Below are positions 1-64,000 of a stretch of DNA of 64,000 nucleotides, piece by piece. The position numbers were made by a program, and so were the translations under genes. The notes beneath the pieces are model-generated. The model ran no database searches. It was not told where the DNA came from and worked only from the letters and a program-made list of their open reading frames with translations. Position 1 is the first letter of the stretch. Each line of letters starts with the position of its first letter. Source of the stretch: Opitutaceae bacterium (GTDB lineage Bacteria > Verrucomicrobiota > Verrucomicrobiia > Opitutales > Opitutaceae); NCBI GenBank assembly GCA_014879845.1, contig JACSRI010000106.1, positions 1-64,000 of the forward strand, in the 5' to 3' direction.

Positions 1-144
1 CTCGACGCTTCGAAGTTCGGTGTGCGGTCGGTTCGGGAGGTCCTGCCGCTGAGCGAAATCGATGTGCTGGTTACGGACGCGAAACTGACGGCCGACACCA
101 CACGGAAACTCCGGAAGAGCGGCCTGGAGATTGTCCGAGGCTGA
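1..144 (+). CDS. DeoR-family transcriptional regulator, C-terminal fragment
   Basis: The window opens inside a reading frame that ends with TGA at 142-144, so only the last 47 residues are seen. They begin LDASKFGVRSV and continue to IDVLVTDAKL and GLEIVRG. This matches the end of the DeoR-type sugar-phosphate sensor domain, where a D-x-SKFG motif is followed by a VTD motif and a short terminal strand. DeoR regulators usually repress sugar catabolic operons in response to a phosphorylated sugar. The DNA-binding half lies upstream and is not visible. It faces the minus-strand regulator gene that ends at 238. Confidence 0.7.
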   Translation, partial: LDASKFGVRSVREVLPLSEIDVLVTDAKLTADTTRKLRKSGLEIVRG

Positions 145-237
145 CCGAAATGGGAGCGTTGACCTCCGTTTCTCGCGTCATTGGTTGCGATCATTGCGGC
201 GGCGGTAGGTCCACCGATCGGCCATTGGAGTGGGCCA

Positions 238-1233
238 TCAGGCCGTGAGCCGGATGTGCGGGCGCAGCGACAGGATGATCTGGCGCGCTGGCGATGGGTC
301 GCCCTTCAGGCGCTGGCGGATTAATGTCACGACTTCACTTACGAATTGATCCCATGGGATCGCGATCGTCGTCAGGTGGAGCGCTTCGGAGATCGGTGCG
401 TTGTCGAAACCGATGATTGCCGGCACCGTTCCGCCCCTTCGTGCGCACTCGGCGAGCAACCCTTCGGCGAGACGGTCGTTGCAGCAGAATACGCCGTCAG
501 GTTTCCCCTCGAGCAGCCGAGGCGCAGCGGCCTCGCCATCTTCGGAATACCATCCACCTGCGCTGCAAACCTGGGCCCGCGAAGCCAGCCTTAGGAACCC
601 CTCGACGCGCTGCTGACTGCGACGGTCGTCCGGCGGACCGGCGAGAATTGCGAGCCGGGCCTTGGCACCAAGCCGTTGCAGCAATACCTGCACGGCGCAC
701 ATGCCACCGGAAAAGTCGTCGGTTCGCACACTGTCGATGTAGCTTGCGCCGAGACCGGGTGGCGGCCGGTCCTGCAAAAGGAGTACAAAGCGACGCTCGG
801 CCGCGATGGCGTCTAGGTGTTTCGGCGCCTCCCACAACACCGGAAGATGGCGGGGTTTGAAACGCGCGTCACTATCGGCCCAACTTTGGGCGAACGGTAT
901 GCCAACCTCGGTCAGGGCTCGCCGCAGTCGCTGAAGCAAGCTGGCGCCAAAGCTTCCGGGTCGCCTGGCTCGTGGATCAAAGATCAACTGCACCGCGACG
1001 GGCGGTTCGGTCCGGCCAGCGATGGCGGTCCCACTCGACTCCCGTCGCGCAAGCCAACCCTCCTGCTGGAGTTCGCCCAGCAGACGGTGGGCGGTTTGGT
1101 AGCTCACTCCGTGGCGCCGCACGAGCGCTCGGTTGGACAAAAACGGATCACCTGGCCTGTGAAAACCGTCGCGGATGTGCGCGATCAGCTTCGCTTTCAA
1201 TTCGTTCACTCGGGCACTTCGGGGGCGCGGCAT
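238..1233 (-). CDS. GntR-type repressor with LacI-like sugar-binding domain
   Basis: The 331-residue protein starts with a GntR winged helix (about residues 8-70, with GDPFLSNRALVRRHGVS followed by TAHRLLGELQQEG). It continues into a periplasmic-binding-protein-like effector domain of the LacI type (about 78-325, including DGVFCCNDRLAEGLL and PAIIGFDNAPISE). This architecture is typical of cytoplasmic regulators that sense a sugar and control an adjacent catabolic operon. The gene is divergent from the SDR gene at 1316, and the 82-bp space between them contains a dyad immediately upstream of the start codon. It is therefore the best candidate for controlling the 1.3-16 kb cluster. The effector cannot be read from sequence. 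Confidence 0.85.
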   Translation of the reverse strand: MPRPRSARVNELKAKLIAHIRDGFHRPGDPFLSNRALVRRHGVSYQTAHRLLGELQQEGWLARRESSGTAIAGRTEPPVAVQLIFDPRARRPGSFGASLLQRLRRALTEVGIPFAQSWADSDARFKPRHLPVLWEAPKHLDAIAAERRFVLLLQDRPPPGLGASYIDSVRTDDFSGGMCAVQVLLQRLGAKARLAILAGPPDDRRSQQRVEGFLRLASRAQVCSAGGWYSEDGEAAAPRLLEGKPDGVFCCNDRLAEGLLAECARRGGTVPAIIGFDNAPISEALHLTTIAIPWDQFVSEVVTLIRQRLKGDPSPARQIILSLRPHIRLTA

Positions 1234-1239
1234 GGGTTC

Positions 1240-1261
1240 GTTATCATATCGGATAGCTAAC
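1240..1261. promoter_or_regulatory. Candidate operator between divergent repressor and SDR genes
   Basis: A 22-bp imperfect dyad has outer arms GTTA and TAAC separated by 14 bp. It lies 6 bp upstream of the repressor start codon and about 55 bp upstream of the SDR start. On the minus strand it also contains TATGAT, a plausible -10 element for the repressor gene. Position and symmetry fit an autoregulatory operator. The assignment to this repressor is inference. Confidence 0.4.
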
Positions 1262-1315
1262 GAGGCGATCCAATTGTCGTTGGGTCATCGTCATAGCGTT
1301 CCGATACTTTCCGCC

Positions 1316-2113
1316 ATGAGCGCATCGCTGCAGGGCAAAGTAATCGTCGTCATCGGTGGGACAGCGGGATTGGGGCTGTCGGCGGCGCGTGCCTTTCTGG
1401 CGGCTGAAGCGCGTGGAGTGGTCGTGGTTGGGCGCAATGTTGAGAGCCTGGCTACCGCGCTTGCCACTTTGGGTCGTTCCGCGACTGGCCTCGCAGGCGA
1501 CGCCGCCGATCCCGGAACCGCTGTCCGAGCCATAGCTCTCGCGCTGGAAAGATTCGGTGGGTTTCACGGCCTCTACCACGTGGCGGGTGGCAGTGGTCGG
1601 CGACATGGCGACGGGCCGCTGCACGAACTCACCGACGACGCCGTGCCGGCAACGCTGGCTATTAACCTTCACTCTGTCATCTACTCCAATCGGGCTGCGG
1701 TGCGGCAGTTCCTGGCGCAAGGTGGAGGTGGCGCGATTTTGAACATGGGCTCAGTGCTGGGGTGGTCGCCGTCACCTAAGTTCTTCGCAACACACGTCTA
1801 TGCGGCTGCGAAAGCTGCGATTGTCGGATTCACGAAATCGGCGGCGGCCTATTATGCGCCCCGAGGCGTCCGCTTTAACGTTTTGGCGCCCGCACTGGTC
1901 GAGACTCCCATGGCGCAGCGTGCCGCTCAGGACTCCGCAATTCTGGATTTTATTGCGAGTAAGCAACCCCTGGACGGTGGACGCATCGGCCGACCTGAGG
2001 ACTGCGATGGAGCTGCCACATACCTGATGTCCGACTCGGCCGGATTCGTCACCGGACAGGTTCTGGCCGTCGACGGCGGCTGGACCGTGAGCGAAGGCCA
2101 GATTCCTGACTGA
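1316..2113 (+). CDS. SDR-family NAD(P)-dependent oxidoreductase
   Basis: This is a 265-residue classical short-chain dehydrogenase. The cofactor motif GGTAGLG is at residues 14-20, the catalytic Ser is in NMGSVLG and the Tyr/Lys pair is in HVYAAAKAA. The end carries the usual TGQVLAVDGGW. The frame is open from 1175, but the ATG at 1316 places the Rossmann motif at the normal distance from the N-terminus, so it was chosen. Such enzymes oxidise or reduce sugar hydroxyls or keto groups; the substrate is unknown. It is the first gene of the plus-strand cluster, and the ROK kinase starts 2 nt after its stop codon. Confidence 0.85.
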   Translation: MSASLQGKVIVVIGGTAGLGLSAARAFLAAEARGVVVVGRNVESLATALATLGRSATGLAGDAADPGTAVRAIALALERFGGFHGLYHVAGGSGRRHGDGPLHELTDDAVPATLAINLHSVIYSNRAAVRQFLAQGGGGAILNMGSVLGWSPSPKFFATHVYAAAKAAIVGFTKSAAAYYAPRGVRFNVLAPALVETPMAQRAAQDSAILDFIASKQPLDGGRIGRPEDCDGAATYLMSDSAGFVTGQVLAVDGGWTVSEGQIPD

Positions 2114-2114
2114 T

Positions 2115-3008
2115 ATGGAATACGCACTTGGCATCGATCTCGGTGGTACCAACGTCAAGGCGATCGCCGTGACGAATGGGGCACGCGTGCTTGCGGAAAT
2201 CAGTCTGCCGACCGGCGGAGCCGAGAGTACAAAATGGAAAGCGGCCGTGCGGCGCGCCAAAGGGGAAATCGAAACCCGGACTGGGCATCCACCTTTGTGG
2301 ATCGGTGTAGTTGCCCCTGGACTACCTGCGCGCGACCAGCGCTCCATTGCGTTTCTACCGGGACGTCTGCCGGGACTGGAGGGACTTGATTGGCAGGATT
2401 TCTTTGCGTTCGAGCGCGCGGTGCCAGTACTCAACGACGCGCAAGCAGCTCTTCTCGGAGAAGTGTGGTTGGGGGCGGCACGAGATTCGCACAACACGGT
2501 CCTGCTCACCTTGGGGACAGGTGTCGGTGGGGCGGCGCAGGTGGATGGAAGGCTGTTGCGCGGGCATCTTGGACGCGCCGGACATCTCGGTCACATTTCA
2601 CTCAATCCGGCAGGAGCACGCGATATCGTCAGGACGCCCGGTAGCCTTGAGGACGCGATCGGCGATTGCACCGTAGCCTTGCGCACGGGTGGGAGGTTTT
2701 CTTCCACCGCCGAACTGGTCGCGGCCTGTGTGCGTGGCGATTCGTATGCGCGACGGGTTTGGCACGAATCCATCCGTGCACTCGCGGCAGCCATCGCTTC
2801 GCTGATCAATGTGCTCGATCCGCAGACGATCATCATTGGCGGGGGCATTGCGAAATGTGGTGCGACATTGTTCGTGCCATTGCGCCGGCAACTCGCGCGG
2901 TTCGAGTGGCGCCCCGGCGGAGCGCGAGTGCGCCTGGCGCCTGCAGAACTCGGAGACCGTGCCGGTGCTTTTGGCTCCGCTTGGCACGCCATGAACTTTC
3001 ACGGCTGA
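2115..3008 (+). CDS. ROK-family sugar kinase-like protein
   Basis: The 297-residue protein has the ROK/ASKHA nucleotide-binding start GIDLGGTNVKAIAV (residues 6-19), a second phosphate motif LTLGTGVGGA and the ROK motif GHLGHISLNPAG. ROK kinases phosphorylate free hexoses or amino sugars in the cytoplasm. Most members carry three cysteines after the G-H motif that bind structural zinc. Here that stretch reads RDIVRTPGSLED and has no cysteine, so the protein is a zinc-less variant. It sits between the SDR and the UROD-family gene with almost no spacing, consistent with one transcript. Kinase activity is likely but the sugar is unknown. Confidence 0.82.
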   Translation: MEYALGIDLGGTNVKAIAVTNGARVLAEISLPTGGAESTKWKAAVRRAKGEIETRTGHPPLWIGVVAPGLPARDQRSIAFLPGRLPGLEGLDWQDFFAFERAVPVLNDAQAALLGEVWLGAARDSHNTVLLTLGTGVGGAAQVDGRLLRGHLGRAGHLGHISLNPAGARDIVRTPGSLEDAIGDCTVALRTGGRFSSTAELVAACVRGDSYARRVWHESIRALAAAIASLINVLDPQTIIIGGGIAKCGATLFVPLRRQLARFEWRPGGARVRLAPAELGDRAGAFGSAWHAMNFHG

Positions 3009-3014
3009 TTTCTG

Positions 3015-4241
3015 ATGAACTCCCGCGAACGCATTATTGCCGCCATCAACCGCCAGCCCGTAGACCGCGTACCGATCGACTTCGGTGGCACGCGTCAGTC
3101 GGGAATCTCCGTCTGGGCATACGTCGAACTGAGGAAGCGCCTGGGGTTTCGTGAAACAGCGCTTCCACGTGTGTTCGATGTGTATCAGATGCTCGCGGAC
3201 ATCGAGCAGGATGTGGCGGAGCGGTTTGGAGCGGACTGCGTGGCTTTGAACCGCCCGGCGGTGGCCTTCGGTCTACGTAACGAACATTGGAAGCCATTCA
3301 CGTTTCCCAGCGGATTGTGCGCCGAAGTTCCTGGCGCGTTCAGTCCGGAATTTGTCGCCGGCCGCGGCTTGGTCCTGAAACGCGGCGGCACGGCGATAGC
3401 CCAGATGCCGGAGCGCAGTTTCTATTTCGACCGTCTTGAAAAATACCCGGGCGCACTCCACCCAGACCTCGCCCAATGGCACGCTCCGCGTTTGGACGCC
3501 GTATCACTGGAGCACTTTCATCGGGAGGCAGACGCACTGTTTCGCAACACCGATAAGGCCGTGATCGCCGCAATGGGTCCGCCCTATGAGCTATTCAACG
3601 GCATCGGTCAGGGTGGCTTCGAGGATTGGCTGATGACGTTCGCGTCCGAGCCGGACTACGTAGACGCGCTCTATGCGGAACTCACCGATGCGTGGCTGGA
3701 GAACTTGCGTGGTTTTCATGCGGCGGTCGGCGACCGAGTGCAGATCATTCAGATCTGCGACGACTTTGGCACGCAGCACGCACCCTTCCTCTCGGTGAAG
3801 ATGTTTCGCGAACGGCTGCTGCCGGCCTATCGGCGAGGCCTCGATTGGATTCACGCGAATACATCGTGGAAAGTTCTGCTGCATTCCGATGGCGCGCTCG
3901 TGCCGCTGCTGCCCTCGATCATCGAAATGGGCGTGGATATTCTCAACCCGGTGCAGACCTCTGCCGCCGGCATGGAGGCTGCGCGACTCAAGCGTGAATT
4001 TGGCGACCGGCTCATCTTCTGGGGCGGCTCGTGCGATGCCCAAGGCACGTTTGCCCATGGCACGCCTGCTGAAGTCGCGGCGGAAACGGAGCACAACCTC
4101 CGCGTGTTCATGCCCGGCAGCGGCTTCGTCTTCGCGCCGATCCACAACATCCAAGCCAACGTGCCGCCGGACAACGTCATCGCGTTGTTTGACGCGGCGC
4201 TTCGTTTCGAAACGCAACCACTTCCCGCATGCCCGACTTGA
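3015..4241 (+). CDS. Uroporphyrinogen decarboxylase-family protein, candidate substrate:corrinoid methyltransferase
   Basis: The 408-residue protein starts with the family signature NSRERIIAAINRQPVDRVP and has a UROD/MtaA-type TIM-barrel pattern, including the late segment PIHNIQANVPPDN. It overlaps the corrinoid-protein gene by 13 bp. UROD relatives next to a corrinoid protein are usually methyltransferases rather than haem enzymes. The position that carries the zinc motif H-x-C in MtaA-like proteins reads HSD here (His290, Asp292), while a Cys is present at 340. This suggests a different metal site, as expected if this protein demethylates the primary substrate. The methyl donor is unknown, and a role in haem synthesis is unlikely. 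Confidence 0.78.
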   Translation: MNSRERIIAAINRQPVDRVPIDFGGTRQSGISVWAYVELRKRLGFRETALPRVFDVYQMLADIEQDVAERFGADCVALNRPAVAFGLRNEHWKPFTFPSGLCAEVPGAFSPEFVAGRGLVLKRGGTAIAQMPERSFYFDRLEKYPGALHPDLAQWHAPRLDAVSLEHFHREADALFRNTDKAVIAAMGPPYELFNGIGQGGFEDWLMTFASEPDYVDALYAELTDAWLENLRGFHAAVGDRVQIIQICDDFGTQHAPFLSVKMFRERLLPAYRRGLDWIHANTSWKVLLHSDGALVPLLPSIIEMGVDILNPVQTSAAGMEAARLKREFGDRLIFWGGSCDAQGTFAHGTPAEVAAETEHNLRVFMPGSGFVFAPIHNIQANVPPDNVIALFDAALRFETQPLPACPT

Positions 4242-4864
4242 AACTACTCCATGACGCGGTTCTGAACGGTGACGCCAAGGTCGCCAGGACCGTCACCGAA
4301 GAAGCACTCGCTGCCGGCGCCGAGCCGGTCCGACTGGTGCAGGACTACATGATGCCGGCGATGGCTGAGGTCGGCCGGCGCTTTGAGTCCGGCGAGTGTT
4401 TCGTGCCGGAACTGCTGCTCTCCGCGCGCGCCATGAAGACAGCGCTGGCAATTCTCCGTCCGCTGCTCGTGACGACTGGAGTGCCGCCGGTAGGCCGCGT
4501 CATTATTGGCACAGTCCAGGGTGACTTGCATGACATCGGGAAGAACCTCGTCGCCTCGGTACTTGAGGGCGGCGGTTTCGAAGTCATCGATCTGGGAACG
4601 GACGTCTCACCCGAGGCGTTTCTCGCCGGTGTGAGAGAGAAGAAGCCGCACATCGTCGCCCTATCTGCGTTGTTGACTACGACCATGCCGGCGATGCGGA
4701 CGACGATCGAGGCGCTGGAAGAGGCTGGGGTGCGTAGAGAGATCAAGGTGCTGGTGGGCGGCGCACCGATCACGCAGAGATTTTCGGACGAAATTGGCGC
4801 GGATGGATACAGCGACAGCGCGACGGGCGCAGTTCGTCTAGCGCACGATCTTCTTGGGGTATGA
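4229..4864 (+). CDS. Corrinoid (B12-binding) methyl-carrier protein
   Basis: The 211-residue protein has the two-part build of MtaC/MtbC/MttC-type carriers: a helical cap (residues 1-85, with PAMAEVGRRFESGE) and a Rossmann-like B12 domain. The cobalt-ligating motif GDLHDIGKN has its His at residue 101 and is followed by IDLGTDV and LVGGAPIT. In this family the cobalt cycles between Co(I) and methyl-Co(III), carrying a methyl group between two methyltransferases. Both partners are adjacent: the UROD-family gene overlaps its 5' end and the MtaA-like gene overlaps its stop codon by 4 bp. No reductive activase (RamA type) is visible in the window. Confidence 0.9.
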   Translation: MPDLKLLHDAVLNGDAKVARTVTEEALAAGAEPVRLVQDYMMPAMAEVGRRFESGECFVPELLLSARAMKTALAILRPLLVTTGVPPVGRVIIGTVQGDLHDIGKNLVASVLEGGGFEVIDLGTDVSPEAFLAGVREKKPHIVALSALLTTTMPAMRTTIEALEEAGVRREIKVLVGGAPITQRFSDEIGADGYSDSATGAVRLAHDLLGV

Positions 4865-5916
4865 ACGCGGAACGTGCGATTGTGAAAACTGGATCCACGA
4901 CGAACTGCTTCAACCGGGCTGTGCTGGCCGCGACCCGCCGGCAAGCGCTGCCCATTGCGGTTTATCCGGGCTTGGCGCTCACGGGCGCGAAGGTATCCGA
5001 TATCGTCACCAATCCGGTCGCGCAGGTGGAAGCCCAGGCGGCTTTGCACGAGCGCTACCGCACGTCATTTGTGCTTTCCGCCATGGATCTCAGTGCCGAG
5101 GCGGAGGCATTTGGCAGTGCGATCCGCTTCTCCGAAGGCGAAGTACCAACGGTCACGGGGCGGCTTGTCACCGACCTGGCGGGCGTCGAACGGCTCGCCG
5201 TTCCTCAACCCGGCGACAAACGCACCGCGGTCTCGCTCGAGGCCGTGCGCGGCCTGCGTGGACTTTCGGGTCGTCCGCTCGTGCTGGGTGGCTGCATCGG
5301 ACCGTTCTCGCTCGCCGCGCGTCTGATCGGGGTGAGCGAGGCGATGGAGTTGACCGTCACAGAACCGGAGTTGATGCACGCCTTGCTCGCGAAGAGCGCC
5401 GCATTTCTCGGAGCCTATGTGCGCGCGCTGCGAGATGCGGGCGCAGACGGTGCCATCATGGCCGAACCGGCGGCTGGCCTGCTTTCGCCCAACGCGCTCG
5501 GGGCCTTTTCGTCCGCCTATATCAAACCGATTGGGGAGTCGGTCGCGGACGGGCACTTCGCGTTGATTCTCCATAACTGCGCGGCGAAGCTGCCGCATCT
5601 GTCTGCAGTGTTGGCGAGTGGTCTGCGCAGCTTCCATTTCGGTGCGCCGATGGATCTGGCGGCGGCGCTGACCAAACTGCCGTCGGATGTGGTGCTGTGT
5701 GGCAACCTCGATCCCGCGGGTGTGTTCTGCCAATGCTCGCCCGAGCAGATCCGAGTCACCGCCGCCGACCTGCTGGCGAAGACCAGTTCGTTTTCCAACT
5801 TTGTCATCTCGTCCGGATGCGATCTGCCGCCGGGAGTGAAACTGGAAAACCTGGACGCGTTCTACGACGCCGTTGCAGTCCAGTCTGCATCCCCGACGGC
5901 CGCGAAGCTGAATTGA
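4861..5916 (+). CDS. MtaA/CmuA-like corrinoid methyltransferase (UROD superfamily)
   Basis: The 351-residue protein belongs to the UROD superfamily and carries a complete thiol-activating zinc motif: H-x-C at His238/Cys240 (LILHNCAAK) and a later Cys320 (SSGCDLPPG). In MtaA and CmuA these residues bind zinc, which activates the thiol that takes the methyl group from methylcobamide. The ATG lies within the stop codon of the corrinoid gene, indicating translational coupling. The final acceptor could be coenzyme M, homocysteine or tetrahydrofolate; the sequence does not decide. The pairing with the 3015 gene suggests a donor-side and an acceptor-side methyltransferase around one carrier. Confidence 0.82.
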   Translation: MNAERAIVKTGSTTNCFNRAVLAATRRQALPIAVYPGLALTGAKVSDIVTNPVAQVEAQAALHERYRTSFVLSAMDLSAEAEAFGSAIRFSEGEVPTVTGRLVTDLAGVERLAVPQPGDKRTAVSLEAVRGLRGLSGRPLVLGGCIGPFSLAARLIGVSEAMELTVTEPELMHALLAKSAAFLGAYVRALRDAGADGAIMAEPAAGLLSPNALGAFSSAYIKPIGESVADGHFALILHNCAAKLPHLSAVLASGLRSFHFGAPMDLAAALTKLPSDVVLCGNLDPAGVFCQCSPEQIRVTAADLLAKTSSFSNFVISSGCDLPPGVKLENLDAFYDAVAVQSASPTAAKLN

Positions 5917-5926
5917 TCCAAAACAT

Positions 5927-6718
5927 ATGAACAGTAACTCACCCTCCCAAACCTATATCGAACTCTCTCGCGGCTTGGTGGAAAAGGTCGCACGGCAGCT
6001 CCCTCAAATCCAGCAGGCCGCCGACTGGTTCGCGCAGACGATCCTCGCCGGCCGTATGGTGCATGTGTTCGGCTCAGGCCATTCACGCATCATGGTCGAG
6101 GAGATGTGGCCGCGGTACGGCTCGTTTCCCGGGTTCAACCCGATCGTCGAGCTCTCGCTTTCGTTCCACAATCTTGTCGTTGGTGCCAACGGCCAGCGGC
6201 AGGCGATGTTCCTGGAAAATGTGAGCGGCCTCGCCGAACGCATCCTGCGCAACTTCGCACTCGATCCCCGCGATACGGCGCTCGTGATCTCATCGAGCGG
6301 CTGCAATGTCGTACCGATCGAGATGGCGGAAGAATTCCGCCGGCGGAACGTGAGTGTTGTGGCACTCGTCAGCCGGACGCACGCGGACGCGTCGACCTCG
6401 CGGCGCGCCGACGGGAAGAAGTTGACCGATTTCGCCGACCTTGTGCTCGATACCGGGGCACCTGTTGGCGATGCGATGGTAAAGATCGATGGACTCGACA
6501 CGCCGGTCGCCCCAGGTTCGACCCTTGGTGGAGTCCTCGTCGTGAACGCGATCAAGGCCGAGGTCGCCGCGCGGCTCACTGCGGCCGGGCACCCGCCAAA
6601 AGTCTTGAGCGCTGCCGCCGTCGTGGGCAGTGCGCGGGCCACCGCGCTGTTTGAAGCCGCCTACGACGAGCACGCCCACCGATTGGCACGACTCTATGCC
6701 GACTCTGGACGCTCGTAA
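5927..6718 (+). CDS. SIS-domain sugar isomerase-like protein
   Basis: The 263-residue protein has the sugar-isomerase (SIS) fold, with the first phosphosugar loop GSGHSRIMVEEMWPRYG near residues 44-60 and the second, ISSSGCNVVPIEMAEEFRR, near 116-134. It resembles the UPF0309 group of single-SIS proteins, often found near phosphosugar or amino-sugar genes. It starts 10 nt after the MtaA-like gene. The fold supports binding of a phosphorylated sugar, which fits the upstream ROK kinase. Isomerase, lyase and purely sensory roles all remain possible. Confidence 0.82.
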   Translation: MNSNSPSQTYIELSRGLVEKVARQLPQIQQAADWFAQTILAGRMVHVFGSGHSRIMVEEMWPRYGSFPGFNPIVELSLSFHNLVVGANGQRQAMFLENVSGLAERILRNFALDPRDTALVISSSGCNVVPIEMAEEFRRRNVSVVALVSRTHADASTSRRADGKKLTDFADLVLDTGAPVGDAMVKIDGLDTPVAPGSTLGGVLVVNAIKAEVAARLTAAGHPPKVLSAAAVVGSARATALFEAAYDEHAHRLARLYADSGRS

Positions 6719-6739
6719 GCTGCAACGACCCCGACCTCG

Positions 6740-8125
6740 ATGACTAGGTCCCCGCTGATTTTGGATCGAGTGCCCGTCCTTGCTACGGTGGACGTTCTCG
6801 TGATCGGCGGCGGTTCCGCCGGTTGCTGTGCGGCCGTGTCGGCCCGTGAGTGCGGTACTGCCAGCGTGATGTTGATTGAGCGGTATGGGTTCCTCGGTGG
6901 TACGAGCACGCAGATGCTCGATACATTCTACGGGTTCTTTACCCCGGGTGAGTCTCCGCGGAAAGTCGTCGGTGGCATTCCAGACCGTGTGGTCAACGCT
7001 CTCGACGCGGCGGGCGCGGTGTTTCTCCGACCGAATACCTACGGAGCCGGCACGGGGGTAAACTACAATCCCGAGCGTCTGAAGCTCGTGTGGGACGAAC
7101 TGCTTGCCGGAGCCGGTGTGCAGGTAATCCTGCACGCGACGCTCGTGGATGCAGACACCGATGCTCTCGGTCGAATCACGGGCGCGGTGTTTTTCGCGAA
7201 GCGTGGATTCTTTCGCGTGCAGGCAAGACGCTTCATCGACGCGTCTGGCGACGCGGATTTGTGCCGCTGGGCCGACGTGCCTTTTGAGAGGGCGGGCGAA
7301 CACGAACCGGCGCAGACGCTGACGACTACGTTTCGCATGAGCAATGTCGACCTCGACGCCTACGAGCGAGCTGGCGGCAAGAAGCGGCTTGCCGAGCTGA
7401 TGGCGGAGGCGGTCGAGCACGGGACACACGCGCTCCCGCGCAAGAGTGGCAGCCTGCATGAGATGAACGCGCGCGGCTGCATCTCCACGGTCGCGGTGCG
7501 CGTAGCAAATGTCGACGCGACAGATCAGGAGCAGCTCACGCGGGCCGAGGAGGAAGGTCGGCGGCAGGCGTTCGTTTTCGAACAGTTCTTCCGCGACTGC
7601 GTCCCGGGATTTTCCCAATCGAACATCATCGGGCTCTCACACCAAATCGGCGTGCGCGAGACGAGACGCGTTTTTGGAGAATACCGCCTAACTAAGGACG
7701 ATTGCCTTGGTGTCCGGAGATTCGAGGATCGAGTGCTGCTTTGCGGCGCGCCGATCGAGGATCATCGCGCTGCCCCCGACGGCAAGTCCGAGGAGACAGT
7801 CTGGGGCTACATCCCGGGTGGCGCTGCCTACGACGTGCCGTATCGAACGCTCGTGCCGCGCGGACGCGACGAATTGTGGATCGCCGGGCGCTGCTTCAGT
7901 GCGACGCACGACGCCCACGCTTCGTGTCGCTCAATGGCACAAACGATGGCCATGGGCCATGCCGCTGGTGCCGCGGCGGCTCTTTCTTTGGCGAACAGAT
8001 GCGGTGCGCGGGACATCCCGGTGGCCGCGCTGCAGTCGCGGCTTCGGGCGACCGGAGCCGTTCTCGAGACGCCCACTTGTCCTGCGGCCATCGGTCGCGG
8101 CGACTGGCGCAAGAACGCTGCCTAG
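6740..8125 (+). CDS. FAD-dependent oxidoreductase
   Basis: The 461-residue protein opens with a dinucleotide-binding motif, DVLVIGGGSAGCCAAVSA (about residues 16-33), followed by GFLGGTSTQML. This pattern is typical of the FAD_oxidored family found in Planctomycetes and Verrucomicrobia sugar loci. Near the C-terminus WIAGRCFSATHDAHASCR closes the FAD site. No signal peptide is apparent, so it is probably cytoplasmic. It lies between the SIS gene and the exported DUF1080 gene. Its substrate is unknown; oxidation of a sugar hydroxyl is the most economical proposal from context. Confidence 0.82.
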   Translation: MTRSPLILDRVPVLATVDVLVIGGGSAGCCAAVSARECGTASVMLIERYGFLGGTSTQMLDTFYGFFTPGESPRKVVGGIPDRVVNALDAAGAVFLRPNTYGAGTGVNYNPERLKLVWDELLAGAGVQVILHATLVDADTDALGRITGAVFFAKRGFFRVQARRFIDASGDADLCRWADVPFERAGEHEPAQTLTTTFRMSNVDLDAYERAGGKKRLAELMAEAVEHGTHALPRKSGSLHEMNARGCISTVAVRVANVDATDQEQLTRAEEEGRRQAFVFEQFFRDCVPGFSQSNIIGLSHQIGVRETRRVFGEYRLTKDDCLGVRRFEDRVLLCGAPIEDHRAAPDGKSEETVWGYIPGGAAYDVPYRTLVPRGRDELWIAGRCFSATHDAHASCRSMAQTMAMGHAAGAAAALSLANRCGARDIPVAALQSRLRATGAVLETPTCPAAIGRGDWRKNAA

Positions 8126-8165
8126 TATCCACAATCGTATCACGCCTTTCAACCCTAGTTGCCCA

Positions 8166-8768
8166 ATGAAAAAATCCATCGCAGTCCTTCTCTCGACCCT
8201 TGTTGTCACTTCTGCCCTCGCGACGAACGACGGTTGGCAACCTCTGTGGGACGGCACGTCTCTCGCAGGCTGGCACGTCATCGGCAAGGGAGACTGGAAA
8301 GTCGAAAGCGGGGCAATCCACGGCACTCACGCGAAAGGCGACTCGGAGTTTGGCCATCTTGTGTCCGATCGGACGTATGGGGATTTCACGGTACGCCTTA
8401 AGTTCAAGTGTCTCTCCGGCAATAGTGGTTTCTATTTCAGGATTGAGGAAACAGGCTTTAGCGGAGTCAGCGGCTTTCAGGCGGAAATCGATCCCACGAA
8501 GGATGTCGGCGGTCTCTACGAAACGAACGGACGCCAATGGGTCTCGCAGCCGACACCCGAACAGGTGGCGACTTGGTTCAAACCCGGGGAGTGGAACGAG
8601 ATGACAGTGAGCGCACGAGGTGGGCACATCGTCGTCCACATCAACGGCAAGAAGTCCGCCGAGTTGCTCGATGATCCGGGTCGGCGGGAAGGCAGACTCG
8701 CTCTCCAACTCCACGGCGATCACGACGGCAACGTCTGGTTCAAGGACATCGAAATTCTCAAACCCTGA
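8166..8768 (+). CDS. Exported DUF1080 (3-keto-glycoside hydrolase-like) protein
   Basis: The 200-residue protein begins with a Sec signal peptide (MKKSIAVLLSTLVVTSALA) and then the family start GWQPLWDGTSLAGWHV, with EFGHLVSDRTYGDF and FKDIEILKP at the end. It is a single concanavalin-like jelly roll of normal DUF1080 length. Some characterised DUF1080 proteins hydrolyse 3-keto-disaccharides after a dehydrogenase has oxidised the C3 hydroxyl. The Met at 8166 was chosen over the upstream open frame because it creates the signal peptide. The next gene is an exported Gfo/Idh/MocA protein, a natural partner for this chemistry. Confidence 0.88.
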   Translation: MKKSIAVLLSTLVVTSALATNDGWQPLWDGTSLAGWHVIGKGDWKVESGAIHGTHAKGDSEFGHLVSDRTYGDFTVRLKFKCLSGNSGFYFRIEETGFSGVSGFQAEIDPTKDVGGLYETNGRQWVSQPTPEQVATWFKPGEWNEMTVSARGGHIVVHINGKKSAELLDDPGRREGRLALQLHGDHDGNVWFKDIEILKP

Positions 8769-8778
8769 GACACTCCCG

Positions 8779-10008
8779 ATGAATACCCCAACCGAGTCTG
8801 GTTTGTCGCGGCGCCGGTTCATCGGCAGCGCGGTCGTCGCGGCCGCGGTGTCTTCGTTCGGTTCATTGCCGGCACTGGGAGCGGACGCTACGCCTCCCGT
8901 CACGCGCAAGATCAAGCTTGGCGTGATCGGCAACGGCGGCCGTGGCGGATGGATCGCGAAACTCTTCCAGGCGCACGGGGGCTACGACATTTGGGCGGTG
9001 GCTGACTACTTTCAGGAAGTCGCCGACAAGTGCGGGGACGAGTTGGGCGTGGATCGCTCGCGCCGGTTCTCGACGCTTTCGGGCTACAAGCGACTCATCG
9101 AGAGCGGCGTTGAGGCAGTCGCGGTCGAAACCCCGCCGTACTTCATTCCTGAACACGTGAGCGCCGCCGTCGAGGCCGGCCTGCACGTCTACATGGCCAA
9201 GCCGGTGGCCGCCGACGTCCCCGGCGCTCTAAAGATCGAGGCCGCAGGCGCACGTGCGACGCGGGACCGGCGGTGTTTTCTCGTCGACTACCAGATGCCC
9301 ACCGACCCGATTAACATCGAGGTGGCGAGACGCATTCGTCAGGGCGGTCTCGGCCGGATCGCACGCGTGGTCACGACAGGCCATTGCAGTCCGCAGTTGG
9401 ATCCACCAAAGACGCAAAACCTCGAGAGTCGGCTGCGTGATCTCATCTGGGTGAATGATGTGGCGATGGGCTGCGACTACATCGGCAACTTCGACATCCA
9501 CGCCATCGACGCGGCGCTGTGGGTGCTCGGTCAGAGCCCGATCGCGGCTACGGGAGGATCGCGGATCTGCCGGCCCGATCCCCACGGCGACTCGCGCGAT
9601 GTGTGCGCCGTCATCTACGAATACGCCGACGGTTTGATTCACCAGCATGCTGGGCAGGCGCTCAAGAACAACTCAACGAATGAACTGAGTGCCGCGGTCC
9701 ACGGGACGGAGGCCAATGCCTTCCTGACCTACTGGGGCAAGTCGTTCGTGCGCGGTGGCAGCAGCCACTTCGGGGGCGGCGCCGTCGAAAACCTCTATTC
9801 GGCCGGAGCAGAGCGCAATATCGCGCGATTTCATCGCGAAATCACCACGGGTGTGTTCGAAAACGACACCTGCCGGCGCGCGGTGGACGGCGTGCTCACC
9901 TGCATCCTCGGCTACGAAGCGGCCGCGCGTTGCACGCGACTGACGCTGGATGCGCTGCTTAAGGAAAATAAGCGCATGGAGGTGGATCTGCAGGGGCTCA
10001 AATCCTGA
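8779..10008 (+). CDS. Tat-exported Gfo/Idh/MocA-family oxidoreductase
   Basis: The 409-residue protein has a twin-arginine leader (SRRRFIGSAVVAAAVSS, from about residue 10) and then the Rossmann motif KLGVIGNGGRGGW. The Gfo/Idh/MocA active-site pattern follows, with HVYMAKPVAADVPGA in the position of the usual EKP. The start at 8779 lies 10 nt after the DUF1080 stop codon. Tat export implies folding with bound NAD(P) before transport, as known for glucose-fructose oxidoreductase relatives. Together with DUF1080 it could oxidise a glycoside in the periplasm so that the linkage is cleaved by elimination. The substrate is inferred only as a sugar. Confidence 0.87.
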   Translation: MNTPTESGLSRRRFIGSAVVAAAVSSFGSLPALGADATPPVTRKIKLGVIGNGGRGGWIAKLFQAHGGYDIWAVADYFQEVADKCGDELGVDRSRRFSTLSGYKRLIESGVEAVAVETPPYFIPEHVSAAVEAGLHVYMAKPVAADVPGALKIEAAGARATRDRRCFLVDYQMPTDPINIEVARRIRQGGLGRIARVVTTGHCSPQLDPPKTQNLESRLRDLIWVNDVAMGCDYIGNFDIHAIDAALWVLGQSPIAATGGSRICRPDPHGDSRDVCAVIYEYADGLIHQHAGQALKNNSTNELSAAVHGTEANAFLTYWGKSFVRGGSSHFGGGAVENLYSAGAERNIARFHREITTGVFENDTCRRAVDGVLTCILGYEAAARCTRLTLDALLKENKRMEVDLQGLKS

Positions 10009-10015
10009 CCGAACC

Positions 10016-11059
10016 ATGGAGACCTCACCCCTTCGCACTTCCGTCATTGGGAGCTATCCGTTTCCGAGCTGGCTCGAGTTCGCCAGTCAGCACCTCGGGG
10101 AATTTGGCACGTCCGACATCGCCGAAATCCAGGACGATGCTGTCATCGCCGCGATGCATGATCAAGCCGCCGCCGGGCTCGACGTGATCACCGACGGCGA
10201 ACAGACGCGGCTCGATTTCAACCTCTCGTTCTATGGTCACCTCGAAGGCATCGAACTCGAGAGCGCTCCGACGCGGCGGTTCGGTCCGCCCGCGCACGAC
10301 CAGCGAGGCAAGCACAAGGTCGTCGCCCCATTGCGCGCGCCGCGCGGCCTCGGTGTCGTCGACGAATTCAAGCGCCTCCAGCGGCTCGCAGCGGCGGGCC
10401 CGACGCTCAAGGCCAGCGTGCCGGGTCCGTACACCTTGAGTGGGAGGCTCATCCCGGGCGCTGGTTACGCGGATCGCTGGGCGCTGACGGAGGCGTTACT
10501 GCCGATCGTCCGCGCGGAGTTGGAGGCGCTTGTCGCCGCCGGCTGCCGCGAAGTCAGCGTCGATGAACCGTCGATGAGTTGCTACGCCTATCGCGAGGAT
10601 CCGCGCCGCTTCGTCGACATCTTCAATCGCACCGTCGAGACCGTGGCGGGTCGCACGCGCGTCTGCACCCACCTGTGTTTCGGGAACTATAAGGGTCGTG
10701 CGGTCGGTTTTCGCCGCGTGGCGCCAATGTTTCCGGCGTTCCTGGACTTCAAGGCCGACGAGATGCACGTCGAGATGGCGAGTCGAGAATTCGCCGAGAT
10801 CGAGTGTATCGAGAAGATCGCAACACGCATGGATGCGGCCGTCGGCATCGTGGATGTCAAGAGCTACTACATCGAGACACCGGAGGACATCGCTGATCGC
10901 GTGAAGCTCTGCCTGCGGCACGCCCCGGCCGAGCGATTGGTGTTCGCGCCCGACTGCGGCCTGAGCCAAACGGCACGCTGGGCTGCACAACCGAAACTGC
11001 GCAACATGGTCGCAGGTGTCCGCCGGGTGCGCGAGGCGCTCGGCCTGCCCCACGCATGA
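10016..11059 (+). CDS. MetE-like zinc methyltransferase (cobalamin-independent methionine synthase C-terminal type)
   Basis: The 347-residue protein corresponds to the catalytic barrel of MetE, starting with TSVIGSYPFPSWLEF and including DVITDGEQTR and EVSVDEPS. The zinc ligands are all visible: His219 and Cys221 in THLCFG and Cys314 in FAPDCGLSQTARW, with acidic residues in DEMHVEM. It is about half the length of full MetE, as in archaeal-type or stand-alone homologues. In this family the zinc activates a thiol that receives a methyl group. Its presence in the same cluster as a corrinoid carrier and two UROD methyltransferases suggests a terminal step, possibly methyl transfer to homocysteine. 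A general methionine synthase role is the alternative. Confidence 0.85.
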   Translation: METSPLRTSVIGSYPFPSWLEFASQHLGEFGTSDIAEIQDDAVIAAMHDQAAAGLDVITDGEQTRLDFNLSFYGHLEGIELESAPTRRFGPPAHDQRGKHKVVAPLRAPRGLGVVDEFKRLQRLAAAGPTLKASVPGPYTLSGRLIPGAGYADRWALTEALLPIVRAELEALVAAGCREVSVDEPSMSCYAYREDPRRFVDIFNRTVETVAGRTRVCTHLCFGNYKGRAVGFRRVAPMFPAFLDFKADEMHVEMASREFAEIECIEKIATRMDAAVGIVDVKSYYIETPEDIADRVKLCLRHAPAERLVFAPDCGLSQTARWAAQPKLRNMVAGVRRVREALGLPHA

Positions 11060-11889
11060 TTCAGCCCGTGCTCCAGGACGACGCCTTTCTCGCCAACGTA
11101 ACCGCGGCCCGCGCCGAGTTCGATCCGGGGCGTCTCTTTGTATGGTGGCTCGGACAGAGTGGGTTTCTGCTCTGCCACCAGGGGCGTTGCCTGCTCTTCG
11201 ATCCGTATCTCAGCGATTCGCTCACGAGGAAATACGCAGCGACCGACAAGCCCCACGTGCGGCTCACGGCCCGGGTCGTGGAGCCGGCACGGCTTGATTT
11301 CATCGAAGCGGTGACTTCGTCGCACAACCACACCGACCATCTGGACGCTGAGACGCTGCTGCCGATTTTCTCGGCCAATTCCTCGACGCGGCTCGTGCTG
11401 CTTCGCGCCAACCTCTCGTTCGCGAGCGAGCGTCTCGGCGCAGCGGCGCGGCCACGCTTCGTGCCGCTTGCCGACGGCGAATCCGCCTCGGCCGGTCCGT
11501 TCACGTTCACGGCGGTGCCGGCGGCACACGAGCAGCCCGCGCCGGAGTTCGGCGGTTTCGTCGCCACCGTTGGACCATTTCGGATCTATCACAGCGGCGA
11601 CACGGTGATGTTTGCCGGACTGATCGAACGATTGCGGCCTCTACGTATCGATCTCGCACTGCTGCCGATCAACGGCCGCGCTCCGGAGCGACGCGTGGCG
11701 GGCAACCTCGACGGCCCGGAGGCAGCGCGACTTGCGCGCGCGATCGGCGCGCGCTGGGTAGTGCCGTGCCACTACGACATGTTTGCCTTCAACACCGCGT
11801 CGCCGGCGGACTTTGTGGTCGAGTGCGCCCGACTGGGACAGGCGTGCGCGGTCCTGCATCCCGGCCAGTGCTGGTCACTACCCGACTAG
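11056..11889 (+). CDS. UlaG-like metallo-beta-lactamase-fold hydrolase
   Basis: The 277-residue protein has the MBL metal motif HNHTDH within SSHNHTDHLDAETLL and later ligands in YHSGDTVMFAG and VVPCHYDMFAFN. The opening WLGQSGFLLCHQGRCLLFDPY is typical of the UlaG group, whose reference enzyme opens L-ascorbate-6-phosphate lactone. The start codon overlaps the stop of the MetE-like gene by 4 bp. A sugar lactonase role fits a pathway with several dehydrogenases. A paralogue occurs at 21521 in another sugar operon of this window. Confidence 0.85.
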   Translation: MIQPVLQDDAFLANVTAARAEFDPGRLFVWWLGQSGFLLCHQGRCLLFDPYLSDSLTRKYAATDKPHVRLTARVVEPARLDFIEAVTSSHNHTDHLDAETLLPIFSANSSTRLVLLRANLSFASERLGAAARPRFVPLADGESASAGPFTFTAVPAAHEQPAPEFGGFVATVGPFRIYHSGDTVMFAGLIERLRPLRIDLALLPINGRAPERRVAGNLDGPEAARLARAIGARWVVPCHYDMFAFNTASPADFVVECARLGQACAVLHPGQCWSLPD

Positions 11890-11913
11890 TTCGTTCAAGA
11901 CAGTCTTTTCCCC

Positions 11914-13170
11914 GTGAACTCAAACCCACCCGCTCGCTTTGTCGGCTTCAGGTTGTTCGTGATGATGGTGCTTCAGTTCTTCATCTGGGGCGCGTGGCTG
12001 CCCTTGGTGTGGAGCTACCTGGCTGGACTCGGCTTCACCGGCGCGCAGATCGCCTGGATCGGCAGTGCCTTTGCCATCGCGTCGATCCTTGCGATCTTCG
12101 TCGGCAACCAGTTTGTTGACCGGACGTTCTCCGCCGAGCGCTTCATGGCGGGCAGTCATCTGGTCGGCGGACTTGCGATGCTTGGCCTGTATTTCGTGGA
12201 CAGTTTCTGGCCGTTCTTCGCGCTGATGCTCCTGCACTCGATCTGCTACGTGCCGACGATCTCGGTCGCGAACTCGCTCGCGTTCACACATCTCAAGGAC
12301 GCGCAGCGCCAGTTCGGTCTCGTGCGGATGGGCGGCACGGTCGGGTGGATTCTCGCGTCGTGGCCACTTTACTACGTGTTGCAGGGTGTGGAAGGCACGG
12401 CGCTGCAGCACGCGCTCAGCACCATCTTCCTGGTGGCGGGCGCAGCTTCGCTCGCGCTGGCCTTGTTCAGTCTAGCGCTGCCGCACACGCCGCCGCGCTC
12501 AGTGTCCGGAGGCGCGGCGGAGAGGCTGGCATGGCGCGAGGCGGTGAAGTTCCTCTGCTCTGCTCCCTTCCTCATCGTGCTGTTCATCGTCACGTTCGTC
12601 GATGCGACGATCCACAACAGCTATTTCCTCTTGGCTGGTGGATTCCTCGGCCAGATCGGCGTGAAACCGGAGAACATCATGCCGATCATGAGCATCGGTC
12701 AGGTGGCCGAGATCCTCACCATGGCTGCGCTGGGCTTCTGCCTGAAGCGGCTCGGGTGGCGCTGGACGATGACGATTGGCATTCTCGGGCACGCGGCCCG
12801 GTTCTTAGTCTTTGCACTCTTCAGCGATCGGATCCCAGCCATCGTCGCCGTGCAGATTCTGCACGGTATCTGCTACGCGTTCTATTTCGCGACGCTTTAC
12901 ATCTTCATTGACGTAGCGTTCCCCAAGGACGTGCGGACGAGCGCGCAGGGGTTGTTCAATCTGCTCATCCTTGGCCTCGGGGATCTTGCGGCCAAGTGGC
13001 TCTTCATCCCACTGCAGGCCTCGCTCACACACGATGGTGCGGTCGAATTTCAGAGGCTCTTCCTCGTGCCTGCGGGACTGGCACTTGCGGCAGCGGCGTT
13101 GCTGCTGATTGCGTTTCATCCGCCGGCGAAGGGCGAAGGAGCCACCAAGAGTGCTGGAGTGGTCGGGTAG
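11914..13170 (+). CDS. Nucleoside:H+ symporter-family MFS transporter
   Basis: This 418-residue integral membrane protein shows about 12 hydrophobic segments. It starts RLFVMMVLQFFIWGAWLP, the hallmark of the NHS (NupG/XapB-like) family, and carries MGGTVGWILASWPLYY in the middle. The start is GTG at 11914 with no clear ribosome site; a downstream ATG would remove the cytoplasmic tail but no membrane segment. In Verrucomicrobia and Planctomycetes, members of this family are often embedded in sugar catabolic clusters, so the true substrate may be a sugar or glycoside rather than a nucleoside. It is the only carrier in the 1-16 kb cluster. Confidence 0.85.
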   Translation: MNSNPPARFVGFRLFVMMVLQFFIWGAWLPLVWSYLAGLGFTGAQIAWIGSAFAIASILAIFVGNQFVDRTFSAERFMAGSHLVGGLAMLGLYFVDSFWPFFALMLLHSICYVPTISVANSLAFTHLKDAQRQFGLVRMGGTVGWILASWPLYYVLQGVEGTALQHALSTIFLVAGAASLALALFSLALPHTPPRSVSGGAAERLAWREAVKFLCSAPFLIVLFIVTFVDATIHNSYFLLAGGFLGQIGVKPENIMPIMSIGQVAEILTMAALGFCLKRLGWRWTMTIGILGHAARFLVFALFSDRIPAIVAVQILHGICYAFYFATLYIFIDVAFPKDVRTSAQGLFNLLILGLGDLAAKWLFIPLQASLTHDGAVEFQRLFLVPAGLALAAAALLLIAFHPPAKGEGATKSAGVVG

Positions 13171-13186
13171 GGCCATCGACATCCGT

Positions 13187-14164
13187 ATGAACTTCGTCCG
13201 CACAGTTCTTGGAGACATTCCGCCGGAGCAGCTAGGTGTGTGCTATGCACACGAACACGTCGTGATCTCACCGAGTTTCACGACACACGAGACGCCCGAC
13301 TTCCTGCTTGATGACGTCGAGCGGGCCGCTGTCGAACTGCGGGAGTTTCATGCCGCTGGCGGGCGGGCGATGATCGACTCGATGCCGTGTGATTGCGGGC
13401 GCGACGTTCAAAAACTCGCCGAGCTTTCGCGCCGCACGGGGGTACACCTCGTCTGCCCCACCGGCATGCACCTCGCGAAGTACTATGATCCGGGGCACTG
13501 GGGGAACCGATACACCGAGGACGAGCTCGCCGGCTTGTTCGTATCGGAGATCGAGTGGGGCATCGACGCCCACGACTACGGTGGCCCAATTGTCCAGCGC
13601 ACGCCGCATCGCGCCGGCCTCATCAAGATCGCCTCTGGGGCCACCTTTGGCGCACGCGAGGAAAAGCTATTCGCGGCCGCAGCGCAGGCGCATCGGCGGA
13701 CGGGTTGTCCGATCCTTACGCACACAGAACAGGGCGAGTTGGCTCTGCGCCAAGTTGAGACGATGCGCGGCCACGGAGTCGATTTGCACCACGTCTGTCT
13801 CTCGCACACCGACCGCAAGCCCGACATTGGGTATCACCGCGAAATTCTCGCGAGCGGGGTTCGTGTGGAGTTTGACAGCGCGTTCCGTTGGAAGGTTGGA
13901 CAGGGAAATCCGACGCTTGACCTGCTCGGCGCGCTCCTGCCGGAGTTTCCCGATCAGATCATGCTGGGGATGGATGCAGCCCGACGCAGCTACTGGCGCA
14001 GCTACGGTGGCGCTCCGGGCCTCAGCTTTCTTCTCGGGACATTCACCACGGAAATGCGCGCGGCCGGTTTCGGCGACGAGGCATTTCGCAATATCTTTGT
14101 TAGGACGCCTGCAGCCACCTTCGCGTTCGTGCGCTACGCCGGTACGACCGACTTCACTCCATGA
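13187..14164 (+). CDS. Phosphotriesterase-like (PHP) lactonase/hydrolase
   Basis: The 325-residue amidohydrolase-fold protein keeps the expected binuclear metal site: His-x-His in YAHEHVVIS, the bridging Lys in LIKIASG, His in ILTHTEQGEL, His in CLSHTDRKP and Asp in MLGMDAARR. Phosphotriesterase homology proteins act on lactones or phosphosugar lactones. The ATG at 13187 places the HxH motif at about residue 24; the longer frame from 13109 overlaps the transporter and is less likely. It overlaps the following gene by 4 bp (ATGA). A lactonase role is compatible with the oxidative enzymes upstream, but the substrate is unknown. Confidence 0.85.
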   Translation: MNFVRTVLGDIPPEQLGVCYAHEHVVISPSFTTHETPDFLLDDVERAAVELREFHAAGGRAMIDSMPCDCGRDVQKLAELSRRTGVHLVCPTGMHLAKYYDPGHWGNRYTEDELAGLFVSEIEWGIDAHDYGGPIVQRTPHRAGLIKIASGATFGAREEKLFAAAAQAHRRTGCPILTHTEQGELALRQVETMRGHGVDLHHVCLSHTDRKPDIGYHREILASGVRVEFDSAFRWKVGQGNPTLDLLGALLPEFPDQIMLGMDAARRSYWRSYGGAPGLSFLLGTFTTEMRAAGFGDEAFRNIFVRTPAATFAFVRYAGTTDFTP

Positions 14165-16281
14165 GTATCCAAGAAATGCCGCCCTCTGTCGGCCATTGGG
14201 CCGACGACGACCAGGGCCTGCCGAAATTTCGCTACACCGGCACCTTGCCGGTAGTCACGACCGATCGTGATGGCCGCCCCGCCAAGCTTCCTCCCGACCC
14301 GTGGTTTCTGCTGGGCAACTATCGCGTCACGCTATTCGTCCACGTCAGCGGTGCGCTGCAGCTTATTACGGGCGAGCGCGCTTGGGCGCGATTGAATCAA
14401 GGCGCAGTTCCGAATTCCGGAGCAAACCGTGCCAACCTGACTTTCGAAGGGGACACGCCGCGTGTGGTGAATCTCGTCGGCCTTGGTTCCATTGCTGCCG
14501 ATCCTGTGCGTTGCCAGCGCGAGTTCGGCTGTGGGTGGGCCGAATACAGTTATGATCTCGACGAGGCCTGCGTCACACGCCGACTCGAAGTGGCGCCTTC
14601 GCTCACTCCGCACGACGGGGTCGCGACGGTGCTTGTGCGCGTCACCGTGCGCAATCGCACAGATCGTCCGCTCGCGGTCAGCTACACGGAGGCAATCACG
14701 GCGCGCTACGAATCGATCCAGCAACAGAACAAACCAGTCAGCCAGCGTGCCATGCGCTACCGCCATGTCACGGCGTGCGATGCCGGGCGCAGGATCGCGA
14801 AGGCCGACAACTTCGGCGACATCGACGATCCACTCGATTGTCCAACACCGGACACGATCTCCCGGCACGATGGCTTTCCGCCCACGTTGTTTCTGCAGGC
14901 TCTCACGACGCCGGACAGCGCCGTGCCGTCCATCGCGTCGGGAGCCGGTGGAGACGAACTCGCGTTAACATCCCGCGCCACGCTGGCGCCGGCTGCGGAG
15001 ATTACCATCGAGTGTGCGATTGGATTCACGTGGCAGCGCGAGTTTGCGGAAATTGCCGCCACGACCGTAGCGTTGCGGAAAGAATGGGATTCTGTCGCCG
15101 GCTTCGGCCGGCTTTGGCGCAAAGTAATTCGCGACTTCCGCGATGAGAGCGACGCGGAGTTGCGTCGCGAACTCCAGTGGCACGTCTACACGCTCGAGGC
15201 GATGGCGACCTACTGCGCGTTCTACGGCGAAACCAAGATCCCGCAAGGTACCGTCTATGATTACGATTGGGGTGTCCAGGCGAGCGCTCGCGATCATTTC
15301 CAGCATGCGCTCCCGCTTTGCTACAGCAACCCGGCGCTCGCCCGTTCGGTGCTGCGCTACATGATCAAGCGCATCACGCCGTGGGGACAGATCCGATTGA
15401 TTGAATTCGGCTACGGCTACAATCAGGAGTACACCTACTTCACGAGCGACCAGCAGTTGTTCTTCTTCCTGCTCGTCAGCGAATACCTGCGGGTGACCGG
15501 CGACCTCGCCTTTCTGCACGAAGCGGTGAAGTTTTCGCCGGGCAACGGTGTCGAATACGCAACCGTGCTCGACGCGGTCGAGCAGTGTTTCCGTTTCCTG
15601 CGCGATGAAGTCGGCGTCGGTAAGCACGGGCTCGTGCGCTTGCTCAACTCCGACTGGAACGACGCGGTCTATTTTATCGTCAAGGAGCCCTACAACCGCG
15701 TGCTTTACACAGGAGAGTCGCACATGAATTCAGCGATGGCCTGTGTGATCCTCGGCGATTTGACGTCACGGCTGGAGTGCGCGGCGCGTAATCCAGCGTT
15801 CACGGGCGACAGCCAGCGCCTCTCGCGACTTACGGCGTCGATCCGGATCTTCCGCGAAAAGGTGCTGCAAGCATTCCTTGCCGACTTGGGCGATCGCCAC
15901 TTTCCACGGCGGATGTATTTTGCCGGGCGCTCCTACGGCGAAGAGAACATGTTTCTCGAACCGCAGGGCTACCGTGCGCTTTCATCAGACGCCCGCAGCG
16001 TCTACGGCCGATCGGCACGCCCTCCTCGCGCAAATCCTCCACAATGCGGGGCGTGCCATAGGTGCCGCGGCTGCGCCGATGCGAGGCGACGACCTTTTGC
16101 GCCAGTCGCACATCCTCACGCTCCCGTGCGCTGGGGACGCGTCGCTTGGCCTTATAGTAGCCGCTGCGCGAGAGGCCCAGCAACTCGCACAGCACGCTCA
16201 CAGGATGGTCCGCCTTCATCGCTTCGACCTGGGCATGCCGCTCGGAGGCGGTTCGGAGAGGATGCCCAGAGATTTTTTTAG
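14161..16281 (+). CDS. GH94/GH36-superfamily glycoside phosphorylase-like protein, 3' end replaced by IS
   Basis: The frame encodes 706 residues, but only about the first 605 belong to the family. LLGNYRVTLFVHVSGALQLI and an N-terminal beta domain are followed by an (alpha/alpha)6 barrel with YDYDWGVQASARDHFQHALP, LLNSDWNDAVYF (the Asp corresponds to the general acid of cellobiose-phosphorylase-type enzymes) and ENMFLEPQGY. From about 15975 the translation becomes low-complexity Arg/Pro/Ala sequence, because the reading frame runs antisense through an IS3-type transposase remnant. The last 100-200 residues of the family are missing. The product is probably non-functional. The intact part is the last member of the 1.3-16 kb cluster and is translationally coupled to the lactonase gene. 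Confidence 0.75.
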   Translation: MSIQEMPPSVGHWADDDQGLPKFRYTGTLPVVTTDRDGRPAKLPPDPWFLLGNYRVTLFVHVSGALQLITGERAWARLNQGAVPNSGANRANLTFEGDTPRVVNLVGLGSIAADPVRCQREFGCGWAEYSYDLDEACVTRRLEVAPSLTPHDGVATVLVRVTVRNRTDRPLAVSYTEAITARYESIQQQNKPVSQRAMRYRHVTACDAGRRIAKADNFGDIDDPLDCPTPDTISRHDGFPPTLFLQALTTPDSAVPSIASGAGGDELALTSRATLAPAAEITIECAIGFTWQREFAEIAATTVALRKEWDSVAGFGRLWRKVIRDFRDESDAELRRELQWHVYTLEAMATYCAFYGETKIPQGTVYDYDWGVQASARDHFQHALPLCYSNPALARSVLRYMIKRITPWGQIRLIEFGYGYNQEYTYFTSDQQLFFFLLVSEYLRVTGDLAFLHEAVKFSPGNGVEYATVLDAVEQCFRFLRDEVGVGKHGLVRLLNSDWNDAVYFIVKEPYNRVLYTGESHMNSAMACVILGDLTSRLECAARNPAFTGDSQRLSRLTASIRIFREKVLQAFLADLGDRHFPRRMYFAGRSYGEENMFLEPQGYRALSSDARSVYGRSARPPRANPPQCGACHRCRGCADARRRPFAPVAHPHAPVRWGRVAWPYSSRCARGPATRTARSQDGPPSSLRPGHAARRRFGEDAQRFF
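15970..16279 (-). pseudogene. IS3-family transposase OrfB, truncated
   Basis: In the -1 frame relative to orfA, starting at the A7 run (16273-16279), the translation reads the N-terminal OrfB segment. It includes DHPVSVLCELLGLSRSGYY (the HTH_21 region), RGTYGTPRIVEDLREEG and RRRCGRLMKAHG. These are standard landmarks just before the rve/DDE integrase domain of IS3 OrfB. The frame then enters the antisense of the GH94-like gene, so the catalytic domain is absent and the element cannot transpose by itself. Confidence 0.75.
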
Positions 16282-16563
16282 GATCAGTTCGCGCTCCTGC
16301 AGCCGCACCACTTCCCCGCGCAGTCGCGCGACTTCTTCTTGGGCTTGCTCCAACGTCTGCGGCTGACCGCTGTCGTGGCCCGCACGCGGGGCAAACAGTC
16401 GCCTCCACTCGTAAAGCATGCCTTCGCTCACGCCCAGTTCCTGGGCGATCGCCTTGACAGTGCGATGTCCATGCAGCGTGAGTGCGACAGCGTGGCGTTT
16501 GTAATCCTCATCAAACTTCCGGCGGGGCCGGCTCTCGGATGTCTTTTTGTCGATGGTCTTCAT
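16216..16563 (-). CDS. IS3-family transposase OrfA
   Basis: The 115-residue protein starts MKTIDKKTSESRPRRKF and contains a helix-turn-helix of the HTH_Tnp_1 type (YKRHAVALTLHGHRTVKAIAQ, continuing into ELGVSEGMLYEWRRLF). A leucine-zipper coiled coil follows (EEVARLRGEVVRLQERELILKKSL). The frame is open upstream to an ATG at 16647, but that extension crosses a 17-bp inverted repeat, so 16563 is preferred. The codons for LKK contain an A7 stretch where ribosomes would slip to make OrfAB. The protein appears intact, but its OrfB partner is truncated. Confidence 0.8.
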   Translation of the reverse strand: MKTIDKKTSESRPRRKFDEDYKRHAVALTLHGHRTVKAIAQELGVSEGMLYEWRRLFAPRAGHDSGQPQTLEQAQEEVARLRGEVVRLQERELILKKSLGILSEPPPSGMPRSKR

Positions 16564-16592
16564 GGCCGTTACGGCCGCCTGCGCGGTCGACC

Positions 16593-16652
16593 GCTGATTG
16601 GCCGCTTCCTGCGGTAAGCTTTCGCACGTGTCCTCGGAAGCGGCCAATCAGC
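16593..16652. repeat. 17-bp perfect inverted repeat in IS leader
   Basis: The arms are 16593-16609 (GCTGATTGGCCGCTTCC) and 16636-16652, exactly complementary and separated by 26 bp. The stem lies about 30 nt upstream of the preferred orfA start on the minus strand. It could block read-through translation or transcription into the transposase, as known for leader hairpins of several IS families. This role is inferred. Confidence 0.7.
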
Positions 16653-16890
16653 TCATCTCGCCAACTACCCTGTGTCCACCAATTCGGGGCAATCTCAGTC
16701 CGACAGGACGTAACGGCGAGGGTACGCCCGGCAGCGTGACGCGCGAAATAGCGAGTTCCGTCAAGCAACCGAGTGCGACGTTACGGAAGATAGTTCTCAC
16801 CCACTACCGACTCGGAACTGGAACAGGGGGGGCTCCAAAGACGTCTTCCCTAGGTTGTGGAAGATAAAGCGAACGAATCATGGACATGCT

Positions 16891-16906
16891 GCCCACGATT
16901 GTGGGC
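16891..16906. terminator. Hairpin GCCCAC-GATT-GTGGGC
   Basis: A perfect 6-bp stem with a 4-nt loop lies 15 bp beyond the stop codon of the minus-strand gene at 16921. No T-run follows on either strand, so termination would have to be Rho-dependent or weak. The stretch between the IS end and this hairpin shows no convincing gene. Confidence 0.3.
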
Positions 16907-16920
16907 TCGCTCTCTAGCTA

Positions 16921-17154
16921 ATCGGCGGCAATGGCTCGAGGCAATTGCTGGCGCAGCATTGCGAGTTCCTCCTCGGCGCAACGCAGCATTTCTCGCGCAC
17001 ACTCCAAGCAGTATCCGTGACGACCGAACCCCACTTGCACCTCAAACACGCGATCCCCTTTACGGATGTCGTGTTTCGGACTGTGGTAGCACTTACGGGC
17101 GCGACCGGCTGTCACGAACTCACAGCCGATCAATAGACCTTTGTATCTGGCCAT
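16921..17154 (-). CDS. Small Cys/His hypothetical protein
   Basis: The 78-residue frame encodes a compact protein with a plausible treble-clef-like metal site: Cys22 and His28 in KCYHSPKH, then Cys49 and Cys52 in YCLECA, separated by a KGDRVFEV strand. A charged helical tail follows (EMLRCAEEELAMLRQQ). The regular spacing and non-random composition argue for a real gene. Its start overlaps the recombinase fragment by 14 bp, so the N-terminus may be affected by the same junction. No function is known to me; the neighbourhood is mobile DNA. Confidence 0.45.
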
Positions 17155-17479
17155 TGCCGAACACTTCGCGGCCCGGAGGTTGGACTTCGGACCGGAAGAG
17201 TTCCTGTTCCGCAGTCACGAGGGCGGCAATCGGCCGGTGTGCGGCCCGCATGTGCATCGGATCATCGTCGGCGCCGCGTTGGCTGCAGGGGTCGATACGG
17301 CCCGGATTTCGACGCACACGCTCCGAAAGACGTTTGCGGCACGAATCTACGCAGCGACAAATCGAGACCTTATCAAAACCCAAAGAATCATGGGGCACAC
17401 GAATCCGATGACGACGGCCCGATACCTCGAATCCACCCAGCAGGAGCTGGACCTGGCAGTGCTGCAGGCTTGTGGGTGA
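17141..17479 (+). pseudogene. Tyrosine recombinase/integrase, C-terminal fragment
   Basis: The 112-residue frame has the end of a phage-integrase catalytic domain: HTLRKTFAARIYAATN (H-x-x-R box), QRIMGHTNPMTTARYLE (the GH pair and the catalytic Tyr). The DNA-binding N-terminus and the first catalytic Arg region are absent, and the only available start is TTG at 17141. The fragment begins exactly where it overlaps the minus-strand small gene, suggesting a recombination junction. It is most likely inactive and marks former integrative DNA at this site. Confidence 0.75.
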
Positions 17480-18061
17480 CAGGATTTCTCCGACCCAGCA
17501 TGGCACTTGGAAACGCCGCGGTCGGAGGCGGCGGATGCGCATCCCGCGGCACAATACGCGCGGGTCAGCCAAACGGCCCGCAGCTGCAGATTGATAGGGC
17601 GAGCGCGTTCAGGGTGTGCAGCAGCTTGAGGCGCTTGCGCGAACCAACCACGCTGACCACGTCGGAAACTAGCTGCCAATTCCTCCATAAATATGAGGAT
17701 ATTCAAAGAACCGGACATATGTCTCTCCGCGTGGGGCTGTAATCATATACACGCCGGATCCCTGATCTCGGTCACGTAAGATATCCAATATGCTCGAGGC
17801 CGCTACCGATGGTGCTAACACGCCGTTTGGCGATGCGAACTGATTTGCTCTTCGTCGCTTGTATCGACAAAACGTATCTCGAAGACTGTCACGGTCGCTT
17901 CGGCTGTCCCACATGGAAGGAATGGGATGTTTAGCGGCCAATTGAGCCAGGTTGCCGGAGTTTAGCACCGGTTTCTGGGCCGTGTTTAGCGGGCGACCTG
18001 CTTGTTCGCCCAAAAAGTTTAGCAGCCCGCGGTTCGTGCTTAACGCTCATGTGGTCCGAAG
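17480..18061. other. 582-bp gene-poor stretch in mobile-DNA scar
   Basis: No convincing reading frame is present; a minus-strand open frame here lacks any recognisable pattern. The right part has four GTTTAGC copies. The stretch ends abruptly at the apparently 5'-truncated hydrolase gene. It looks like residual mobile-element sequence. Confidence 0.5.
17929..18023 (+). repeat. Four GTTTAGC direct repeats, possible transposon end
   Basis: GTTTAGC occurs at 17929-17935, 17960-17966, 17984-17990 and 18017-18023, always in the same orientation with 31-, 24- and 33-bp periods. Multiple short transposase-binding repeats near an end are known in IS21-like and Tn7-like elements. No transposase of those families is present here, so the assignment is inference. 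Confidence 0.45.
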
Positions 18062-19453
18062 TTGCCGCACCTCGGCACCTTGATCCCGAAGAGTGTCCCC
18101 GAGATTAGCACATCACGCTGGACGCTCGGTTGCGAGACGATCGATCGCGAGTATGCGGACTACGATTCCTACAAGGACTATCTCGTTCCGCTCGGCATCA
18201 AGCGCATCCGTCTGCAGGGCGGCTGGGCGCGCACCGAGCGCACGCCGGGAGTCTATGATTTCGCCCGGCTCGACCACATCATCGATGATGCGCGGTCACG
18301 CGGCCTCGAGATCTGGTTGGAGACCAGCTATGGCAACCCCATCTACGCTGGTGGGGGCCAGCGGACGCTTCTCGGCGGCTTCCCGACCTCGGAGGAGGCG
18401 CTCGCTGCATGGGACAAGTGGGTCGAGGCAATGGCCACCCGCTACAAGGGCAAGGTCCGCGACTGGAGCATGTGGAATGAGCCGAATGGCAACAAATCTC
18501 ACACCGCGGCGCAGATCACCGAGTTCAACATCCGCACGGCGGAGGTGATCAAACGCGTCATCCCCGATGCCCGCATTGCCGGACTGGTGCTTTCGGATAC
18601 GCGGCACGACATCATCGAGCACTTCATGAAGACGCTCGCCGAGCGCAACAAACTCGGGCTATTCGAGTGGGTGGTCTATCACAAGTACGGCCAGAATCCC
18701 GACGCCGCGTACCCCGGTGTGATCAAGGCCCGGGAGATTATCCGCAAATACTCGCCAACGATGAAGCTCTGGCAGGGCGAATCGGGCATGCAGTCCGAAT
18801 GGTGCCCGGCCGGCGCGTCGAGCAAGTATCCATGGACCGAACTCACTCAGGCCAAGTGGAACACGCGGCGGATGCTTGGTGACATCGGCCACGATGTCGA
18901 TTCCGCCGTCTTCACCGCCGCCGATCTCGAGTACCGCACCACTCCCGGGCACAACGGTCTCGTCCGCTACGGGCTGATCAAAACGGCCGGCATGGCCGAG
19001 GGGTTCAAGGTACTTAAGGTCAAGATGGCGTATTACGCGGTGCAGAACGTCGTTTCGATCTTCAACGATGCCGTCGAATTGATCCCGAACTTCTCCTGGG
19101 AATCGAACTGCCCCAAACCGCTCGCGGTTTTCGGTCACCGCGTTCGGAAAACCGGGCAGCCGATCCTCGTGTTCTGGGACCAATCGGGCACTCCCCAGAA
19201 CACGAACGACACGATCCCGGCGACCTTCAAGGTCAAGGGAGTCAAGTTCACGGAACCCGTGTGGGTCGATGTGCTGACCGGTGATATCTACGAAATTCCT
19301 GCTGCCCAGGTGTCGGTCGAGGGCGACACGACAGTCTTCATAGACCTGCCGGTCTATGACGCACCTGTGTTTGTCACGGACAAGAGCCTGCTGACGTTCG
19401 AAGAGCCTCAGAGGCTCATCTGGGAGCGGCAGCAAGAGGCCAGCTCAAGATGA
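18062..19453 (+). CDS. Clan GH-A glycoside hydrolase-like protein, probably 5'-truncated
   Basis: The 463-residue frame encodes a (beta/alpha)8 hydrolase resembling GH39/GH5-type proteins. The acid/base Glu lies in WSMWNEPNG (about residue 139) and the nucleophile Glu in LWQGESGMQ (about 239). A C-terminal beta domain follows. No signal peptide is present, unlike its relatives in this window. The only in-frame start is TTG at 18062, without a ribosome site, and a stop occurs just upstream at 18041. The N-terminus was probably lost when mobile DNA was deleted or inserted. It is coupled by ATGA overlap to the SDR gene, which may now depend on another promoter. The substrate is unknown. Confidence 0.7.
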   Translation: MPHLGTLIPKSVPEISTSRWTLGCETIDREYADYDSYKDYLVPLGIKRIRLQGGWARTERTPGVYDFARLDHIIDDARSRGLEIWLETSYGNPIYAGGGQRTLLGGFPTSEEALAAWDKWVEAMATRYKGKVRDWSMWNEPNGNKSHTAAQITEFNIRTAEVIKRVIPDARIAGLVLSDTRHDIIEHFMKTLAERNKLGLFEWVVYHKYGQNPDAAYPGVIKAREIIRKYSPTMKLWQGESGMQSEWCPAGASSKYPWTELTQAKWNTRRMLGDIGHDVDSAVFTAADLEYRTTPGHNGLVRYGLIKTAGMAEGFKVLKVKMAYYAVQNVVSIFNDAVELIPNFSWESNCPKPLAVFGHRVRKTGQPILVFWDQSGTPQNTNDTIPATFKVKGVKFTEPVWVDVLTGDIYEIPAAQVSVEGDTTVFIDLPVYDAPVFVTDKSLLTFEEPQRLIWERQQEASSR

Positions 19454-20238
19454 GGCGCTTGGGATCCATGCGCTTTCGCAACAAGATCGTCCTGGTCACC
19501 GGGGCGAATCGGAACACCGGGCTGGGCATCGCCGCTGCGTTCGCCGCGGAAGGGGCGACAGTGTTTCTCAATGGCCGCACGTCCGAGTCGGTGGCCGAAG
19601 CTGTGGGCGCGTTGCGCCGGCGCGGTCTGCGCAAAGTATTCGGCGCCCCCGGGGACGTTGGCGTCCCAGCCGATGTCGTCACGATCATCCGGCAAGTGGC
19701 GGCGAAGAACAAGCGCGTCGACGTCCTGGTGAACAACGCCGCGCACCTCGGTGTGGGACACGCGTTCGAGGAGACGCCGCTCGAGTTCTTCGAGGCCGTG
19801 TTGCGCGTGAATCTTGTGGGCGCGTTTTATTTGACGCAACAGGCGGTTCGGCTGATGCCGAAAAGGGGCGGAGCGATTGTCAATGTCGGCTCCAATGTAT
19901 CCACGCGCGCCATTCAGAAGCGTTGCGGCTACCTCGCGAGCAAAGGTGGCATGGACGCCCTCACCCTTGCCATGGCGATTGAGCTCGGGCCCCGGAACAT
20001 ACGGGTGAACATGGTGGCGCCCGGCTACATCCACACCGACCGCTGGGAAAAGCTTGCGCAGGCGCAGACGCTGCGGCGTCGCGCCAACGTGCCGCTGGGC
20101 CGCGAGGCCACGGCCGAGGACGTCGCCCAAGCGGTTCTGTTCCTCGCCTCGGATCAGGCGGCGAACATCACCGGCACCCGACTCGTGGTGGATGGCGGCT
20201 GCTCGGCGCAGCACCTGCCGCGCGATATCGACGTATGA
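19450..20238 (+). CDS. SDR-family oxidoreductase
   Basis: The 262-residue classical SDR has the cofactor motif VTGANRNTGLG, the NNAAHLG motif, catalytic Ser in VNVGSNVS, Tyr/Lys in GYLASKGG and the C-terminal TGTRLVVDGGC. FabG-like enzymes in sugar operons oxidise aldoses to lactones or reduce keto sugars. Its start overlaps the hydrolase stop and its end overlaps the MFS gene start, each by 4 bp. Together with the MBL hydrolase and the enolase-superfamily dehydratase it suggests oxidation, lactone opening and dehydration of a monosaccharide. Confidence 0.88.
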   Translation: MRRLGSMRFRNKIVLVTGANRNTGLGIAAAFAAEGATVFLNGRTSESVAEAVGALRRRGLRKVFGAPGDVGVPADVVTIIRQVAAKNKRVDVLVNNAAHLGVGHAFEETPLEFFEAVLRVNLVGAFYLTQQAVRLMPKRGGAIVNVGSNVSTRAIQKRCGYLASKGGMDALTLAMAIELGPRNIRVNMVAPGYIHTDRWEKLAQAQTLRRRANVPLGREATAEDVAQAVLFLASDQAANITGTRLVVDGGCSAQHLPRDIDV

Positions 20239-21524
20239 ACGTCCAGGCAGAACAGGCGCGCTCCGTTCGCTCCGTATCGACCCCATCCCGGCCTCGCTAC
20301 AAATGGGAGCTGCTCGCGCTCCTGTTTTTCGCGTTCTTTTTTCACCAGGGCGATCGGGCCATTTATGGCGTGGTGCTCTCGGCGATCAAAACCGATCTGG
20401 GGCTGGCCGACAGCCAACTCGGGCTCGTGGGCACGGTGTTGTTCGCGACGCTGGCTGTGATGATGCCGGTCGCCGGCTATGTCGGCGACATCTGCAATCG
20501 CAAGAGGATCATCATTTGCAGCCTGCTCTTCTGGAGCATGGCCACAGCGCTCACGGGGCTGGCGGGCGGTCTCGTCGGACTGATCATCTTCCGCAGCGTG
20601 GCCACCGCGGGCGGGGAGTCGTTCTACGCGCCCGCCGCGTATCCACTATTGGCCGCGCACCACACGCGGACCCGGGCGGTGGCGCTGTCGATTCATCAGG
20701 CGTCGCTTTACATCGGCGTGATGGTAAGCGGCTTTCTCGGTGGGGCAGTCGCCGAACTGTGGGGCTGGCGCTCAGCGTTCTTTGTATTCGGCGGCGGAGG
20801 GATTGTGCTGGGCGTGATCATGATGTGGCGGTTGCTCGACGCTCCCGCACCGGTTGGCGGCGCGGCCGGTCCGCGCGACTCGATATGGGATGCGCTCGGC
20901 GTGTTGTTTCGCTCGCGCACCGCGCTGCTGCTCACGCTCGGCTTTACCGCGATCGTTTTCGTCAACAACGCCTACGTCGTGTGGGCACCGGTGTTCCTGC
21001 AGGAGCGGTTTTCGCTCACGCTTGCGCAGGCCGGCGGCTACGCGATGTTCTTCCACCACCTCGCCGCGCTGGCCGGAATCCTCTTCGGCGGCTGGCTTTC
21101 GGATCGCATAGCGCTCGCCCGGCCCGTGTTCCGCCCTCAGTTAATGGGCATCGCGATGCTGCTCGCGGTGCCGTTGATCTTCCTCATGGGCCGGGCGGGG
21201 ACGCTCGCTTTGGCCTGCGCGGCCATGGCCGGCTTCGGGCTCTTTCGCGGCCTCTACGAGGCCAATACACACGCTGCCTTGTTTCAGGTGATCGCCCCCC
21301 GTCACCGGGCCTCGGCGGTCGGTGTCATGACGATGCTGGCCTTCCTTGTCGGGTCGGCTTCGCCTTGGATTCTGGGCCGCTGCCGGGAGGCCTATGCTGC
21401 TGGCGAAGGGCTCGGTTACGGATTCTCCGGCCTCTCGCTGGCGTATCTGGCTGGCGGATGCGCCGTGCTCGGAGTCGTGTTTTTCACGTTCCGACGCGAT
21501 CACTGTGCGGAGGACGAAGCATGA
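20235..21524 (+). CDS. MFS transporter
   Basis: The 429-residue protein has about 12 membrane segments. It contains the MFS loop motif AGYVGDICNRKRIII between segments 2 and 3 and a second copy, GGWLSDRIALARP, in the C-terminal half. The beginning YKWELLALLFFAFFFHQGDRAIYG resembles the anion:cation symporter and hexuronate-carrier type. It lies between the SDR and MBL genes with 4-bp overlaps on both sides, so it probably imports the substrate of this operon, likely a sugar acid or monosaccharide. Confidence 0.87.
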   Translation: MNVQAEQARSVRSVSTPSRPRYKWELLALLFFAFFFHQGDRAIYGVVLSAIKTDLGLADSQLGLVGTVLFATLAVMMPVAGYVGDICNRKRIIICSLLFWSMATALTGLAGGLVGLIIFRSVATAGGESFYAPAAYPLLAAHHTRTRAVALSIHQASLYIGVMVSGFLGGAVAELWGWRSAFFVFGGGGIVLGVIMMWRLLDAPAPVGGAAGPRDSIWDALGVLFRSRTALLLTLGFTAIVFVNNAYVVWAPVFLQERFSLTLAQAGGYAMFFHHLAALAGILFGGWLSDRIALARPVFRPQLMGIAMLLAVPLIFLMGRAGTLALACAAMAGFGLFRGLYEANTHAALFQVIAPRHRASAVGVMTMLAFLVGSASPWILGRCREAYAAGEGLGYGFSGLSLAYLAGGCAVLGVVFFTFRRDHCAEDEA

Positions 21525-22285
21525 ACATCACGTGGCTGGGTCAGTCGGGCTTTCTGGTGGAGGTCGCCGATCAGCGGCTGCTGATTGATCCATACTTCAG
21601 TGACATCGTCGAGCGGAAGGAAGGCCTGCGCCGGCTCGTGCCGCCGCCGTGCCGCGTCGAAGCTCTCGCGCCCCACGCGCTATTCATTACGCACGATCAC
21701 CTCGATCACTACGATCCGGAAACGGTCGCGGCGGTCATGAACACGGCGTCCGGGTGCCGGCTGATCGGGCCTGCAAGTGTCACGGCGCATGCCGTGCGCG
21801 ATGGCATCCCGAAGGAGCGGCTGACGTGCATCGCTCCAGGAGGCACGTTCGCAATCGGTCCGTTCCGAATCACCGGCACGCAAGCACGCCACAGCGACGC
21901 TCTGGCGATTGGCTTGCTGCTGCGGACGCCCAGCGAGTGCCTGTGGTTCAGTGGCGATACGCTTTATTTCCCCGAGTTGGCGGCGTGCGTTCGCGAGCTG
22001 GCAGGCGGACCTCCTGACATCGCGTTTGTCTGCATCAACGGCCGGCTGGGCAACATGAACCTCCATGAGGCCGCCCGCGTGGTCGCGGAGTTGCGACCCC
22101 GGCTGGCAGTACCGATGCACTACGGGATGTTCGCCGAGAACACCGCGGATCCGGCGGAGTTCCGCAGTGATTGCGATGGCTGCGGAGTGCGCACGGCGCT
22201 GCTAACAGTCGGCCACTGCATGCGCACCGCGCGCCTGCTGGATACTCATCTTCACTGCGTGCCTTCGCCCTTTTCGAGTTCATGA
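21521..22285 (+). CDS. UlaG-like metallo-beta-lactamase-fold hydrolase
   Basis: The 254-residue protein begins NITWLGQSGFLVEVADQRLL and carries the metal motif HDHLDH (ITHDHLDHYDPETV), with later ligands in LWFSGDTLYF and PMHYGMFAENT. It is a paralogue of the gene at 11056, sharing the WLGQSGF start and the C-terminal HYxMFA pattern. The ATG at 21521 overlaps the MFS stop codon; the longer open frame upstream is antisense noise. A lactonase role in the SDR-to-dehydratase pathway is the simplest proposal. Confidence 0.87.
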   Translation: MNITWLGQSGFLVEVADQRLLIDPYFSDIVERKEGLRRLVPPPCRVEALAPHALFITHDHLDHYDPETVAAVMNTASGCRLIGPASVTAHAVRDGIPKERLTCIAPGGTFAIGPFRITGTQARHSDALAIGLLLRTPSECLWFSGDTLYFPELAACVRELAGGPPDIAFVCINGRLGNMNLHEAARVVAELRPRLAVPMHYGMFAENTADPAEFRSDCDGCGVRTALLTVGHCMRTARLLDTHLHCVPSPFSSS

Positions 22286-23460
22286 AGATCTCAGCCATAA
22301 AGACGTTCATCTGCCACGCCTACCGCACGAACTGGGTGTTCGTGAAGGTGCTCACCGACGAAGGGCTGCACGGAGTCGGCGAAGCCACGCTGGAGTACCG
22401 CGAGCAGACTGTCGCCCAGGCTGTGCGCGAACTTGAGCGCACGCTCGTCGGCCGCGATCCCGGGAACATCGAGGCGATCTGGCACCAGACGTATCGCGAT
22501 GCCTATTGGCGCGGTGGGCCGGTCCTGATGAGCGCGCTGTCCGGCGTCGAGATGGCGCTGTGGGACATCAAGGGCAAGGCGCTCGGCGTGCCCGTGTATC
22601 AACTGCTTGGTGGCAAGGTCCGCGATGCGATTCCATGCTACGCCAACGGTTGGTTCTCGCCCGCGAGGACGCCCGAAGAATTCGCCGAGAAAGCCCGTCA
22701 GGCCGTGGCCGCTGGGTTTCGAGGATTGAAGTGGGATCCTTTTGGTTCCGCCTATCTGGAGATCGACAAAGCCCCGCTGCGTGATGCGCTGCGATGCATT
22801 GAGGCTGTCGTGACTGCGGTCGGTCCCGAGGTTAATGTCCTCATCGAAGGCCATGGCCGGTTCAATGTGCCCACGGCTATCCGCGTGGCGCGCGCGTTGG
22901 AGGATTACGACATCCATTGGTTCGAGGAACCTGTTCCTCCGGACAATCTGGAGGCACTGGTAGACGTGAAACAGCGCTCACGCGTGCCCATTGCCGCGGG
23001 AGAGCGGCTGTATAGCCGATGGGACTACCAGCGCTTCTTTGCGTTGCGTTGCGCCGACTACGCCCAGCCCGATGTCAGCCATGTCGGCGGCATCATGGAA
23101 GTGAAAAAGATCGCCGCGCAGGCCGAAGCCAACCATCTCGCGATCTGTCCGCACAATCCGAGCGGCCCCGTGGCCAACGCCGCCAGTCTGCAACTCGCCG
23201 CCTGCGTACCCAACTTTACGGTGCTCGAGACGATGAGCGCCGATGTGTCGCACCGGAGGCTCATCTGCACGGAGCGTGTCGTTTTCGAGGGCGGCAAACT
23301 GCGGATACCGGATGCACCGGGCCTCGGCATCGACCTCGACGAGGCCGCGATCGCAGCTCACCCGTACGAGCCGCGGGACCTGCGTCACTACAACGGCAAA
23401 CTCACCGACATCCGGCCAAAGGATGCGACGACCTTTTTTCAAGCGCAGGGCACCGGATAG
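22282..23460 (+). CDS. Enolase-superfamily acid-sugar dehydratase (galactonate dehydratase-like)
   Basis: The 392-residue protein belongs to the mandelate racemase/muconate lactonising enzyme group. Metal ligands and catalytic residues are visible in order: the GLKWDP segment, LIEGHGRFN, WFEEPVPPDN, IAAGERLYSRWD, YAQPDVSHVGG and CPHNPSGPVANAASLQL, where the His is the expected base. The last pattern is characteristic of galactonate/gluconate-type dehydratases. It is the last gene of the 18-23.5 kb operon and overlaps the MBL gene by 4 bp. The product would be a 2-keto-3-deoxy sugar acid; the exact sugar is not determined. Confidence 0.87.
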   Translation: MKISAIKTFICHAYRTNWVFVKVLTDEGLHGVGEATLEYREQTVAQAVRELERTLVGRDPGNIEAIWHQTYRDAYWRGGPVLMSALSGVEMALWDIKGKALGVPVYQLLGGKVRDAIPCYANGWFSPARTPEEFAEKARQAVAAGFRGLKWDPFGSAYLEIDKAPLRDALRCIEAVVTAVGPEVNVLIEGHGRFNVPTAIRVARALEDYDIHWFEEPVPPDNLEALVDVKQRSRVPIAAGERLYSRWDYQRFFALRCADYAQPDVSHVGGIMEVKKIAAQAEANHLAICPHNPSGPVANAASLQLAACVPNFTVLETMSADVSHRRLICTERVVFEGGKLRIPDAPGLGIDLDEAAIAAHPYEPRDLRHYNGKLTDIRPKDATTFFQAQGTG

Positions 23461-23497
23461 CGTGGTCCAAACTACGCCTTCGAAACTGCGTCTCGAT

Positions 23498-23518
23498 TGA
23501 GGCAACGATTTGCCCTCA
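23498..23518 (+). terminator. Hairpin after dehydratase operon
   Basis: TGAGGCAA and TTGCC-C-TCA form an 8-bp stem with one bulge around a CGAT loop, 37 bp after the operon stop codon. No strong T-run follows. Its position supports a transcription end. Confidence 0.4.
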
Positions 23519-23666
23519 GTCGGATTCATGCATGCCGTCGAATGTAGAGGGCGATCTTGATCCTCCTCTTAGCCTCAGGTTCTGAAGACCACGAGCCCGA
23601 CACAGACAGGTGACAGGCACATCGGTCGTGTTCGAGGTTCAACGGGATCGTTCCGGCCGCGGTCCA

Positions 23667-23711
23667 CTACACATTCGTGGTATGGCCGACGTTGGCGATA
23701 CTCTGTAACCT
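23667..23711 (+). promoter_or_regulatory. Dyad promoter module, copy 1 (upstream of 24075 hydrolase)
   Basis: The core CTACACATTCGTGGTATGGC (23667-23686) is followed after 19 nt by TAACCT at 23706-23711. The same arrangement occurs at four other places in the window. Here the right arm is imperfect (GTGG). If the hexamer is a -10 element, the transcript of the hydrolase gene has a leader of about 355 nt. Confidence 0.6.
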
Positions 23712-24074
23712 TCTACCTCACCCACCAACGAGGCCGCTGTAGTGGCGACTTCGATTACCTCACCCCAAGTATGAACAAAAACGTGAATACCCTGTTCTGT
23801 ACGCTCACGGGCGAATGGGCGAGAACGATACGAAGCCCGGAGTTGTATCAGGCGGCGGTCTCGGACGTCCGAAACTGGATGAAGTGATGCGCCATGCAAC
23901 CGCCCGAGCGTCGAGCGCCAGAGATTTCGCACTTCCTGTGAATGCAGCCGAACGATGCCGTCGCGCGAATCTCGCTCACATCGCGCTACCAAATGCGTTC
24001 ATACACTCCAGCGGCCGCACCTCCCCTTGGGGTGTTGTCGCAAGACACCAAGTAAGAACAACAACTCCCCAGCA
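23712..24074 (+). other. Long structured 5' leader of the 24075 gene
   Basis: No convincing gene occurs between the promoter module and the ATG. Near its end, 24031-24049 can form a hairpin (GGTG-TTG-TCG-CAA-GA-CACC). A CCCC-TT-GGGG palindrome lies directly before it, and CTCCCC near the start codon could pair with the same G-run. No Shine-Dalgarno sequence is evident. A regulatory leader is possible but unproven. Confidence 0.4.
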
Positions 24075-25454
24075 ATGAGCATGATCAAGAAAACAAAAGA
24101 ACAACTCGGCGCGGCGATTGCCGGCGCTTTCATGCCTGCACTGTCCACACATTCAACACTCGGTTGGATCAAGTCCCGACGCGGGGCAGGGTGGGCGGCG
24201 GCCCTGATGTTACTCCTGATGCCGCTGATGGCGTCGGCTGCTCCGAATCAATTCTTTGGTTCGTGCGCCGCCACAAGTTCCAATCTTACGGGCATCAATG
24301 CGAGGATCAGCCGCTTCACGTTGAACTGGCTATCGATGCAAGCGACCAATGGTGGCCCGATCGATTGGAACGCCGCAGGAAATCCTGCGACGGACGCCGT
24401 GATTGCCGCGCTCCTCGATGGTGGCAAGGATGTCGTGCTCGTCGCCGGTGCCCAATGGCCGGCATGGACAGGCAGCGACAGCACAACCCGTTCGGATCCT
24501 CCGACCGCCGCGCAAGTAGCTGCCTTCGCGAGGGCAGCAGCAGTGCACTATTACGGCCTGCGGAACAGGAGGATCTTTATGGAAATAATGAACGAGCCCA
24601 ATGTCACAATCGGCTGGGACTCGGCTTCCATTAGCCTCTACAAGAACATCCTTGCGCAATCGCGCAGCAGCATTCGCAGCGTTCTGACCTCCAGTCAGGT
24701 CACCATTCTTGGCGTTGTGCTAGCCGGCACACCTTGGATGCAGAATGCCAACGATGTCACCACGTTTTGGAACGGCGTCACCACCGGCACCAACCCTGTC
24801 CAAAACAACATGGATGTCATTTCATATCACGTCTATACCATCGACAGCGTTAATCGTCCGCCGGAGATCGGTCATGACCGGGGCGGACCGCTGCGCACCC
24901 GGCTCATCAACAGCCGTAATCTGATCCGAAATGTCGGCTTCAACGGCCCAATCTGGATCACCGAGGGAGGCTGGCCGACGCAGGCGGGGGAAAAGCCCCC
25001 GGTCACGGAGGCCCAACAGGCGCGTTGGATCGTGCGAATGGCCGTGATTTCGAAAGGCGAGGGGCTGAACCGGTTTCTCCAGTTTAGGTTTCAGGATACC
25101 GGCGTCCTCCATTACGGCCTGATTCGCTCCGACGGCACGCAAAAGCCATCCTATAGTGCCTATAGAACTCTCTGTGGTGTTCTGGACGACACCGCCGTCG
25201 GTCCTACAAACGTGACGTATAACCAGAACGGCCTCTGCCACTATCGCTACACGAAGCCCAACGGCGTCGTGGGTCACATTGTCTGGACTGTTACCGAAGG
25301 TAGTTCGGCACAAGTCGGCATCAGCGTAGGCACGAACCGCCCGGTTTATACCAAGGCCATGTCCCAACCCGGGGCATGGACCCCGCAGGGTGATCGAAGC
25401 GGGACCTACACGGTGACCGCCACTCCGAATCCAATGTATATCGAAGTACGCTGA
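24075..25454 (+). CDS. Secreted clan GH-A glycoside hydrolase-like protein
   Basis: The 459-residue protein has a long signal peptide (AALMLLLMPLMASAAP, cleavage near residue 56) and a (beta/alpha)8 domain. The acid/base Glu is in FMEIMNEPN (about residue 174) and the nucleophile Glu in IWITEGGWPT (about 297). The last 100 residues form a beta domain ending YTVTATPNPMYIEVR, matching the domain that ends VTVTDEPLYIEVR in the 1051-residue protein at 35481; the two are paralogues. A dyad promoter module lies about 400 bp upstream. I cannot assign a numbered GH family or substrate. Confidence 0.8.
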   Translation: MSMIKKTKEQLGAAIAGAFMPALSTHSTLGWIKSRRGAGWAAALMLLLMPLMASAAPNQFFGSCAATSSNLTGINARISRFTLNWLSMQATNGGPIDWNAAGNPATDAVIAALLDGGKDVVLVAGAQWPAWTGSDSTTRSDPPTAAQVAAFARAAAVHYYGLRNRRIFMEIMNEPNVTIGWDSASISLYKNILAQSRSSIRSVLTSSQVTILGVVLAGTPWMQNANDVTTFWNGVTTGTNPVQNNMDVISYHVYTIDSVNRPPEIGHDRGGPLRTRLINSRNLIRNVGFNGPIWITEGGWPTQAGEKPPVTEAQQARWIVRMAVISKGEGLNRFLQFRFQDTGVLHYGLIRSDGTQKPSYSAYRTLCGVLDDTAVGPTNVTYNQNGLCHYRYTKPNGVVGHIVWTVTEGSSAQVGISVGTNRPVYTKAMSQPGAWTPQGDRSGTYTVTATPNPMYIEVR

Positions 25455-25529
25455 CGCGTCCGCGTGCGGCGCGATTCACGGGCGTGCGGAAAACGCGCCC
25501 GTGGTCGCGATCGGAGAACAAAAGTCGGT

Positions 25530-26684
25530 ATGAATTCCGGGTCGCGAATTAGACGCCAGCCTCTGCTGATCACGGGGATTGTGGCAGTTTGTTGCCTCTG
25601 CAGCGGCGTGGCGATCTCGCGTCTGTTTAGGTGGAGCAACCACAGCCGACCGTTGGTTGTGGAGCGCACCGTTGCTGGGCCCGCGCAATCGGACCTGCTT
25701 TCGACCGGCGAAGCTGGTGACACGGCCGATCACATACATGGTTCTTCCGAAGCGCCTTGGGACGCTCACCTTCAGCCTGCGAGCGAAACCGATGGCGAGG
25801 TCCTCGCCACGCTGGCGGACGCGATTGCGGACCGCGAACTGGCCGCCGTGCTGCAAACGATGTCGCTGGCCGAGCTTCAGACAGAGTTTGGGCGCCGATT
25901 GTTTGATCGCTGGGTGGCGGTGGATCCGCGGGCTGCGACGCTGTGGGCGTGGAAGTGGAGCGACCGGACCATTCGCGAGGAACTGCTTCGCCTGGCGGTC
26001 GCGCGATGGGCGGAGGACGATCTAGCCGCTGCCGCGGCATGGGCCGAATCGCTTGCGCCCGAACTCGAGAGTCGTGAAGCCGCTCTGGCTATTGTGGGGT
26101 GGAGCGCGCACGAAGCACGGCCACAAGATGCCTTGCGGCTCGCTATGCATCTGGGTGACGAGAATCCCACGCTGGTTGCACTCGCCTCGGCCGCGGCAGC
26201 TTCTTGGGCGAACGTCGATCCCCTCGCGGCGTCAACCTGGGTTCACGGGCTGCCAGCGAATGAATTTCGCGACCGGCTGGCAGATGCTGTTGCGCGGTCA
26301 TGGGCGCTGTCGGACGCACAAGCCGCTCTGCGCTTCTTGTTCGAGAGCCTGCCCATTGGCGATACCCAAGTTCAGGCGGCCATTGAAATCGTGCAGCGGG
26401 CCGGGGCGTCTGCTTCGGGCCTTGTCGCGGCGATTCCCGAGAATGCGTTGCGTCACGAGGATCTCCGCTTCGTTGTTTCGCTTTGGAGCGCGAGCGATCC
26501 GACTGGGGCCGGCGATTGGCTGAACTCGCTCGAGTTGGGGCCAATACGCGACGAAGGTGTGGCTGCTCACGCGCGCGTCCTCGCAGGTCGCGGCGACCCC
26601 ACAGCGCGAGCGTGGGTGGAGAGTGTCGGGAACCCAACTCTGCGGGACCTAACGATGGAGTATGTCAGGGCACAATTGCGATGA
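25530..26684 (+). CDS. Membrane-anchored W/DP-repeat protein of unknown function
   Basis: The 384-residue protein has an N-terminal membrane segment (PLLITGIVAVCCLCSGVAIS, residues 11-30). A low-complexity linker follows, then seven or eight helical repeats of about 32 residues from residue 118 to 370. Repeat landmarks are Trp at 128, 160, 191, 226, 258 and 319 and DP-x-A-A-x-x-W patterns such as VDPRAATLWAW and SDPTGAGDWL. This is a TPR/HEAT-like solenoid of a kind common in Verrucomicrobia. The preferred start is the ATG at 25530. The gene is translationally coupled (ATGA) to the GH9 gene, so a scaffold or sensor role for that enzyme is possible, but no function is known. Confidence 0.75.
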   Translation: MNSGSRIRRQPLLITGIVAVCCLCSGVAISRLFRWSNHSRPLVVERTVAGPAQSDLLSTGEAGDTADHIHGSSEAPWDAHLQPASETDGEVLATLADAIADRELAAVLQTMSLAELQTEFGRRLFDRWVAVDPRAATLWAWKWSDRTIREELLRLAVARWAEDDLAAAAAWAESLAPELESREAALAIVGWSAHEARPQDALRLAMHLGDENPTLVALASAAAASWANVDPLAASTWVHGLPANEFRDRLADAVARSWALSDAQAALRFLFESLPIGDTQVQAAIEIVQRAGASASGLVAAIPENALRHEDLRFVVSLWSASDPTGAGDWLNSLELGPIRDEGVAAHARVLAGRGDPTARAWVESVGNPTLRDLTMEYVRAQLR

Positions 26685-29551
26685 TTCACGCGCCTTTGCT
26701 CCTCCTCCCGACGTATCGGCGGCTTATAGCGCTGGCCGCGTTGTTTTCCGCGGTCGTCAACTCTCCGGTTCACGCGGATGAATCGCTCGCGTTTCCGCTG
26801 AAGCTCTCGGAAGCCTCGGAAGAGGGCTCCGCTCGTCAGCGCTGGCTGGACAAGCCGGTGCAGCGCAGCGTGCCGATCGACGAGGTGGAGAGTCTCGCCG
26901 GCTGGGAGACGCGAGGTGTGGGAAAGATCGAACTCATCGCCGAGCGCGCCCGGTTCGGCAAGCATGCGCTGCGTTTTTCCGCGCCGATGTGGAATCGCGA
27001 ATTCTTCGAACACCGTACCGGTCCCAAGTTGTTCGGTACGACCGGCGGCGCGACTCAAGCCGTCCGGCTCTTCGCCCAGCCGCAGGACTGGTCCGCGTTC
27101 AACCGCCTTTCTGTGTGGATCTACGTCCACGACACCGGTCGGCGCACGTACAATGTCAGCCTCCTATTCACCTGCCTCGGCGTGCCGGAACGGACCACCG
27201 AGCCGTTCGCCGCGTTCAACGCCAACAGTCTGAAGCCTGGAGCGTGGCATCGCATCGTCTGGGAGATCCCGTACCTTAAGCGCGATCGGGTCACCGAGTT
27301 CATCGTGCATATCGAAACGTCGGGCTATGATTCGGACGCCCGCGGCGATCTGGTCGTCGATGTCGATCAGATCGAACTCCAGCAGGTCGAGGCCGATAAA
27401 TGGCAGGGGTGGGCGATCGAGCGTGATCGTATCGCGCTTTCTCAGATCGGTTATGCGCCGCACGCGCGAAAGGTGGCACTAATGAACCCTAATGAGGAGG
27501 CACGTTTCGAGGTGGTCGACGCGGAAACTGGAGAGTCGGTGCTCATCCGCCCGATCTCGACGACGGCAGTCAAGAAGACCGGTCGTTTTGCTGCGCTTGA
27601 TTTTTCCGACCTGCGAAAGCCGGGCGCGTACTTCCTCCGAGCCGGGTCGATCCGCTCGGACGCATTCGCGGTCGCGGACAGCTTTTGGCGGCCCGCTCTC
27701 ATCAAGGCGTTGAACTTCTTTTACTGCGAGCGCTGCGGTGTGGACATCGCGGGTGTTCACAATGCCTGCCACCACGATCTAACAGCCGAGGACGGGGGAG
27801 AAACGAAACCCATCTTCGGGGGCTGGCACGACGCCGCCGATTTTTCACAACTCACCGGCAACACGGCTGAGGCCGCCTACGCCATGCTCGAAATGGCGGG
27901 GCAGCTTCGCCTGCGCGATACCGATCACGAATTGCGGCAACGAATCGAGGAGGAATGTCGCGTCGGCCTCGACTGGCTGCGCAAGACGATCTTCGCGAGC
28001 GGCAAGCGGGTGCATTTCGTGGAGATCCGACACTTCAGCGACGGCGTGCCGAAAACCGGCGACGAGCGCAAGGGTACCGTCGGGCCGCACGCCCAGTTAA
28101 ACTTCATATGCGCTGCGACTCTGGCAAGGGCAGCGTCCTATTTCCAGCCGATCGATCCCGATTACGCGCAGGTCCTGCGCGAAACTGCGTTGCGCGATTG
28201 GCAATCCGGTGTGAGCACGAGTCCGGACCCCCGCACGGTGGCCCTCACCGAACTGTCATGGTCCGTTCTCGCTGGCATCCAGCTTGAGCGCCTCACCGGA
28301 GACCCGGCCTTCCGGACCGCGGCGGTTGAACGGGCGCACTATGCGATCGAATGTCAGGAGCGGACGTTCCCGGAAGGCGTGCCGTTGACGGGCTACTTCT
28401 ACAGCAAACCCGACCGGCAGCGGATTTCGCAGCCGGACCACATGTGCCACGACGAAGCGGCCTTGCTGGCGTTCGCCGCGCTCTGTTCTTCGTATCCGAG
28501 TCACCCTGACTGGATGCGCTGGTATTCGGCCGCAGCCATCTACGCCGAGTTCTTTCTCTCGCGGGGGGCGGACTACATGGCGCCGTTTCAATACCTGCCC
28601 AATGGAGTCTATCGGAAGAGCGATATCACCGCCCTTTCTGACGAGAAGGACCGTATCGACCAGCTTGAGCAATTGGAAGCCGGCACGCGGCTGACCGATG
28701 GCTACTACCTGCGCGCCCTTCCCATCTGGACATCTCCGTGGGCGCGAGGTGGCACTGGCATCCAGATGTCACGTACGGTCGCGCTGAGCGCGGCGGCGGG
28801 CCTCGCGAACGATCTGGGCGCCCAACAACTGGCGCGCTGGCAGATCGAGTGGGTTTTCGGGAGGAACCCGTTCACGACAAGTTTCATGTACGGAGTAGGC
28901 CACTACCAACCGATGCACAGCCACCGCCAGGGCGAGCTGATCGGGTCGCTTCCGGTCGGCATCGACTGCATGGGCGGCGACGAACCCTTTTGGCCCGGCG
29001 GCACGAACCACACCAACAAGGAGATTTGGGTCGTGCCGGTGGCCCGCTTCATCTGGAGCATGGCATCGCTGGCGCTTCCTGCGTACATCGAGGGAAGCAG
29101 CGAACGAACGTTGACTTTCATAGACAAAGCCGGCGGCCACGCAACCGCAGTCGATCCCGACGCCACAGGCCATTTTCGATGCAGTTTGCCGGCTGGAGAA
29201 TACGTGGTGCGCGCTGGCGATGACGAGTGGGAGACGCCCCTTGTTTCGGGTCGAAACTACCGATTCGACATGCGTGCGGGATGCGGGTGGAAGGCGCGCC
29301 TTTCTGTCTCGGGTGGGGACGGCTCTGGCAAAACACGGCGCCTGCAATTAAGCGTGACCGGGCGCGGAAGGCATTCGATCAGTCTTCATTTTTTCAACGC
29401 GCGATGCGACCAAGCCAGGCGCGAGATCACACTTGAGAGTGAGTCCACAGTTGAGTGGGAGATCGAGGTCATCGACCCGGCGCAACCTTGGGTGGCGGTC
29501 GTGATTCCCGAGGGAAACGCCGACCTGCGCCTTTCGGCCATCGGAAAGTAG
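26681..29551 (+). CDS. Secreted GH9-family endoglucanase-like protein
   Basis: The 956-residue protein has a signal peptide (residues 1-32) and a beta-sandwich carbohydrate-binding-like region (about 45-240). A CelD_N Ig-like domain follows (about 247-335, starting IALSQIGYAPHARKVAL), then a GH9 (alpha/alpha)6 domain (335-800) and a terminal beta domain. GGWHDAADFSQLTGNTAEAA is the GH9 water-binding Asp motif, normally DAGD and here DAAD. VFGRNPFTTSFMYGVG and NHTNKEIWVVP contain the C-terminal signatures with the catalytic Glu. GH9 enzymes invert beta-1,4-glucan or related linkages; substrates vary in this phylum. It overlaps the repeat-protein gene by 4 bp. Confidence 0.85.
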   Translation: MIHAPLLLLPTYRRLIALAALFSAVVNSPVHADESLAFPLKLSEASEEGSARQRWLDKPVQRSVPIDEVESLAGWETRGVGKIELIAERARFGKHALRFSAPMWNREFFEHRTGPKLFGTTGGATQAVRLFAQPQDWSAFNRLSVWIYVHDTGRRTYNVSLLFTCLGVPERTTEPFAAFNANSLKPGAWHRIVWEIPYLKRDRVTEFIVHIETSGYDSDARGDLVVDVDQIELQQVEADKWQGWAIERDRIALSQIGYAPHARKVALMNPNEEARFEVVDAETGESVLIRPISTTAVKKTGRFAALDFSDLRKPGAYFLRAGSIRSDAFAVADSFWRPALIKALNFFYCERCGVDIAGVHNACHHDLTAEDGGETKPIFGGWHDAADFSQLTGNTAEAAYAMLEMAGQLRLRDTDHELRQRIEEECRVGLDWLRKTIFASGKRVHFVEIRHFSDGVPKTGDERKGTVGPHAQLNFICAATLARAASYFQPIDPDYAQVLRETALRDWQSGVSTSPDPRTVALTELSWSVLAGIQLERLTGDPAFRTAAVERAHYAIECQERTFPEGVPLTGYFYSKPDRQRISQPDHMCHDEAALLAFAALCSSYPSHPDWMRWYSAAAIYAEFFLSRGADYMAPFQYLPNGVYRKSDITALSDEKDRIDQLEQLEAGTRLTDGYYLRALPIWTSPWARGGTGIQMSRTVALSAAAGLANDLGAQQLARWQIEWVFGRNPFTTSFMYGVGHYQPMHSHRQGELIGSLPVGIDCMGGDEPFWPGGTNHTNKEIWVVPVARFIWSMASLALPAYIEGSSERTLTFIDKAGGHATAVDPDATGHFRCSLPAGEYVVRAGDDEWETPLVSGRNYRFDMRAGCGWKARLSVSGGDGSGKTRRLQLSVTGRGRHSISLHFFNARCDQARREITLESESTVEWEIEVIDPAQPWVAVVIPEGNADLRLSAIGK

Positions 29552-29560
29552 CCTGACTCT

Positions 29561-29582
29561 GTCGCCGCTTTTTTGCGGAGAC
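29561..29582 (+). terminator. Hairpin with T6 loop after GH9 gene
   Basis: GTC-G-CCGC, a TTTTTT loop and GCGG-A-GAC form an 8-bp stem with one mismatch, 9 bp after the GH9 stop codon. The T tract is in the loop rather than after the stem, so it is not a textbook intrinsic terminator. It separates the GH9 operon from the next promoter module. Confidence 0.4.
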
Positions 29583-29602
29583 CAAGGCCACGACGCCGGT
29601 TG

Positions 29603-29647
29603 CTACACGTTCGTGTTATGGCTGGCGTTTCGATCGAATGCTAGTCT
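29603..29647 (+). promoter_or_regulatory. Dyad promoter module, copy 2 (upstream of 29701 hydrolase)
   Basis: CTACACGTTCGTGTTATGGC (29603-29622) contains a clean ACACG/CGTGT dyad. The hexamer TAGTCT begins 19 nt later at 29642. The expected transcript would start near 29654, giving a leader of about 47 nt before the ATG at 29701. This is the shortest leader of the five copies. Confidence 0.65.
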
Positions 29648-29700
29648 GGGCAACTCCAGATCCGCCGCCCGATCCAAGCAGGCGCGGCGGCACGAACTTC

Positions 29701-31191
29701 ATGACTACCCCATTTCGCTATTTTCAGTCGTCCACCGTGGCGCTGCTGGTCGCCTGTGCGTCAACAGCGAGCGCGGAATCGATCGCGATCGATTTTGGCA
29801 AGCAAACGACGGAAAGCTCATATCTGCTTTTCGGTGGGTGTTCGCCGAATCCGGATCACGCCGCGGTTTGGGACACGCTCGCGGCGGCGGGCATCACGAT
29901 ACTGCGCTTCGACGTGAAACTCGGCGTCTGGCCGGACCCGAAGGATATTACGCTCGAAGCCTACAAGGCCGCCATCGGGATCAAGGCCAGCGTCGCCGAT
30001 ATCAATAGCTGGCACTGGGACTGGTCGCGCTTCGAGCGTACGCTTGCGATCTGCGAGGCACGTGGAATCGAGACGATGAGCATACTCAACTACTGTCCCA
30101 AGTGGTTGAGTTACTCCGGGGACTCGCAGTCTCCCCCGAGGGATTTCGCAGTGTGGGAGGACATCGTTCAGCAGATCGTTCGTCGCTACGAGGGAAGAAT
30201 CGATTTCTGGGAAATCTGGAACGAGCCCAACGGCCCGAGTTTCATGAACCTTGAGGGCAGCCCGTATCCTAAAGACAAAGATGGAATGCTGGCTGCGTAC
30301 ATCGACATCTGTCGCCACACGATCGACGCGGTCCGCAAGTCGGGCGTGAAAGCTCGTCTTGGCGGGCCGGCGCTCGCGACGTGGAACTCTGCTCCCTTCT
30401 TCGACAAGTTTCTCGCTCATTCCGACGTGGTCGAGAATCTGGAGTTCCTTTCCCACCACATCTATTTCCACGCGCCGATTGCGAATCGCTGCCTGCCGCC
30501 GGCCATCTACGAGATGGAAAGGAAGAACCTCGTGGGTCCGCTGCCGCTGTACATCACCGAGTGGAACGCCAAGTCGAGCGTGGACTCGACGCAATTTGAG
30601 TTAAAGAACAGTCCCGCCGCCGTCGGTTGGGCGGGGAAGGCCTTTGTCTTATTTTTGCAGTGGGGAGTGCGCGGTGCGACCTTCTACAACTTCCACGAGG
30701 GTCGAGAACTCGATGATCGTTATGGTGGCGCCTACGTCGTGGTCGACGGGCGTCCGAAACTGTTCCGTTTCGTCAAGGTCTTCCACCTGCTATCGAAGGT
30801 GCTTGGTCTCGGCGATCCCAAGGGCGAGATCAAGGTCTTCGACAGCCGGGTGGCGGGCTTGGCGGACGAGATGACGCTTGAGCCGCACGCGCTTGATTCA
30901 CTCTACGCGGTGGGCTGCGTGAATGCCCAGGACACGCCAGTCGTCATCGTCGCCAATTCATCGGATGTTGAGCGCGTTGCAGACATCGCTATCGCAAACT
31001 TGGCGGACGCCTCTTATCAGGTGAGGGCTTTCGTGGTGCGGCCCGATCACACTCCGGAGGAGGCGATCGTTCCAACGCCGCTTTTTGAGCGCACAGTCGT
31101 CGCGAAGGCCGGGCAGCTTCTCCTCCAGTTTCCCGTGGGGGCACACAGCGTGATCGGGCTGCGCATCGAACGTGCCGCCTCCGGATTGTGA
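29701..31191 (+). CDS. Secreted clan GH-A (GH39-like) glycoside hydrolase
   Basis: The 496-residue protein has a signal peptide (STVALLVACASTASA) and a catalytic barrel with SWHWDWSRFERTLAICEARG, an acid/base Glu in WEIWNEPNG (about residue 174) and a nucleophile Glu in LYITEWNAKS (about 284). A C-terminal beta domain follows (about 400-496). The pattern resembles GH39 beta-xylosidases and related enzymes. The ATG at 29701 was chosen over the open frame from 29638 because it starts the signal peptide and lies downstream of the promoter module. It is probably periplasmic or secreted. Confidence 0.82.
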   Translation: MTTPFRYFQSSTVALLVACASTASAESIAIDFGKQTTESSYLLFGGCSPNPDHAAVWDTLAAAGITILRFDVKLGVWPDPKDITLEAYKAAIGIKASVADINSWHWDWSRFERTLAICEARGIETMSILNYCPKWLSYSGDSQSPPRDFAVWEDIVQQIVRRYEGRIDFWEIWNEPNGPSFMNLEGSPYPKDKDGMLAAYIDICRHTIDAVRKSGVKARLGGPALATWNSAPFFDKFLAHSDVVENLEFLSHHIYFHAPIANRCLPPAIYEMERKNLVGPLPLYITEWNAKSSVDSTQFELKNSPAAVGWAGKAFVLFLQWGVRGATFYNFHEGRELDDRYGGAYVVVDGRPKLFRFVKVFHLLSKVLGLGDPKGEIKVFDSRVAGLADEMTLEPHALDSLYAVGCVNAQDTPVVIVANSSDVERVADIAIANLADASYQVRAFVVRPDHTPEEAIVPTPLFERTVVAKAGQLLLQFPVGAHSVIGLRIERAASGL

Positions 31192-31231
31192 GAGGCCGGG
31201 GATGAAAGGCAGTCTCTTTCAGGAGAATCGC

Positions 31232-32641
31232 ATGGCCGACCAAGAGACCTGTTCTATCGGTGGTGATCTCGCTTGCGTTCCCGCGTTGAACGCGCGGCTG
31301 GGACCGGGATGCGTTCTGACGGGCGCCGAGGATGTGATTCCGTATGGATTCGATGCCACGGCAGCCCTCAAGCAACGCCCGGGAGCGGTCGTTTTTCCAA
31401 AGACGACGTCGGAGGTGGTGGACATTGTCGAAATTGCGCGACGCCACCGCACACCGATTATTACGCGCGGATCTGGGACTGGGTTGAGCGGCGGCAGTGT
31501 GCCAGTTGAGAACTCGATCGTGATGTGTCTGCTCGGAATGAATCGCATTCTGGAGCTGGATACACGCAATCTCACCCTGCTCGTCGAGGCCGGTGTCGTG
31601 ACGCAGGATATCTTCAATCAGGCGGACGCAGCGGGGCTGCTCTACCCTCCCGATCCGAGTTCGATGAAGGTCAGCACCATCGGAGGCAATGTTGCCGAGA
31701 ACTCCGGCGGATTGCGCGGACTCAAATATGGCGTCACGCGCGACTACGTGATGGGCCTCGAAGTCGTGCTGGCCGACGGCTCTGTCTGCTGGCTAGGCAA
31801 CAAGTGCGTGAAGGATGTCGCCGGCTACAACCTGCGCGACCTGTTCATCGGCAGTGAAGGAACACTGGGGATCATCACGAAGGTGCTGCTCAAGCTCCTT
31901 CCGAAACCTGCGGCGCGCCGCACGCTGCTCGCCACGTTCGGGCGGATGGACGCCGCGGCGGAGACAGTATCGGCGATCATCGAGGCAAAGATCATCCCCT
32001 GCACGCTCGAGTTTCTCGATCGGAAAACCATTCATTGCGTCGAAGATTATGCCCGCGTCGGGCTGCCGCTCGATGCCGAAGCACTGCTCTTGATCGAGAG
32101 TGACGGCCACCCGGCGGCGGTGGAGGACGATGTCACGCGGATCGCCGCGCTCGCGCGTCGGCATGGAGCGATCGAAGTGAATTGTGCTCGCGATGCCGTC
32201 GAGGCCGCCCAATTGGCCACCGCCCGTCGCAGCGCCTTCTCCGCACTCGCGCGGTTGAAACCGACGACAATTCTCGAGGATGCGACGGTGCCACGGAGCG
32301 AACTCGCCAACATGATTCGCTCCATTCAGGAGGTGGCGCAACGCCATGGCCTCGATGTGGCCACATTTGGGCATTTCGGCGACGGCAACCTTCATCCCAC
32401 GTTTCTCACCAACGAGCGAGATGCCGACGAGATGCGTCGAGTGGAGCTGGCGATGGGCGAGATCTTCGAGAGGGCGTGCGAATTCGGTGGCACCATCACC
32501 GGGGAGCACGGAGTCGGTTTGGCGAAGAAACCGTTTTTGCGACGCCAGCTCGGAAACGCGAGTTACGCGTTATTGAAGGCGATCAAGCGCACGCTCGACC
32601 CCGACGGACTGCTCAATCCCGGAAAGGTGGTCGACGCATGA
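31232..32641 (+). CDS. FAD-linked oxidase, GlcD/D-lactate dehydrogenase type
   Basis: The 469-residue protein has the PCMH FAD-binding fold: RTPIITRGSGTGLSGGSVP, PPDPSSMKVSTIGGNVAENSG and DLFIGSEGTLGIIT. The C-terminal cap contains FGHFGDGNLHPTF and GEHGVGLAKKPFL. The start at 31232 is set by AGGAG at 31221-31225, six nt upstream; an earlier ATG at 31202 lacks such a site. Its stop overlaps the start of the Fe-S partner gene. Enzymes of this type oxidise glycolate, D-lactate or other 2-hydroxy acids at the membrane. A role in clearing lactate or glycolate made from deoxy-sugar breakdown fits the locus. Confidence 0.88.
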   Translation: MADQETCSIGGDLACVPALNARLGPGCVLTGAEDVIPYGFDATAALKQRPGAVVFPKTTSEVVDIVEIARRHRTPIITRGSGTGLSGGSVPVENSIVMCLLGMNRILELDTRNLTLLVEAGVVTQDIFNQADAAGLLYPPDPSSMKVSTIGGNVAENSGGLRGLKYGVTRDYVMGLEVVLADGSVCWLGNKCVKDVAGYNLRDLFIGSEGTLGIITKVLLKLLPKPAARRTLLATFGRMDAAAETVSAIIEAKIIPCTLEFLDRKTIHCVEDYARVGLPLDAEALLLIESDGHPAAVEDDVTRIAALARRHGAIEVNCARDAVEAAQLATARRSAFSALARLKPTTILEDATVPRSELANMIRSIQEVAQRHGLDVATFGHFGDGNLHPTFLTNERDADEMRRVELAMGEIFERACEFGGTITGEHGVGLAKKPFLRRQLGNASYALLKAIKRTLDPDGLLNPGKVVDA

Positions 32642-33966
32642 GTCCGCTCGCACTCCTGCAAGCGTTGGACTATTCGGTTCTGCAACAGTGCATGCATTGC
32701 GGCATGTGCCTGCCAGTGTGTCCTACTTACGCGGAGACAGGCAAGGAGCGAAACTCCCCGCGTGGACGCATCGCACTGATGCGCGCGGTGGCCGATGGGG
32801 ATCTCTCCACGACCCGGGCGTTCGCGGATGAAATGAGTTATTGCCTGGGCTGCCTTGCCTGCACGAGCGCGTGCCCCGCCGGAGTGGATTACGCGCACCT
32901 TCTTGAAATCGCGCGGACCCATGTGGAGGAGAGTGCAGTCAACGCCACGCGCACGCGCAACCTTGTGCGTCGGCTCACGATGCGGTGGCTCTTCACGCGC
33001 CCGGGCGTGCTGCGAATGGCGGGCAGGCTGCTGTGGTTCTGGCAGCGAAGCGGGCTGGACACGCTGTCGCGTCGCTTCTGGCTCACCCATCTGCTGCCGC
33101 GCCGCCTGCGCGAACTTGAACCAAACACTCCGCGGATTCAGTGGCGGTTCTCCGACGAACTCATCGCTCGCAATGAGCCGGCCGTCGGGAAAACGCGCCA
33201 TCGCGTAGCGATGCTCACCGGATGCGTGCAGGACCTCGTGTTTTCCGATGTCAATAGGGCGACGGTCGATGTGCTGCGTGAAAACGGCTGTGAGGTATTC
33301 ACGCCGCGTCGACAGCACTGCTGTGGCTCGCTGCACGCCCACAACGGCGACCTCGAAACTGCGAGGTTCCTGGCGCGACGCCAGTTGGATGCCATCGATC
33401 CGACCAAGTACGACGCGATCATCTCCAATGCGGGCGGGTGTGGGTCGCACCTGAAGCACTACAACCGGCTCCTCGCGGACGATCCGGATTACGCGGGCCG
33501 GGCCGAAGTTTGGTCGCGGAAACTGCGCGACATCTTGGAATGGCTGGTCGAGATCGGATTCCGCGAGCCACGGAATGATGCCGGGGGCGTCCTGCCCGTG
33601 ACGTATCACGAGGCCTGCCACCTGTGCCACGGTCAGAAAGTCTCGGCGCAGCCGCGCGAGATTCTGCGGTCTATCCCGGGAATCGAGCTGGTCGAACTCA
33701 AGGAAGCGACTTGGTGCTGCGGCAGCGCCGGCATCTATACGATAACGCAGCCGGATACGGCCGCGCGATTGCAGCAGCGCAAGCTGGAGCATCTTCGCGC
33801 GAGTGGTGCCGGGGTTGTCGCAACGGCTAATCCGGGCTGCCATCTGCACATTCAGAACGGCTTTCGCGCCGCAGATGGCCGCGCGCCCCGTGTTGTGCAT
33901 CCGGTGGTCTTGCTGGCTGAAGCGTACCGGGCCGAGCGCGATAGCGTATCGCGACAATCGAACTGA
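32638..33966 (+). CDS. Fe-S oxidoreductase subunit, GlcF type
   Basis: The 442-residue protein has two 4Fe-4S motifs near the N-terminus (CMHCGMCLPVCP and CLGCLACTSACP). It also has two CCG domains with HCCGSLHAHNGD and WCCGSAGIYT. This is the composition of GlcF and related subunits that take electrons from a GlcD-like flavoprotein and pass them to the respiratory chain. It overlaps the GlcD-like gene by 4 bp. No GlcE gene is present beside them, so the pair is a two-subunit form, as seen for several D-lactate dehydrogenases. Confidence 0.88.
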   Translation: MSPLALLQALDYSVLQQCMHCGMCLPVCPTYAETGKERNSPRGRIALMRAVADGDLSTTRAFADEMSYCLGCLACTSACPAGVDYAHLLEIARTHVEESAVNATRTRNLVRRLTMRWLFTRPGVLRMAGRLLWFWQRSGLDTLSRRFWLTHLLPRRLRELEPNTPRIQWRFSDELIARNEPAVGKTRHRVAMLTGCVQDLVFSDVNRATVDVLRENGCEVFTPRRQHCCGSLHAHNGDLETARFLARRQLDAIDPTKYDAIISNAGGCGSHLKHYNRLLADDPDYAGRAEVWSRKLRDILEWLVEIGFREPRNDAGGVLPVTYHEACHLCHGQKVSAQPREILRSIPGIELVELKEATWCCGSAGIYTITQPDTAARLQQRKLEHLRASGAGVVATANPGCHLHIQNGFRAADGRAPRVVHPVVLLAEAYRAERDSVSRQSN

Positions 33967-33967
33967 C

Positions 33968-35419
33968 ATGATGACGAATATGGAAAAAAGCTCCTCCTCT
34001 TTGGTCGTCGACACTCCGTCTTTGCGGTGTCGCGCAGCGCACGATTGTGCCCGGCCCCCATTGGGCAGCGTGGCTGTGTGGGCATTCGTATTGTTGCTCG
34101 TTAGCGTTTGCGCCACGGCGACCTTCGCGGCGACGCCGCGAGCGACGGATTTTGGAATTTGTTCCACGGTGAAGTGGTTTCTCTCGCCGGAGGCCATGGA
34201 CCGCTTGAGCAAGCCGATCCTGGCCGCAAACGTGGACCTCGTGCGCACAGATTTTCAATGGCGCGCAGTCGAGAAGACCAAGGGCACGTATGATTTTTCC
34301 GGCCAGGACGCGATGGTCGCATTCACCGAACGTAAAGGCATCGCTCTCCTCGGCCTCATCAGCCACACGCCGGATTGGGCCGCGCCTATCACGGACCATC
34401 TCGATGAATGGCTGGCCTTTGTGGAGACCACAGTGAAGCGGTATCCGCAGGTGCGTTACTGGGAGGTCTTCAACGAGCCGGACCTACGTTTCTTCTGGGG
34501 CAGCAAGGCCGACCCGGCCGGCTTCGCCAGGCTGCTCCGACTCACATACGATAAGATCAAGGCGATCGATCCTACTCTCTATGTGATCTCCGGTGGGATT
34601 TCCGGCGGTGGCAATCGGTTCGACGCCGGCTTCACGCCGCAGTTTGCCGAGCCGCTGCTTGCCGCAGGCATCGCCGGCGCGTTCGACGCCTTCGGGATAC
34701 ATCCGTACCGCCAGCCGCACGCCCCGGAAGAGTCGCTCTACGAGCCGAACACGAACAATCCACGCAAGCGAACTCTTGAGGAAGTCATTGGCGCGTACCG
34801 GGCACTGCTCGACAAGCACGGTTGCGCGGACAAGCCGATCTGGATCACCGAATGCGGCTATCCGGCGGTGCCGGGGTCGGATGGTGATCACAAGGGCACC
34901 GACCCAAATATGGGCGTCGGCGACGAGGATCAGGCGCGCTTTCTGCCACGCTGCATCCTCTTGGCCTTCCAATACGGCGCTTCGAACTGGATGTGGTTCA
35001 CGACGCAGACGGCGGAGAAGGATCCCATGGATCGGGAGCATTGGTTCGGCATCCTTCATCCCGATGGCTCTCCGCGTCCGGCGTATCACGCGCTGAAGAC
35101 CCTGCGCCGGGCCTATCCGCCCGGATCGTCACTTCTTGCAGATCAACACACGAAGGACCCGATTTACCGTCTCGCATGGAAACGTCCCGATGGCCGAACC
35201 GTTTGGGCTCTGTGGATCACCGATCGGACGGGCGAGAAAACCACCACGCTGTCCATCAAGGGGAAAGTGCTGGAGGCCTTCGACGCGTTGGGACACCCGG
35301 TTCGTCTTCGCGTAAATAAAGGGGTGGTCCCGGCGGCTCTCTCAGGCCGCATTCTATACATCGTGGGACCAGACGCCGTCGAAGTGCGCGACGCGGCGGT
35401 TCCGAAGTCGAGTTCGTGA
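33968..35419 (+). CDS. Secreted clan GH-A glycoside hydrolase-like protein
   Basis: The 483-residue protein has a hydrophobic signal (VAVWAFVLLLVSVCATATFAA) after a 34-residue polar start. The catalytic barrel has the acid/base Glu in YWEVFNEPDL (about residue 169) and the nucleophile Glu in IWITECGYP (about 294). Segments such as LISHTPDWAAPITDHLDEW are almost identical to the 810-residue protein at 41160, so the two are close paralogues; this one lacks the C-terminal domains of the other. ATG codons at 33968, 33971 and 33980 are all possible starts. It follows the GlcF gene by 1 nt and may be cotranscribed. Substrate unknown. Confidence 0.8.
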   Translation: MMTNMEKSSSSLVVDTPSLRCRAAHDCARPPLGSVAVWAFVLLLVSVCATATFAATPRATDFGICSTVKWFLSPEAMDRLSKPILAANVDLVRTDFQWRAVEKTKGTYDFSGQDAMVAFTERKGIALLGLISHTPDWAAPITDHLDEWLAFVETTVKRYPQVRYWEVFNEPDLRFFWGSKADPAGFARLLRLTYDKIKAIDPTLYVISGGISGGGNRFDAGFTPQFAEPLLAAGIAGAFDAFGIHPYRQPHAPEESLYEPNTNNPRKRTLEEVIGAYRALLDKHGCADKPIWITECGYPAVPGSDGDHKGTDPNMGVGDEDQARFLPRCILLAFQYGASNWMWFTTQTAEKDPMDREHWFGILHPDGSPRPAYHALKTLRRAYPPGSSLLADQHTKDPIYRLAWKRPDGRTVWALWITDRTGEKTTTLSIKGKVLEAFDALGHPVRLRVNKGVVPAALSGRILYIVGPDAVEVRDAAVPKSSS

Positions 35420-35426
35420 TGTTCGA

Positions 35427-35465
35427 GGCATTTCGAATGCCCGCCCTTCTTTTAGCTAAAATGCC
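35427..35465 (+). promoter_or_regulatory. Overlapping alternative hairpins before the 35481 gene
   Basis: GGCATT-TCG-AATGCC (35427-35441) is a perfect hairpin followed by CGCCCTTCTTTT, which looks like a terminator of the preceding gene. GGCATTT at its left can instead pair with AAATGCC at 35459-35465. TTTTAGCTAAAA (35450-35461) is itself a palindrome. The last arm adjoins the AGGA ribosome site of the next gene. Terminator and attenuator roles are both possible. Confidence 0.45.
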
Positions 35466-35480
35466 AGGAAACCCCCTCCC

Positions 35481-38400
35481 ATGAAACCGACCATCAAGTC
35501 CTCGTTGCCCTCTCTCAGTGCCGCGCCATTCGGTCGCGTTGTCGTATTTGTGCTCATCGCCCTCGTTTCTTTCATCCTGCCGCGGACGGTCATTGCTGGT
35601 GGGTCGGCAGGATGGGGCACGAACATCCAAACCGGTCCTCAGGATGTCGCTGACTTCGGGCGGAACGGGATGAATTTCAAGACGATCCGTTCCGATGGGC
35701 GTGCCAGCATCATTGAACCGAATGAAGGCGAGTTTCGCTGGGAATCGACGGACGCGCGTTACAACGAACTGCTCGCTGCCGGGTGCGATATTTTGGCCGT
35801 CGTCAACGGCAACTTCCCTCCCGCTTGGATGCGCGCCACCAAAGCGGACGGGACGCAATCAACGATTCGACCCGACAAGGACAAATACGCCCAGTACGTC
35901 CTCGATTTTATCACCCACTACAACACCGGCCCCTATGCCAGCCCAAACAACGTGAAGCATTTCGAGATCGGTAACGAAGCCGATGGCATGTGGCGGAGCG
36001 ATTTTGCCAACGATCGCGAGACGGCGGATGCGTACTTCGAGGTCCTCCGGTCCGTGTGGGAAAGGACCGCCGACTTCCGTGCCGCTCACCCCGAGGTCAA
36101 GCTCATCGGCGGCGTGATCGCTGGCGCACCGGTGTCGCTGCGCGCCAGCACCACCAACTACTTTGACCAACTCTGGACCGTTCGCGGTGCCTGGCAGTAT
36201 ATGGACATTCTGTCGTTCCATTTCTATATACGCCGCGGGCCGCCGGAGACATATTATGCTCCGGAACTGGGCGATCCCGGCAAGGGCCGGCTGTGGGACC
36301 AGGTGCTCATGCCCAGCCTGGCCAAGATTTCCGACCACCCCATCGCGCTTTGGGCGACAGAAACAGGATATAATCTCGACGATCTTGCCCATCCCAGTGG
36401 GGTCCAGTTGACGGAACAAGAACACGCGAAGTGGCTGGTCCGCGCATCGATCATCATACGCGGAGCGGGGGTGGATCGGTTTCTGCAGTTTGCCTGTTAC
36501 GCGAACAGCGCCAGTCCTGGAAATTACGGTTTTCGCGATGGCGTGGGCGGCGCCAAGCGCGAGTCATATGATGCCTATGGTACGATGTGCAAGGTGCTCG
36601 ACGACGCGGTTACGTCCATCGCGATGAAGGACTACTACCGTATCACAAGTCCAACGACGGACCATTGCACGTTCGAGTACCAGAAAGCACACGGCGCCTA
36701 CGGCTGGGCCACGTGGTGGGTGCCGAACGGCACCAACGGCATTTCGGGCACGATCACGCTTGGCGATGGTGCGATCCCGGCGGACGCGGCGATATACAGC
36801 CGCAGCATGAGCGGTGCGTCCTGGATGCCGGTTGCGAATTCCGGCACGGGTAGCGTCGAGGTCACGGTGACGGACGAACCACTCTATATCGAGGTCCGTC
36901 CCGCCGGCACGCAGCTCGCGCCGGTTTTCCCCGCCGTCTCCTTTGCCTTCCGCGAAGCGGTCGCGGGCATCGCCTACAGCGGCTCACTCGGCGATGCAGT
37001 CGTCGATCCGGATTATGGGCTGCTGCTTTTCGAAATGGTATCGGGCCCGGCTTGGCTGGTGCTTGCCGACGATGGCACCTTGTCGGGCACGCCGACTTCC
37101 GGCGATGTGGGCATCAACGCCTTTGAGGTCCAGGCTACCAATGAGGCTGGCGCTTCGGCGATCGCGTTGCTCCAGATTGACGTGAAGGAAACCTCCTCCG
37201 GCACTCCCTTGGGGAGCTACACGTTCATCTCACCCAGTTCAAACGACAACGGCTTTGTGGTCGAGTCCGCCGCCGGCTCGGGCGTCGGCGGCGCGGTCGG
37301 TGTCATCGGTCCCGGTCCGAACGCGCTGCGGGCTGGCGACGACGCGTCGAACCGGCAATATAGATCCATCCTGACTTTCGACACCGCGGCGCTTCCCGAT
37401 GCTGCCACCGTTTTTGCCGCCACTTTGCGCGTGCGGCGTGGCGCGCTCGCCGGGAAGAACCCGTTTACCGACTGGACGCCAGCGCCCTCGTGTGTGGTGG
37501 ATATCAAGAGTGGTGCCTTGGGTACGAGTGCCGGGCTTCAGGCGATGGATTTCCAGGCGGCGGCCGATCTTGATGCGGCTGGGTTCCTGAGCAATGCTCC
37601 GGCCGACGGTGATTGGTCCGAAGCGTCGCTGATCGACGGACTGGATTTCCTCAATCTTGCTGGGATCACACAGTTTCGTCTGCGCCTCACCACGGCGACC
37701 AACGGGGATGGGATCGAGGACTCCATCAGGTGGCGCGCCGGGAAGGACCCTGTCGAGGAGAATAGGCCCGAGTTGTTTGTCCGATTCACGAAAGGCACGG
37801 CTGGGCTCACGGTCGCGCCGCTCTTTGCTTCATACGACGGCTTGCCCAAGCCTGTTTCCGCCACGACAACGCCGACAGGCCTGCCCAGTACGATCACCTA
37901 CGACGGTTCGCCGACTCCCCCGACGAACGTCGGCACTTACGTAGTAAACGTGAGCATCGACGACTCCGGTTACACGGGTGCCGCCGCTGGTTTGCTGGTG
38001 ATTGCGGATACCACGCCGCCCGTCCTGACCTTGCCGGTCGATATCGAGCTCGAGGCCTCGGGTCCGAGTGGTGCCGTCGCCACCTATACGGCCACCGCGG
38101 TCGATGATGTGGACGGCAGCGTGCCGGTCAGCTTCACTCCCGCCTCCGGCAGCACCTTCCCGATCGGTGTCACGACGGTCACGGCGAGCGCCACGGATGC
38201 GGCCGGCAATGCCGCGACCGTTTCGTTTCGGGTCACGGTGCGCGATACGATCTCGCCGGTATTCGAAAGTCTGGCCGCTTCTCCGGCGGTGTTGTGGCCA
38301 CCGAACCAAAAGATGGTCACTGTGAATCTGACGGCCAATGTTTCCGATGTTGCGGACCCCTCGCCCGTCACGCGCATCATTTCGGTGACGAGCAACGAGG

Positions 38401-38636
38401 CGATTGATGACAGTGATTGGGAGATCACCGGACCTCTCACGCTGAAACTGCGTGCCGAGCGCTCCGGCTCGGGCTCGGGCCGAATCTATACGATCACGGT
38501 GGAAAGCCGCGATCAGTCGGGTAACGCTTCCACCGAAACGGTTCTCGTCACGGTGCCGCACGACCAACGTCCGCAGTTCTCGGCGCTTTGGTTCTTCATG
38601 CAGATTCTGCGTCGTTTCGCTTTCCTTTGCGGATGA
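35481..38636 (+). CDS. Large secreted multidomain clan GH-A hydrolase-like protein
   Basis: The 1051-residue protein has a signal peptide (about 1-39). A GH-A barrel with beta domain follows (40-472), with acid/base Glu in FEIGNEADG near 164 and nucleophile Glu in LWATETGYN near 293. A cadherin-like putative Ig domain (475-565) contains GPAWLVLADDGTLSGTP. A DNRLRE/CBM96-like beta domain (575-770) starts YTFISPSSNDNGFVVES. An MBG-type domain (775-840), a HYR domain (845-925) and a final beta domain come next, and the protein ends in a hydrophobic tail (SALWFFMQILRRFAFLCG). The catalytic part is paralogous to the 24075 protein. The accessory modules suggest cell-surface display or glycan binding. 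The next gene overlaps by 4 bp. Confidence 0.82.
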   Translation: MKPTIKSSLPSLSAAPFGRVVVFVLIALVSFILPRTVIAGGSAGWGTNIQTGPQDVADFGRNGMNFKTIRSDGRASIIEPNEGEFRWESTDARYNELLAAGCDILAVVNGNFPPAWMRATKADGTQSTIRPDKDKYAQYVLDFITHYNTGPYASPNNVKHFEIGNEADGMWRSDFANDRETADAYFEVLRSVWERTADFRAAHPEVKLIGGVIAGAPVSLRASTTNYFDQLWTVRGAWQYMDILSFHFYIRRGPPETYYAPELGDPGKGRLWDQVLMPSLAKISDHPIALWATETGYNLDDLAHPSGVQLTEQEHAKWLVRASIIIRGAGVDRFLQFACYANSASPGNYGFRDGVGGAKRESYDAYGTMCKVLDDAVTSIAMKDYYRITSPTTDHCTFEYQKAHGAYGWATWWVPNGTNGISGTITLGDGAIPADAAIYSRSMSGASWMPVANSGTGSVEVTVTDEPLYIEVRPAGTQLAPVFPAVSFAFREAVAGIAYSGSLGDAVVDPDYGLLLFEMVSGPAWLVLADDGTLSGTPTSGDVGINAFEVQATNEAGASAIALLQIDVKETSSGTPLGSYTFISPSSNDNGFVVESAAGSGVGGAVGVIGPGPNALRAGDDASNRQYRSILTFDTAALPDAATVFAATLRVRRGALAGKNPFTDWTPAPSCVVDIKSGALGTSAGLQAMDFQAAADLDAAGFLSNAPADGDWSEASLIDGLDFLNLAGITQFRLRLTTATNGDGIEDSIRWRAGKDPVEENRPELFVRFTKGTAGLTVAPLFASYDGLPKPVSATTTPTGLPSTITYDGSPTPPTNVGTYVVNVSIDDSGYTGAAAGLLVIADTTPPVLTLPVDIELEASGPSGAVATYTATAVDDVDGSVPVSFTPASGSTFPIGVTTVTASATDAAGNAATVSFRVTVRDTISPVFESLAASPAVLWPPNQKMVTVNLTANVSDVADPSPVTRIISVTSNEAIDDSDWEITGPLTLKLRAERSGSGSGRIYTITVESRDQSGNASTETVLVTVPHDQRPQFSALWFFMQILRRFAFLCG

Positions 38637-39646
38637 CTATGAAGACGCGAAGACTCGGGCGCATCGGCCCCAGCGTTTCCGCCATCGGCTTGGGCTGCAT
38701 GGGCATGTCGGATCTTTATGGACCGGCCGATGAGGCGGAAAGCCTTGCTACGATCCGCGCATCGCTCGATGGCGGTGTCACACTCCTGGATACGGCCGAC
38801 TTCTATGGCATGGGGCACAACGAACTGCTGCTGCGTGAAGCCGTGCGCAGCCGGGCGCGTGATCGCTGTGTGCTGAGTGTAAAGTTTGGCATCCTGCGCG
38901 ATCCTGCGGGCGGCTGGAACGGAGTGGATGGCCGGCCGGTTGCGGTGAAGAATTTCCTCACCTATACGCTGCGCCGTCTCGGCACGGACTACGTGGATAT
39001 TTATCGTCTTGCCCGGGTGGATCCGGCGGTGCCGGTCGAAGACACGGTGGGCGCAATCGGCGAACTCGTGAAGGCGGGCTACGTGCGACACGTAGGGCTG
39101 TCGGAAACTGGTGCCGAGACCATCCGGCGGGCGCACCGCGTTCATGCGATTGCTGACGTGCAGATTGAATACTCCCTGCTCTCGCGTGGGATCGAGCGCG
39201 AGATCCTGCCCGCCTGTCGCGAGTTGGGTATCGGCATCACGGCCTATGGCGTGCTTTCGCGCGGCTTAATCAGCGGCCATTGGTCGAAGGCGCGTTCCGT
39301 CGGCGCCGCCGATTTTCGCGCCCACAGCCCGCGCTTTGCCGAGGGTAATCTTGAGCACAATCTCGCGCTGGTGGAATCGCTTCGCGCCATCGCACAACGC
39401 AAGCACGCCACGGTCGCCCAGCTCGCGATCGCCTGGGTGCTCTCGCGCGGCGACGACATCGTGCCGTTGGTTGGAGCCCGTCGCCGCGATCGGCTCATGG
39501 AATCGCTCGGCGCGCTCGAGGTGGGCCTGAGCGCAGCCGATCTCGACGAAATCGAGAAAGCCGTGCCCGCCACCGCCGTCGCCGGCTCGCGCTATCCTGT
39601 GCCGATGATGGCAACGCTCGACAGCGAGCGCGGTGCGAGGTCCTAA
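38633..39646 (+). CDS. Aldo/keto reductase
   Basis: The 337-residue protein starts KTRRLGRIGPSVSAIGLGCMGMS and has the AKR catalytic Asp and Tyr in LLDTADFYG and Lys in SVKFG. The position of the usual active-site His reads DIYRLARVDP, with no His; this variant occurs in some AKR13-like proteins. Such enzymes reduce aldehydes or ketoses with NADPH, or run in reverse on sugars. The ATG at 38633 overlaps the stop of the multidomain hydrolase, so a cytoplasmic enzyme is coupled to a secreted one. A second ATG follows at 38639. Confidence 0.85.
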   Translation: MTMKTRRLGRIGPSVSAIGLGCMGMSDLYGPADEAESLATIRASLDGGVTLLDTADFYGMGHNELLLREAVRSRARDRCVLSVKFGILRDPAGGWNGVDGRPVAVKNFLTYTLRRLGTDYVDIYRLARVDPAVPVEDTVGAIGELVKAGYVRHVGLSETGAETIRRAHRVHAIADVQIEYSLLSRGIEREILPACRELGIGITAYGVLSRGLISGHWSKARSVGAADFRAHSPRFAEGNLEHNLALVESLRAIAQRKHATVAQLAIAWVLSRGDDIVPLVGARRRDRLMESLGALEVGLSAADLDEIEKAVPATAVAGSRYPVPMMATLDSERGARS

Positions 39647-39709
39647 GTCAGCCAACGTGTCTAACACCCCGTCACAACGTCAACCAAACGCCGTGCGTCC
39701 GTTCGCTCC

Positions 39710-41152
39710 ATGAAATTTCTCCACCCGTTTCTCCGCGCCACACTTCCGAGCGTCTGTACATTACTGACTGCGGCAAGCGCTACGGCTGCCGATCGTCCAC
39801 CCAACGTGTTGTTTATCCTCACCGATGATCAAGGTTCGGTGGACATGGGCTGCTATGGCTCTACGGACCTGCAGACTCCCCATCTGGATCGGCTCGCACA
39901 ACAAGGAGTGCGCTTCACGCAGTTCTATGCGGCGGCGCCGATCTGCTCGGCGTCGCGGGCAGGGATATTGACAGGTCGGTACCCGGCGCGCGCTGGCGTG
40001 CCTTGGAACTGCGCCTCGCAGCCAGGAGGCCCCGGCGCACTTCCGGTCGAAGAGACGACCATGGCCGAAATGTTCAAGACTGCGGGCTACGCGACGGCAC
40101 TGATTGGGAAATGGCATCTGGGCTATACGCCGGAAACGCGGCCGAACGCCCAAGGCTTCGACTACTTCTTCGGCCACAGGGGTGGCTGCATCGACAACTG
40201 GTCGCATTTTTTCAACTGGAGTGGACCCGCCCGCCATGACCTGTTTCGGAATGATCGCGAGGTCTTCTACGACGGTCAGTATTTCCCCGACCTCATGGTG
40301 CGGGAGGCATCGGAGTTCATCGGGCAGCATCGTGACCGGCCGTTCTTCATCTACTTTGCAATCAACGCGCCTCATTACCCCTACCAAGCCGAATCAAAAT
40401 GGCTGGAGCATTACCGAAACCTCCCGTACCCGCGTAACCTCTACGCGGCGTTTCTCTCGACCATGGATGACCGCATTGGTGCGCTCATCGGCCGGCTGGA
40501 CGAACTCGGATTGCGGGAGAGGACGATCGTGGTCCTGCAAAGTGATAATGGCCACTCGACTGAGGTGCGGGCTCATGGTGGGGGAGGGCGTGCCGGGCCG
40601 TATCGAGGGGCGAAGTTCAGTCTCTTTGAAGGCGGCATCCGGCTTCCAGCGATCGTGTCATGGCCCGGCCGGCTCCCCGAAGGGGAAACCCGGACTCAGG
40701 TCGGTCATGCGTGTGATTGGCTTCCCACGCTCGCCGAGCTTTGTGGCGTGAAACAGCCGGCAGAGAAGCTTGATGGTCTGAGCCTCGCCAACGTGCTGGA
40801 ATCAGCCACCGCGCCGAGCCCGCACAAGGCTCTGCATTGGTATGTCGGCAACCCGCAGGAAGGACCAGGCTCCGCAGTTCAGTGGGCCGTGCGCGAGGGT
40901 GACTGGAAACTCATGGGCGATGTGCGCGACACGACTTTGGGTGTACGCGACCCCGCCCAAGGGATTTCGGAGCCGCCTGCTGAACCCCTGTTCCTCGCAA
41001 ACCTCGCCAATGACATCGGCGAGCGCACAAACCTCGCCGCAAAGCATCCCGAGATCGTCGCTCGTCTCCGGCGTATCCACGAGGAGATGATTGCGGAGTA
41101 CCCTCCTTTCGCTGGCGCAAGGAAGCCGGTTCCTCCTCCGAAGCTCCCATGA
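39710..41152 (+). CDS. Secreted formylglycine-dependent sulfatase
   Basis: The 480-residue protein has a signal peptide (residues 1-27) and the S1 sulfatase fold. NVLFILTDDQGSVDMGCYG binds the metal, ICSASRAGILTGRYP contains the C-x-A-S-R maturation motif that becomes formylglycine, and GKWHLGY and VVLQSDNGHS complete the metal and sulfate site. It is of normal family length. It removes sulfate esters from carbohydrates in the periplasm or outside. A formylglycine-generating or anSME maturase is required but is not in the window. The gene lies between the aldo/keto reductase and an 810-residue hydrolase. Confidence 0.9.
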   Translation: MKFLHPFLRATLPSVCTLLTAASATAADRPPNVLFILTDDQGSVDMGCYGSTDLQTPHLDRLAQQGVRFTQFYAAAPICSASRAGILTGRYPARAGVPWNCASQPGGPGALPVEETTMAEMFKTAGYATALIGKWHLGYTPETRPNAQGFDYFFGHRGGCIDNWSHFFNWSGPARHDLFRNDREVFYDGQYFPDLMVREASEFIGQHRDRPFFIYFAINAPHYPYQAESKWLEHYRNLPYPRNLYAAFLSTMDDRIGALIGRLDELGLRERTIVVLQSDNGHSTEVRAHGGGGRAGPYRGAKFSLFEGGIRLPAIVSWPGRLPEGETRTQVGHACDWLPTLAELCGVKQPAEKLDGLSLANVLESATAPSPHKALHWYVGNPQEGPGSAVQWAVREGDWKLMGDVRDTTLGVRDPAQGISEPPAEPLFLANLANDIGERTNLAAKHPEIVARLRRIHEEMIAEYPPFAGARKPVPPPKLP

Positions 41153-41159
41153 ACCCTCG

Positions 41160-43592
41160 ATGAAGATTGCTCGAGACGGTCCAGGGTTGGTTCCCTTCGT
41201 GTTGCTTGGCGTGGCGGCTGGCGCATTTGCCAGTGCGACGGTGGTGCGTGGCGCGACGCCCGCCTCCACCGATTTCGGGATGTGTTCCGTGGTGAAGTAT
41301 TTCGATTCGGCGGCGACTCAGCAGCGGCGCACGGACGTCATGCGTGCCGCGGGAATCGAATTTGTGCGCACGGACTTTCAATGGCGGTCGGTCGAGAGCG
41401 CGCGCGGCACGTACAACTTCACCTCGCTCGACACGATGGTCGGTCTGGCCGAGCAGAACGGCCTCGCTCTCCTCGGACTAATCAGCCACACGCCATCGTG
41501 GGCCGCTCCCATCACGGACCACCTCGACGAATGGCTTGCGTTTGTCGAGACCACGGTGCGGCGGTACCCACAGGTGCGGTACTGGGAGGTCTTCAATGAG
41601 CCCGACCTGGCCAGCTTCTGGGGCAGCACGCCCGATCCCGTCGGCTATGCGCGGCTCCTGCGGCTCACCTACGCTAGAATCAAGGCGATCGATTCAACGC
41701 TGTTTGTTGTCTCTGGAGGCATTTCCAGCGGTGGAAACAACATCGAAGGCGGCTACAATGGCAAATACGTCGAGCCGATGTTTGCCGCCGGTATCGCGGG
41801 TTCGTTCGATGCTTTCGGAATCCACCCCTATCGCCAGCCTCACGCCCCGGAGGAGTCGCTCTACGAGGCGAACACCAGTTTCCCGCGCAAGCGGACGCTG
41901 GAGGAGATGATCGCCAAATACCGCGCGCTGCTTGATCAACACGGGTGTGGCGACAAGCCGATCTGGATCACTGAATGCGGCTATCCCGCTGTGCCCGGCA
42001 CCAACGGCGATCACAAGGGCACCGACCCGAACTTGGGGGTGAGTGACGAGGACCAGGCGCGCTTCCTGCCTCGGTGCATACTGTTGGCGCTTCAATACGG
42101 CGTATCGAACTGGATGTGGTTTTCCACGCAGAGTCTGGAGCGTGACCCGATGGATCGGGAACACTGGTTTGGTATCATTCATCCCGACTATTCGCCGAGG
42201 CCGGCCTACCATGCGCTCAAGACCCTTCGCCGGGCCTTTCCGCCGGGCTCGGTCTTGCTCCGCGACCGGCACGTGAAATCACCCTTCTACCGCACCGCAT
42301 GGCGGCGACCGGACGGCCAAACCGTCTGTGCTTTGTGGCTGGGCGAGCGCGGCGCGCAGGCGCTATGCGACCTGACGATCGTTGGTGACGTGAGCGAAGC
42401 CTACGACGTCTATGGAAACCCCATCACACTGCGAGTGACCAATCTGCGCGCGCAGGCCACGCTCTCAGGTGACATCATCTACATCGTCGGTCCGGACTCA
42501 GTCGACGCGCGCGATGTATTCGCGCCGACGATGTTTTCGATGCAACCCGAGAGCCGGACTGTGGCCGCTGGTGGGAGTGCCGATTTCTCCGTCGCCATTG
42601 CCGCGCAGTCAGCAGCTTCCGTGTCGTATCGGTGGTACAAGGACGGACAGCCTGTCGTTGGCGCGACGGCAGCCACGTTGACAGTCGATTCGCTGACTGA
42701 AGCGCACGCCGGCGACTATGTGACCCTCGTGTCCGTCGATGGTCGGACGATGGCGAGCGAACCGGCCAGACTTCGGGTGGCTCCGCCAGAGCCGGGCCGC
42801 CTGGTCAACCTTTCGGTGCGCTGCTGGGCCGGCAAGGGCGAAACCGTGGCCATCGCCGGTTTCGTGGTAGCCGACGGGCCCGCTGACGTTCTCGTTCGCG
42901 GCATCGGCCCCGGGCTTGTGACATTTGACGTCCCAGAGCGTCTCGCCGATCCGGTGGTGACGGTATTTTCCGGCGCAAATGCGATTGGCGGGAATGACAA
43001 CTGGAGCGGCGACGGAGGAGGACCGGCGCTTATCGAGGTTTTTCACCGCTGCGGTGCATTCGACCTCGCCGTATCCTCACAGGACGCTGCGATGGTGATG
43101 CGTGCCGGTGGACTGCACACCGCCCACGTCACGGGAGTGGGCGACGGAACGGGCATTGCGCTTCTCGAAATCTACGAGGCTTCGCGCGGCGCCGGGCGGC
43201 TGGTCAATCTTTCGGGCCGCGCCGAGGCGAGCGGCGGTCACAAGGCGATCATCGCGGGTTTCGTGATTGATGGCAATGTGCCTCGTCGTGTGCTTATCCG
43301 CGCGGCTGGTCCAAGTTTGGCTCCTTTCGAGTTGACGCAGGTTCTCGCGGAGCCGGCCCTTCGCCTCTTGAACAGCAAAGGCGAGTTGATAGCCGCCAAC
43401 AAACATTGGAGTGCAGGCGCAGACGCCTCCGCAGTGGCTGCCGCGGCCACCAGCACCGGGGCGTTCCCATTTCGGGCTGGGGCGTTAGATGCCGCGCTTT
43501 TGCGCACGCTCGCGCCCGGCTTGTATACTGCCCATGTCTCGGCCGACAGCGGGACTGGCGTCGCGCTCGTTGAGGTCTACGAGGTGCTGTGA
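41160..43592 (+). CDS. Secreted clan GH-A hydrolase-like protein with Ig and tandem beta domains
   Basis: The 810-residue protein has a signal peptide (about 1-31) and a GH-A barrel with acid/base Glu in YWEVFNEPDL (about 146) and nucleophile Glu in IWITECGYP (about 271). An Ig-like domain follows (about 460-545, with SYRWYKDGQPVVGA), then two tandem copies of a beta domain starting RLVNLS (about 547-678 and 680-810). The catalytic part is very close to the 33968 protein, indicating duplication within the locus. The start at 41160 lies 8 nt after the sulfatase stop, so both are probably on one transcript. Substrate unknown. Confidence 0.82.
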   Translation: MKIARDGPGLVPFVLLGVAAGAFASATVVRGATPASTDFGMCSVVKYFDSAATQQRRTDVMRAAGIEFVRTDFQWRSVESARGTYNFTSLDTMVGLAEQNGLALLGLISHTPSWAAPITDHLDEWLAFVETTVRRYPQVRYWEVFNEPDLASFWGSTPDPVGYARLLRLTYARIKAIDSTLFVVSGGISSGGNNIEGGYNGKYVEPMFAAGIAGSFDAFGIHPYRQPHAPEESLYEANTSFPRKRTLEEMIAKYRALLDQHGCGDKPIWITECGYPAVPGTNGDHKGTDPNLGVSDEDQARFLPRCILLALQYGVSNWMWFSTQSLERDPMDREHWFGIIHPDYSPRPAYHALKTLRRAFPPGSVLLRDRHVKSPFYRTAWRRPDGQTVCALWLGERGAQALCDLTIVGDVSEAYDVYGNPITLRVTNLRAQATLSGDIIYIVGPDSVDARDVFAPTMFSMQPESRTVAAGGSADFSVAIAAQSAASVSYRWYKDGQPVVGATAATLTVDSLTEAHAGDYVTLVSVDGRTMASEPARLRVAPPEPGRLVNLSVRCWAGKGETVAIAGFVVADGPADVLVRGIGPGLVTFDVPERLADPVVTVFSGANAIGGNDNWSGDGGGPALIEVFHRCGAFDLAVSSQDAAMVMRAGGLHTAHVTGVGDGTGIALLEIYEASRGAGRLVNLSGRAEASGGHKAIIAGFVIDGNVPRRVLIRAAGPSLAPFELTQVLAEPALRLLNSKGELIAANKHWSAGADASAVAAAATSTGAFPFRAGALDAALLRTLAPGLYTAHVSADSGTGVALVEVYEVL
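42798..43589 (+). repeat. Tandem 133-codon protein-domain duplication
   Basis: Two in-frame copies start at 42798 and 43197, exactly 399 bp apart. Each begins RLVNLS, continues with an IAGFV strand and a VLIRAxGPxLxxF-type segment, and ends in GTGxALxEIYE/VYE. The repeat is clear in protein but diverged in DNA, so it is an old duplication. This domain type is frequent at the ends of exported Verrucomicrobia proteins. Confidence 0.75.
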
Positions 43593-43628
43593 ACGCCGTG
43601 ATTCAATTCATGAAGGAATGTCGAGGCG

Positions 43629-43652
43629 TTGGCGCGCCAAGTGACTGTCACT
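43629..43652. promoter_or_regulatory. Adjacent perfect palindromes upstream of symporter gene
   Basis: TTGGCGCGCCAA (43629-43640) and AGTGAC-T-GTCACT (43640-43652) share one base. They lie about 200 bp before the symporter ATG in a 256-bp non-coding stretch, without another gene candidate. They could be regulator binding sites. No matching copy was noticed elsewhere in the window. Confidence 0.4.
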
Positions 43653-43848
43653 CCGCGCGTCGTGTGGGCGACGATCCTCTACGCCCGGATGCTGATCGTG
43701 TCGTGCGGGGTGTGACTTCGCGCGCGCGTCGTTTCGAGCGATCAGATGCTCTCTGCAAGGTCCGTCGCGACATCGACCTTACATCGCGCCATCAAGTTTT
43801 CGGGACAAGAAGGCGCCAGAACGCCAGCCCGCGCACAGACTTTATCAC

Positions 43849-45888
43849 ATGACCTCATTCGCCCCGTTGGATCTAGCCATCATCGCAGGATATTTCCTGC
43901 TTACGCTCGTCGTCGGCTTGTGGATGACGCGCCGCGCAAGCCAGGGACTGAACCACTACTTTCTCGGCGGCCGATCGATGCCATGGTACCTGCTCGGAAT
44001 AGCGGGGATGACGAACTGGTTCGACCTCACCGGCACGATGATCATTACATCGTTCCTCTACATGCTCGGGCCGCGCGGGCTGTTCATCGAATTCCGCGGC
44101 GGCGCGGTGCTCGTGCTCGCATTCATGGCGTGCTACCTCGGAAAGTGGCATCGGCGGTCCGGCTGCATGACCAATGCTGAGTGGATCACATACCGGTTCG
44201 GCAAAGGCCAGGCCGCACGGTGGATGCGAGTGATCACCGCGCTGATGTGGATGGTTCTGACCATCGGCATGCTTGCCTATCTCGTGCGCGGCACGAGCCT
44301 ATTTGTCGGACTGTTCGTGCCGTATCCGCCCATGGTCGTCACGGCGGTGCTGATTGCGGTCTGCGGTCTCTACACGATCCTCTCGGGATTCTATGGCGTT
44401 GTGCTGACCGATCTCGTGCAGGGCCTGATCATCATGGGCGCGTGCCTGGTGATCTCGTTCATGGCGTTCAATCTCGCTTCGGACGCTCCGACGTTCGCTG
44501 CCCTCGCAGCGAACGTCACCGGCAACTCCCAATGGACCGACAGCGTGCCGCGCTGGCACACGACGATGCCCCGTGGCTACCAGGTGTATGAGATGCTCGT
44601 GGGTTTCGCCGGCCTTTATCTCTTGCGAAGCATTCTCGCGGGGCTTGGGACCGGCGGTGAGTCGCGCTACTTCGGTGCGAAGAGCGATCGCGATTGTGGG
44701 CTGCTTTCCATCCTACAGGGCTGCACGGTCGCGTTCCGTTGGCCGATGATGATCGGCTTCGCCGTGCTGGGCCTCGTGCTGGTGAATCGACTTTTCCCGG
44801 ACAAAGCAGTTATTGAAGCCACCGCGGAGGCGATTCACCGTCACTATCCGAACGCGGTCGCCTCGAACTGGCATGATATCACAACTACGTTGATTAGCAG
44901 ACCCGACGCAGCTCCAGTGGGCGTCGTGGCCGAGGTGGAGCAGACGCTCGGAGAGGATTGGCAGAGAAAGCTGCCGCTCGTTGGGATCAACGGCACGATC
45001 AACCCCGAGCAAGTTCTTCCAGCGGTGATCGCCAACAGCGTTCCAGTCGGGGTTCGCGGGTTGATCCTGGTCGCGATGCTCGCGGCGATGATGTCCACAC
45101 TGACTGGCTGGGTGAATCAGGCGGGCGCGATGATGGTGCGCGACATCTATCAAAATCTCTTCCGGCCGGGGGCTGCCAACCGCGAGCTGATCCTCTGCTC
45201 GTATGCGGCAAGCATCCTGTTGATTGTCGGCGGCTTTTGGATGGGTGTGAAAGCCGGAAGCATCAACGAACTCTGGAGCTGGCTCATGATGGGTCTGCAG
45301 GCGGGCTGGATCGCGCCGCTCGCGTTGCGGCTGTATTGGTGGCGCTGCAACGCCTGGGGTGTCGTCGGAGGCACGGTCCTCGGCGGCCTCGGGGCGGTGC
45401 TCACGAAGGCCTTCGTGCCGGGCATGCTCGAGTGGCAGCAGTTCTTCCTGATGACGACACTTTCGACCATTGGCACGGTCGCCGGCTCGCTCCTCACCGT
45501 GCCGACCGACCGGGAGACGTTGCGACACTTTTACCGCACCACCCGGCCTTTCGGCTGGTGGAAGCCTTTGCGCGACGAACTCGCGCCTGAGGAACGCGCG
45601 GCACGGAGCAAGGAGCATCGCAACGACATTCTGGCGGTTCCGTTCTTCCTGCTCGCGCAAGTTACGCTTTTCCTGCTGACGATGCAGGCAGTGATTCACG
45701 CCTGGAGTTCGTTCTTTGCCACGCTGCTCTTGTTTGTCGTTGGAGCCGTCGGCGTATGGTGGTTCCTTTGGCGCAATCTCCCGCCTGCTGACAATCCCGG
45801 GACGGATCGGGCGACCATGGACTCGACGAATGAGTCGAGCGACGACGGAGCAACGGAAACGACGACGGTCGTGAGTGGCTCGCGATGA
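43849..45888 (+). CDS. Sodium:solute symporter (SSS family)
   Basis: The 679-residue protein has about 13-15 membrane segments and family landmarks such as NHYFLGGRSMPWYLLGIAG near residue 40, TNWFDLTGTMI and AAMMSTLTGWVNQAGAM. Transmembrane segments 11-13 are followed by a cytoplasmic loop (QVTLFLLTMQ marks the next helix) and an acidic C-terminal tail. It is longer than the usual 500-550 residues because of added C-terminal segments. Such carriers import sugars, sugar acids or amino sugars with Na+. The alpha-mannosidase gene starts 3 nt after its stop, so it likely takes up products of glycan cleavage. Confidence 0.88.
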   Translation: MTSFAPLDLAIIAGYFLLTLVVGLWMTRRASQGLNHYFLGGRSMPWYLLGIAGMTNWFDLTGTMIITSFLYMLGPRGLFIEFRGGAVLVLAFMACYLGKWHRRSGCMTNAEWITYRFGKGQAARWMRVITALMWMVLTIGMLAYLVRGTSLFVGLFVPYPPMVVTAVLIAVCGLYTILSGFYGVVLTDLVQGLIIMGACLVISFMAFNLASDAPTFAALAANVTGNSQWTDSVPRWHTTMPRGYQVYEMLVGFAGLYLLRSILAGLGTGGESRYFGAKSDRDCGLLSILQGCTVAFRWPMMIGFAVLGLVLVNRLFPDKAVIEATAEAIHRHYPNAVASNWHDITTTLISRPDAAPVGVVAEVEQTLGEDWQRKLPLVGINGTINPEQVLPAVIANSVPVGVRGLILVAMLAAMMSTLTGWVNQAGAMMVRDIYQNLFRPGAANRELILCSYAASILLIVGGFWMGVKAGSINELWSWLMMGLQAGWIAPLALRLYWWRCNAWGVVGGTVLGGLGAVLTKAFVPGMLEWQQFFLMTTLSTIGTVAGSLLTVPTDRETLRHFYRTTRPFGWWKPLRDELAPEERAARSKEHRNDILAVPFFLLAQVTLFLLTMQAVIHAWSSFFATLLLFVVGAVGVWWFLWRNLPPADNPGTDRATMDSTNESSDDGATETTTVVSGSR

Positions 45889-45891
45889 CGC

Positions 45892-48800
45892 ATGTTCTCC
45901 GCGAATCCGTTTCTGCAACTCGTGCCCAATCGGGCGGCCGCGGCACTGTCGCGATTGCGTGAGGCGACGTGGGCTCGTGAAGAGACGCTCGTCGTCGAAG
46001 CTACGCCTCCCCAACCGAAGCATTTGGGGCTCGCTGCGGCCAGCAAGCTTTCGCGTCGCGTGGTCCGTGCTGAGACGACTTGGGGCCGGCTATTCGATCA
46101 GCGCTGGTGCCGCGTCACATTCTCCACCTTGTCACGCCACGGGGGCAGGCCGCGCTATCTCGAATGGCAGGATCAGGGCGAGGCCACGCTCTATGTCGAC
46201 GGCGTTCCGTACTACGGTTTCGATGTCGCGCACCGTCATGTGAAACTGCCGGCTGGACTGCGCGAAGCGTGGATCGAATGTCACTGTCTGCAATCGGCCA
46301 TCTGGCATCCGGACGCAACGGGCGTGAGCCGCGCCGGCAGCGTGTTCACGGGTGCGTTCCTATGCCGTCGCGATGACGATGCATGGCACGCCTATCACGA
46401 TCTCAAGTGTCTCTTCGACTTGATGCTGTCGGAGAAACCCGGCGGCCCCAAACTCAACGCCTTTGGCCAGCAGCTACCGGTGTCGCAATGTTCGCCGTTT
46501 CAGCGGCAACTGTTGCGGGCGCTCGACGACCTTTGTGATGCGCTCGACACCGGCGGCCCGGCAGCCCTGCGTCGCCGTGCGGCGAACGCATACTCCGAGT
46601 TTCGCCAGGCGAAGCCATTCTTGCATGGCGTGCTGTCCGGCCATGCGCACCTCGATCTCGTGTGGCTGTGGCCTGAGCGCATCGGCGAGGCAAAGGCGGT
46701 GCATCTCTTCGCCACGGCCAACCACCTGATGTCGCTCTACCCGGAGTACCGCTTCGCCTACAGCCAGCCGGCGAGCTACGCAGCCGTGGGCCGGCACGCG
46801 CCCGCACTGCTGGAGGAGGTCAAGCGACGGATGCGCGCAGGGCGATGGCAGGCCACGGGCGCGCTCTACGTCGAAAGCGACACGTTGATCGCGTGCGGCG
46901 AGGCGCTTGCGCGGTCGTTCGCATGCGGGCAGGTGGATTTTACCCGGTTGCGCGGCGAGCCGGCGCGGTTACTCTGGCTGCCCGATGTTTTTGGATACGC
47001 CGGGTGTCTTCCGCAACTCATGCGGCTCGCGGGCGTGGAGTATTTCTTCACGACCAAACTCACGTGGAGCGCGATACACCGCTTTCCGCATTCCAGCTTT
47101 GTCTGGCGCGGGACCGACGGCAGCGAAGTCGTCGCGCACGTCACGCAGGACACTGGCTACAACAACTGGTTGACCGTCGAGCAACTCGTAGCCAATGCAC
47201 GAGGACATGCACAGGGCGATATTCATCGCGAGTTCCTGCACCCGACGGGCTACGGCGATGGTGGTGGTGGCCCGAGCGAGGAGATCTGCGAACGCGCACG
47301 CCGGCTCGATGCCTTACCCGGGCTGCCCGGACTGAAATGGGATCACCCGGAGAGTTTCTTTGACCGGCTCGCACAGGTCCGTGACCGCCTGCCCGTGCAT
47401 CAAGGCGAGTGTTACCTCGAGTATCATCGCGGAACCTACACGACGCACAGTCACCTGAAGGCGGCGTTTCGCGCGCTGGAGTGCGCGCTGCAGGCGCGCG
47501 AGGCTGCTGCGGTTGCGCTCGGACAGTTGCCCGACCTCGGCGCCGTCTGGCGACGATTGATCTTTGCGCAGTTTCACGACTACATACCCGGGAGCTCGGT
47601 GCCGGAGGTCTATGAGGAAGGTGTTCCGGAATTGCACCGCCATGCTGCGGAGCAACTCGACGCGGCGCGGCGTTCGTTGGATACGGCGGGGGGCGAACTA
47701 TGCGTCTTTAACCCGATCCCCGTTGCTCGACGCGTCGTTCACGCCGGTCGCCTGCTTGACCTGCCCGCTTTGGCGGGTGCGACGATTGAGGCCGCAACAG
47801 TAAGCGACTTCGAGCCGGTCGTCGCGCACGGTCGAACGCTTTCCAACGGTCGTGTGGCCGTGCGCATCGGTGCGCAAGGGGAACTCGCATCCTTGACCAT
47901 CGAGGGTCAGGCCGTCGCGCTGCGGCCGGACGCGGGGCGGTTGGTCCTTTATCCCGATCGCGCGGCGAATTTCGAAGCGTGGGACATCGATCGGCAGGCG
48001 CTTGCGCTTGGCAAGCCCGTGACGACGTCCGCGACGATGCGCGTTGAGGTCGAACGCGGCGGACTCCGTGGCGCGACCAGCGTGACGCGCCGCGTTGGCC
48101 GTGCGAGCCGTGCGACCGTGCGTTATGCGCTCGAAGCGGGAGCGTCGGTCCTTCGCATCGACGTCGAACTCGATTGGCGCGAACCGGAAACGTTGCTGAA
48201 GCTGCACTTCGCAACGGACTATCGGGGACCGTTCGCGCGTTGCGGCGCACCATTTGGCAGCGTGTTGCGACCACAGCAGCCGCTTTCAACCCAAGCGGAA
48301 GCCATGTGGGAAGTGCCGGCGAGCAGGTGGGTGGCCGTGACGGATGAGGGCGGCGGGGCCGGGCTCTGCGTCGTCACCGAGAACAAATACGGCTTCAGCG
48401 TGAGCGACGGCGATGTGGGAGTTTCGCTTGTGCGCAGCCCGCGGATTACCGGCTTCGAGGATCACAGGAAAGTGTATCCACCTGGATTGAGCCGGTTGCC
48501 AGTCGAGTCGATCTACAGCGATCAGGGTGTACACCGGATCAGCCTTGCTGTTGCTCGGTACGACGCATCGCTGCCGCGCGTGATGCAGCCTGCTGCCCTG
48601 GTCGAGACACTGTTCGGCCCGCTGATCGACTATCGCGGAAGCCCTGTCATGTCGCCCGGCTGGTGCGGACTGGATGGCGGCGAGACGTTGGTGCCGTGTT
48701 GGGCGCAACCCGTGGGCAGCGGCGCGTGGATCTTGCGGCTGCATGAGGTTGGCGGCGCACGCGGTACCGCGCAGGTGGTGCTTGCTCCGGGGTGGTCGGC

Positions 48801-48975
48801 GGAAAAGGTCGACCTGCGTGGCCAGGTGATCAGAGGAGTGTCGGACTCGGGCAGCCTGACCTTCCGGCCGCATGAAATCGTCGGCTTGCGGATTTCGCCC
48901 CGAAAGGGCGCGCCGAAAGCAACAGGCAAGATGAAGTCGGGCACAAAAGGGCACGCGCCTGCTCGATCGAGATGA
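45892..48975 (+). CDS. GH38 alpha-mannosidase
   Basis: The 1027-residue protein has the full GH38 pattern: zinc ligands in GHAHLDLVWLWP (about residue 244), ALYVESDTLIACGEAL, the nucleophile Asp in LWLPDVFGYAG (about 365), FFTTKLTWS and FHDYIPGSSVPEVYEEG. The long C-terminal beta domains then run from about 620 onwards. No signal peptide is visible, so the enzyme is probably cytoplasmic and acts on imported alpha-mannosides. It is almost fused to the sodium symporter gene (3-nt gap), supporting uptake followed by intracellular cleavage. Confidence 0.9.
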   Translation: MFSANPFLQLVPNRAAAALSRLREATWAREETLVVEATPPQPKHLGLAAASKLSRRVVRAETTWGRLFDQRWCRVTFSTLSRHGGRPRYLEWQDQGEATLYVDGVPYYGFDVAHRHVKLPAGLREAWIECHCLQSAIWHPDATGVSRAGSVFTGAFLCRRDDDAWHAYHDLKCLFDLMLSEKPGGPKLNAFGQQLPVSQCSPFQRQLLRALDDLCDALDTGGPAALRRRAANAYSEFRQAKPFLHGVLSGHAHLDLVWLWPERIGEAKAVHLFATANHLMSLYPEYRFAYSQPASYAAVGRHAPALLEEVKRRMRAGRWQATGALYVESDTLIACGEALARSFACGQVDFTRLRGEPARLLWLPDVFGYAGCLPQLMRLAGVEYFFTTKLTWSAIHRFPHSSFVWRGTDGSEVVAHVTQDTGYNNWLTVEQLVANARGHAQGDIHREFLHPTGYGDGGGGPSEEICERARRLDALPGLPGLKWDHPESFFDRLAQVRDRLPVHQGECYLEYHRGTYTTHSHLKAAFRALECALQAREAAAVALGQLPDLGAVWRRLIFAQFHDYIPGSSVPEVYEEGVPELHRHAAEQLDAARRSLDTAGGELCVFNPIPVARRVVHAGRLLDLPALAGATIEAATVSDFEPVVAHGRTLSNGRVAVRIGAQGELASLTIEGQAVALRPDAGRLVLYPDRAANFEAWDIDRQALALGKPVTTSATMRVEVERGGLRGATSVTRRVGRASRATVRYALEAGASVLRIDVELDWREPETLLKLHFATDYRGPFARCGAPFGSVLRPQQPLSTQAEAMWEVPASRWVAVTDEGGGAGLCVVTENKYGFSVSDGDVGVSLVRSPRITGFEDHRKVYPPGLSRLPVESIYSDQGVHRISLAVARYDASLPRVMQPAALVETLFGPLIDYRGSPVMSPGWCGLDGGETLVPCWAQPVGSGAWILRLHEVGGARGTAQVVLAPGWSAEKVDLRGQVIRGVSDSGSLTFRPHEIVGLRISPRKGAPKATGKMKSGTKGHAPARSR

Positions 48976-49334
48976 AGCCAATTTGCTCACGAACTGCAAT
49001 CGGGTTGGGAGGGCCGGCTCTTTCGACTGCGCGGGGTGCTGACATGCTGGCGACAGGCCTCGTGTTGGTTCGGACTGCTGACCTTATCGTATCTAGGTGC
49101 AGACTACGGGGCTGCCGTCCGGGACTCGTGGGGCAGCGTCATCAGACTGGACTGACGATCCGAGAAGAAAGGAATCAGCGGACGAGCGGAAGAGCCGGCG
49201 CGTGCCGAACGAACCGAGACAACTCGGTATGTGATATTCAGAGACAAAGCCAATCTCCTCCATTCAGGCACAGTTCCGGGATCTGATTGGATGCGGACTG
49301 GGAGAGGCTAGGCGAGAAAACACCAACTCCATCC
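48976..49334. other. 359-bp non-coding stretch before the second aldo/keto reductase
   Basis: No supported gene is visible. CCGAG-ACAA-CTCGG at 49214-49227 forms a 5-bp hairpin, and TATGTGATATTCAG follows it, which could contain a -10 element. A promoter for the 49335 gene is therefore plausible here, but there is no copy of the dyad module. Confidence 0.35.
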
Positions 49335-50348
49335 ATGAAATACCGTTGTTTTGGCCGACAGGGTTTCGAATGTTCAGAAGTCGGTTTTGGGGGATGGGCC
49401 ATTGGGGGAGGGTGGGGCGCGCAAGCCGACGCCGATTCGATGGCTGCATTGCGCCGCGCCTTGGAACTGGGATGCAACTTCATCGACACCGCAGCCGGCT
49501 ACGGCGATGGACATAGCGAACGGCTCATTGCGCGCGCGTTGCGCGATCGACGAGCCACCGGTGCCCGTCTGCCGGTTTATGTCGCCACGAAGATTCCGCC
49601 ACTTCCGGGCGAGTGGCCGCCTTCACCCTACGACCTGCAGGAAGACCGCTATCCGGAGGATTTCATCCGCCGCAGCCTTGAGGCACGGCTGGCCAACCTG
49701 GAAACGGACCGCATCGACCTGTTGCAGCTCCACACGTGGACGCGGGCGTGGAACGATGATCCGGCACCGCTGAGAGTGCTGCGCGAGCTTCAGCGGGAAG
49801 GCCGGATCGGTCTGGTCGGCGTTTCCGCACCGGAGCACGACCAAGACAGCGTCGTCGACTTAATGCGCGCGGGTTGGGTTGATGCTGTACAGGTTATCTA
49901 CAACCTCTTCGAGCAGGAGCCCACCGCGCAGCTCCTCAAGGAGGCGAGGAGGACCGGTGTGGCTGTCATCGTTCGTGTGGTCTTCGACGAGGGGGCGCTC
50001 ACCGGCAGATTTTCGGCCGATACACACTTTGCCCAAGAAGACTTTCGGGCGAGATACTTTGCGGGTGACCGGCTGGCGCGAGTGGTCGCCCGCGTAGCGG
50101 AGATACGCAAAGACCTTGCGCTTCCGCAATTCGCTGCGGAGTGCGGGCAGGCTTATACCATGGCTCAGGCCGCCCTCAAATGGGTGCTCGCGCACCCCGC
50201 AGTTTCGACCGTGATTCCCGGCATTCGTACCGCTGCCCAAGCCGAGGCGAACTGTGCAGTAAGCGAACTCCCCGACATGTCGGCCGCGCTTGTCGAGCGG
50301 CTGCGCCGTCACAACTGGCGGCGGGGGATCTGGTATGGAGGCAAATAG
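49335..50348 (+). CDS. Aldo/keto reductase
   Basis: The 337-residue protein begins MKYRCFGRQGFECSEVGFGGW and has a full AKR tetrad: Asp and Tyr in FIDTAAGYGDGHSE, Lys in VATKIPP and His in LLQLHTW. The cofactor end is seen in HPAVSTVIPGIRTAAQAEAN. The chosen ATG at 49335 fits the usual family start; an upstream in-frame ATG at 49287 would add an unrelated tail. Unlike the 38633 enzyme it keeps the active-site His. It stands between the mannosidase and a two-component system. The substrate is probably a sugar or small aldehyde. Confidence 0.87.
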   Translation: MKYRCFGRQGFECSEVGFGGWAIGGGWGAQADADSMAALRRALELGCNFIDTAAGYGDGHSERLIARALRDRRATGARLPVYVATKIPPLPGEWPPSPYDLQEDRYPEDFIRRSLEARLANLETDRIDLLQLHTWTRAWNDDPAPLRVLRELQREGRIGLVGVSAPEHDQDSVVDLMRAGWVDAVQVIYNLFEQEPTAQLLKEARRTGVAVIVRVVFDEGALTGRFSADTHFAQEDFRARYFAGDRLARVVARVAEIRKDLALPQFAAECGQAYTMAQAALKWVLAHPAVSTVIPGIRTAAQAEANCAVSELPDMSAALVERLRRHNWRRGIWYGGK

Positions 50349-50352
50349 ACGC

Positions 50353-50374
50353 CGCAAGGAGCGATGTCCTTGCG
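50353..50374 (+). terminator. 8-bp perfect hairpin after aldo/keto reductase
   Basis: CGCAAGGA-GCGATG-TCCTTGCG begins 4 bp after the stop codon. The stem is perfect, but no T-run follows. The location at a functional boundary supports a transcription terminator. Confidence 0.5.
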
Positions 50375-50469
50375 CGAACTCACCAATGGGAAAGGCGACT
50401 CCCGGATCTCGAATCGCTGCCACCACGAAAAACTCAACCATCGCGGATACCGATTAGTTAGGTAGGCCC

Positions 50470-51798
50470 ATGCAAATAGAGCATTCAGACTCGTATAGCG
50501 CCGCGGCCGACTTGTTTAAACGCACACTCGAGCGCCCGCTGTTCAAGGTAATCGCAGACAATGCCTTTGACGCGATCGTCCTGAAGGATCGCGAATCGCG
50601 GATCGTCGCCGCGAACAAGTCGGCCGCCGCGAAGCATGGGCGCGACAATCCCGACGACCTTGTCGGAAAGTCCGACTACGACTTCTTCGCGGACTCGTTC
50701 GCGCGCGACCGCTTTGACGTTGAGCAGCAAGTCATTCGCACCAAGCAGCCGGTAATCGACAAAGTTGAACGGGAGGTGTGGCGGGACAACCGAGTCACGT
50801 GGGCGGTGACCAAATGCCTCCCGTTGCACGCCGAGGACGGGGTGACTCTTGGCACAATTGGCGTCTCCAAAGACGTGACTCGAGCGAAAGAAGAGGAACT
50901 TGTCCTTCGCGCCGCGCGGCGCGATCTGGCCAGTGCATTGAAGCTCGCCGGCACAGCCGATGTGGCCACGGGCGTGCTGCACGATGTTCGCAACGTGCTT
51001 GTCAGCTTGGACTACTCGGCCCGGGTGATTCGGGACGGATTGCTTCAAATGAGGGTCGATGCAGTTCGTCGGCTCTGTTCGGTTTTGGAAGAGCACAAGG
51101 CTGACTTGAGCGCGTTCATGACTTTTGATACCGCGGGCCAACGGCTGCCGGTATTCGCTTCTTGGCTGAACTCTCGATTGGCCGACGAACGCGCGCAGCT
51201 TCTACAGGAAGCGCAGATCCTCCTCAATTGCGTCGAGCACGTGACGGATGTTGTCGCGGAACAGCAAAGCTATGCGGCAAAGATCGGTAGTACCAAGGTT
51301 CTGAGCCCACAGTTGTTGATGGACAGCGCGGTACGGCTGTATGCTTGCGTCCTGAAACAGTACGGAGTGCGCGTCGAACGCGAATACCAGGACGTTCCTA
51401 CCGTATTGGCCGAAAAAGGGAAGGTGCTCCAGGTGTTGGTGAATCTGTTGAGTAACGCCAATTCGGCCTGCGCAGCACGCGGCAGCACCGACAGGCTCAT
51501 TACGGTACGCCTTGAACGCGGGGAAAAGGGGCAGGTGTGTTTTGTTGTGCGCGATAATGGCGTCGGTATCGCGGTCGAGGATCTCGGCTACATCTTCAAG
51601 CACGGGTTCAGCACTCGCGCTGACGGACACGGTTTCGGGCTACATTTCAGCGCCCTCGCTGCGAAAGAAATGAAGGGCGCGTTGCACGTACATAGCGGTG
51701 GATTGGGGCACGGTGCGAGTTTCACACTCGAGCTGCCCGCCGCCACGTCGGCCGCAGAGCCGAATCAGACGTCCGATGAACGCCGAGCGGAGGCCTAA
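50470..51798 (+). CDS. PAS-domain sensor histidine kinase
   Basis: The 442-residue protein has a PAS domain (about 22-140, with DNAFDAIVLKDRESRIVAAN and GKSDYDFFAD) and a PAC-like end (GTIGVSKDVTRAKEEE). A dimerisation helix with the phosphoacceptor His in GVLHDVRNVL is at about 171. The ATPase domain has an N box NLLSNANSAC, G box DNGVGIA and FKHGFSTRADGHGFGLH. No membrane segment is visible, so the sensor is cytoplasmic. A receiver gene follows 4 nt after the stop. The signal is unknown; PAS domains often sense redox state or small ligands. Confidence 0.88.
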   Translation: MQIEHSDSYSAAADLFKRTLERPLFKVIADNAFDAIVLKDRESRIVAANKSAAAKHGRDNPDDLVGKSDYDFFADSFARDRFDVEQQVIRTKQPVIDKVEREVWRDNRVTWAVTKCLPLHAEDGVTLGTIGVSKDVTRAKEEELVLRAARRDLASALKLAGTADVATGVLHDVRNVLVSLDYSARVIRDGLLQMRVDAVRRLCSVLEEHKADLSAFMTFDTAGQRLPVFASWLNSRLADERAQLLQEAQILLNCVEHVTDVVAEQQSYAAKIGSTKVLSPQLLMDSAVRLYACVLKQYGVRVEREYQDVPTVLAEKGKVLQVLVNLLSNANSACAARGSTDRLITVRLERGEKGQVCFVVRDNGVGIAVEDLGYIFKHGFSTRADGHGFGLHFSALAAKEMKGALHVHSGGLGHGASFTLELPAATSAAEPNQTSDERRAEA

Positions 51799-51802
51799 TC
51801 CC

Positions 51803-52207
51803 ATGGTTCCACCACGTCCACCACATCCCGCACGACCCCTGCGTGTACTATGTTGTATAGACAATGATCTGTTACGCCGATCGCTTTGCATGCTGTTGGA
51901 GAATGTTGGACATGCTGCCGATTCCACCCCGAACACGGGTGAAGCCCTGGCGTGTCTGCAAAGGGCAACGTACAACCTGCTTATCACCGACAACCAGACT
52001 CCATATGTTAACGGAATTGAATTGGTCTCGAAAGCCCGCGCGGCGGGATTTGTCGGGAGCGTGATCATATATTCCTTTCTCCTCAGCCCCCACGAGCGAC
52101 AAGTCTACATCAAGTTCGGCAACGTGGCTTTTGTTGAAAAAGGAATGGATGTTGAAGCGTTATTGGCAGCCATCAACGACGTCGTTAGCGGCCGTGAACC
52201 AAGCTAG
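51803..52207 (+). CDS. Stand-alone response-regulator receiver domain
   Basis: The 134-residue protein is a single receiver domain: acidic pair in VLCCIDND, phosphoacceptor Asp in LLITDNQTP, the switch Ser/Thr region in IIYSFLLS and the conserved Lys in AFVEKGM. There is no output domain, so it must act by protein contact or phosphotransfer. GGAGG at 51789-51793 is a strong ribosome site 9 nt upstream of the ATG at 51803, which sets the start despite a longer open frame. It is the likely partner of the PAS kinase. Confidence 0.85.
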   Translation: MVPPRPPHPARPLRVLCCIDNDLLRRSLCMLLENVGHAADSTPNTGEALACLQRATYNLLITDNQTPYVNGIELVSKARAAGFVGSVIIYSFLLSPHERQVYIKFGNVAFVEKGMDVEALLAAINDVVSGREPS

Positions 52208-52704
52208 ATGGCGCTCCAGTTTCTGCGGGTTCGGGGTTGGATTCGACGGGGTGTGTGTTGTCCCGAAGCGGGAGGTCGATAATTGCTTGTCGCGCGGCCC
52301 CGATTCTTGAGACCTACACATTTGTGTTATGGCTGCGGAGTGCGCAGGATGCTAAAGTTCAACGCCTTCGTCGGGCAGAAAAAGGATCGTCACGACGCAA
52401 AGTCTCCTCTGTGCAGATTCTCCATCGAACCCTTCCGGACTTCGAATGCTGTGCCGCTCTGGCTGCGGTGGCGACAGCCGAGGCCGGATACTGTGCAGAT
52501 TCACCCGCCTGTCGCTGTTTGAGAAATGCATCTGTTCACTTCGATGGTATTGGCGGTGAACAAAACCTGGCGCATCTTGCCTGCGCAGCGCGTCGGGCGG
52601 CATTCGTGAGGGATATGCGAAGAAATCTGCGCGTTTGCGTGTTCGCTCGCCGTAAGCTCGGACTTCCTGGCCAGTGAGATCGCGATAATCCCCTTGTCGC
52701 CGCC
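52208..52704. other. 497-bp leader region of the GH38-like gene
   Basis: Apart from the dyad promoter module at 52314-52358, no convincing gene is seen. A plus-strand open frame across 52237-52677 runs through the promoter core and has random-looking Arg/Ala/Cys-rich sequence, so it is not annotated. The transcript leader would be about 340 nt. Confidence 0.45.
52314..52358 (+). promoter_or_regulatory. Dyad promoter module, copy 3 (upstream of GH38-like gene)
   Basis: CTACACATTTGTGTTATGGC (52314-52333) has a perfect ACACA-TT-TGTGT dyad. TAAAGT starts 19 nt later at 52353 and matches TATAAT at four of six positions. This is one of the two best-conserved copies. Confidence 0.65.
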
Positions 52705-55251
52705 ATGACCGCACCGACGCTTCGGTTGTCACTCATTCTCGCGCTCGTCGGCGCACTTTCCCTGGGCGCTGTTGCGGATGACGGGGCCTCGGCCGCATCG
52801 CGCCGTTGGACGGTCTACATCGCCCAAGACAAGCACCTTGATTATGGCTGGTGCGGCACGACTACCGAGATCGAAATGCGGATGGTCGCGCTGCTCGATT
52901 ACTACCTTGACCTTGTCGAGCGCACGAATGCCCGGTGGAACCTCGACGGGACGGTTTGGCTCGAAGTCTATCGCCGTCACCGCGGCGAGCCAGGCGCTGC
53001 GCGGCTTTTGCGCGCGATCCGCGACGGCCGCATGGGCTACGCCGGCAATAATCGCGTCCTCCTCTGGGGCCTGCTCGACATGGAAACGGCGATCCGCTCC
53101 TGCTACGCAGCGCTGCCAATAGCCGACGCTTCAGGTGTGCCTACGCGAACGGCACTTGTGCAGGAAAACCCCGCGCTCACCGCCGGCGCCGCCGCGATCC
53201 TCTCCGCGTGCGGTTTCGATTTCCTCGGTCGCGGCATCTACGAGCTGCGCGCCGAAAGTTATCAGGCGCGGCGCGCGCCGTATCCACTTTTCTGGTGGCG
53301 TGCGCCAGGCGGGAAACCACTCCTCGTGAAATGGGACCTGTATGAGAAAGCAGGGTCGTGGGGTGGCTATGCGGAGGCCCACGAACTCGCCGTGCTCGCC
53401 GGGGAGAAGTGGGATGCGCATCGCGTCAACCATGTTGGCGATCGCAACACGCCGGATGTCTTTGCGAGGCGCCGGCAGTTCATCGCAGACACGGTCAATC
53501 GCTACGAAGCCTATGGCGCGAACTATCCGCTCTCCTCGATTCTGCTGCTCGGCACCGGCTACGATAACTGGACCTGCACTGACGATCTCTCGCGCTTTAT
53601 CGAAGAATACAATGCCGAGTCCGATGGTGTGGTGCGGTTGGTGGATGCCCGCTACCAGGATTTCTTCGAGGCCGTCGAGCGCGAACTCCGTGAGAAAAGG
53701 ATCGAGCTGCCGACTTTTGAGGGCACGTTTGGTGTCGCGTGGGAGGAATGGGGGGCGCACCTCGCCGCCCATTTGCGCGACTACCGTGAGGCAGCGCGGC
53801 TGCTCCGCCTGGCGGAAGCAAATTACGCCTTGCGCTTCATGGAGGAAGGGCCGGATGAGAAGACCGCTGCCGCGCTCGCGAACGCCCAAGATGCGCTGCT
53901 CGACTTCGCGGAGCACGATTGCGGCGGCGTGGATCTGAATCAGTCGGCGAACTCGGTCGATGTTCGTGCTGGAGCCGCCGCACGAGCGCTGGCGGTGGCG
54001 CGCGGCGTTTTCCATGCGCCCTTCGCGCGGGCTGCGTCTCCCGGCCCGGATGCGCTGCCGGAAGATTTGGCTTTCTCGTGGCGAGGAGGCCGCGTGACGT
54101 TTTCGGCGGATCGAGCAGGCGTCGTCTCGTTGGTGGACCGCGACGGCAGGGAACTTGTCCCACCGGATGGTGGAGTCGCTCTCGGCGAGTTCGTCCATCG
54201 TCGCTACGGGGAAGCAAACGAATTCTCCTCAGTCTCCGCCGAGCCGTTGCCGTCCGATGGCATTACGCGCGCCGATGCTGTGCGGTGCTTGCGTGGGCGT
54301 GACGGTGTGGAGATCAGCACGGAGGGGGTGCGATCTGGCTTCGTTTTGCGAACGCGCTGGTTGTTCCACGAGGCTCGGCCGTGGATCGACATCACTTATG
54401 ATCTCGAAGGACGGTGGGCGAGCGCGCCGCAGACGGCGCACTTTTGTTTTCCGCTCGAGTTTGCCGACGTCGTTTACCGCTACGATCAGCCCGGCACGAT
54501 CTTGAGAGCGGGCGCGGTTTCCGCTGGCGGCGATGATCTGCCTGGGGCGAACGACACGCTGTGGGGGGCAGCGACTTTTGCTTCGGCCTACGGCGTCGAC
54601 GGCGGTGTGACGCTGGTCACGCCCGATACGGTGATGGTGCAGTTCGGGAGCGCTGCAGCGAAACTCGCAGGTGCAGATGCGGCGCGTATGCCGGCCGCGA
54701 TCGTCGCCCTGCCGATGATGAACCTCACGCGCGCCGACCACCAACTCGTGCAAGGCGGTCAAACACGCTGGCAGTTTCGCTACCGGCTTGTGCTTAATAC
54801 TGGGGGCGCGTTCGATCCTGTGGCCGCAATTCGCGAGGCGCAGCAGTTCGCTACGCCGGCCTTTGTGCAGGCACCGGGCCTCGAGCCCGCGGTTGCTGGT
54901 CTGGCACGGTGGGAGATCGCCTTTGACGGCGGTCCGGTAACCGCCGTGAAGGTTGCCGAGGATAACCGCCGCGTCATTGTGCGACTCTGGAATGTGCGGC
55001 CCGATGCCGTGCAAGGCTCGCTGCGGCTTCCACCTGGTTGGGCCGCCGCCGAGTTCTGCGATGTATTCGAGCGCCCGTTGCACACGCTCGAAGCGCGAAG
55101 CGACCGCGTGACATTCAACGTCGAACCACGCGCAGTGGCCACCGTCGCGCTGATTCGCGGATCTTCAGTGCTCAAAGAAGGCGTGACGAGTAACAAGCCT
55201 CACGGGCCGGCTTTGACCAATTCCCTCATCGAAAACCACCCAGAACCATGA
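52705..55251 (+). CDS. Secreted GH38-like glycosidase of divergent type
   Basis: The 848-residue protein has a signal peptide (residues 1-25). Its N-terminal domain resembles GH38 (QDKHLDYGWCGTTTEIEMRM has the His-x-Asp zinc pair), with LLRAIRDGRMGYAGNNRVLLWG in the place of the GH38 strand before the active site. TALVQENPALTAG occupies the region of the nucleophile. The PGSS motif of true GH38 enzymes is absent, and beta domains fill the C-terminal half. I infer a divergent family with the GH38 fold, similar to DUF5054-type proteins, rather than a typical alpha-mannosidase. It overlaps the following sulfatase by 4 bp. Confidence 0.7.
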   Translation: MTAPTLRLSLILALVGALSLGAVADDGASAASRRWTVYIAQDKHLDYGWCGTTTEIEMRMVALLDYYLDLVERTNARWNLDGTVWLEVYRRHRGEPGAARLLRAIRDGRMGYAGNNRVLLWGLLDMETAIRSCYAALPIADASGVPTRTALVQENPALTAGAAAILSACGFDFLGRGIYELRAESYQARRAPYPLFWWRAPGGKPLLVKWDLYEKAGSWGGYAEAHELAVLAGEKWDAHRVNHVGDRNTPDVFARRRQFIADTVNRYEAYGANYPLSSILLLGTGYDNWTCTDDLSRFIEEYNAESDGVVRLVDARYQDFFEAVERELREKRIELPTFEGTFGVAWEEWGAHLAAHLRDYREAARLLRLAEANYALRFMEEGPDEKTAAALANAQDALLDFAEHDCGGVDLNQSANSVDVRAGAAARALAVARGVFHAPFARAASPGPDALPEDLAFSWRGGRVTFSADRAGVVSLVDRDGRELVPPDGGVALGEFVHRRYGEANEFSSVSAEPLPSDGITRADAVRCLRGRDGVEISTEGVRSGFVLRTRWLFHEARPWIDITYDLEGRWASAPQTAHFCFPLEFADVVYRYDQPGTILRAGAVSAGGDDLPGANDTLWGAATFASAYGVDGGVTLVTPDTVMVQFGSAAAKLAGADAARMPAAIVALPMMNLTRADHQLVQGGQTRWQFRYRLVLNTGGAFDPVAAIREAQQFATPAFVQAPGLEPAVAGLARWEIAFDGGPVTAVKVAEDNRRVIVRLWNVRPDAVQGSLRLPPGWAAAEFCDVFERPLHTLEARSDRVTFNVEPRAVATVALIRGSSVLKEGVTSNKPHGPALTNSLIENHPEP

Positions 55252-56768
55252 AATCTAGCCTCCGTTCGGCCGCTGCTCTTGGCGTCGCGCTTGCTGCCTC
55301 AGCCGGCGCTTTCGCCGCGCCACGCAACATTGTCTTCATTCTCACGGATGACCATCGCTACGACGCCATGGGTTTCATGGGTCACCCATTCTTGGAGACA
55401 CCCAACATGGACTCGATTGCGCGCAACGGCGTCCACCTGCGTAATGCGTATGTCACCACGGCGCTCTGTTCTCCGAGCCGAGCCTCGATCCTGACCGGGC
55501 AGTACGCTCACAGGCATGGCGTGGTCGACAACAACAATCCGGTGCGGCCGGATCTCGTTTTCTTTCCGCAATTGCTGCAGAAGGCCGGCTACCGCACCGG
55601 CTACTTCGGCAAGTGGCACATGGGGGGCGAAAACGACGATCCTCAGCGAGGCTTCGACAGGTGGGTGAGTTTTCGCGGCCAGGGTGAGTATTGGGCTGAT
55701 CGCCGCGGGACCGCCAGTGCAGGCAAAGGAGAAATCAACACCCTCAACGTTGATGGCCAGCGCGTGGCGCAGAAGGGCTACATAACCGACGAGATCACGA
55801 CATATGCGCTGGATTGGGTGCGCACGGTCCCGCGCGAGCAGCCGTTCTTCCTCTATCTCTCGCACAAGGCCGTTCACTCGGAATTCGTGCCCGCCGATCG
55901 CCACGCTGGCCGCTACAAGGACAAGCCGCTGCCGATTCCTGCGTCTCGCCATCATCACGAGCATGCGCCCATGTGGGTGCAGAACCAGCGCAACTCCTGG
56001 CACGGCGTCGATTTTCCGTACCATTCCAATCTCGATGTCGCAGACTACTATCGCCGTTACTGCGAGACGCTCCTCGCCGTCGATGAAAGTGTCGGCCGCG
56101 TGCTGGCGGCGCTACGGGAACGCGGCCAGCTTGAAGACACTCTGGTTGTTTACATGGGCGACAACGGCTTCGCCTTTAGCGAGCATGGTCTCATCGACAA
56201 GCGCACGGCCTACGAATGGTCGATGCGCGTGCCTCTCATGATGCAATGCCCCGCCGTCTTCAAAGGCGGCGAGACCCTCACGCAAATCGTCGCCAATATC
56301 GACATCGCGCCCACGCTCCTGGAAGCGGCGGGCGTGCAGACGCCGGCTGCGCCCGCCTTCGATGGCCACAGCTTTTGGCCGCTTGCACGCGGCGAATCGA
56401 TCCCGTGGCGCACCGAGTTGCTCTACGAATACTATTGGGAGCGGAACCTTCCGCAAACGCCGACCATTTTCGCTCTACGTGATGAGCGCTACAAATTTGT
56501 TCGCGCTTATGGCGTGTGGGACTGCGACGAACTCTACGACCTCGAAAGTGATCCGGGTGAAACACAAAACCTGATATTCGATGCAGGGTACGCGGATGTC
56601 GCTGAATCGATGCGCAAGAAGCTCTTCGCCATGCTGGCGGAGAGCGGTGGCATGTCGATTCCTATTCAGGCCGACTCGGGTGGGTTGCTTAACCTACGCC
56701 GAACTGGTGGCAGCCCGGCCGCTGACTTTCCGACGGAGTTCATGCGAGAGGCGTCGACGGCCAGGTAA
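55248..56768 (+). CDS. Secreted formylglycine-dependent sulfatase
   Basis: The 506-residue protein has a signal peptide (about 1-23) followed by NIVFILTDDHRYDAMGF (metal-binding Asp pair). The maturation motif C-S-P-S-R is in ALCSPSRASILTGQYAHRHGV. GKWHMGGENDDPQRGFDRW and YMGDNGFAFSEHGLIDKR complete the active site. ALRDERYKFVRAYGVWDCDE and ELYDLESDPGETQNL are typical of the C-terminal S1 domain. Coupling to the GH38-like gene (ATGA) suggests that desulfation and glycosidic cleavage act on the same glycan. Confidence 0.9.
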   Translation: MKSSLRSAAALGVALAASAGAFAAPRNIVFILTDDHRYDAMGFMGHPFLETPNMDSIARNGVHLRNAYVTTALCSPSRASILTGQYAHRHGVVDNNNPVRPDLVFFPQLLQKAGYRTGYFGKWHMGGENDDPQRGFDRWVSFRGQGEYWADRRGTASAGKGEINTLNVDGQRVAQKGYITDEITTYALDWVRTVPREQPFFLYLSHKAVHSEFVPADRHAGRYKDKPLPIPASRHHHEHAPMWVQNQRNSWHGVDFPYHSNLDVADYYRRYCETLLAVDESVGRVLAALRERGQLEDTLVVYMGDNGFAFSEHGLIDKRTAYEWSMRVPLMMQCPAVFKGGETLTQIVANIDIAPTLLEAAGVQTPAAPAFDGHSFWPLARGESIPWRTELLYEYYWERNLPQTPTIFALRDERYKFVRAYGVWDCDELYDLESDPGETQNLIFDAGYADVAESMRKKLFAMLAESGGMSIPIQADSGGLLNLRRTGGSPAADFPTEFMREASTAR

Positions 56769-56929
56769 CAAACGCGGTCGTTTCCCACGACAAAGCGACA
56801 AAGTCTCGGCGCCCAGCCATGAAAGCCGCCCCGAATGGAAAGTGCGCGCCGCCAGCGGCCGTTTTGGTCGCTGGCAACGAGCGGAGTCTCCAGGTTGTCG
56901 CGGACGATGGACAACACCAGAGTGTGCAC

Positions 56930-59371
56930 ATGCGCGATCTCACGCCGTATCGCTGGCTGGCGATGTTCCTCGCTTCGATTCTCGCGATCACCGGACGGGC
57001 CGCAGAGAAGATCGCGCATGTGCCGGATTGCCCGCCGCCGAACCCGACGCTGCTGAACTCGCGCTGGCCGGCGCGGTGGATTGCGCCACCGGGAGTGTCC
57101 CTCACCGACTATGGTGTGTTTCTGTTCCGGAAGAGATTCACCGTGGCGCGCGATGCAGGAAAATTCGTCGTGCACATCTCCGCGGACAACCGCTACCGGC
57201 TGTTCGTGAACGGCGAGTTCGTGTGCAACGGACCGCAGCGCGGTGATCGGATGCGCTGGCATTACGACTCGGTGGATCTGCGCGACTTCTTGCACGGCGG
57301 AGAGAACACGCTCGCGGTGCAGGTCTGGAATTTCGGCGAGGAGCGGCCGTACGCGCTGATGAGTTTGCAGACCGGATTGATCGTGCAGGGCGATGGGCCG
57401 GGCGAGCAGGTCGTGAACACCGGCGAGGGCTGGCGCGTGTTTATCAATCGCGCATTCATGCCCTTGCCGGTTTCGCGCGAACGATTCCGCACGTTCATTG
57501 TCGTCGGGCCCGGCGAGCAGATCGATGGCACCAGGCATCCGTGGGATTGGGAGATGCCGGAGTTCGACGATTCGAGGTGGGCCGCGCCGCGCGTGATGGA
57601 GCCGGGAATGCCGCGCGGCTACGGCACGGATGCGGCGCGGTGGCTCGTGCCGAGAAATCTGCCGAGATTCTGCGAGTCCACGCCGGGCAACGGCGTGCTC
57701 TTTGGCGCGATTCGTCGTGTCGTTGGCGCGACCGCGCCGTCGCCTGGTTTTCTTTCCAGGCAGTCCCCGTGGACGATTCCGGCAAAAACTTCCGCACGCC
57801 TGTTGCTCGATCAGGCCGCGCTTATCAACGGATTCCCGCAGCTTGTGGTCAGCAATGGTCGCGGTGCGAAAGTGACGCTCGCGTACGCCGAGGCGCTCGT
57901 CGACGCGAACTCCCGCAAAGGCAACCGCGACGAAATTGACGGTCGTGAAGTTCGAGGCGTCGAGGATTGTTTTCTGCCCGATGGTGGAGCGAAACGCCTG
58001 TTCACCACGCTCGACTATCGCACGTGGCGCTACGTGGAGATGCGGATCGAGACCGAAACGGAGCCCCTGACGGTCGATGCCGTCTATTGCATCCCGACCG
58101 GATACCCGTTCGTCGAGAACGGAGAGTTCCGAGCGAACGATCCCGAACTCGCGCGCGTCTGGGAGGTCGGCTGGCGGACCGCCCGGCTTTGCGCGGACGA
58201 AACCTACATGGATTGCCCATACTACGAGCGCCTGCAGTACGTCGGCGACACGCGCATCCAGGCGCTGGTCTCGCTCTACGTTTCTGGCGACGACCGGCTG
58301 ATGCGCAACGCGATCACGCTATTTGAGCAGTCGCGCATCCCCGAGGGGCTGACGCAGAGCCGCTATCCCTCGCACACGCCGCAAGTCATCAACACGTTTT
58401 CGCTCTTCTGGATCGCGATGGTGCACGACTACTGGATGCTTCGCGACGATCCGACATTCCTCGCCGCGCAACTGCGCGGCGTGCAAGGTGTGCTGGATTG
58501 GTTTGAGGAGCGCATCGATGCAAAGACCGGATTGCTCGGGCCGCTGCCGTACTGGACGTTCGTCGACTGGTCGGACGAGTGGGCGCGGAATCGAGGGCTG
58601 GACATCGGCGGCGAACCGCCGGGCGCGCACACGGGCGGCTCGTCGATCGTCACGCTGCAGTTCGCGATCGCACTCGATCAGGCGGCAGAGTTGCACCACG
58701 CGTTTGGCGGCACCGAACTAGCGGCGCGGTGCGCACGGCTCGCAGCAAATCTGCGCGCTGCCGTGATGCGGACTTGTTGGGACGACGCCCGCAAGTTGCT
58801 CGCCGACACGCCGGACAAACGCGAGTTCAGCCAGCACGCGAACGCCCTCGCGATTCTGGCGGGTGCCGTACGCGACGACGCCGCGCGCGAGCTGATCACG
58901 AAAGTAATTGCCGACAAATCGCTTGTGCAGTGCACGCTGTATTTTCGATTCTATCTCCTGCGAGCGCTCAAAGCGGCGGGTCTCGGTGACCAGTATCTCG
59001 AGCAGCTCGGTCCGTGGCGCGACATGCTCGCGCTTGGACTCACGACCTTCGCCGAGCGACCCGAGCCGACGCGCAGCGATTGCCACGCGTGGAGCGCGTC
59101 GCCGGTCTACGAGTTTCTCGCCACGGTGTGCGGCGTCGAGCCGGCGAGTCCAGGTTTCAAGAGCGTGCGGATCGAACCGCACCTCGGAAAGCTCGCGCAC
59201 GCGGAAGGCGTGGTGCCGCATCCGGCGGGATTGATCCGGGTGACGATCGACCGCGCAGGCACGGACGGCATGCACGCGACCGTGGAACTGCCGGGCAGTC
59301 TCACCGGCGAATTGGTGTGGGCTGGCCGACGCGTCGCGTTGCGGCCGGGAAAGCAGGATGTGACGTTCTGA
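56930..59371 (+). CDS. GH78 alpha-L-rhamnosidase
   Basis: The 813-residue protein from the ATG at 56930 has a signal peptide (YRWLAMFLASILAITGRAAE). Beta-sandwich domains follow (about 45-380, with RYRLFVNGEFVCNGPQRGD), then an (alpha/alpha)6 barrel with the GH78 signature MDCPYYERLQYVGDTRIQA, whose Glu and Asp are the catalytic region, and a C-terminal beta domain (FKSVRIEPHLGKLAHAEG). The frame is open back to an ATG at 56819, but that adds 37 residues without family similarity and hides the signal peptide; it cannot be excluded. The enzyme releases alpha-L-rhamnose outside the cytoplasm. Confidence 0.85.
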   Translation: MRDLTPYRWLAMFLASILAITGRAAEKIAHVPDCPPPNPTLLNSRWPARWIAPPGVSLTDYGVFLFRKRFTVARDAGKFVVHISADNRYRLFVNGEFVCNGPQRGDRMRWHYDSVDLRDFLHGGENTLAVQVWNFGEERPYALMSLQTGLIVQGDGPGEQVVNTGEGWRVFINRAFMPLPVSRERFRTFIVVGPGEQIDGTRHPWDWEMPEFDDSRWAAPRVMEPGMPRGYGTDAARWLVPRNLPRFCESTPGNGVLFGAIRRVVGATAPSPGFLSRQSPWTIPAKTSARLLLDQAALINGFPQLVVSNGRGAKVTLAYAEALVDANSRKGNRDEIDGREVRGVEDCFLPDGGAKRLFTTLDYRTWRYVEMRIETETEPLTVDAVYCIPTGYPFVENGEFRANDPELARVWEVGWRTARLCADETYMDCPYYERLQYVGDTRIQALVSLYVSGDDRLMRNAITLFEQSRIPEGLTQSRYPSHTPQVINTFSLFWIAMVHDYWMLRDDPTFLAAQLRGVQGVLDWFEERIDAKTGLLGPLPYWTFVDWSDEWARNRGLDIGGEPPGAHTGGSSIVTLQFAIALDQAAELHHAFGGTELAARCARLAANLRAAVMRTCWDDARKLLADTPDKREFSQHANALAILAGAVRDDAARELITKVIADKSLVQCTLYFRFYLLRALKAAGLGDQYLEQLGPWRDMLALGLTTFAERPEPTRSDCHAWSASPVYEFLATVCGVEPASPGFKSVRIEPHLGKLAHAEGVVPHPAGLIRVTIDRAGTDGMHATVELPGSLTGELVWAGRRVALRPGKQDVTF

Positions 59372-59543
59372 AAAGTCGCGCCTGCTCTCGTCGGCGATCG
59401 GCGTGCGATTTCGAATTGCAGGAGCGGCGCTTGCGCCCTTGCGCCTTGCGACGAACGGGAATCGCGACACGCGGACTTCGCACGCAAAGGCCCTACAGGC
59501 CGCACCGCCTGCCTGCGCACCCGGATGGCCCGAGTACCTCGCG

Positions 59544-61040
59544 TCACCCGTTTGGCGGCGGCTCTGACGATACGTAATCTGCACCGCTCAAGCTGAGTTC
59601 AACCGACCGCTGCCAAGCCTCAAGTTGCGCGGTCATTCGTCGCACCATGTCAGGTTGCTCGGCAGCGAGGTTGTGTTCCTCGCCGAGATCACTGAGCAAA
59701 TCATAGAGTTCCACGCGAGGCGTACTGTCGGACCCGAACACGAGCAACTTATAGCGATTGTCCGTCCATGCGGCATCTCCGCCGAAATCCCGCGTCTTGG
59801 CTGCGGGATGTACGGTGTTCGTGAAATCTACCGCGGTCTCGTTTTCCGTGGGCGTGGTGCCTTGCGAAAGCGCACGGTCCACCCATCTTGGGTTGTCGCG
59901 TTCGGCGGCGAACGGATAGTTCCAGAATCCGATCGGTGACGGGCGCGGGCGCTCGGTCATTTGACCACTGACGAGAATCGGCTTGAGGCTGATGCCATCG
60001 AGCGGACGCCGGGGGTCGCGTGACGAAATCCCCAGGAGATCAAGTACCGTGGGGAAAATATCCGACGTGACGCAAGGCACTGACGTGGCCCGGTGCTCAC
60101 GAATCACCGCTGGCCACTCGATGATCGCAGGAACACGCAAACCGCCCTCATAGAGATCGCTTTTCCGTCCGCGCCACGGACCGTTAAATGATGCCGTCTT
60201 CAGGCGAGCGGGCACGCCCGTACCGTTGTCGGAATTGAACCAGACGAGTGTGTTGTCGGCCACGCCGGCCTCGCGGATCGCCTCTCGAAACTTACCGATA
60301 GCGCGGTCCATCGCTGTGATTTCTGCATAGCGATGTCGGAGTTCCGGGTCGGAGACATGTTCGTAGAGCGCGACGTCTTCGGGCAGTCCTGCAAACGGCC
60401 AGTGTGGGGAGCCAAACCAGAGCACCACGAAAAACGGCTTGGGCTGTTCTTCGGTCCGCACTTTGTTGATGAACTTCACCGCCTCACCGACGAGGATTTC
60501 AGAACTTTCGCCTTTGAAGACCTCGGGTGGTGCGCCGTTTCGGCTGAAGACAGGATCAATCCCGAAAAAGTTGTCGTGCGACAAGTACTCGTCGAAGCCC
60601 ATGGCTCGAGGATTCAAGGGTGACTCTTTCTTCACCGCTCCAATGTGCCACTTGCCGAAGTGTCCGGTGTGATAGCCGGCCCGCTGGAGCACGTGCGCAA
60701 GGGTGACTTCTTCGGGCCGGGTGGACCAGTTTGGCCAGAACGCGCCCGAGCGGTTGGCATGCCTGCCGGTCATCACGCTGGCGCGGGTGGGCGAGCACAT
60801 CGGCGATGCGGCGTAGAAACGATCGAAGCGCAGGCCCGTTCGGGCCATCTCGTCCAGCACCGGTGTCTTCAAGTCCGGATGGCCGTTGTAAGCCGTGTCC
60901 GCCCATCCTTGGTCGTCGGACATGATGAGAACAATGTTGGGGCGGATGTCCGACATGCTCGCGGCACCCGACACGGCGAGGAATTGGGCACAACAACCAC
61001 AGGTGAGCGCGGCCGACAGCTTCAAGGGGATTTTACTCAT
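59544..61040 (-). CDS. Secreted formylglycine-dependent sulfatase
   Basis: The 498-residue protein has a signal peptide with the Cys-rich core TCGCCAQFLAVSGAAS. The sulfatase pattern is NIVLIMSDDQGWADTAYNG, maturation motif C-S-P-T-R in PMCSPTRASVMTGRHANRSG, GKWHIGAVKK and VWFNSDNGTG. The Cys pair near residue 16 could also serve as a lipoprotein site, but no clean lipobox is seen. It is the third sulfatase of the locus and the only one on the minus strand, converging with the rhamnosidase. A dyad promoter module in the minus orientation lies about 100 bp upstream. Confidence 0.9.
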   Translation of the reverse strand: MSKIPLKLSAALTCGCCAQFLAVSGAASMSDIRPNIVLIMSDDQGWADTAYNGHPDLKTPVLDEMARTGLRFDRFYAASPMCSPTRASVMTGRHANRSGAFWPNWSTRPEEVTLAHVLQRAGYHTGHFGKWHIGAVKKESPLNPRAMGFDEYLSHDNFFGIDPVFSRNGAPPEVFKGESSEILVGEAVKFINKVRTEEQPKPFFVVLWFGSPHWPFAGLPEDVALYEHVSDPELRHRYAEITAMDRAIGKFREAIREAGVADNTLVWFNSDNGTGVPARLKTASFNGPWRGRKSDLYEGGLRVPAIIEWPAVIREHRATSVPCVTSDIFPTVLDLLGISSRDPRRPLDGISLKPILVSGQMTERPRPSPIGFWNYPFAAERDNPRWVDRALSQGTTPTENETAVDFTNTVHPAAKTRDFGGDAAWTDNRYKLLVFGSDSTPRVELYDLLSDLGEEHNLAAEQPDMVRRMTAQLEAWQRSVELSLSGADYVSSEPPPNG

Positions 61041-61115
61041 ACGGGCTGGCTGGAGCGGGATCGCACCCGGCGAGGTTTGCGCCGCGATGCACGGCTTCCG
61101 AGTTTAAGCTCTCAC

Positions 61116-61159
61116 GATACCAGTCTTTTTCGCAAGGTGACTACTACACGAAGGTGTAG
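61116..61159 (-). promoter_or_regulatory. Dyad promoter module, copy 4 (sulfatase, minus strand)
   Basis: CTACAC-GAAG-GTGTAG (61144-61159) is a perfect 6-bp-arm dyad. Read on the minus strand it is CTACACCTTCGTGTAG, matching the other copies. The hexamer TATCGT (61114-61119, minus strand) lies at the same relative distance, although the ATGGC extension is not conserved. It would drive the sulfatase that starts at 61040. Confidence 0.6.
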
Positions 61160-61183
61160 CCACCACCAGCCCCGCATGCGGCA

Positions 61184-61229
61184 TTACACTTCCGTGTCAT
61201 GGCCGAACGGTCAGCCGCGGTGCTAAACT
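61184..61229 (+). promoter_or_regulatory. Dyad promoter module, copy 5 (hybrid kinase)
   Basis: TTACACTTCCGTGTCATGGC (61184-61203) is followed after 20 nt by TAAACT (61224-61229). It lies 24 bp from copy 4 in the opposite orientation, so the two form a divergent control region. The kinase leader would be about 250 nt; no gene is seen between the module and the kinase start at 61488. Confidence 0.6.
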
Positions 61230-61487
61230 AAAACGGTATCGGTCCGCGATGTCACCGTCGCTTGCACGTTTGACGAAGAACACCCCATTTCACGATCGAG
61301 TCGGACAACGCAATCAAGCCGTAGACCGCTTCACGACGCGCCGCCGCAGAGGTCGCACGTGTGGTATTGGCTTGGCTCGGCGATCGCCGAAATTGCCGTC
61401 CCGGGCCATACGTGGACCCAGCGTTGTCGTGCGATATGCCCTCTTCGCCTCTTCCTGTCGTCCACAGACGCCGACGCTACCCCATGA

Positions 61488-63695
61488 ATGAACGGGACCG
61501 AACAGACGTCTGACGCGCACCGACGAATCCTGGTCGTGGATGACCAACAGGCTATCCACGATGACTTCCGCAAGATGCTGGTGAGGCAGAGCGCAGCCAA
61601 AGACATGCTGGATGCAGCGGCTGCTGGGCTCTTTGACGGAGTGGGGTTGGTCGAAACTCGTCCGTCATTCGACATCGATTCGGCGTATCAGGGGCAGGGG
61701 GCCGTCGAACTGGTTTGCCGGGCTGTGACCGAAGGTCGCCCATACTCCGTAGCGTTCGTCGATATGCGAATGCCGCCGGGGTGGGATGGCGTCGAAACGA
61801 TTGAGCGGATGTGGGCAGTGGATCCCATGATTCACGTAGTCATTTGCACCGCTTTCTCCGATTATTCTTGGGACGATCTGTTTGTGAGGTTGGGAGAGTC
61901 GGATCGGTTGCTGATTCTCAAGAAGCCGTTCGATAATGTGGAGGCAATGCAGTTGGCTACAGCGCTGACCGAGAAATGGCGGTTAACGCGCGCGGTTCGC
62001 GCCCAAGTGGATACTCTGGAGGAGAAGGTGCGCCGACGCACAGCCGAACTCGAGTCGACCATGATTGAACTGCGAGCAGCGAAGCAAGCCGCCGAAGTGG
62101 CGAGAGACCAAGCCGAGGCGGCCGCCCGCGCCAAGAGCACGTTCCTGGCGAACATGAGCCACGAGATCCGCACGCCGATGAATGGCGTGATCGGCATGAC
62201 CGGCCTGTTACTCGACACCCGGCTCGATGACGAACAGCGCGACTATGGCGAGACGATCCGCAAATCCGGCGAAGCGCTGCTGTGCATCATCAATGACATT
62301 CTCGACTTCTCGAAGATCGAGGCCGGCAAGCTCGAACTCGAGCGGATCGAATTCAATCCTCGCGAGGCGGCCGAAGACGTGCTCGAACTCATGTCCGCCG
62401 CAGCCCATCGCAAGGACCTCGAGCTCGCCTGCTGGACCGACGACGGCGTCCCCGAGGAAATCCTGGGCGACCCGGGTCGCTTCCGCCAGATCCTCACCAA
62501 CCTGGTCGGCAACGCGATCAAGTTCACCGAACACGGCGAGGTCATTGTGCACATGAGCGCTTCCGCGCCCGCGTCGCCGCAGCATCCTCGGATGCTGCGC
62601 GTCGAGATCACGGATACCGGCATCGGCCTGTCTGAGGAAGGGCGGGCCCGCCTCTTCCAGTCCTTCAGCCAGGTCGACAGCTCCACCACGCGGCGTTACG
62701 GCGGCACCGGCCTCGGGCTCGCCATCTCCAAGCAACTCGTGGAGCTGATGGGCGGCCGGATCGGCGTCCATAGCGCGCCCGGCAAAGGCTCGACGTTCTG
62801 GTTCACGATCGCCTGGACCGAACTGCCGCGACTGCAGCCCAAGGCGGGCGGTGAATCCGTCGCGTCGCTCCTGCACGGCCGTCGCGTCCTGATCGTTGAC
62901 GACAACGCCACCAACCGCCATCTGATCGTGCACGTGCTGGGCCGGTGGGGCGCCCAGGCCGCGGAAGCCGTCGATGGACCGAGCGCGCTCGTCACCTTGC
63001 GCGAGGCGGTCCGCGACGGATCGCCGTTCGACGCCGCCGTGCTCGACTATCACATGCCCGGCATGAACGGCCTCGAACTCGCCGAGGCCATTCGCGCCCA
63101 GACGGCTCTCGCGGCCCTGCCGCTGCTCCTGCTCAGCTCCGCGCTGTCGAAGGAACACCGCGCCAGCATCGACCGGTTTGCGATCGCCGGCGCTTTTCAG
63201 AAACCGGTGCGCCAGTCCACCCTGCTGCGCGCGCTGCAAAAGCTATGGTCCACCAACCTCGATGTCACCGCCGCCGAGCAAAAGGCCGAGGAGCAGCCCG
63301 CCGGCGTCGCCTCGGTCGCGCGCGCGCGCGTGCTCATCGTGGAGGACAATCTGATCAACCAGAAGCTCACGCTACGCATGGTGGAGAAACTCGGACACCA
63401 GGCGGACGTGGCCGGGAGCGGCGTGGAAGCGCTGGCGGCGCTGGACCGCACCCGCTATGATGTGGTGTTGATGGACTGCCAGATGCCAGAGATGGACGGC
63501 TACGAGGCAACCGCACAATTGCGGCGGCGCGAAGCTGCCACGGGCCGGCACTTGCCGGTCGTCGCCCTCACCGCGAACGCGCTGACGGAGGAACGCCAGC
63601 GCTGCCTGAACGCCGGCATGGACGACTATCTTTCCAAGCCCGTGCGTCTCGAAAACCTCGCGGCCGCGATCGCCCGATTTGCGCATGTTGACTGA
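61488..63695 (+). CDS. Hybrid sensor histidine kinase with three receiver domains
   Basis: The 735-residue soluble protein has, in order, a receiver domain (about 13-165, [35 protein letters not shown]), a coiled coil (170-215), HisKA with [19 protein letters not shown] near 221 and HATPase_c ([35 protein letters not shown]). A second receiver (about 465-585, [24 protein letters not shown]) and a third (about 610-735, [28 protein letters not shown]) follow. There is no DNA-binding or Hpt domain, so an external partner is needed. The first receiver makes it a target of another kinase, possibly the PAS kinase at 50470. Confidence 0.9.
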
Positions 63696-63743
63696 ATCAA
63701 GGCGCCCACGACGTCGAGATCACTGACTGCCCCCTGAGAGCCC

Positions 63744-64000
63744 ATGAAAAAGCACATCAATGCCATCCAGGCGAACTCCTTCGCGAGGAGTTCCTGACGC
63801 CGCTCGGAATTACGCCGTACCGCCTCGCCAAGGACGCGAAACTCCCGCACCAGCGCGTGAACGAGATCGTGAACGAAAAGAGCGGTATTATGCCGACCGG
63901 TGACAACGAAGTGAGAGAGGTTGTGGATCCGGTGCCCGATAAACGTCAATCGCACTCGTTCCCGTCCTTCACTCCTTTGTTTGGCGAAACAGCTCTGTGA
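63744..64000 (+). pseudogene. Decayed HigA-type antitoxin
   Basis: The ATG at 63744 starts MKKHINAI and then runs out of frame. From 63764 another frame gives HPGELLREEFLTPLGITPYR, continuing as LAKDAKLPHQRVNEIVNEKSG, the HTH core of HigA/VapI-type antitoxins. The two parts would join if one copy of an ATCC repeat (4 nt) had been lost. After NEKSGIMP the C-terminal part no longer matches the family, although this frame stays open to a TGA at the last base of the window. No HigB toxin gene is adjacent. It is a relic of a toxin-antitoxin module. Confidence 0.65.

Follow-up and report, generated by a model that had tools for sequence, protein, structure and literature searches.

Lipase foldases (Lif) have an all-helical domain. 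Lif, LipB and LipH are membrane-anchored steric chaperones, built from a single N-terminal membrane helix, a disordered linker and an extracytoplasmic domain; for Lif, PMC13381987 gives a linker of usually 30-55 residues and the signature RXXFDY(F/C)L(S/T)A. The gene of the foldase adjoins that of its secreted client, a lipase that depends on it for activity, with a small gap or overlap (PMC13381987, PMC4713064). A second class, described in PMC4713064, consists of orphan open reading frames that adjoin the gene of a secreted type II substrate and whose products start with a membrane helix. It comprises CpaB, which is needed for the export of its neighbour, and putative membrane-bound type II chaperones from Acinetobacter, Burkholderia and Vibrio, one of which adjoins a pectinacetylesterase in Table 1 of that paper. 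Helical repeats are also described for membrane-coat-like proteins of the Planctomycetes-Verrucomicrobia-Chlamydiae superphylum, there paired with a beta-propeller (PMC2799638). The Verrucomicrobiota are described as polysaccharide degraders.

The window, 64,000 nucleotides of an Opitutaceae contig (JACSRI010000106.1, positions 1 to 64,000), encodes on the forward strand a protein of 384 amino acids (ATG at 25530, stop at 26684; 25530-26684). A lag of 32 residues gave its highest BLOSUM autocorrelation, a value reached by 0 of 2000 shuffled sequences. AlphaFold predicted a helix at residues 12-36 (codons at 25563-25637). The membrane anchor and the Trp-marked repeats of about 32 residues reported by the first-pass annotation are both recovered. 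Residues 37-85 form a linker (25638-25784), predicted as disordered over the 47 residues 37-83 (pLDDT below 50), and residues 86-384 (25785-26681) were modelled as an alpha-solenoid of 32-residue helix pairs, with 20 helices, no strand and a weak stretch at about 271-310. The disordered linker and the solenoid are common to both AlphaFold models; the anchor helix is confident in the window's model only. Pfam and NCBIfam returned no match to the window protein. The overall prediction is a PPR/TPR-like solenoid made of helices only and preceded by a disordered linker, and we infer a single-pass inner-membrane topology with the solenoid in the periplasm.

The protein belongs to a family without a name as yet that extends across the Verrucomicrobiota and has predicted 32-residue, Trp-marked helix pairs. 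Tryptophans of the relatives are spaced by 11, 21 and 32 residues. A hydrophobic, anchor-like N-terminal segment was present in 89 of 102 short members, preceded by a higher charge in 62 of these 89, and small and polar residues are abundant in the linkers of short members. In one locus a gene that fuses a putative sigma-70-like N-terminus (judged by eye), a membrane segment and W-repeats (L090:8729-10819) is followed by a second repeat gene. A Pfam scan of 40 family members revealed five weak families only, with no PPR, TPR or lipase-chaperone match at E 0.01. Close relatives of the window protein were found neither in plasmids (tblastn) nor in the named genome collection (peptide patterns), and literature searches, mostly at listing level and with limited journal coverage, did not retrieve the family or its pairing with enzymes.

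The PPR/TPR unit measures 34-35 residues. By model the repeat family may share the helix-pair solenoid with these proteins, and its profile matched designer PPR proteins (6een, 5.7e-16), but its unit has 32 residues marked by Trp, DP and AA, and the family is predicted to be exported, not RNA-binding. PPR-type chains were prominent among the best matches listed in both structure comparisons: the best designer PPR reached Z 9.4 with an rmsd of 12.8 over 261 residues, and in the second comparison Z 10.0 with 19.5 over 306, scores that are common for helical repeats. Foldseek gave no match at E 0.001 for either repeat-protein model. Lipase foldases were absent among the matches listed in the structure comparisons, an absence that excludes nothing. 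The membrane-coat-like proteins of the superphylum have a helical-repeat domain as well; they differ in the beta-propeller described for them (PMC2799638), since the window's model contains no strand.

In predicted anatomy the family resembles Lif and CpaB, without sequence kinship. As in Lif, an N-terminal anchor followed by a disordered linker is predicted for the window protein. The differences are a regular solenoid of 32-residue units and partners that are polysaccharide-degrading enzymes of many families in place of a lipase; the Lif signature was absent from all 111 repeat proteins scanned, among them that of the window. With CpaB the window protein shares the predicted N-terminal membrane helix and the position beside a secreted enzyme; for CpaB, an SRPBCC-type domain has been reported. 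It corresponds to the class of PMC4713064 by anatomy alone, the class itself being defined by a known type II substrate. The window's genome has four secretin matches, for which no connection to the repeat protein was seen. A tie to type II secretion via pseudopilin-like neighbours was rejected: such genes, identified by a sequence pattern, were not enriched beside repeat genes (1/96 at position -1, 0/99 at +1).

Three enzyme genes accompany the repeat gene on the same strand. Upstream, a gene for a secreted GH5/GH39-like enzyme (23955-25454, although translation may in fact begin at the in-frame ATG at 24075) ends 75 nt before it; the protein matched Pfam GH5 over the cut-off (6.7e-7) and, weakly, GH39 and mannanase entries of the PDB (best 0.0021). 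Directly downstream lies the gene for a secreted GH9 enzyme of 956 amino acids (26681-29551; PF00759 1.2e-24, PF02927 2.8e-12), and the two genes do share the start/stop overlap that had been noticed earlier, ATGA, 4 nt at 26681-26684. The CelD_N domain (about 27425-27655; 47.7 bits, cut-off 24.6) precedes the GH9 domain (about 27695-28933; 87.9 bits, cut-off 27.7), the PDB relatives are GH9 structures (best 5u2o, 2.6e-16), and the N-terminus looks like a signal peptide by eye. HDAADF at 383-388 and Glu 781 in NKEIW, located by motif only and unaligned, are candidates for the catalytic aspartates and glutamate of GH9. A GH39-like gene (29638-31191; PF01229 2.8e-8) continues the same gene run.

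The neighbourhoods of related repeat genes were surveyed with gene calls from our own crude caller. For short members from the window's bacterial family, the direct upstream gene on the same strand encoded a secreted polysaccharide-degrading enzyme in 21 of 40 scanned cases, compared with 1 of 30 controls (scanned singly, out of 55 control genes). The first sample, with an upstream carbohydrate-active enzyme (CAZyme) by Pfam in 15/31 (Fisher test against the controls, 4.6e-5), and the follow-up sample, with 6/9 (1.7e-4), agreed; pooled, p was 4.7e-6. Counting unscanned same-strand upstream reading frames as misses lowered the fractions to 15/36 and 6/15, pooled 21/51 (p 9.7e-5). Partners included GH53, GH16, GH5, PL9 and PL11 enzymes, among further types, and came from 12 genomes that represent 10 genera. 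Other repeat genes neighboured MFS transporters, a beta-lactamase or a glycosyltransferase, and for many other relatives the neighbour was unrelated or on the opposite strand. Two side scans used proteins hand-picked as enzyme-like, long or secreted, and no rate is derived from them; a small, selected look outside the window's bacterial family found no GH or PL neighbours. Many short members from the window's bacterial family are very probably associated with individual secreted polysaccharide-degrading enzymes, usually just downstream of them.

Partner type is co-inherited with the repeat protein. On the repeat-protein tree the partner labels required 16 changes, compared with a shuffle mean of 23.6, and none of 500 shuffles was as low; after thinning of repeated partners, mostly from the same genus, the signal was weaker (16 versus 18.2, 8/500 as low). 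Three repeat proteins paired with GH53, from three genomes, form one clade with support 100/100. The window protein is an orphan, in no supported clade of the careful tree. A quick tree had grouped it with enzyme-linked members (SH-aLRT 99), a placement that is absent from the careful tree and is not claimed here.

Sequence does not separate a scaffold, a chaperone and a sensor, but the best fit is a chaperone or escort. We assign a probability of roughly 0.45 to the repeat protein being a dedicated periplasmic escort or foldase for a secreted enzyme, a reading that draws on the analogy to lipase foldases, the model for capture, folding aid and release. The enzyme would pass out through the inner membrane and be caught by the tethered solenoid, which would aid its folding or keep it fit for onward export before letting it go; the anchor would keep the helper from being secreted together with the enzyme. 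Physical binding of the enzyme and the chaperone or escort action are both putative steps.

As a tether or scaffold, the solenoid could instead retain one or several finished enzymes as a functional assembly within the periplasm or on the membrane, without a part in their folding and exit. This role, rather unlikely, would also suit the pairing of the genes and the architecture as predicted. In several upstream enzymes the last domain is of a jelly-roll or carbohydrate-binding type (DUF1349, LamG, CBM6/35) that might serve as a dock; these terminal domains vary by clade, however, and by Pfam the window's upstream enzyme has none. A sensor or regulator, in which the periplasmic solenoid would register enzyme or sugar levels and signal across the membrane, is favoured by the natural fusion gene of L090. 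In most of the aligned short proteins (13- and 26-row alignments) the tail before the anchor is short and would leave too little space for an output domain in the cytoplasm; we regard signalling as quite improbable.

Repeat genes might also be passengers that merely sit in CAZyme-rich islands, and several of their stretches are indeed rich in CAZymes. With lenient CAZyme-like matches around 79 repeat genes, same-strand hits amounted to 25/48 at -1, 10/44 at -2 and 7/40 at +1. The raised value at -2 suits passengers, as does the reverse look, in which none of 30 GH53 loci, each from a different genome, had a repeat gene closer than about 1.5 kb; repeat genes do lie beside GH53 genes elsewhere, namely three further ones in genome G121 and those in G218 and G219. 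Against passengers, the enrichment peaks at -1 and has dropped to 9/128 by distance 3-5 (-1 versus 3-5, p 2.5e-10), and all 25 CAZyme-like genes at -1 share the strand of the repeat gene. Removal of the richest genome left 17/39 at -1. The 13 enzyme queries that were not themselves -1 genes gave a flatter profile in the same direction (12/48, 8/44 and 5/40 at -1, -2 and +1). Mere passengers are very unlikely.

Despite the start/stop overlap, a GH9-specific partnership is largely refuted and was rejected as extremely improbable, because the pair recurs in neither direction of the survey: none of the 101 further repeat-gene stretches (99 of them distinct) contained a GH9, and no repeat gene lay closer than about 1.5 kb to any of 37 other GH9 loci (32 distinct genes; 38 loci and 33 distinct genes with the window's own). 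The window's genome contains four GH9 genes, one of them beside a repeat gene, and relatives of the window GH9 were present at E 1e-30 in 1 of 38 genomes, its own, and at E 1e-15 in 6 of 150, its own included. The first-pass annotation had proposed a helper for the cellulase; an association with a secreted enzyme is supported by the pairing described above, whereas for GH9 as its recurring partner the survey gave the very outcome that this annotation had set as refuting. Since the usual partner lies upstream, the window's partner is probably the enzyme encoded at 23955-25454 rather than, or besides, GH9. By position, this GH5/GH39-like enzyme is the most likely client, with GH9 perhaps an additional one.

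To our knowledge, little is known about the export and folding of enzymes in Verrucomicrobiota, and a membrane solenoid that is undescribed so far and recurs beside secreted enzymes, conserved by lineage, offers a direct entry to this question. The escort or foldase reading can be extended, tentatively and with considerable doubt, to the whole family: each member would be a phylum-specific tethered foldase or escort for one exported enzyme, among them pectin lyases, galactanases and glucanases, perhaps also nucleases and proteases. If this is true, Verrucomicrobiota would have generalised the principle of one enzyme and one foldase, known from lipases, to polysaccharide-degrading enzymes, with a new repeat family as the vehicle. 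In practice, expression of such enzymes in standard hosts may suffer from poor folding when the partner is missing.

The repeat gene (25530-26684, plus strand, ATG start, 384 residues as an ORF read in the sequence) and the GH9 gene (26681-29551) share the nucleotides ATGA, the start codon of the latter at 26681 lying in the end of the former. The overlap and the tryptophan-marked repeats described in the first-pass annotation were confirmed: the best lag of the window protein was 32 residues, a value reached by none of 2000 shuffles, and period and tryptophan spacing are also present in relatives. A glycoside-hydrolase-like gene (23955-25454; Pfam GH5, 6.7e-7) ends 75 nt upstream of the repeat gene; PDB matches of its product were weak, to GH39-type and mannanase entries. 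The GH9 gene is followed by a GH39-like gene (Pfam). Between glycoside-hydrolase-like genes, the region 31172-33966 carries an FAD-linked oxidase gene and, by eye, a probable GlcF-like partner.

A recurring link of the repeat gene to GH9 was refuted. A GH9 profile run on the window and 101 repeat-gene stretches (99 distinct, as L153 repeats L066 and L133 nearly repeats L082) detected GH9 in the window only. Repeat profiles run on 38 GH9 loci, each taken with some 1.5 kb of flank to either side (33 distinct genes, five fetched twice, drawn from a longer list of GH9 places) detected a repeat gene at the window's own locus only. The coupling had been read as a sign of a process shared by repeat protein and secreted enzyme; a broader relation, with secreted carbohydrate-active enzymes (CAZymes) as partners, was supported.

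Within the Opitutaceae, repeat genes are tied to secreted CAZymes. The first sample comprised 60 short repeat genes (at most 560 residues; 60 fetched stretches plus the window), selected for score and length without regard to context. ORFs were called with our own simple script and may be wrong in some upstream cases. A same-strand ORF lay within 400 nt upstream of 36 of the 60 genes; 31 were scanned with Pfam, leaving out three repeat proteins and two ORFs of 94 and 188 aa. Glycoside hydrolase, polysaccharide lyase, GDSL-type esterase or carbohydrate-binding families over their cut-offs counted as positive, PL7 being the label of the alginate lyase family and PL9 that of the Pel9A-like family. 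Fifteen of the 31 upstream genes were positive. Six suggestive cases stayed uncounted (beta-helix; LamG; beta-helix plus LamG; ricin-type lectin; DUF1080; CBM35 just below cut-off), as did two MFS transporters, a nuclease, a VPDSG-CTERM protein, a beta-lactamase, a glycosyltransferase, a sub-cut-off TonB plug and three genes without match. For follow-up, 18 stretches were retrieved with profiles of two clades and two more with a 13-row search of 100 family genomes. The upstream gene was scanned for nine of the 20 repeat genes in this set. Of the rest, three faced a contig end, two had an upstream ORF on the opposite strand, and six were left out in spite of a same-strand ORF: short ORFs in L142, L144 and L148, a small one in L143, one that looked like a response regulator by eye in L146, and L133 as a near copy. 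Six of the nine were positive (two GH53, two GH5, GH16, apiosidase-like), and one downstream gene scanned along with them was a GH5. The controls came from other genes on these stretches, three or more genes removed from any repeat gene; their upstream genes qualified if 150 residues or longer and separated by no more than 400 nt. Of these, 30 of 55 candidates were scanned in shuffled order and one was positive, a sulfatase and a DUF1080 protein remaining uncounted. Pooled, 21/40 positives stood against 1/30 in the controls (p 4.7e-6), or against a lenient 3/30 (1.7e-4). Exclusion of G121, an Opitutia metagenome-assembled genome (JANYBX01, 100% match) with many repeat-gene copies, left 14/31 (p 1.2e-4). 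With all unscanned same-strand ORFs taken as misses, the counts were 15/36 and 6/15, pooled 21/51 (p 9.7e-5; against 3/30, 2.3e-3). The 21 positives were spread over 12 genomes and 10 genera, and the gap to the repeat gene had a median of 75 nt. In one repeat-protein clade (L091, L092, L134-L136, L138) the upstream enzymes bear DUF1349, in some cases together with Golvesin_C, CBM96 or LamG. The repeat gene of L079, L143 and L144 (three genomes, one genus) is preceded, with 2-3 nt between, by a small ORF that Pfam identifies as VPDSG-CTERM in L079; a LepA-like gene (by eye) comes next.

The position of the enzymes was surveyed around 79 repeat genes by homology to 38 queries (four beta-helix, LamG or CBM35 proteins, the others CAZymes), own-locus matches excluded. 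Same-strand CAZyme-like genes occurred directly upstream (-1) in 25/48 cases, at -2 in 10/44, at +1 in 7/40, at +2 in 3/35 and at a distance of 3-5 genes in 9/128. The choice of queries, most of them -1 genes themselves, favours -1; with only the 13 other queries the profile had the same direction but was flatter (-2 8/44, -1 12/48, +1 5/40). All 25 CAZyme-like genes at -1 lay on the same strand. An enzyme gene is often found with no repeat gene beside it: at 30 GH53 loci, one per genome, there was none. Partner type followed descent on a careful tree. It comprised 68 of 80 rows; the 12 removed beforehand were mostly long branches and included L095 with its alginate lyase partner. Sixteen labels on 30 rows, those of L143 and L144 assigned by eye from their relative L079, required 16 changes versus a shuffle mean of 23.6 (0/500 as low); thinned to 22 rows, 16 versus 18.2 (8/500). 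The repeat proteins of the GH53 pairs in G121 and two further genomes (G218, G219) formed one clade (100/100), and two more with GH53 partners in G121 fell just outside, inside the same 8-row clade. On the careful tree the window protein sat on a long branch, in no supported position; on a quick tree it grouped with enzyme-linked rows.

The window protein had no match in Pfam or NCBIfam. Pfam on an alignment of 40 relatives gave few weak, unrelated matches to five families (best ELYS, 5.7e-4, two members), and NCBIfam on four family members gave none. AlphaFold with 40 relatives (mean pLDDT 78.6, pTM 0.65) predicted a strandless chain with a helix at residues 12-36, disorder over 37-83, and then twenty helices spanning 86-383, weak around 271-310. 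A relative from a GH53 pair (13 rows, mean 85.4) was modelled with a long disordered N-terminal part, a low-confidence anchor helix and a solenoid mostly above 92. Designer PPR proteins were the best PDB sequence matches, and PPR-type chains were prominent near the top in VIA-align of both models; the best rows of any kind had Z 10.2 and 10.8, and similarity at this level may mean no more than a common arrangement. Foldseek gave nothing at E 0.001 or better for either model. A hydrophobic N-terminal segment was present in 89 of 102 short family members; the charge before it was higher than after it in 62, equal in 18 and lower in 9.

Known helpers of secreted enzymes offer a comparison. The lipase-specific foldase Lif is, according to PMC13381987, membrane-anchored, with a linker that prevents co-secretion, and is encoded in an operon with its client, which it folds in the periplasm. 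A study of Acinetobacter (PMC4713064) gave two defining features for a class of such helpers, a membrane helix at the N-terminus and a type II substrate encoded in the same operon; it listed putative members and showed that CpaB is needed for secretion. The repeat proteins resemble these helpers in the predicted membrane helix and in sharing an operon with a secreted enzyme; the Lif motif is absent from 111 repeat proteins, and Pfam gave no lipase-chaperone match in 40 members. They would perhaps act like these helpers without belonging to their class; we put this mechanism of the enzyme-partner relation at slightly below even odds. Type II export of alginate lyases has been suggested for an alginate-degrading member of the Opitutales (PMC13274419). 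The window's genome has four secretin matches, and a search for pseudopilin-like neighbours found no link between repeat genes and type II secretion. At L090:8729-10819 (minus strand) a sigma-70-like N-terminus (by eye, from the translation), a membrane segment and the repeats are fused in one protein, and a second repeat gene (L090:7348-8697) follows directly.

The repeat family is widespread. A 13-row profile at 1e-8 matched 55 of 100 genomes of the Opitutaceae, and a 40-row profile at 1e-15 matched 66 of 288 genomes and 47 of 152 genera of the phylum; no genome of the window's own genus stood among the matches listed. In two genomes of one genus (L157:3631-9176, L163:5837-11567) a secretin gene, a repeat gene and a TatC-like gene (by eye) lie in this order. 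Two repeat genes in tandem, with a 4-nt overlap (L168:5754-11163, L170:6573-12423), directly follow the gene of a large protein that looks secreted, matches trypsin weakly and has TSP3 repeats, in L170 also MAM. Beyond the Opitutaceae, 20 stretches held 22 repeat genes, and seven upstream genes chosen as long- or secreted-looking were scanned: two secretins (one genus), two with the weak trypsin match and TSP3 repeats, a LamG/glucose dehydrogenase-like protein, a sulfatase and one without match, and no glycoside hydrolase or polysaccharide lyase among them. Several other upstream genes there were housekeeping-like by eye. These neighbours hint that the theme may therefore be wider and concern exported proteins, of which the CAZymes of the Opitutaceae may be a local case.
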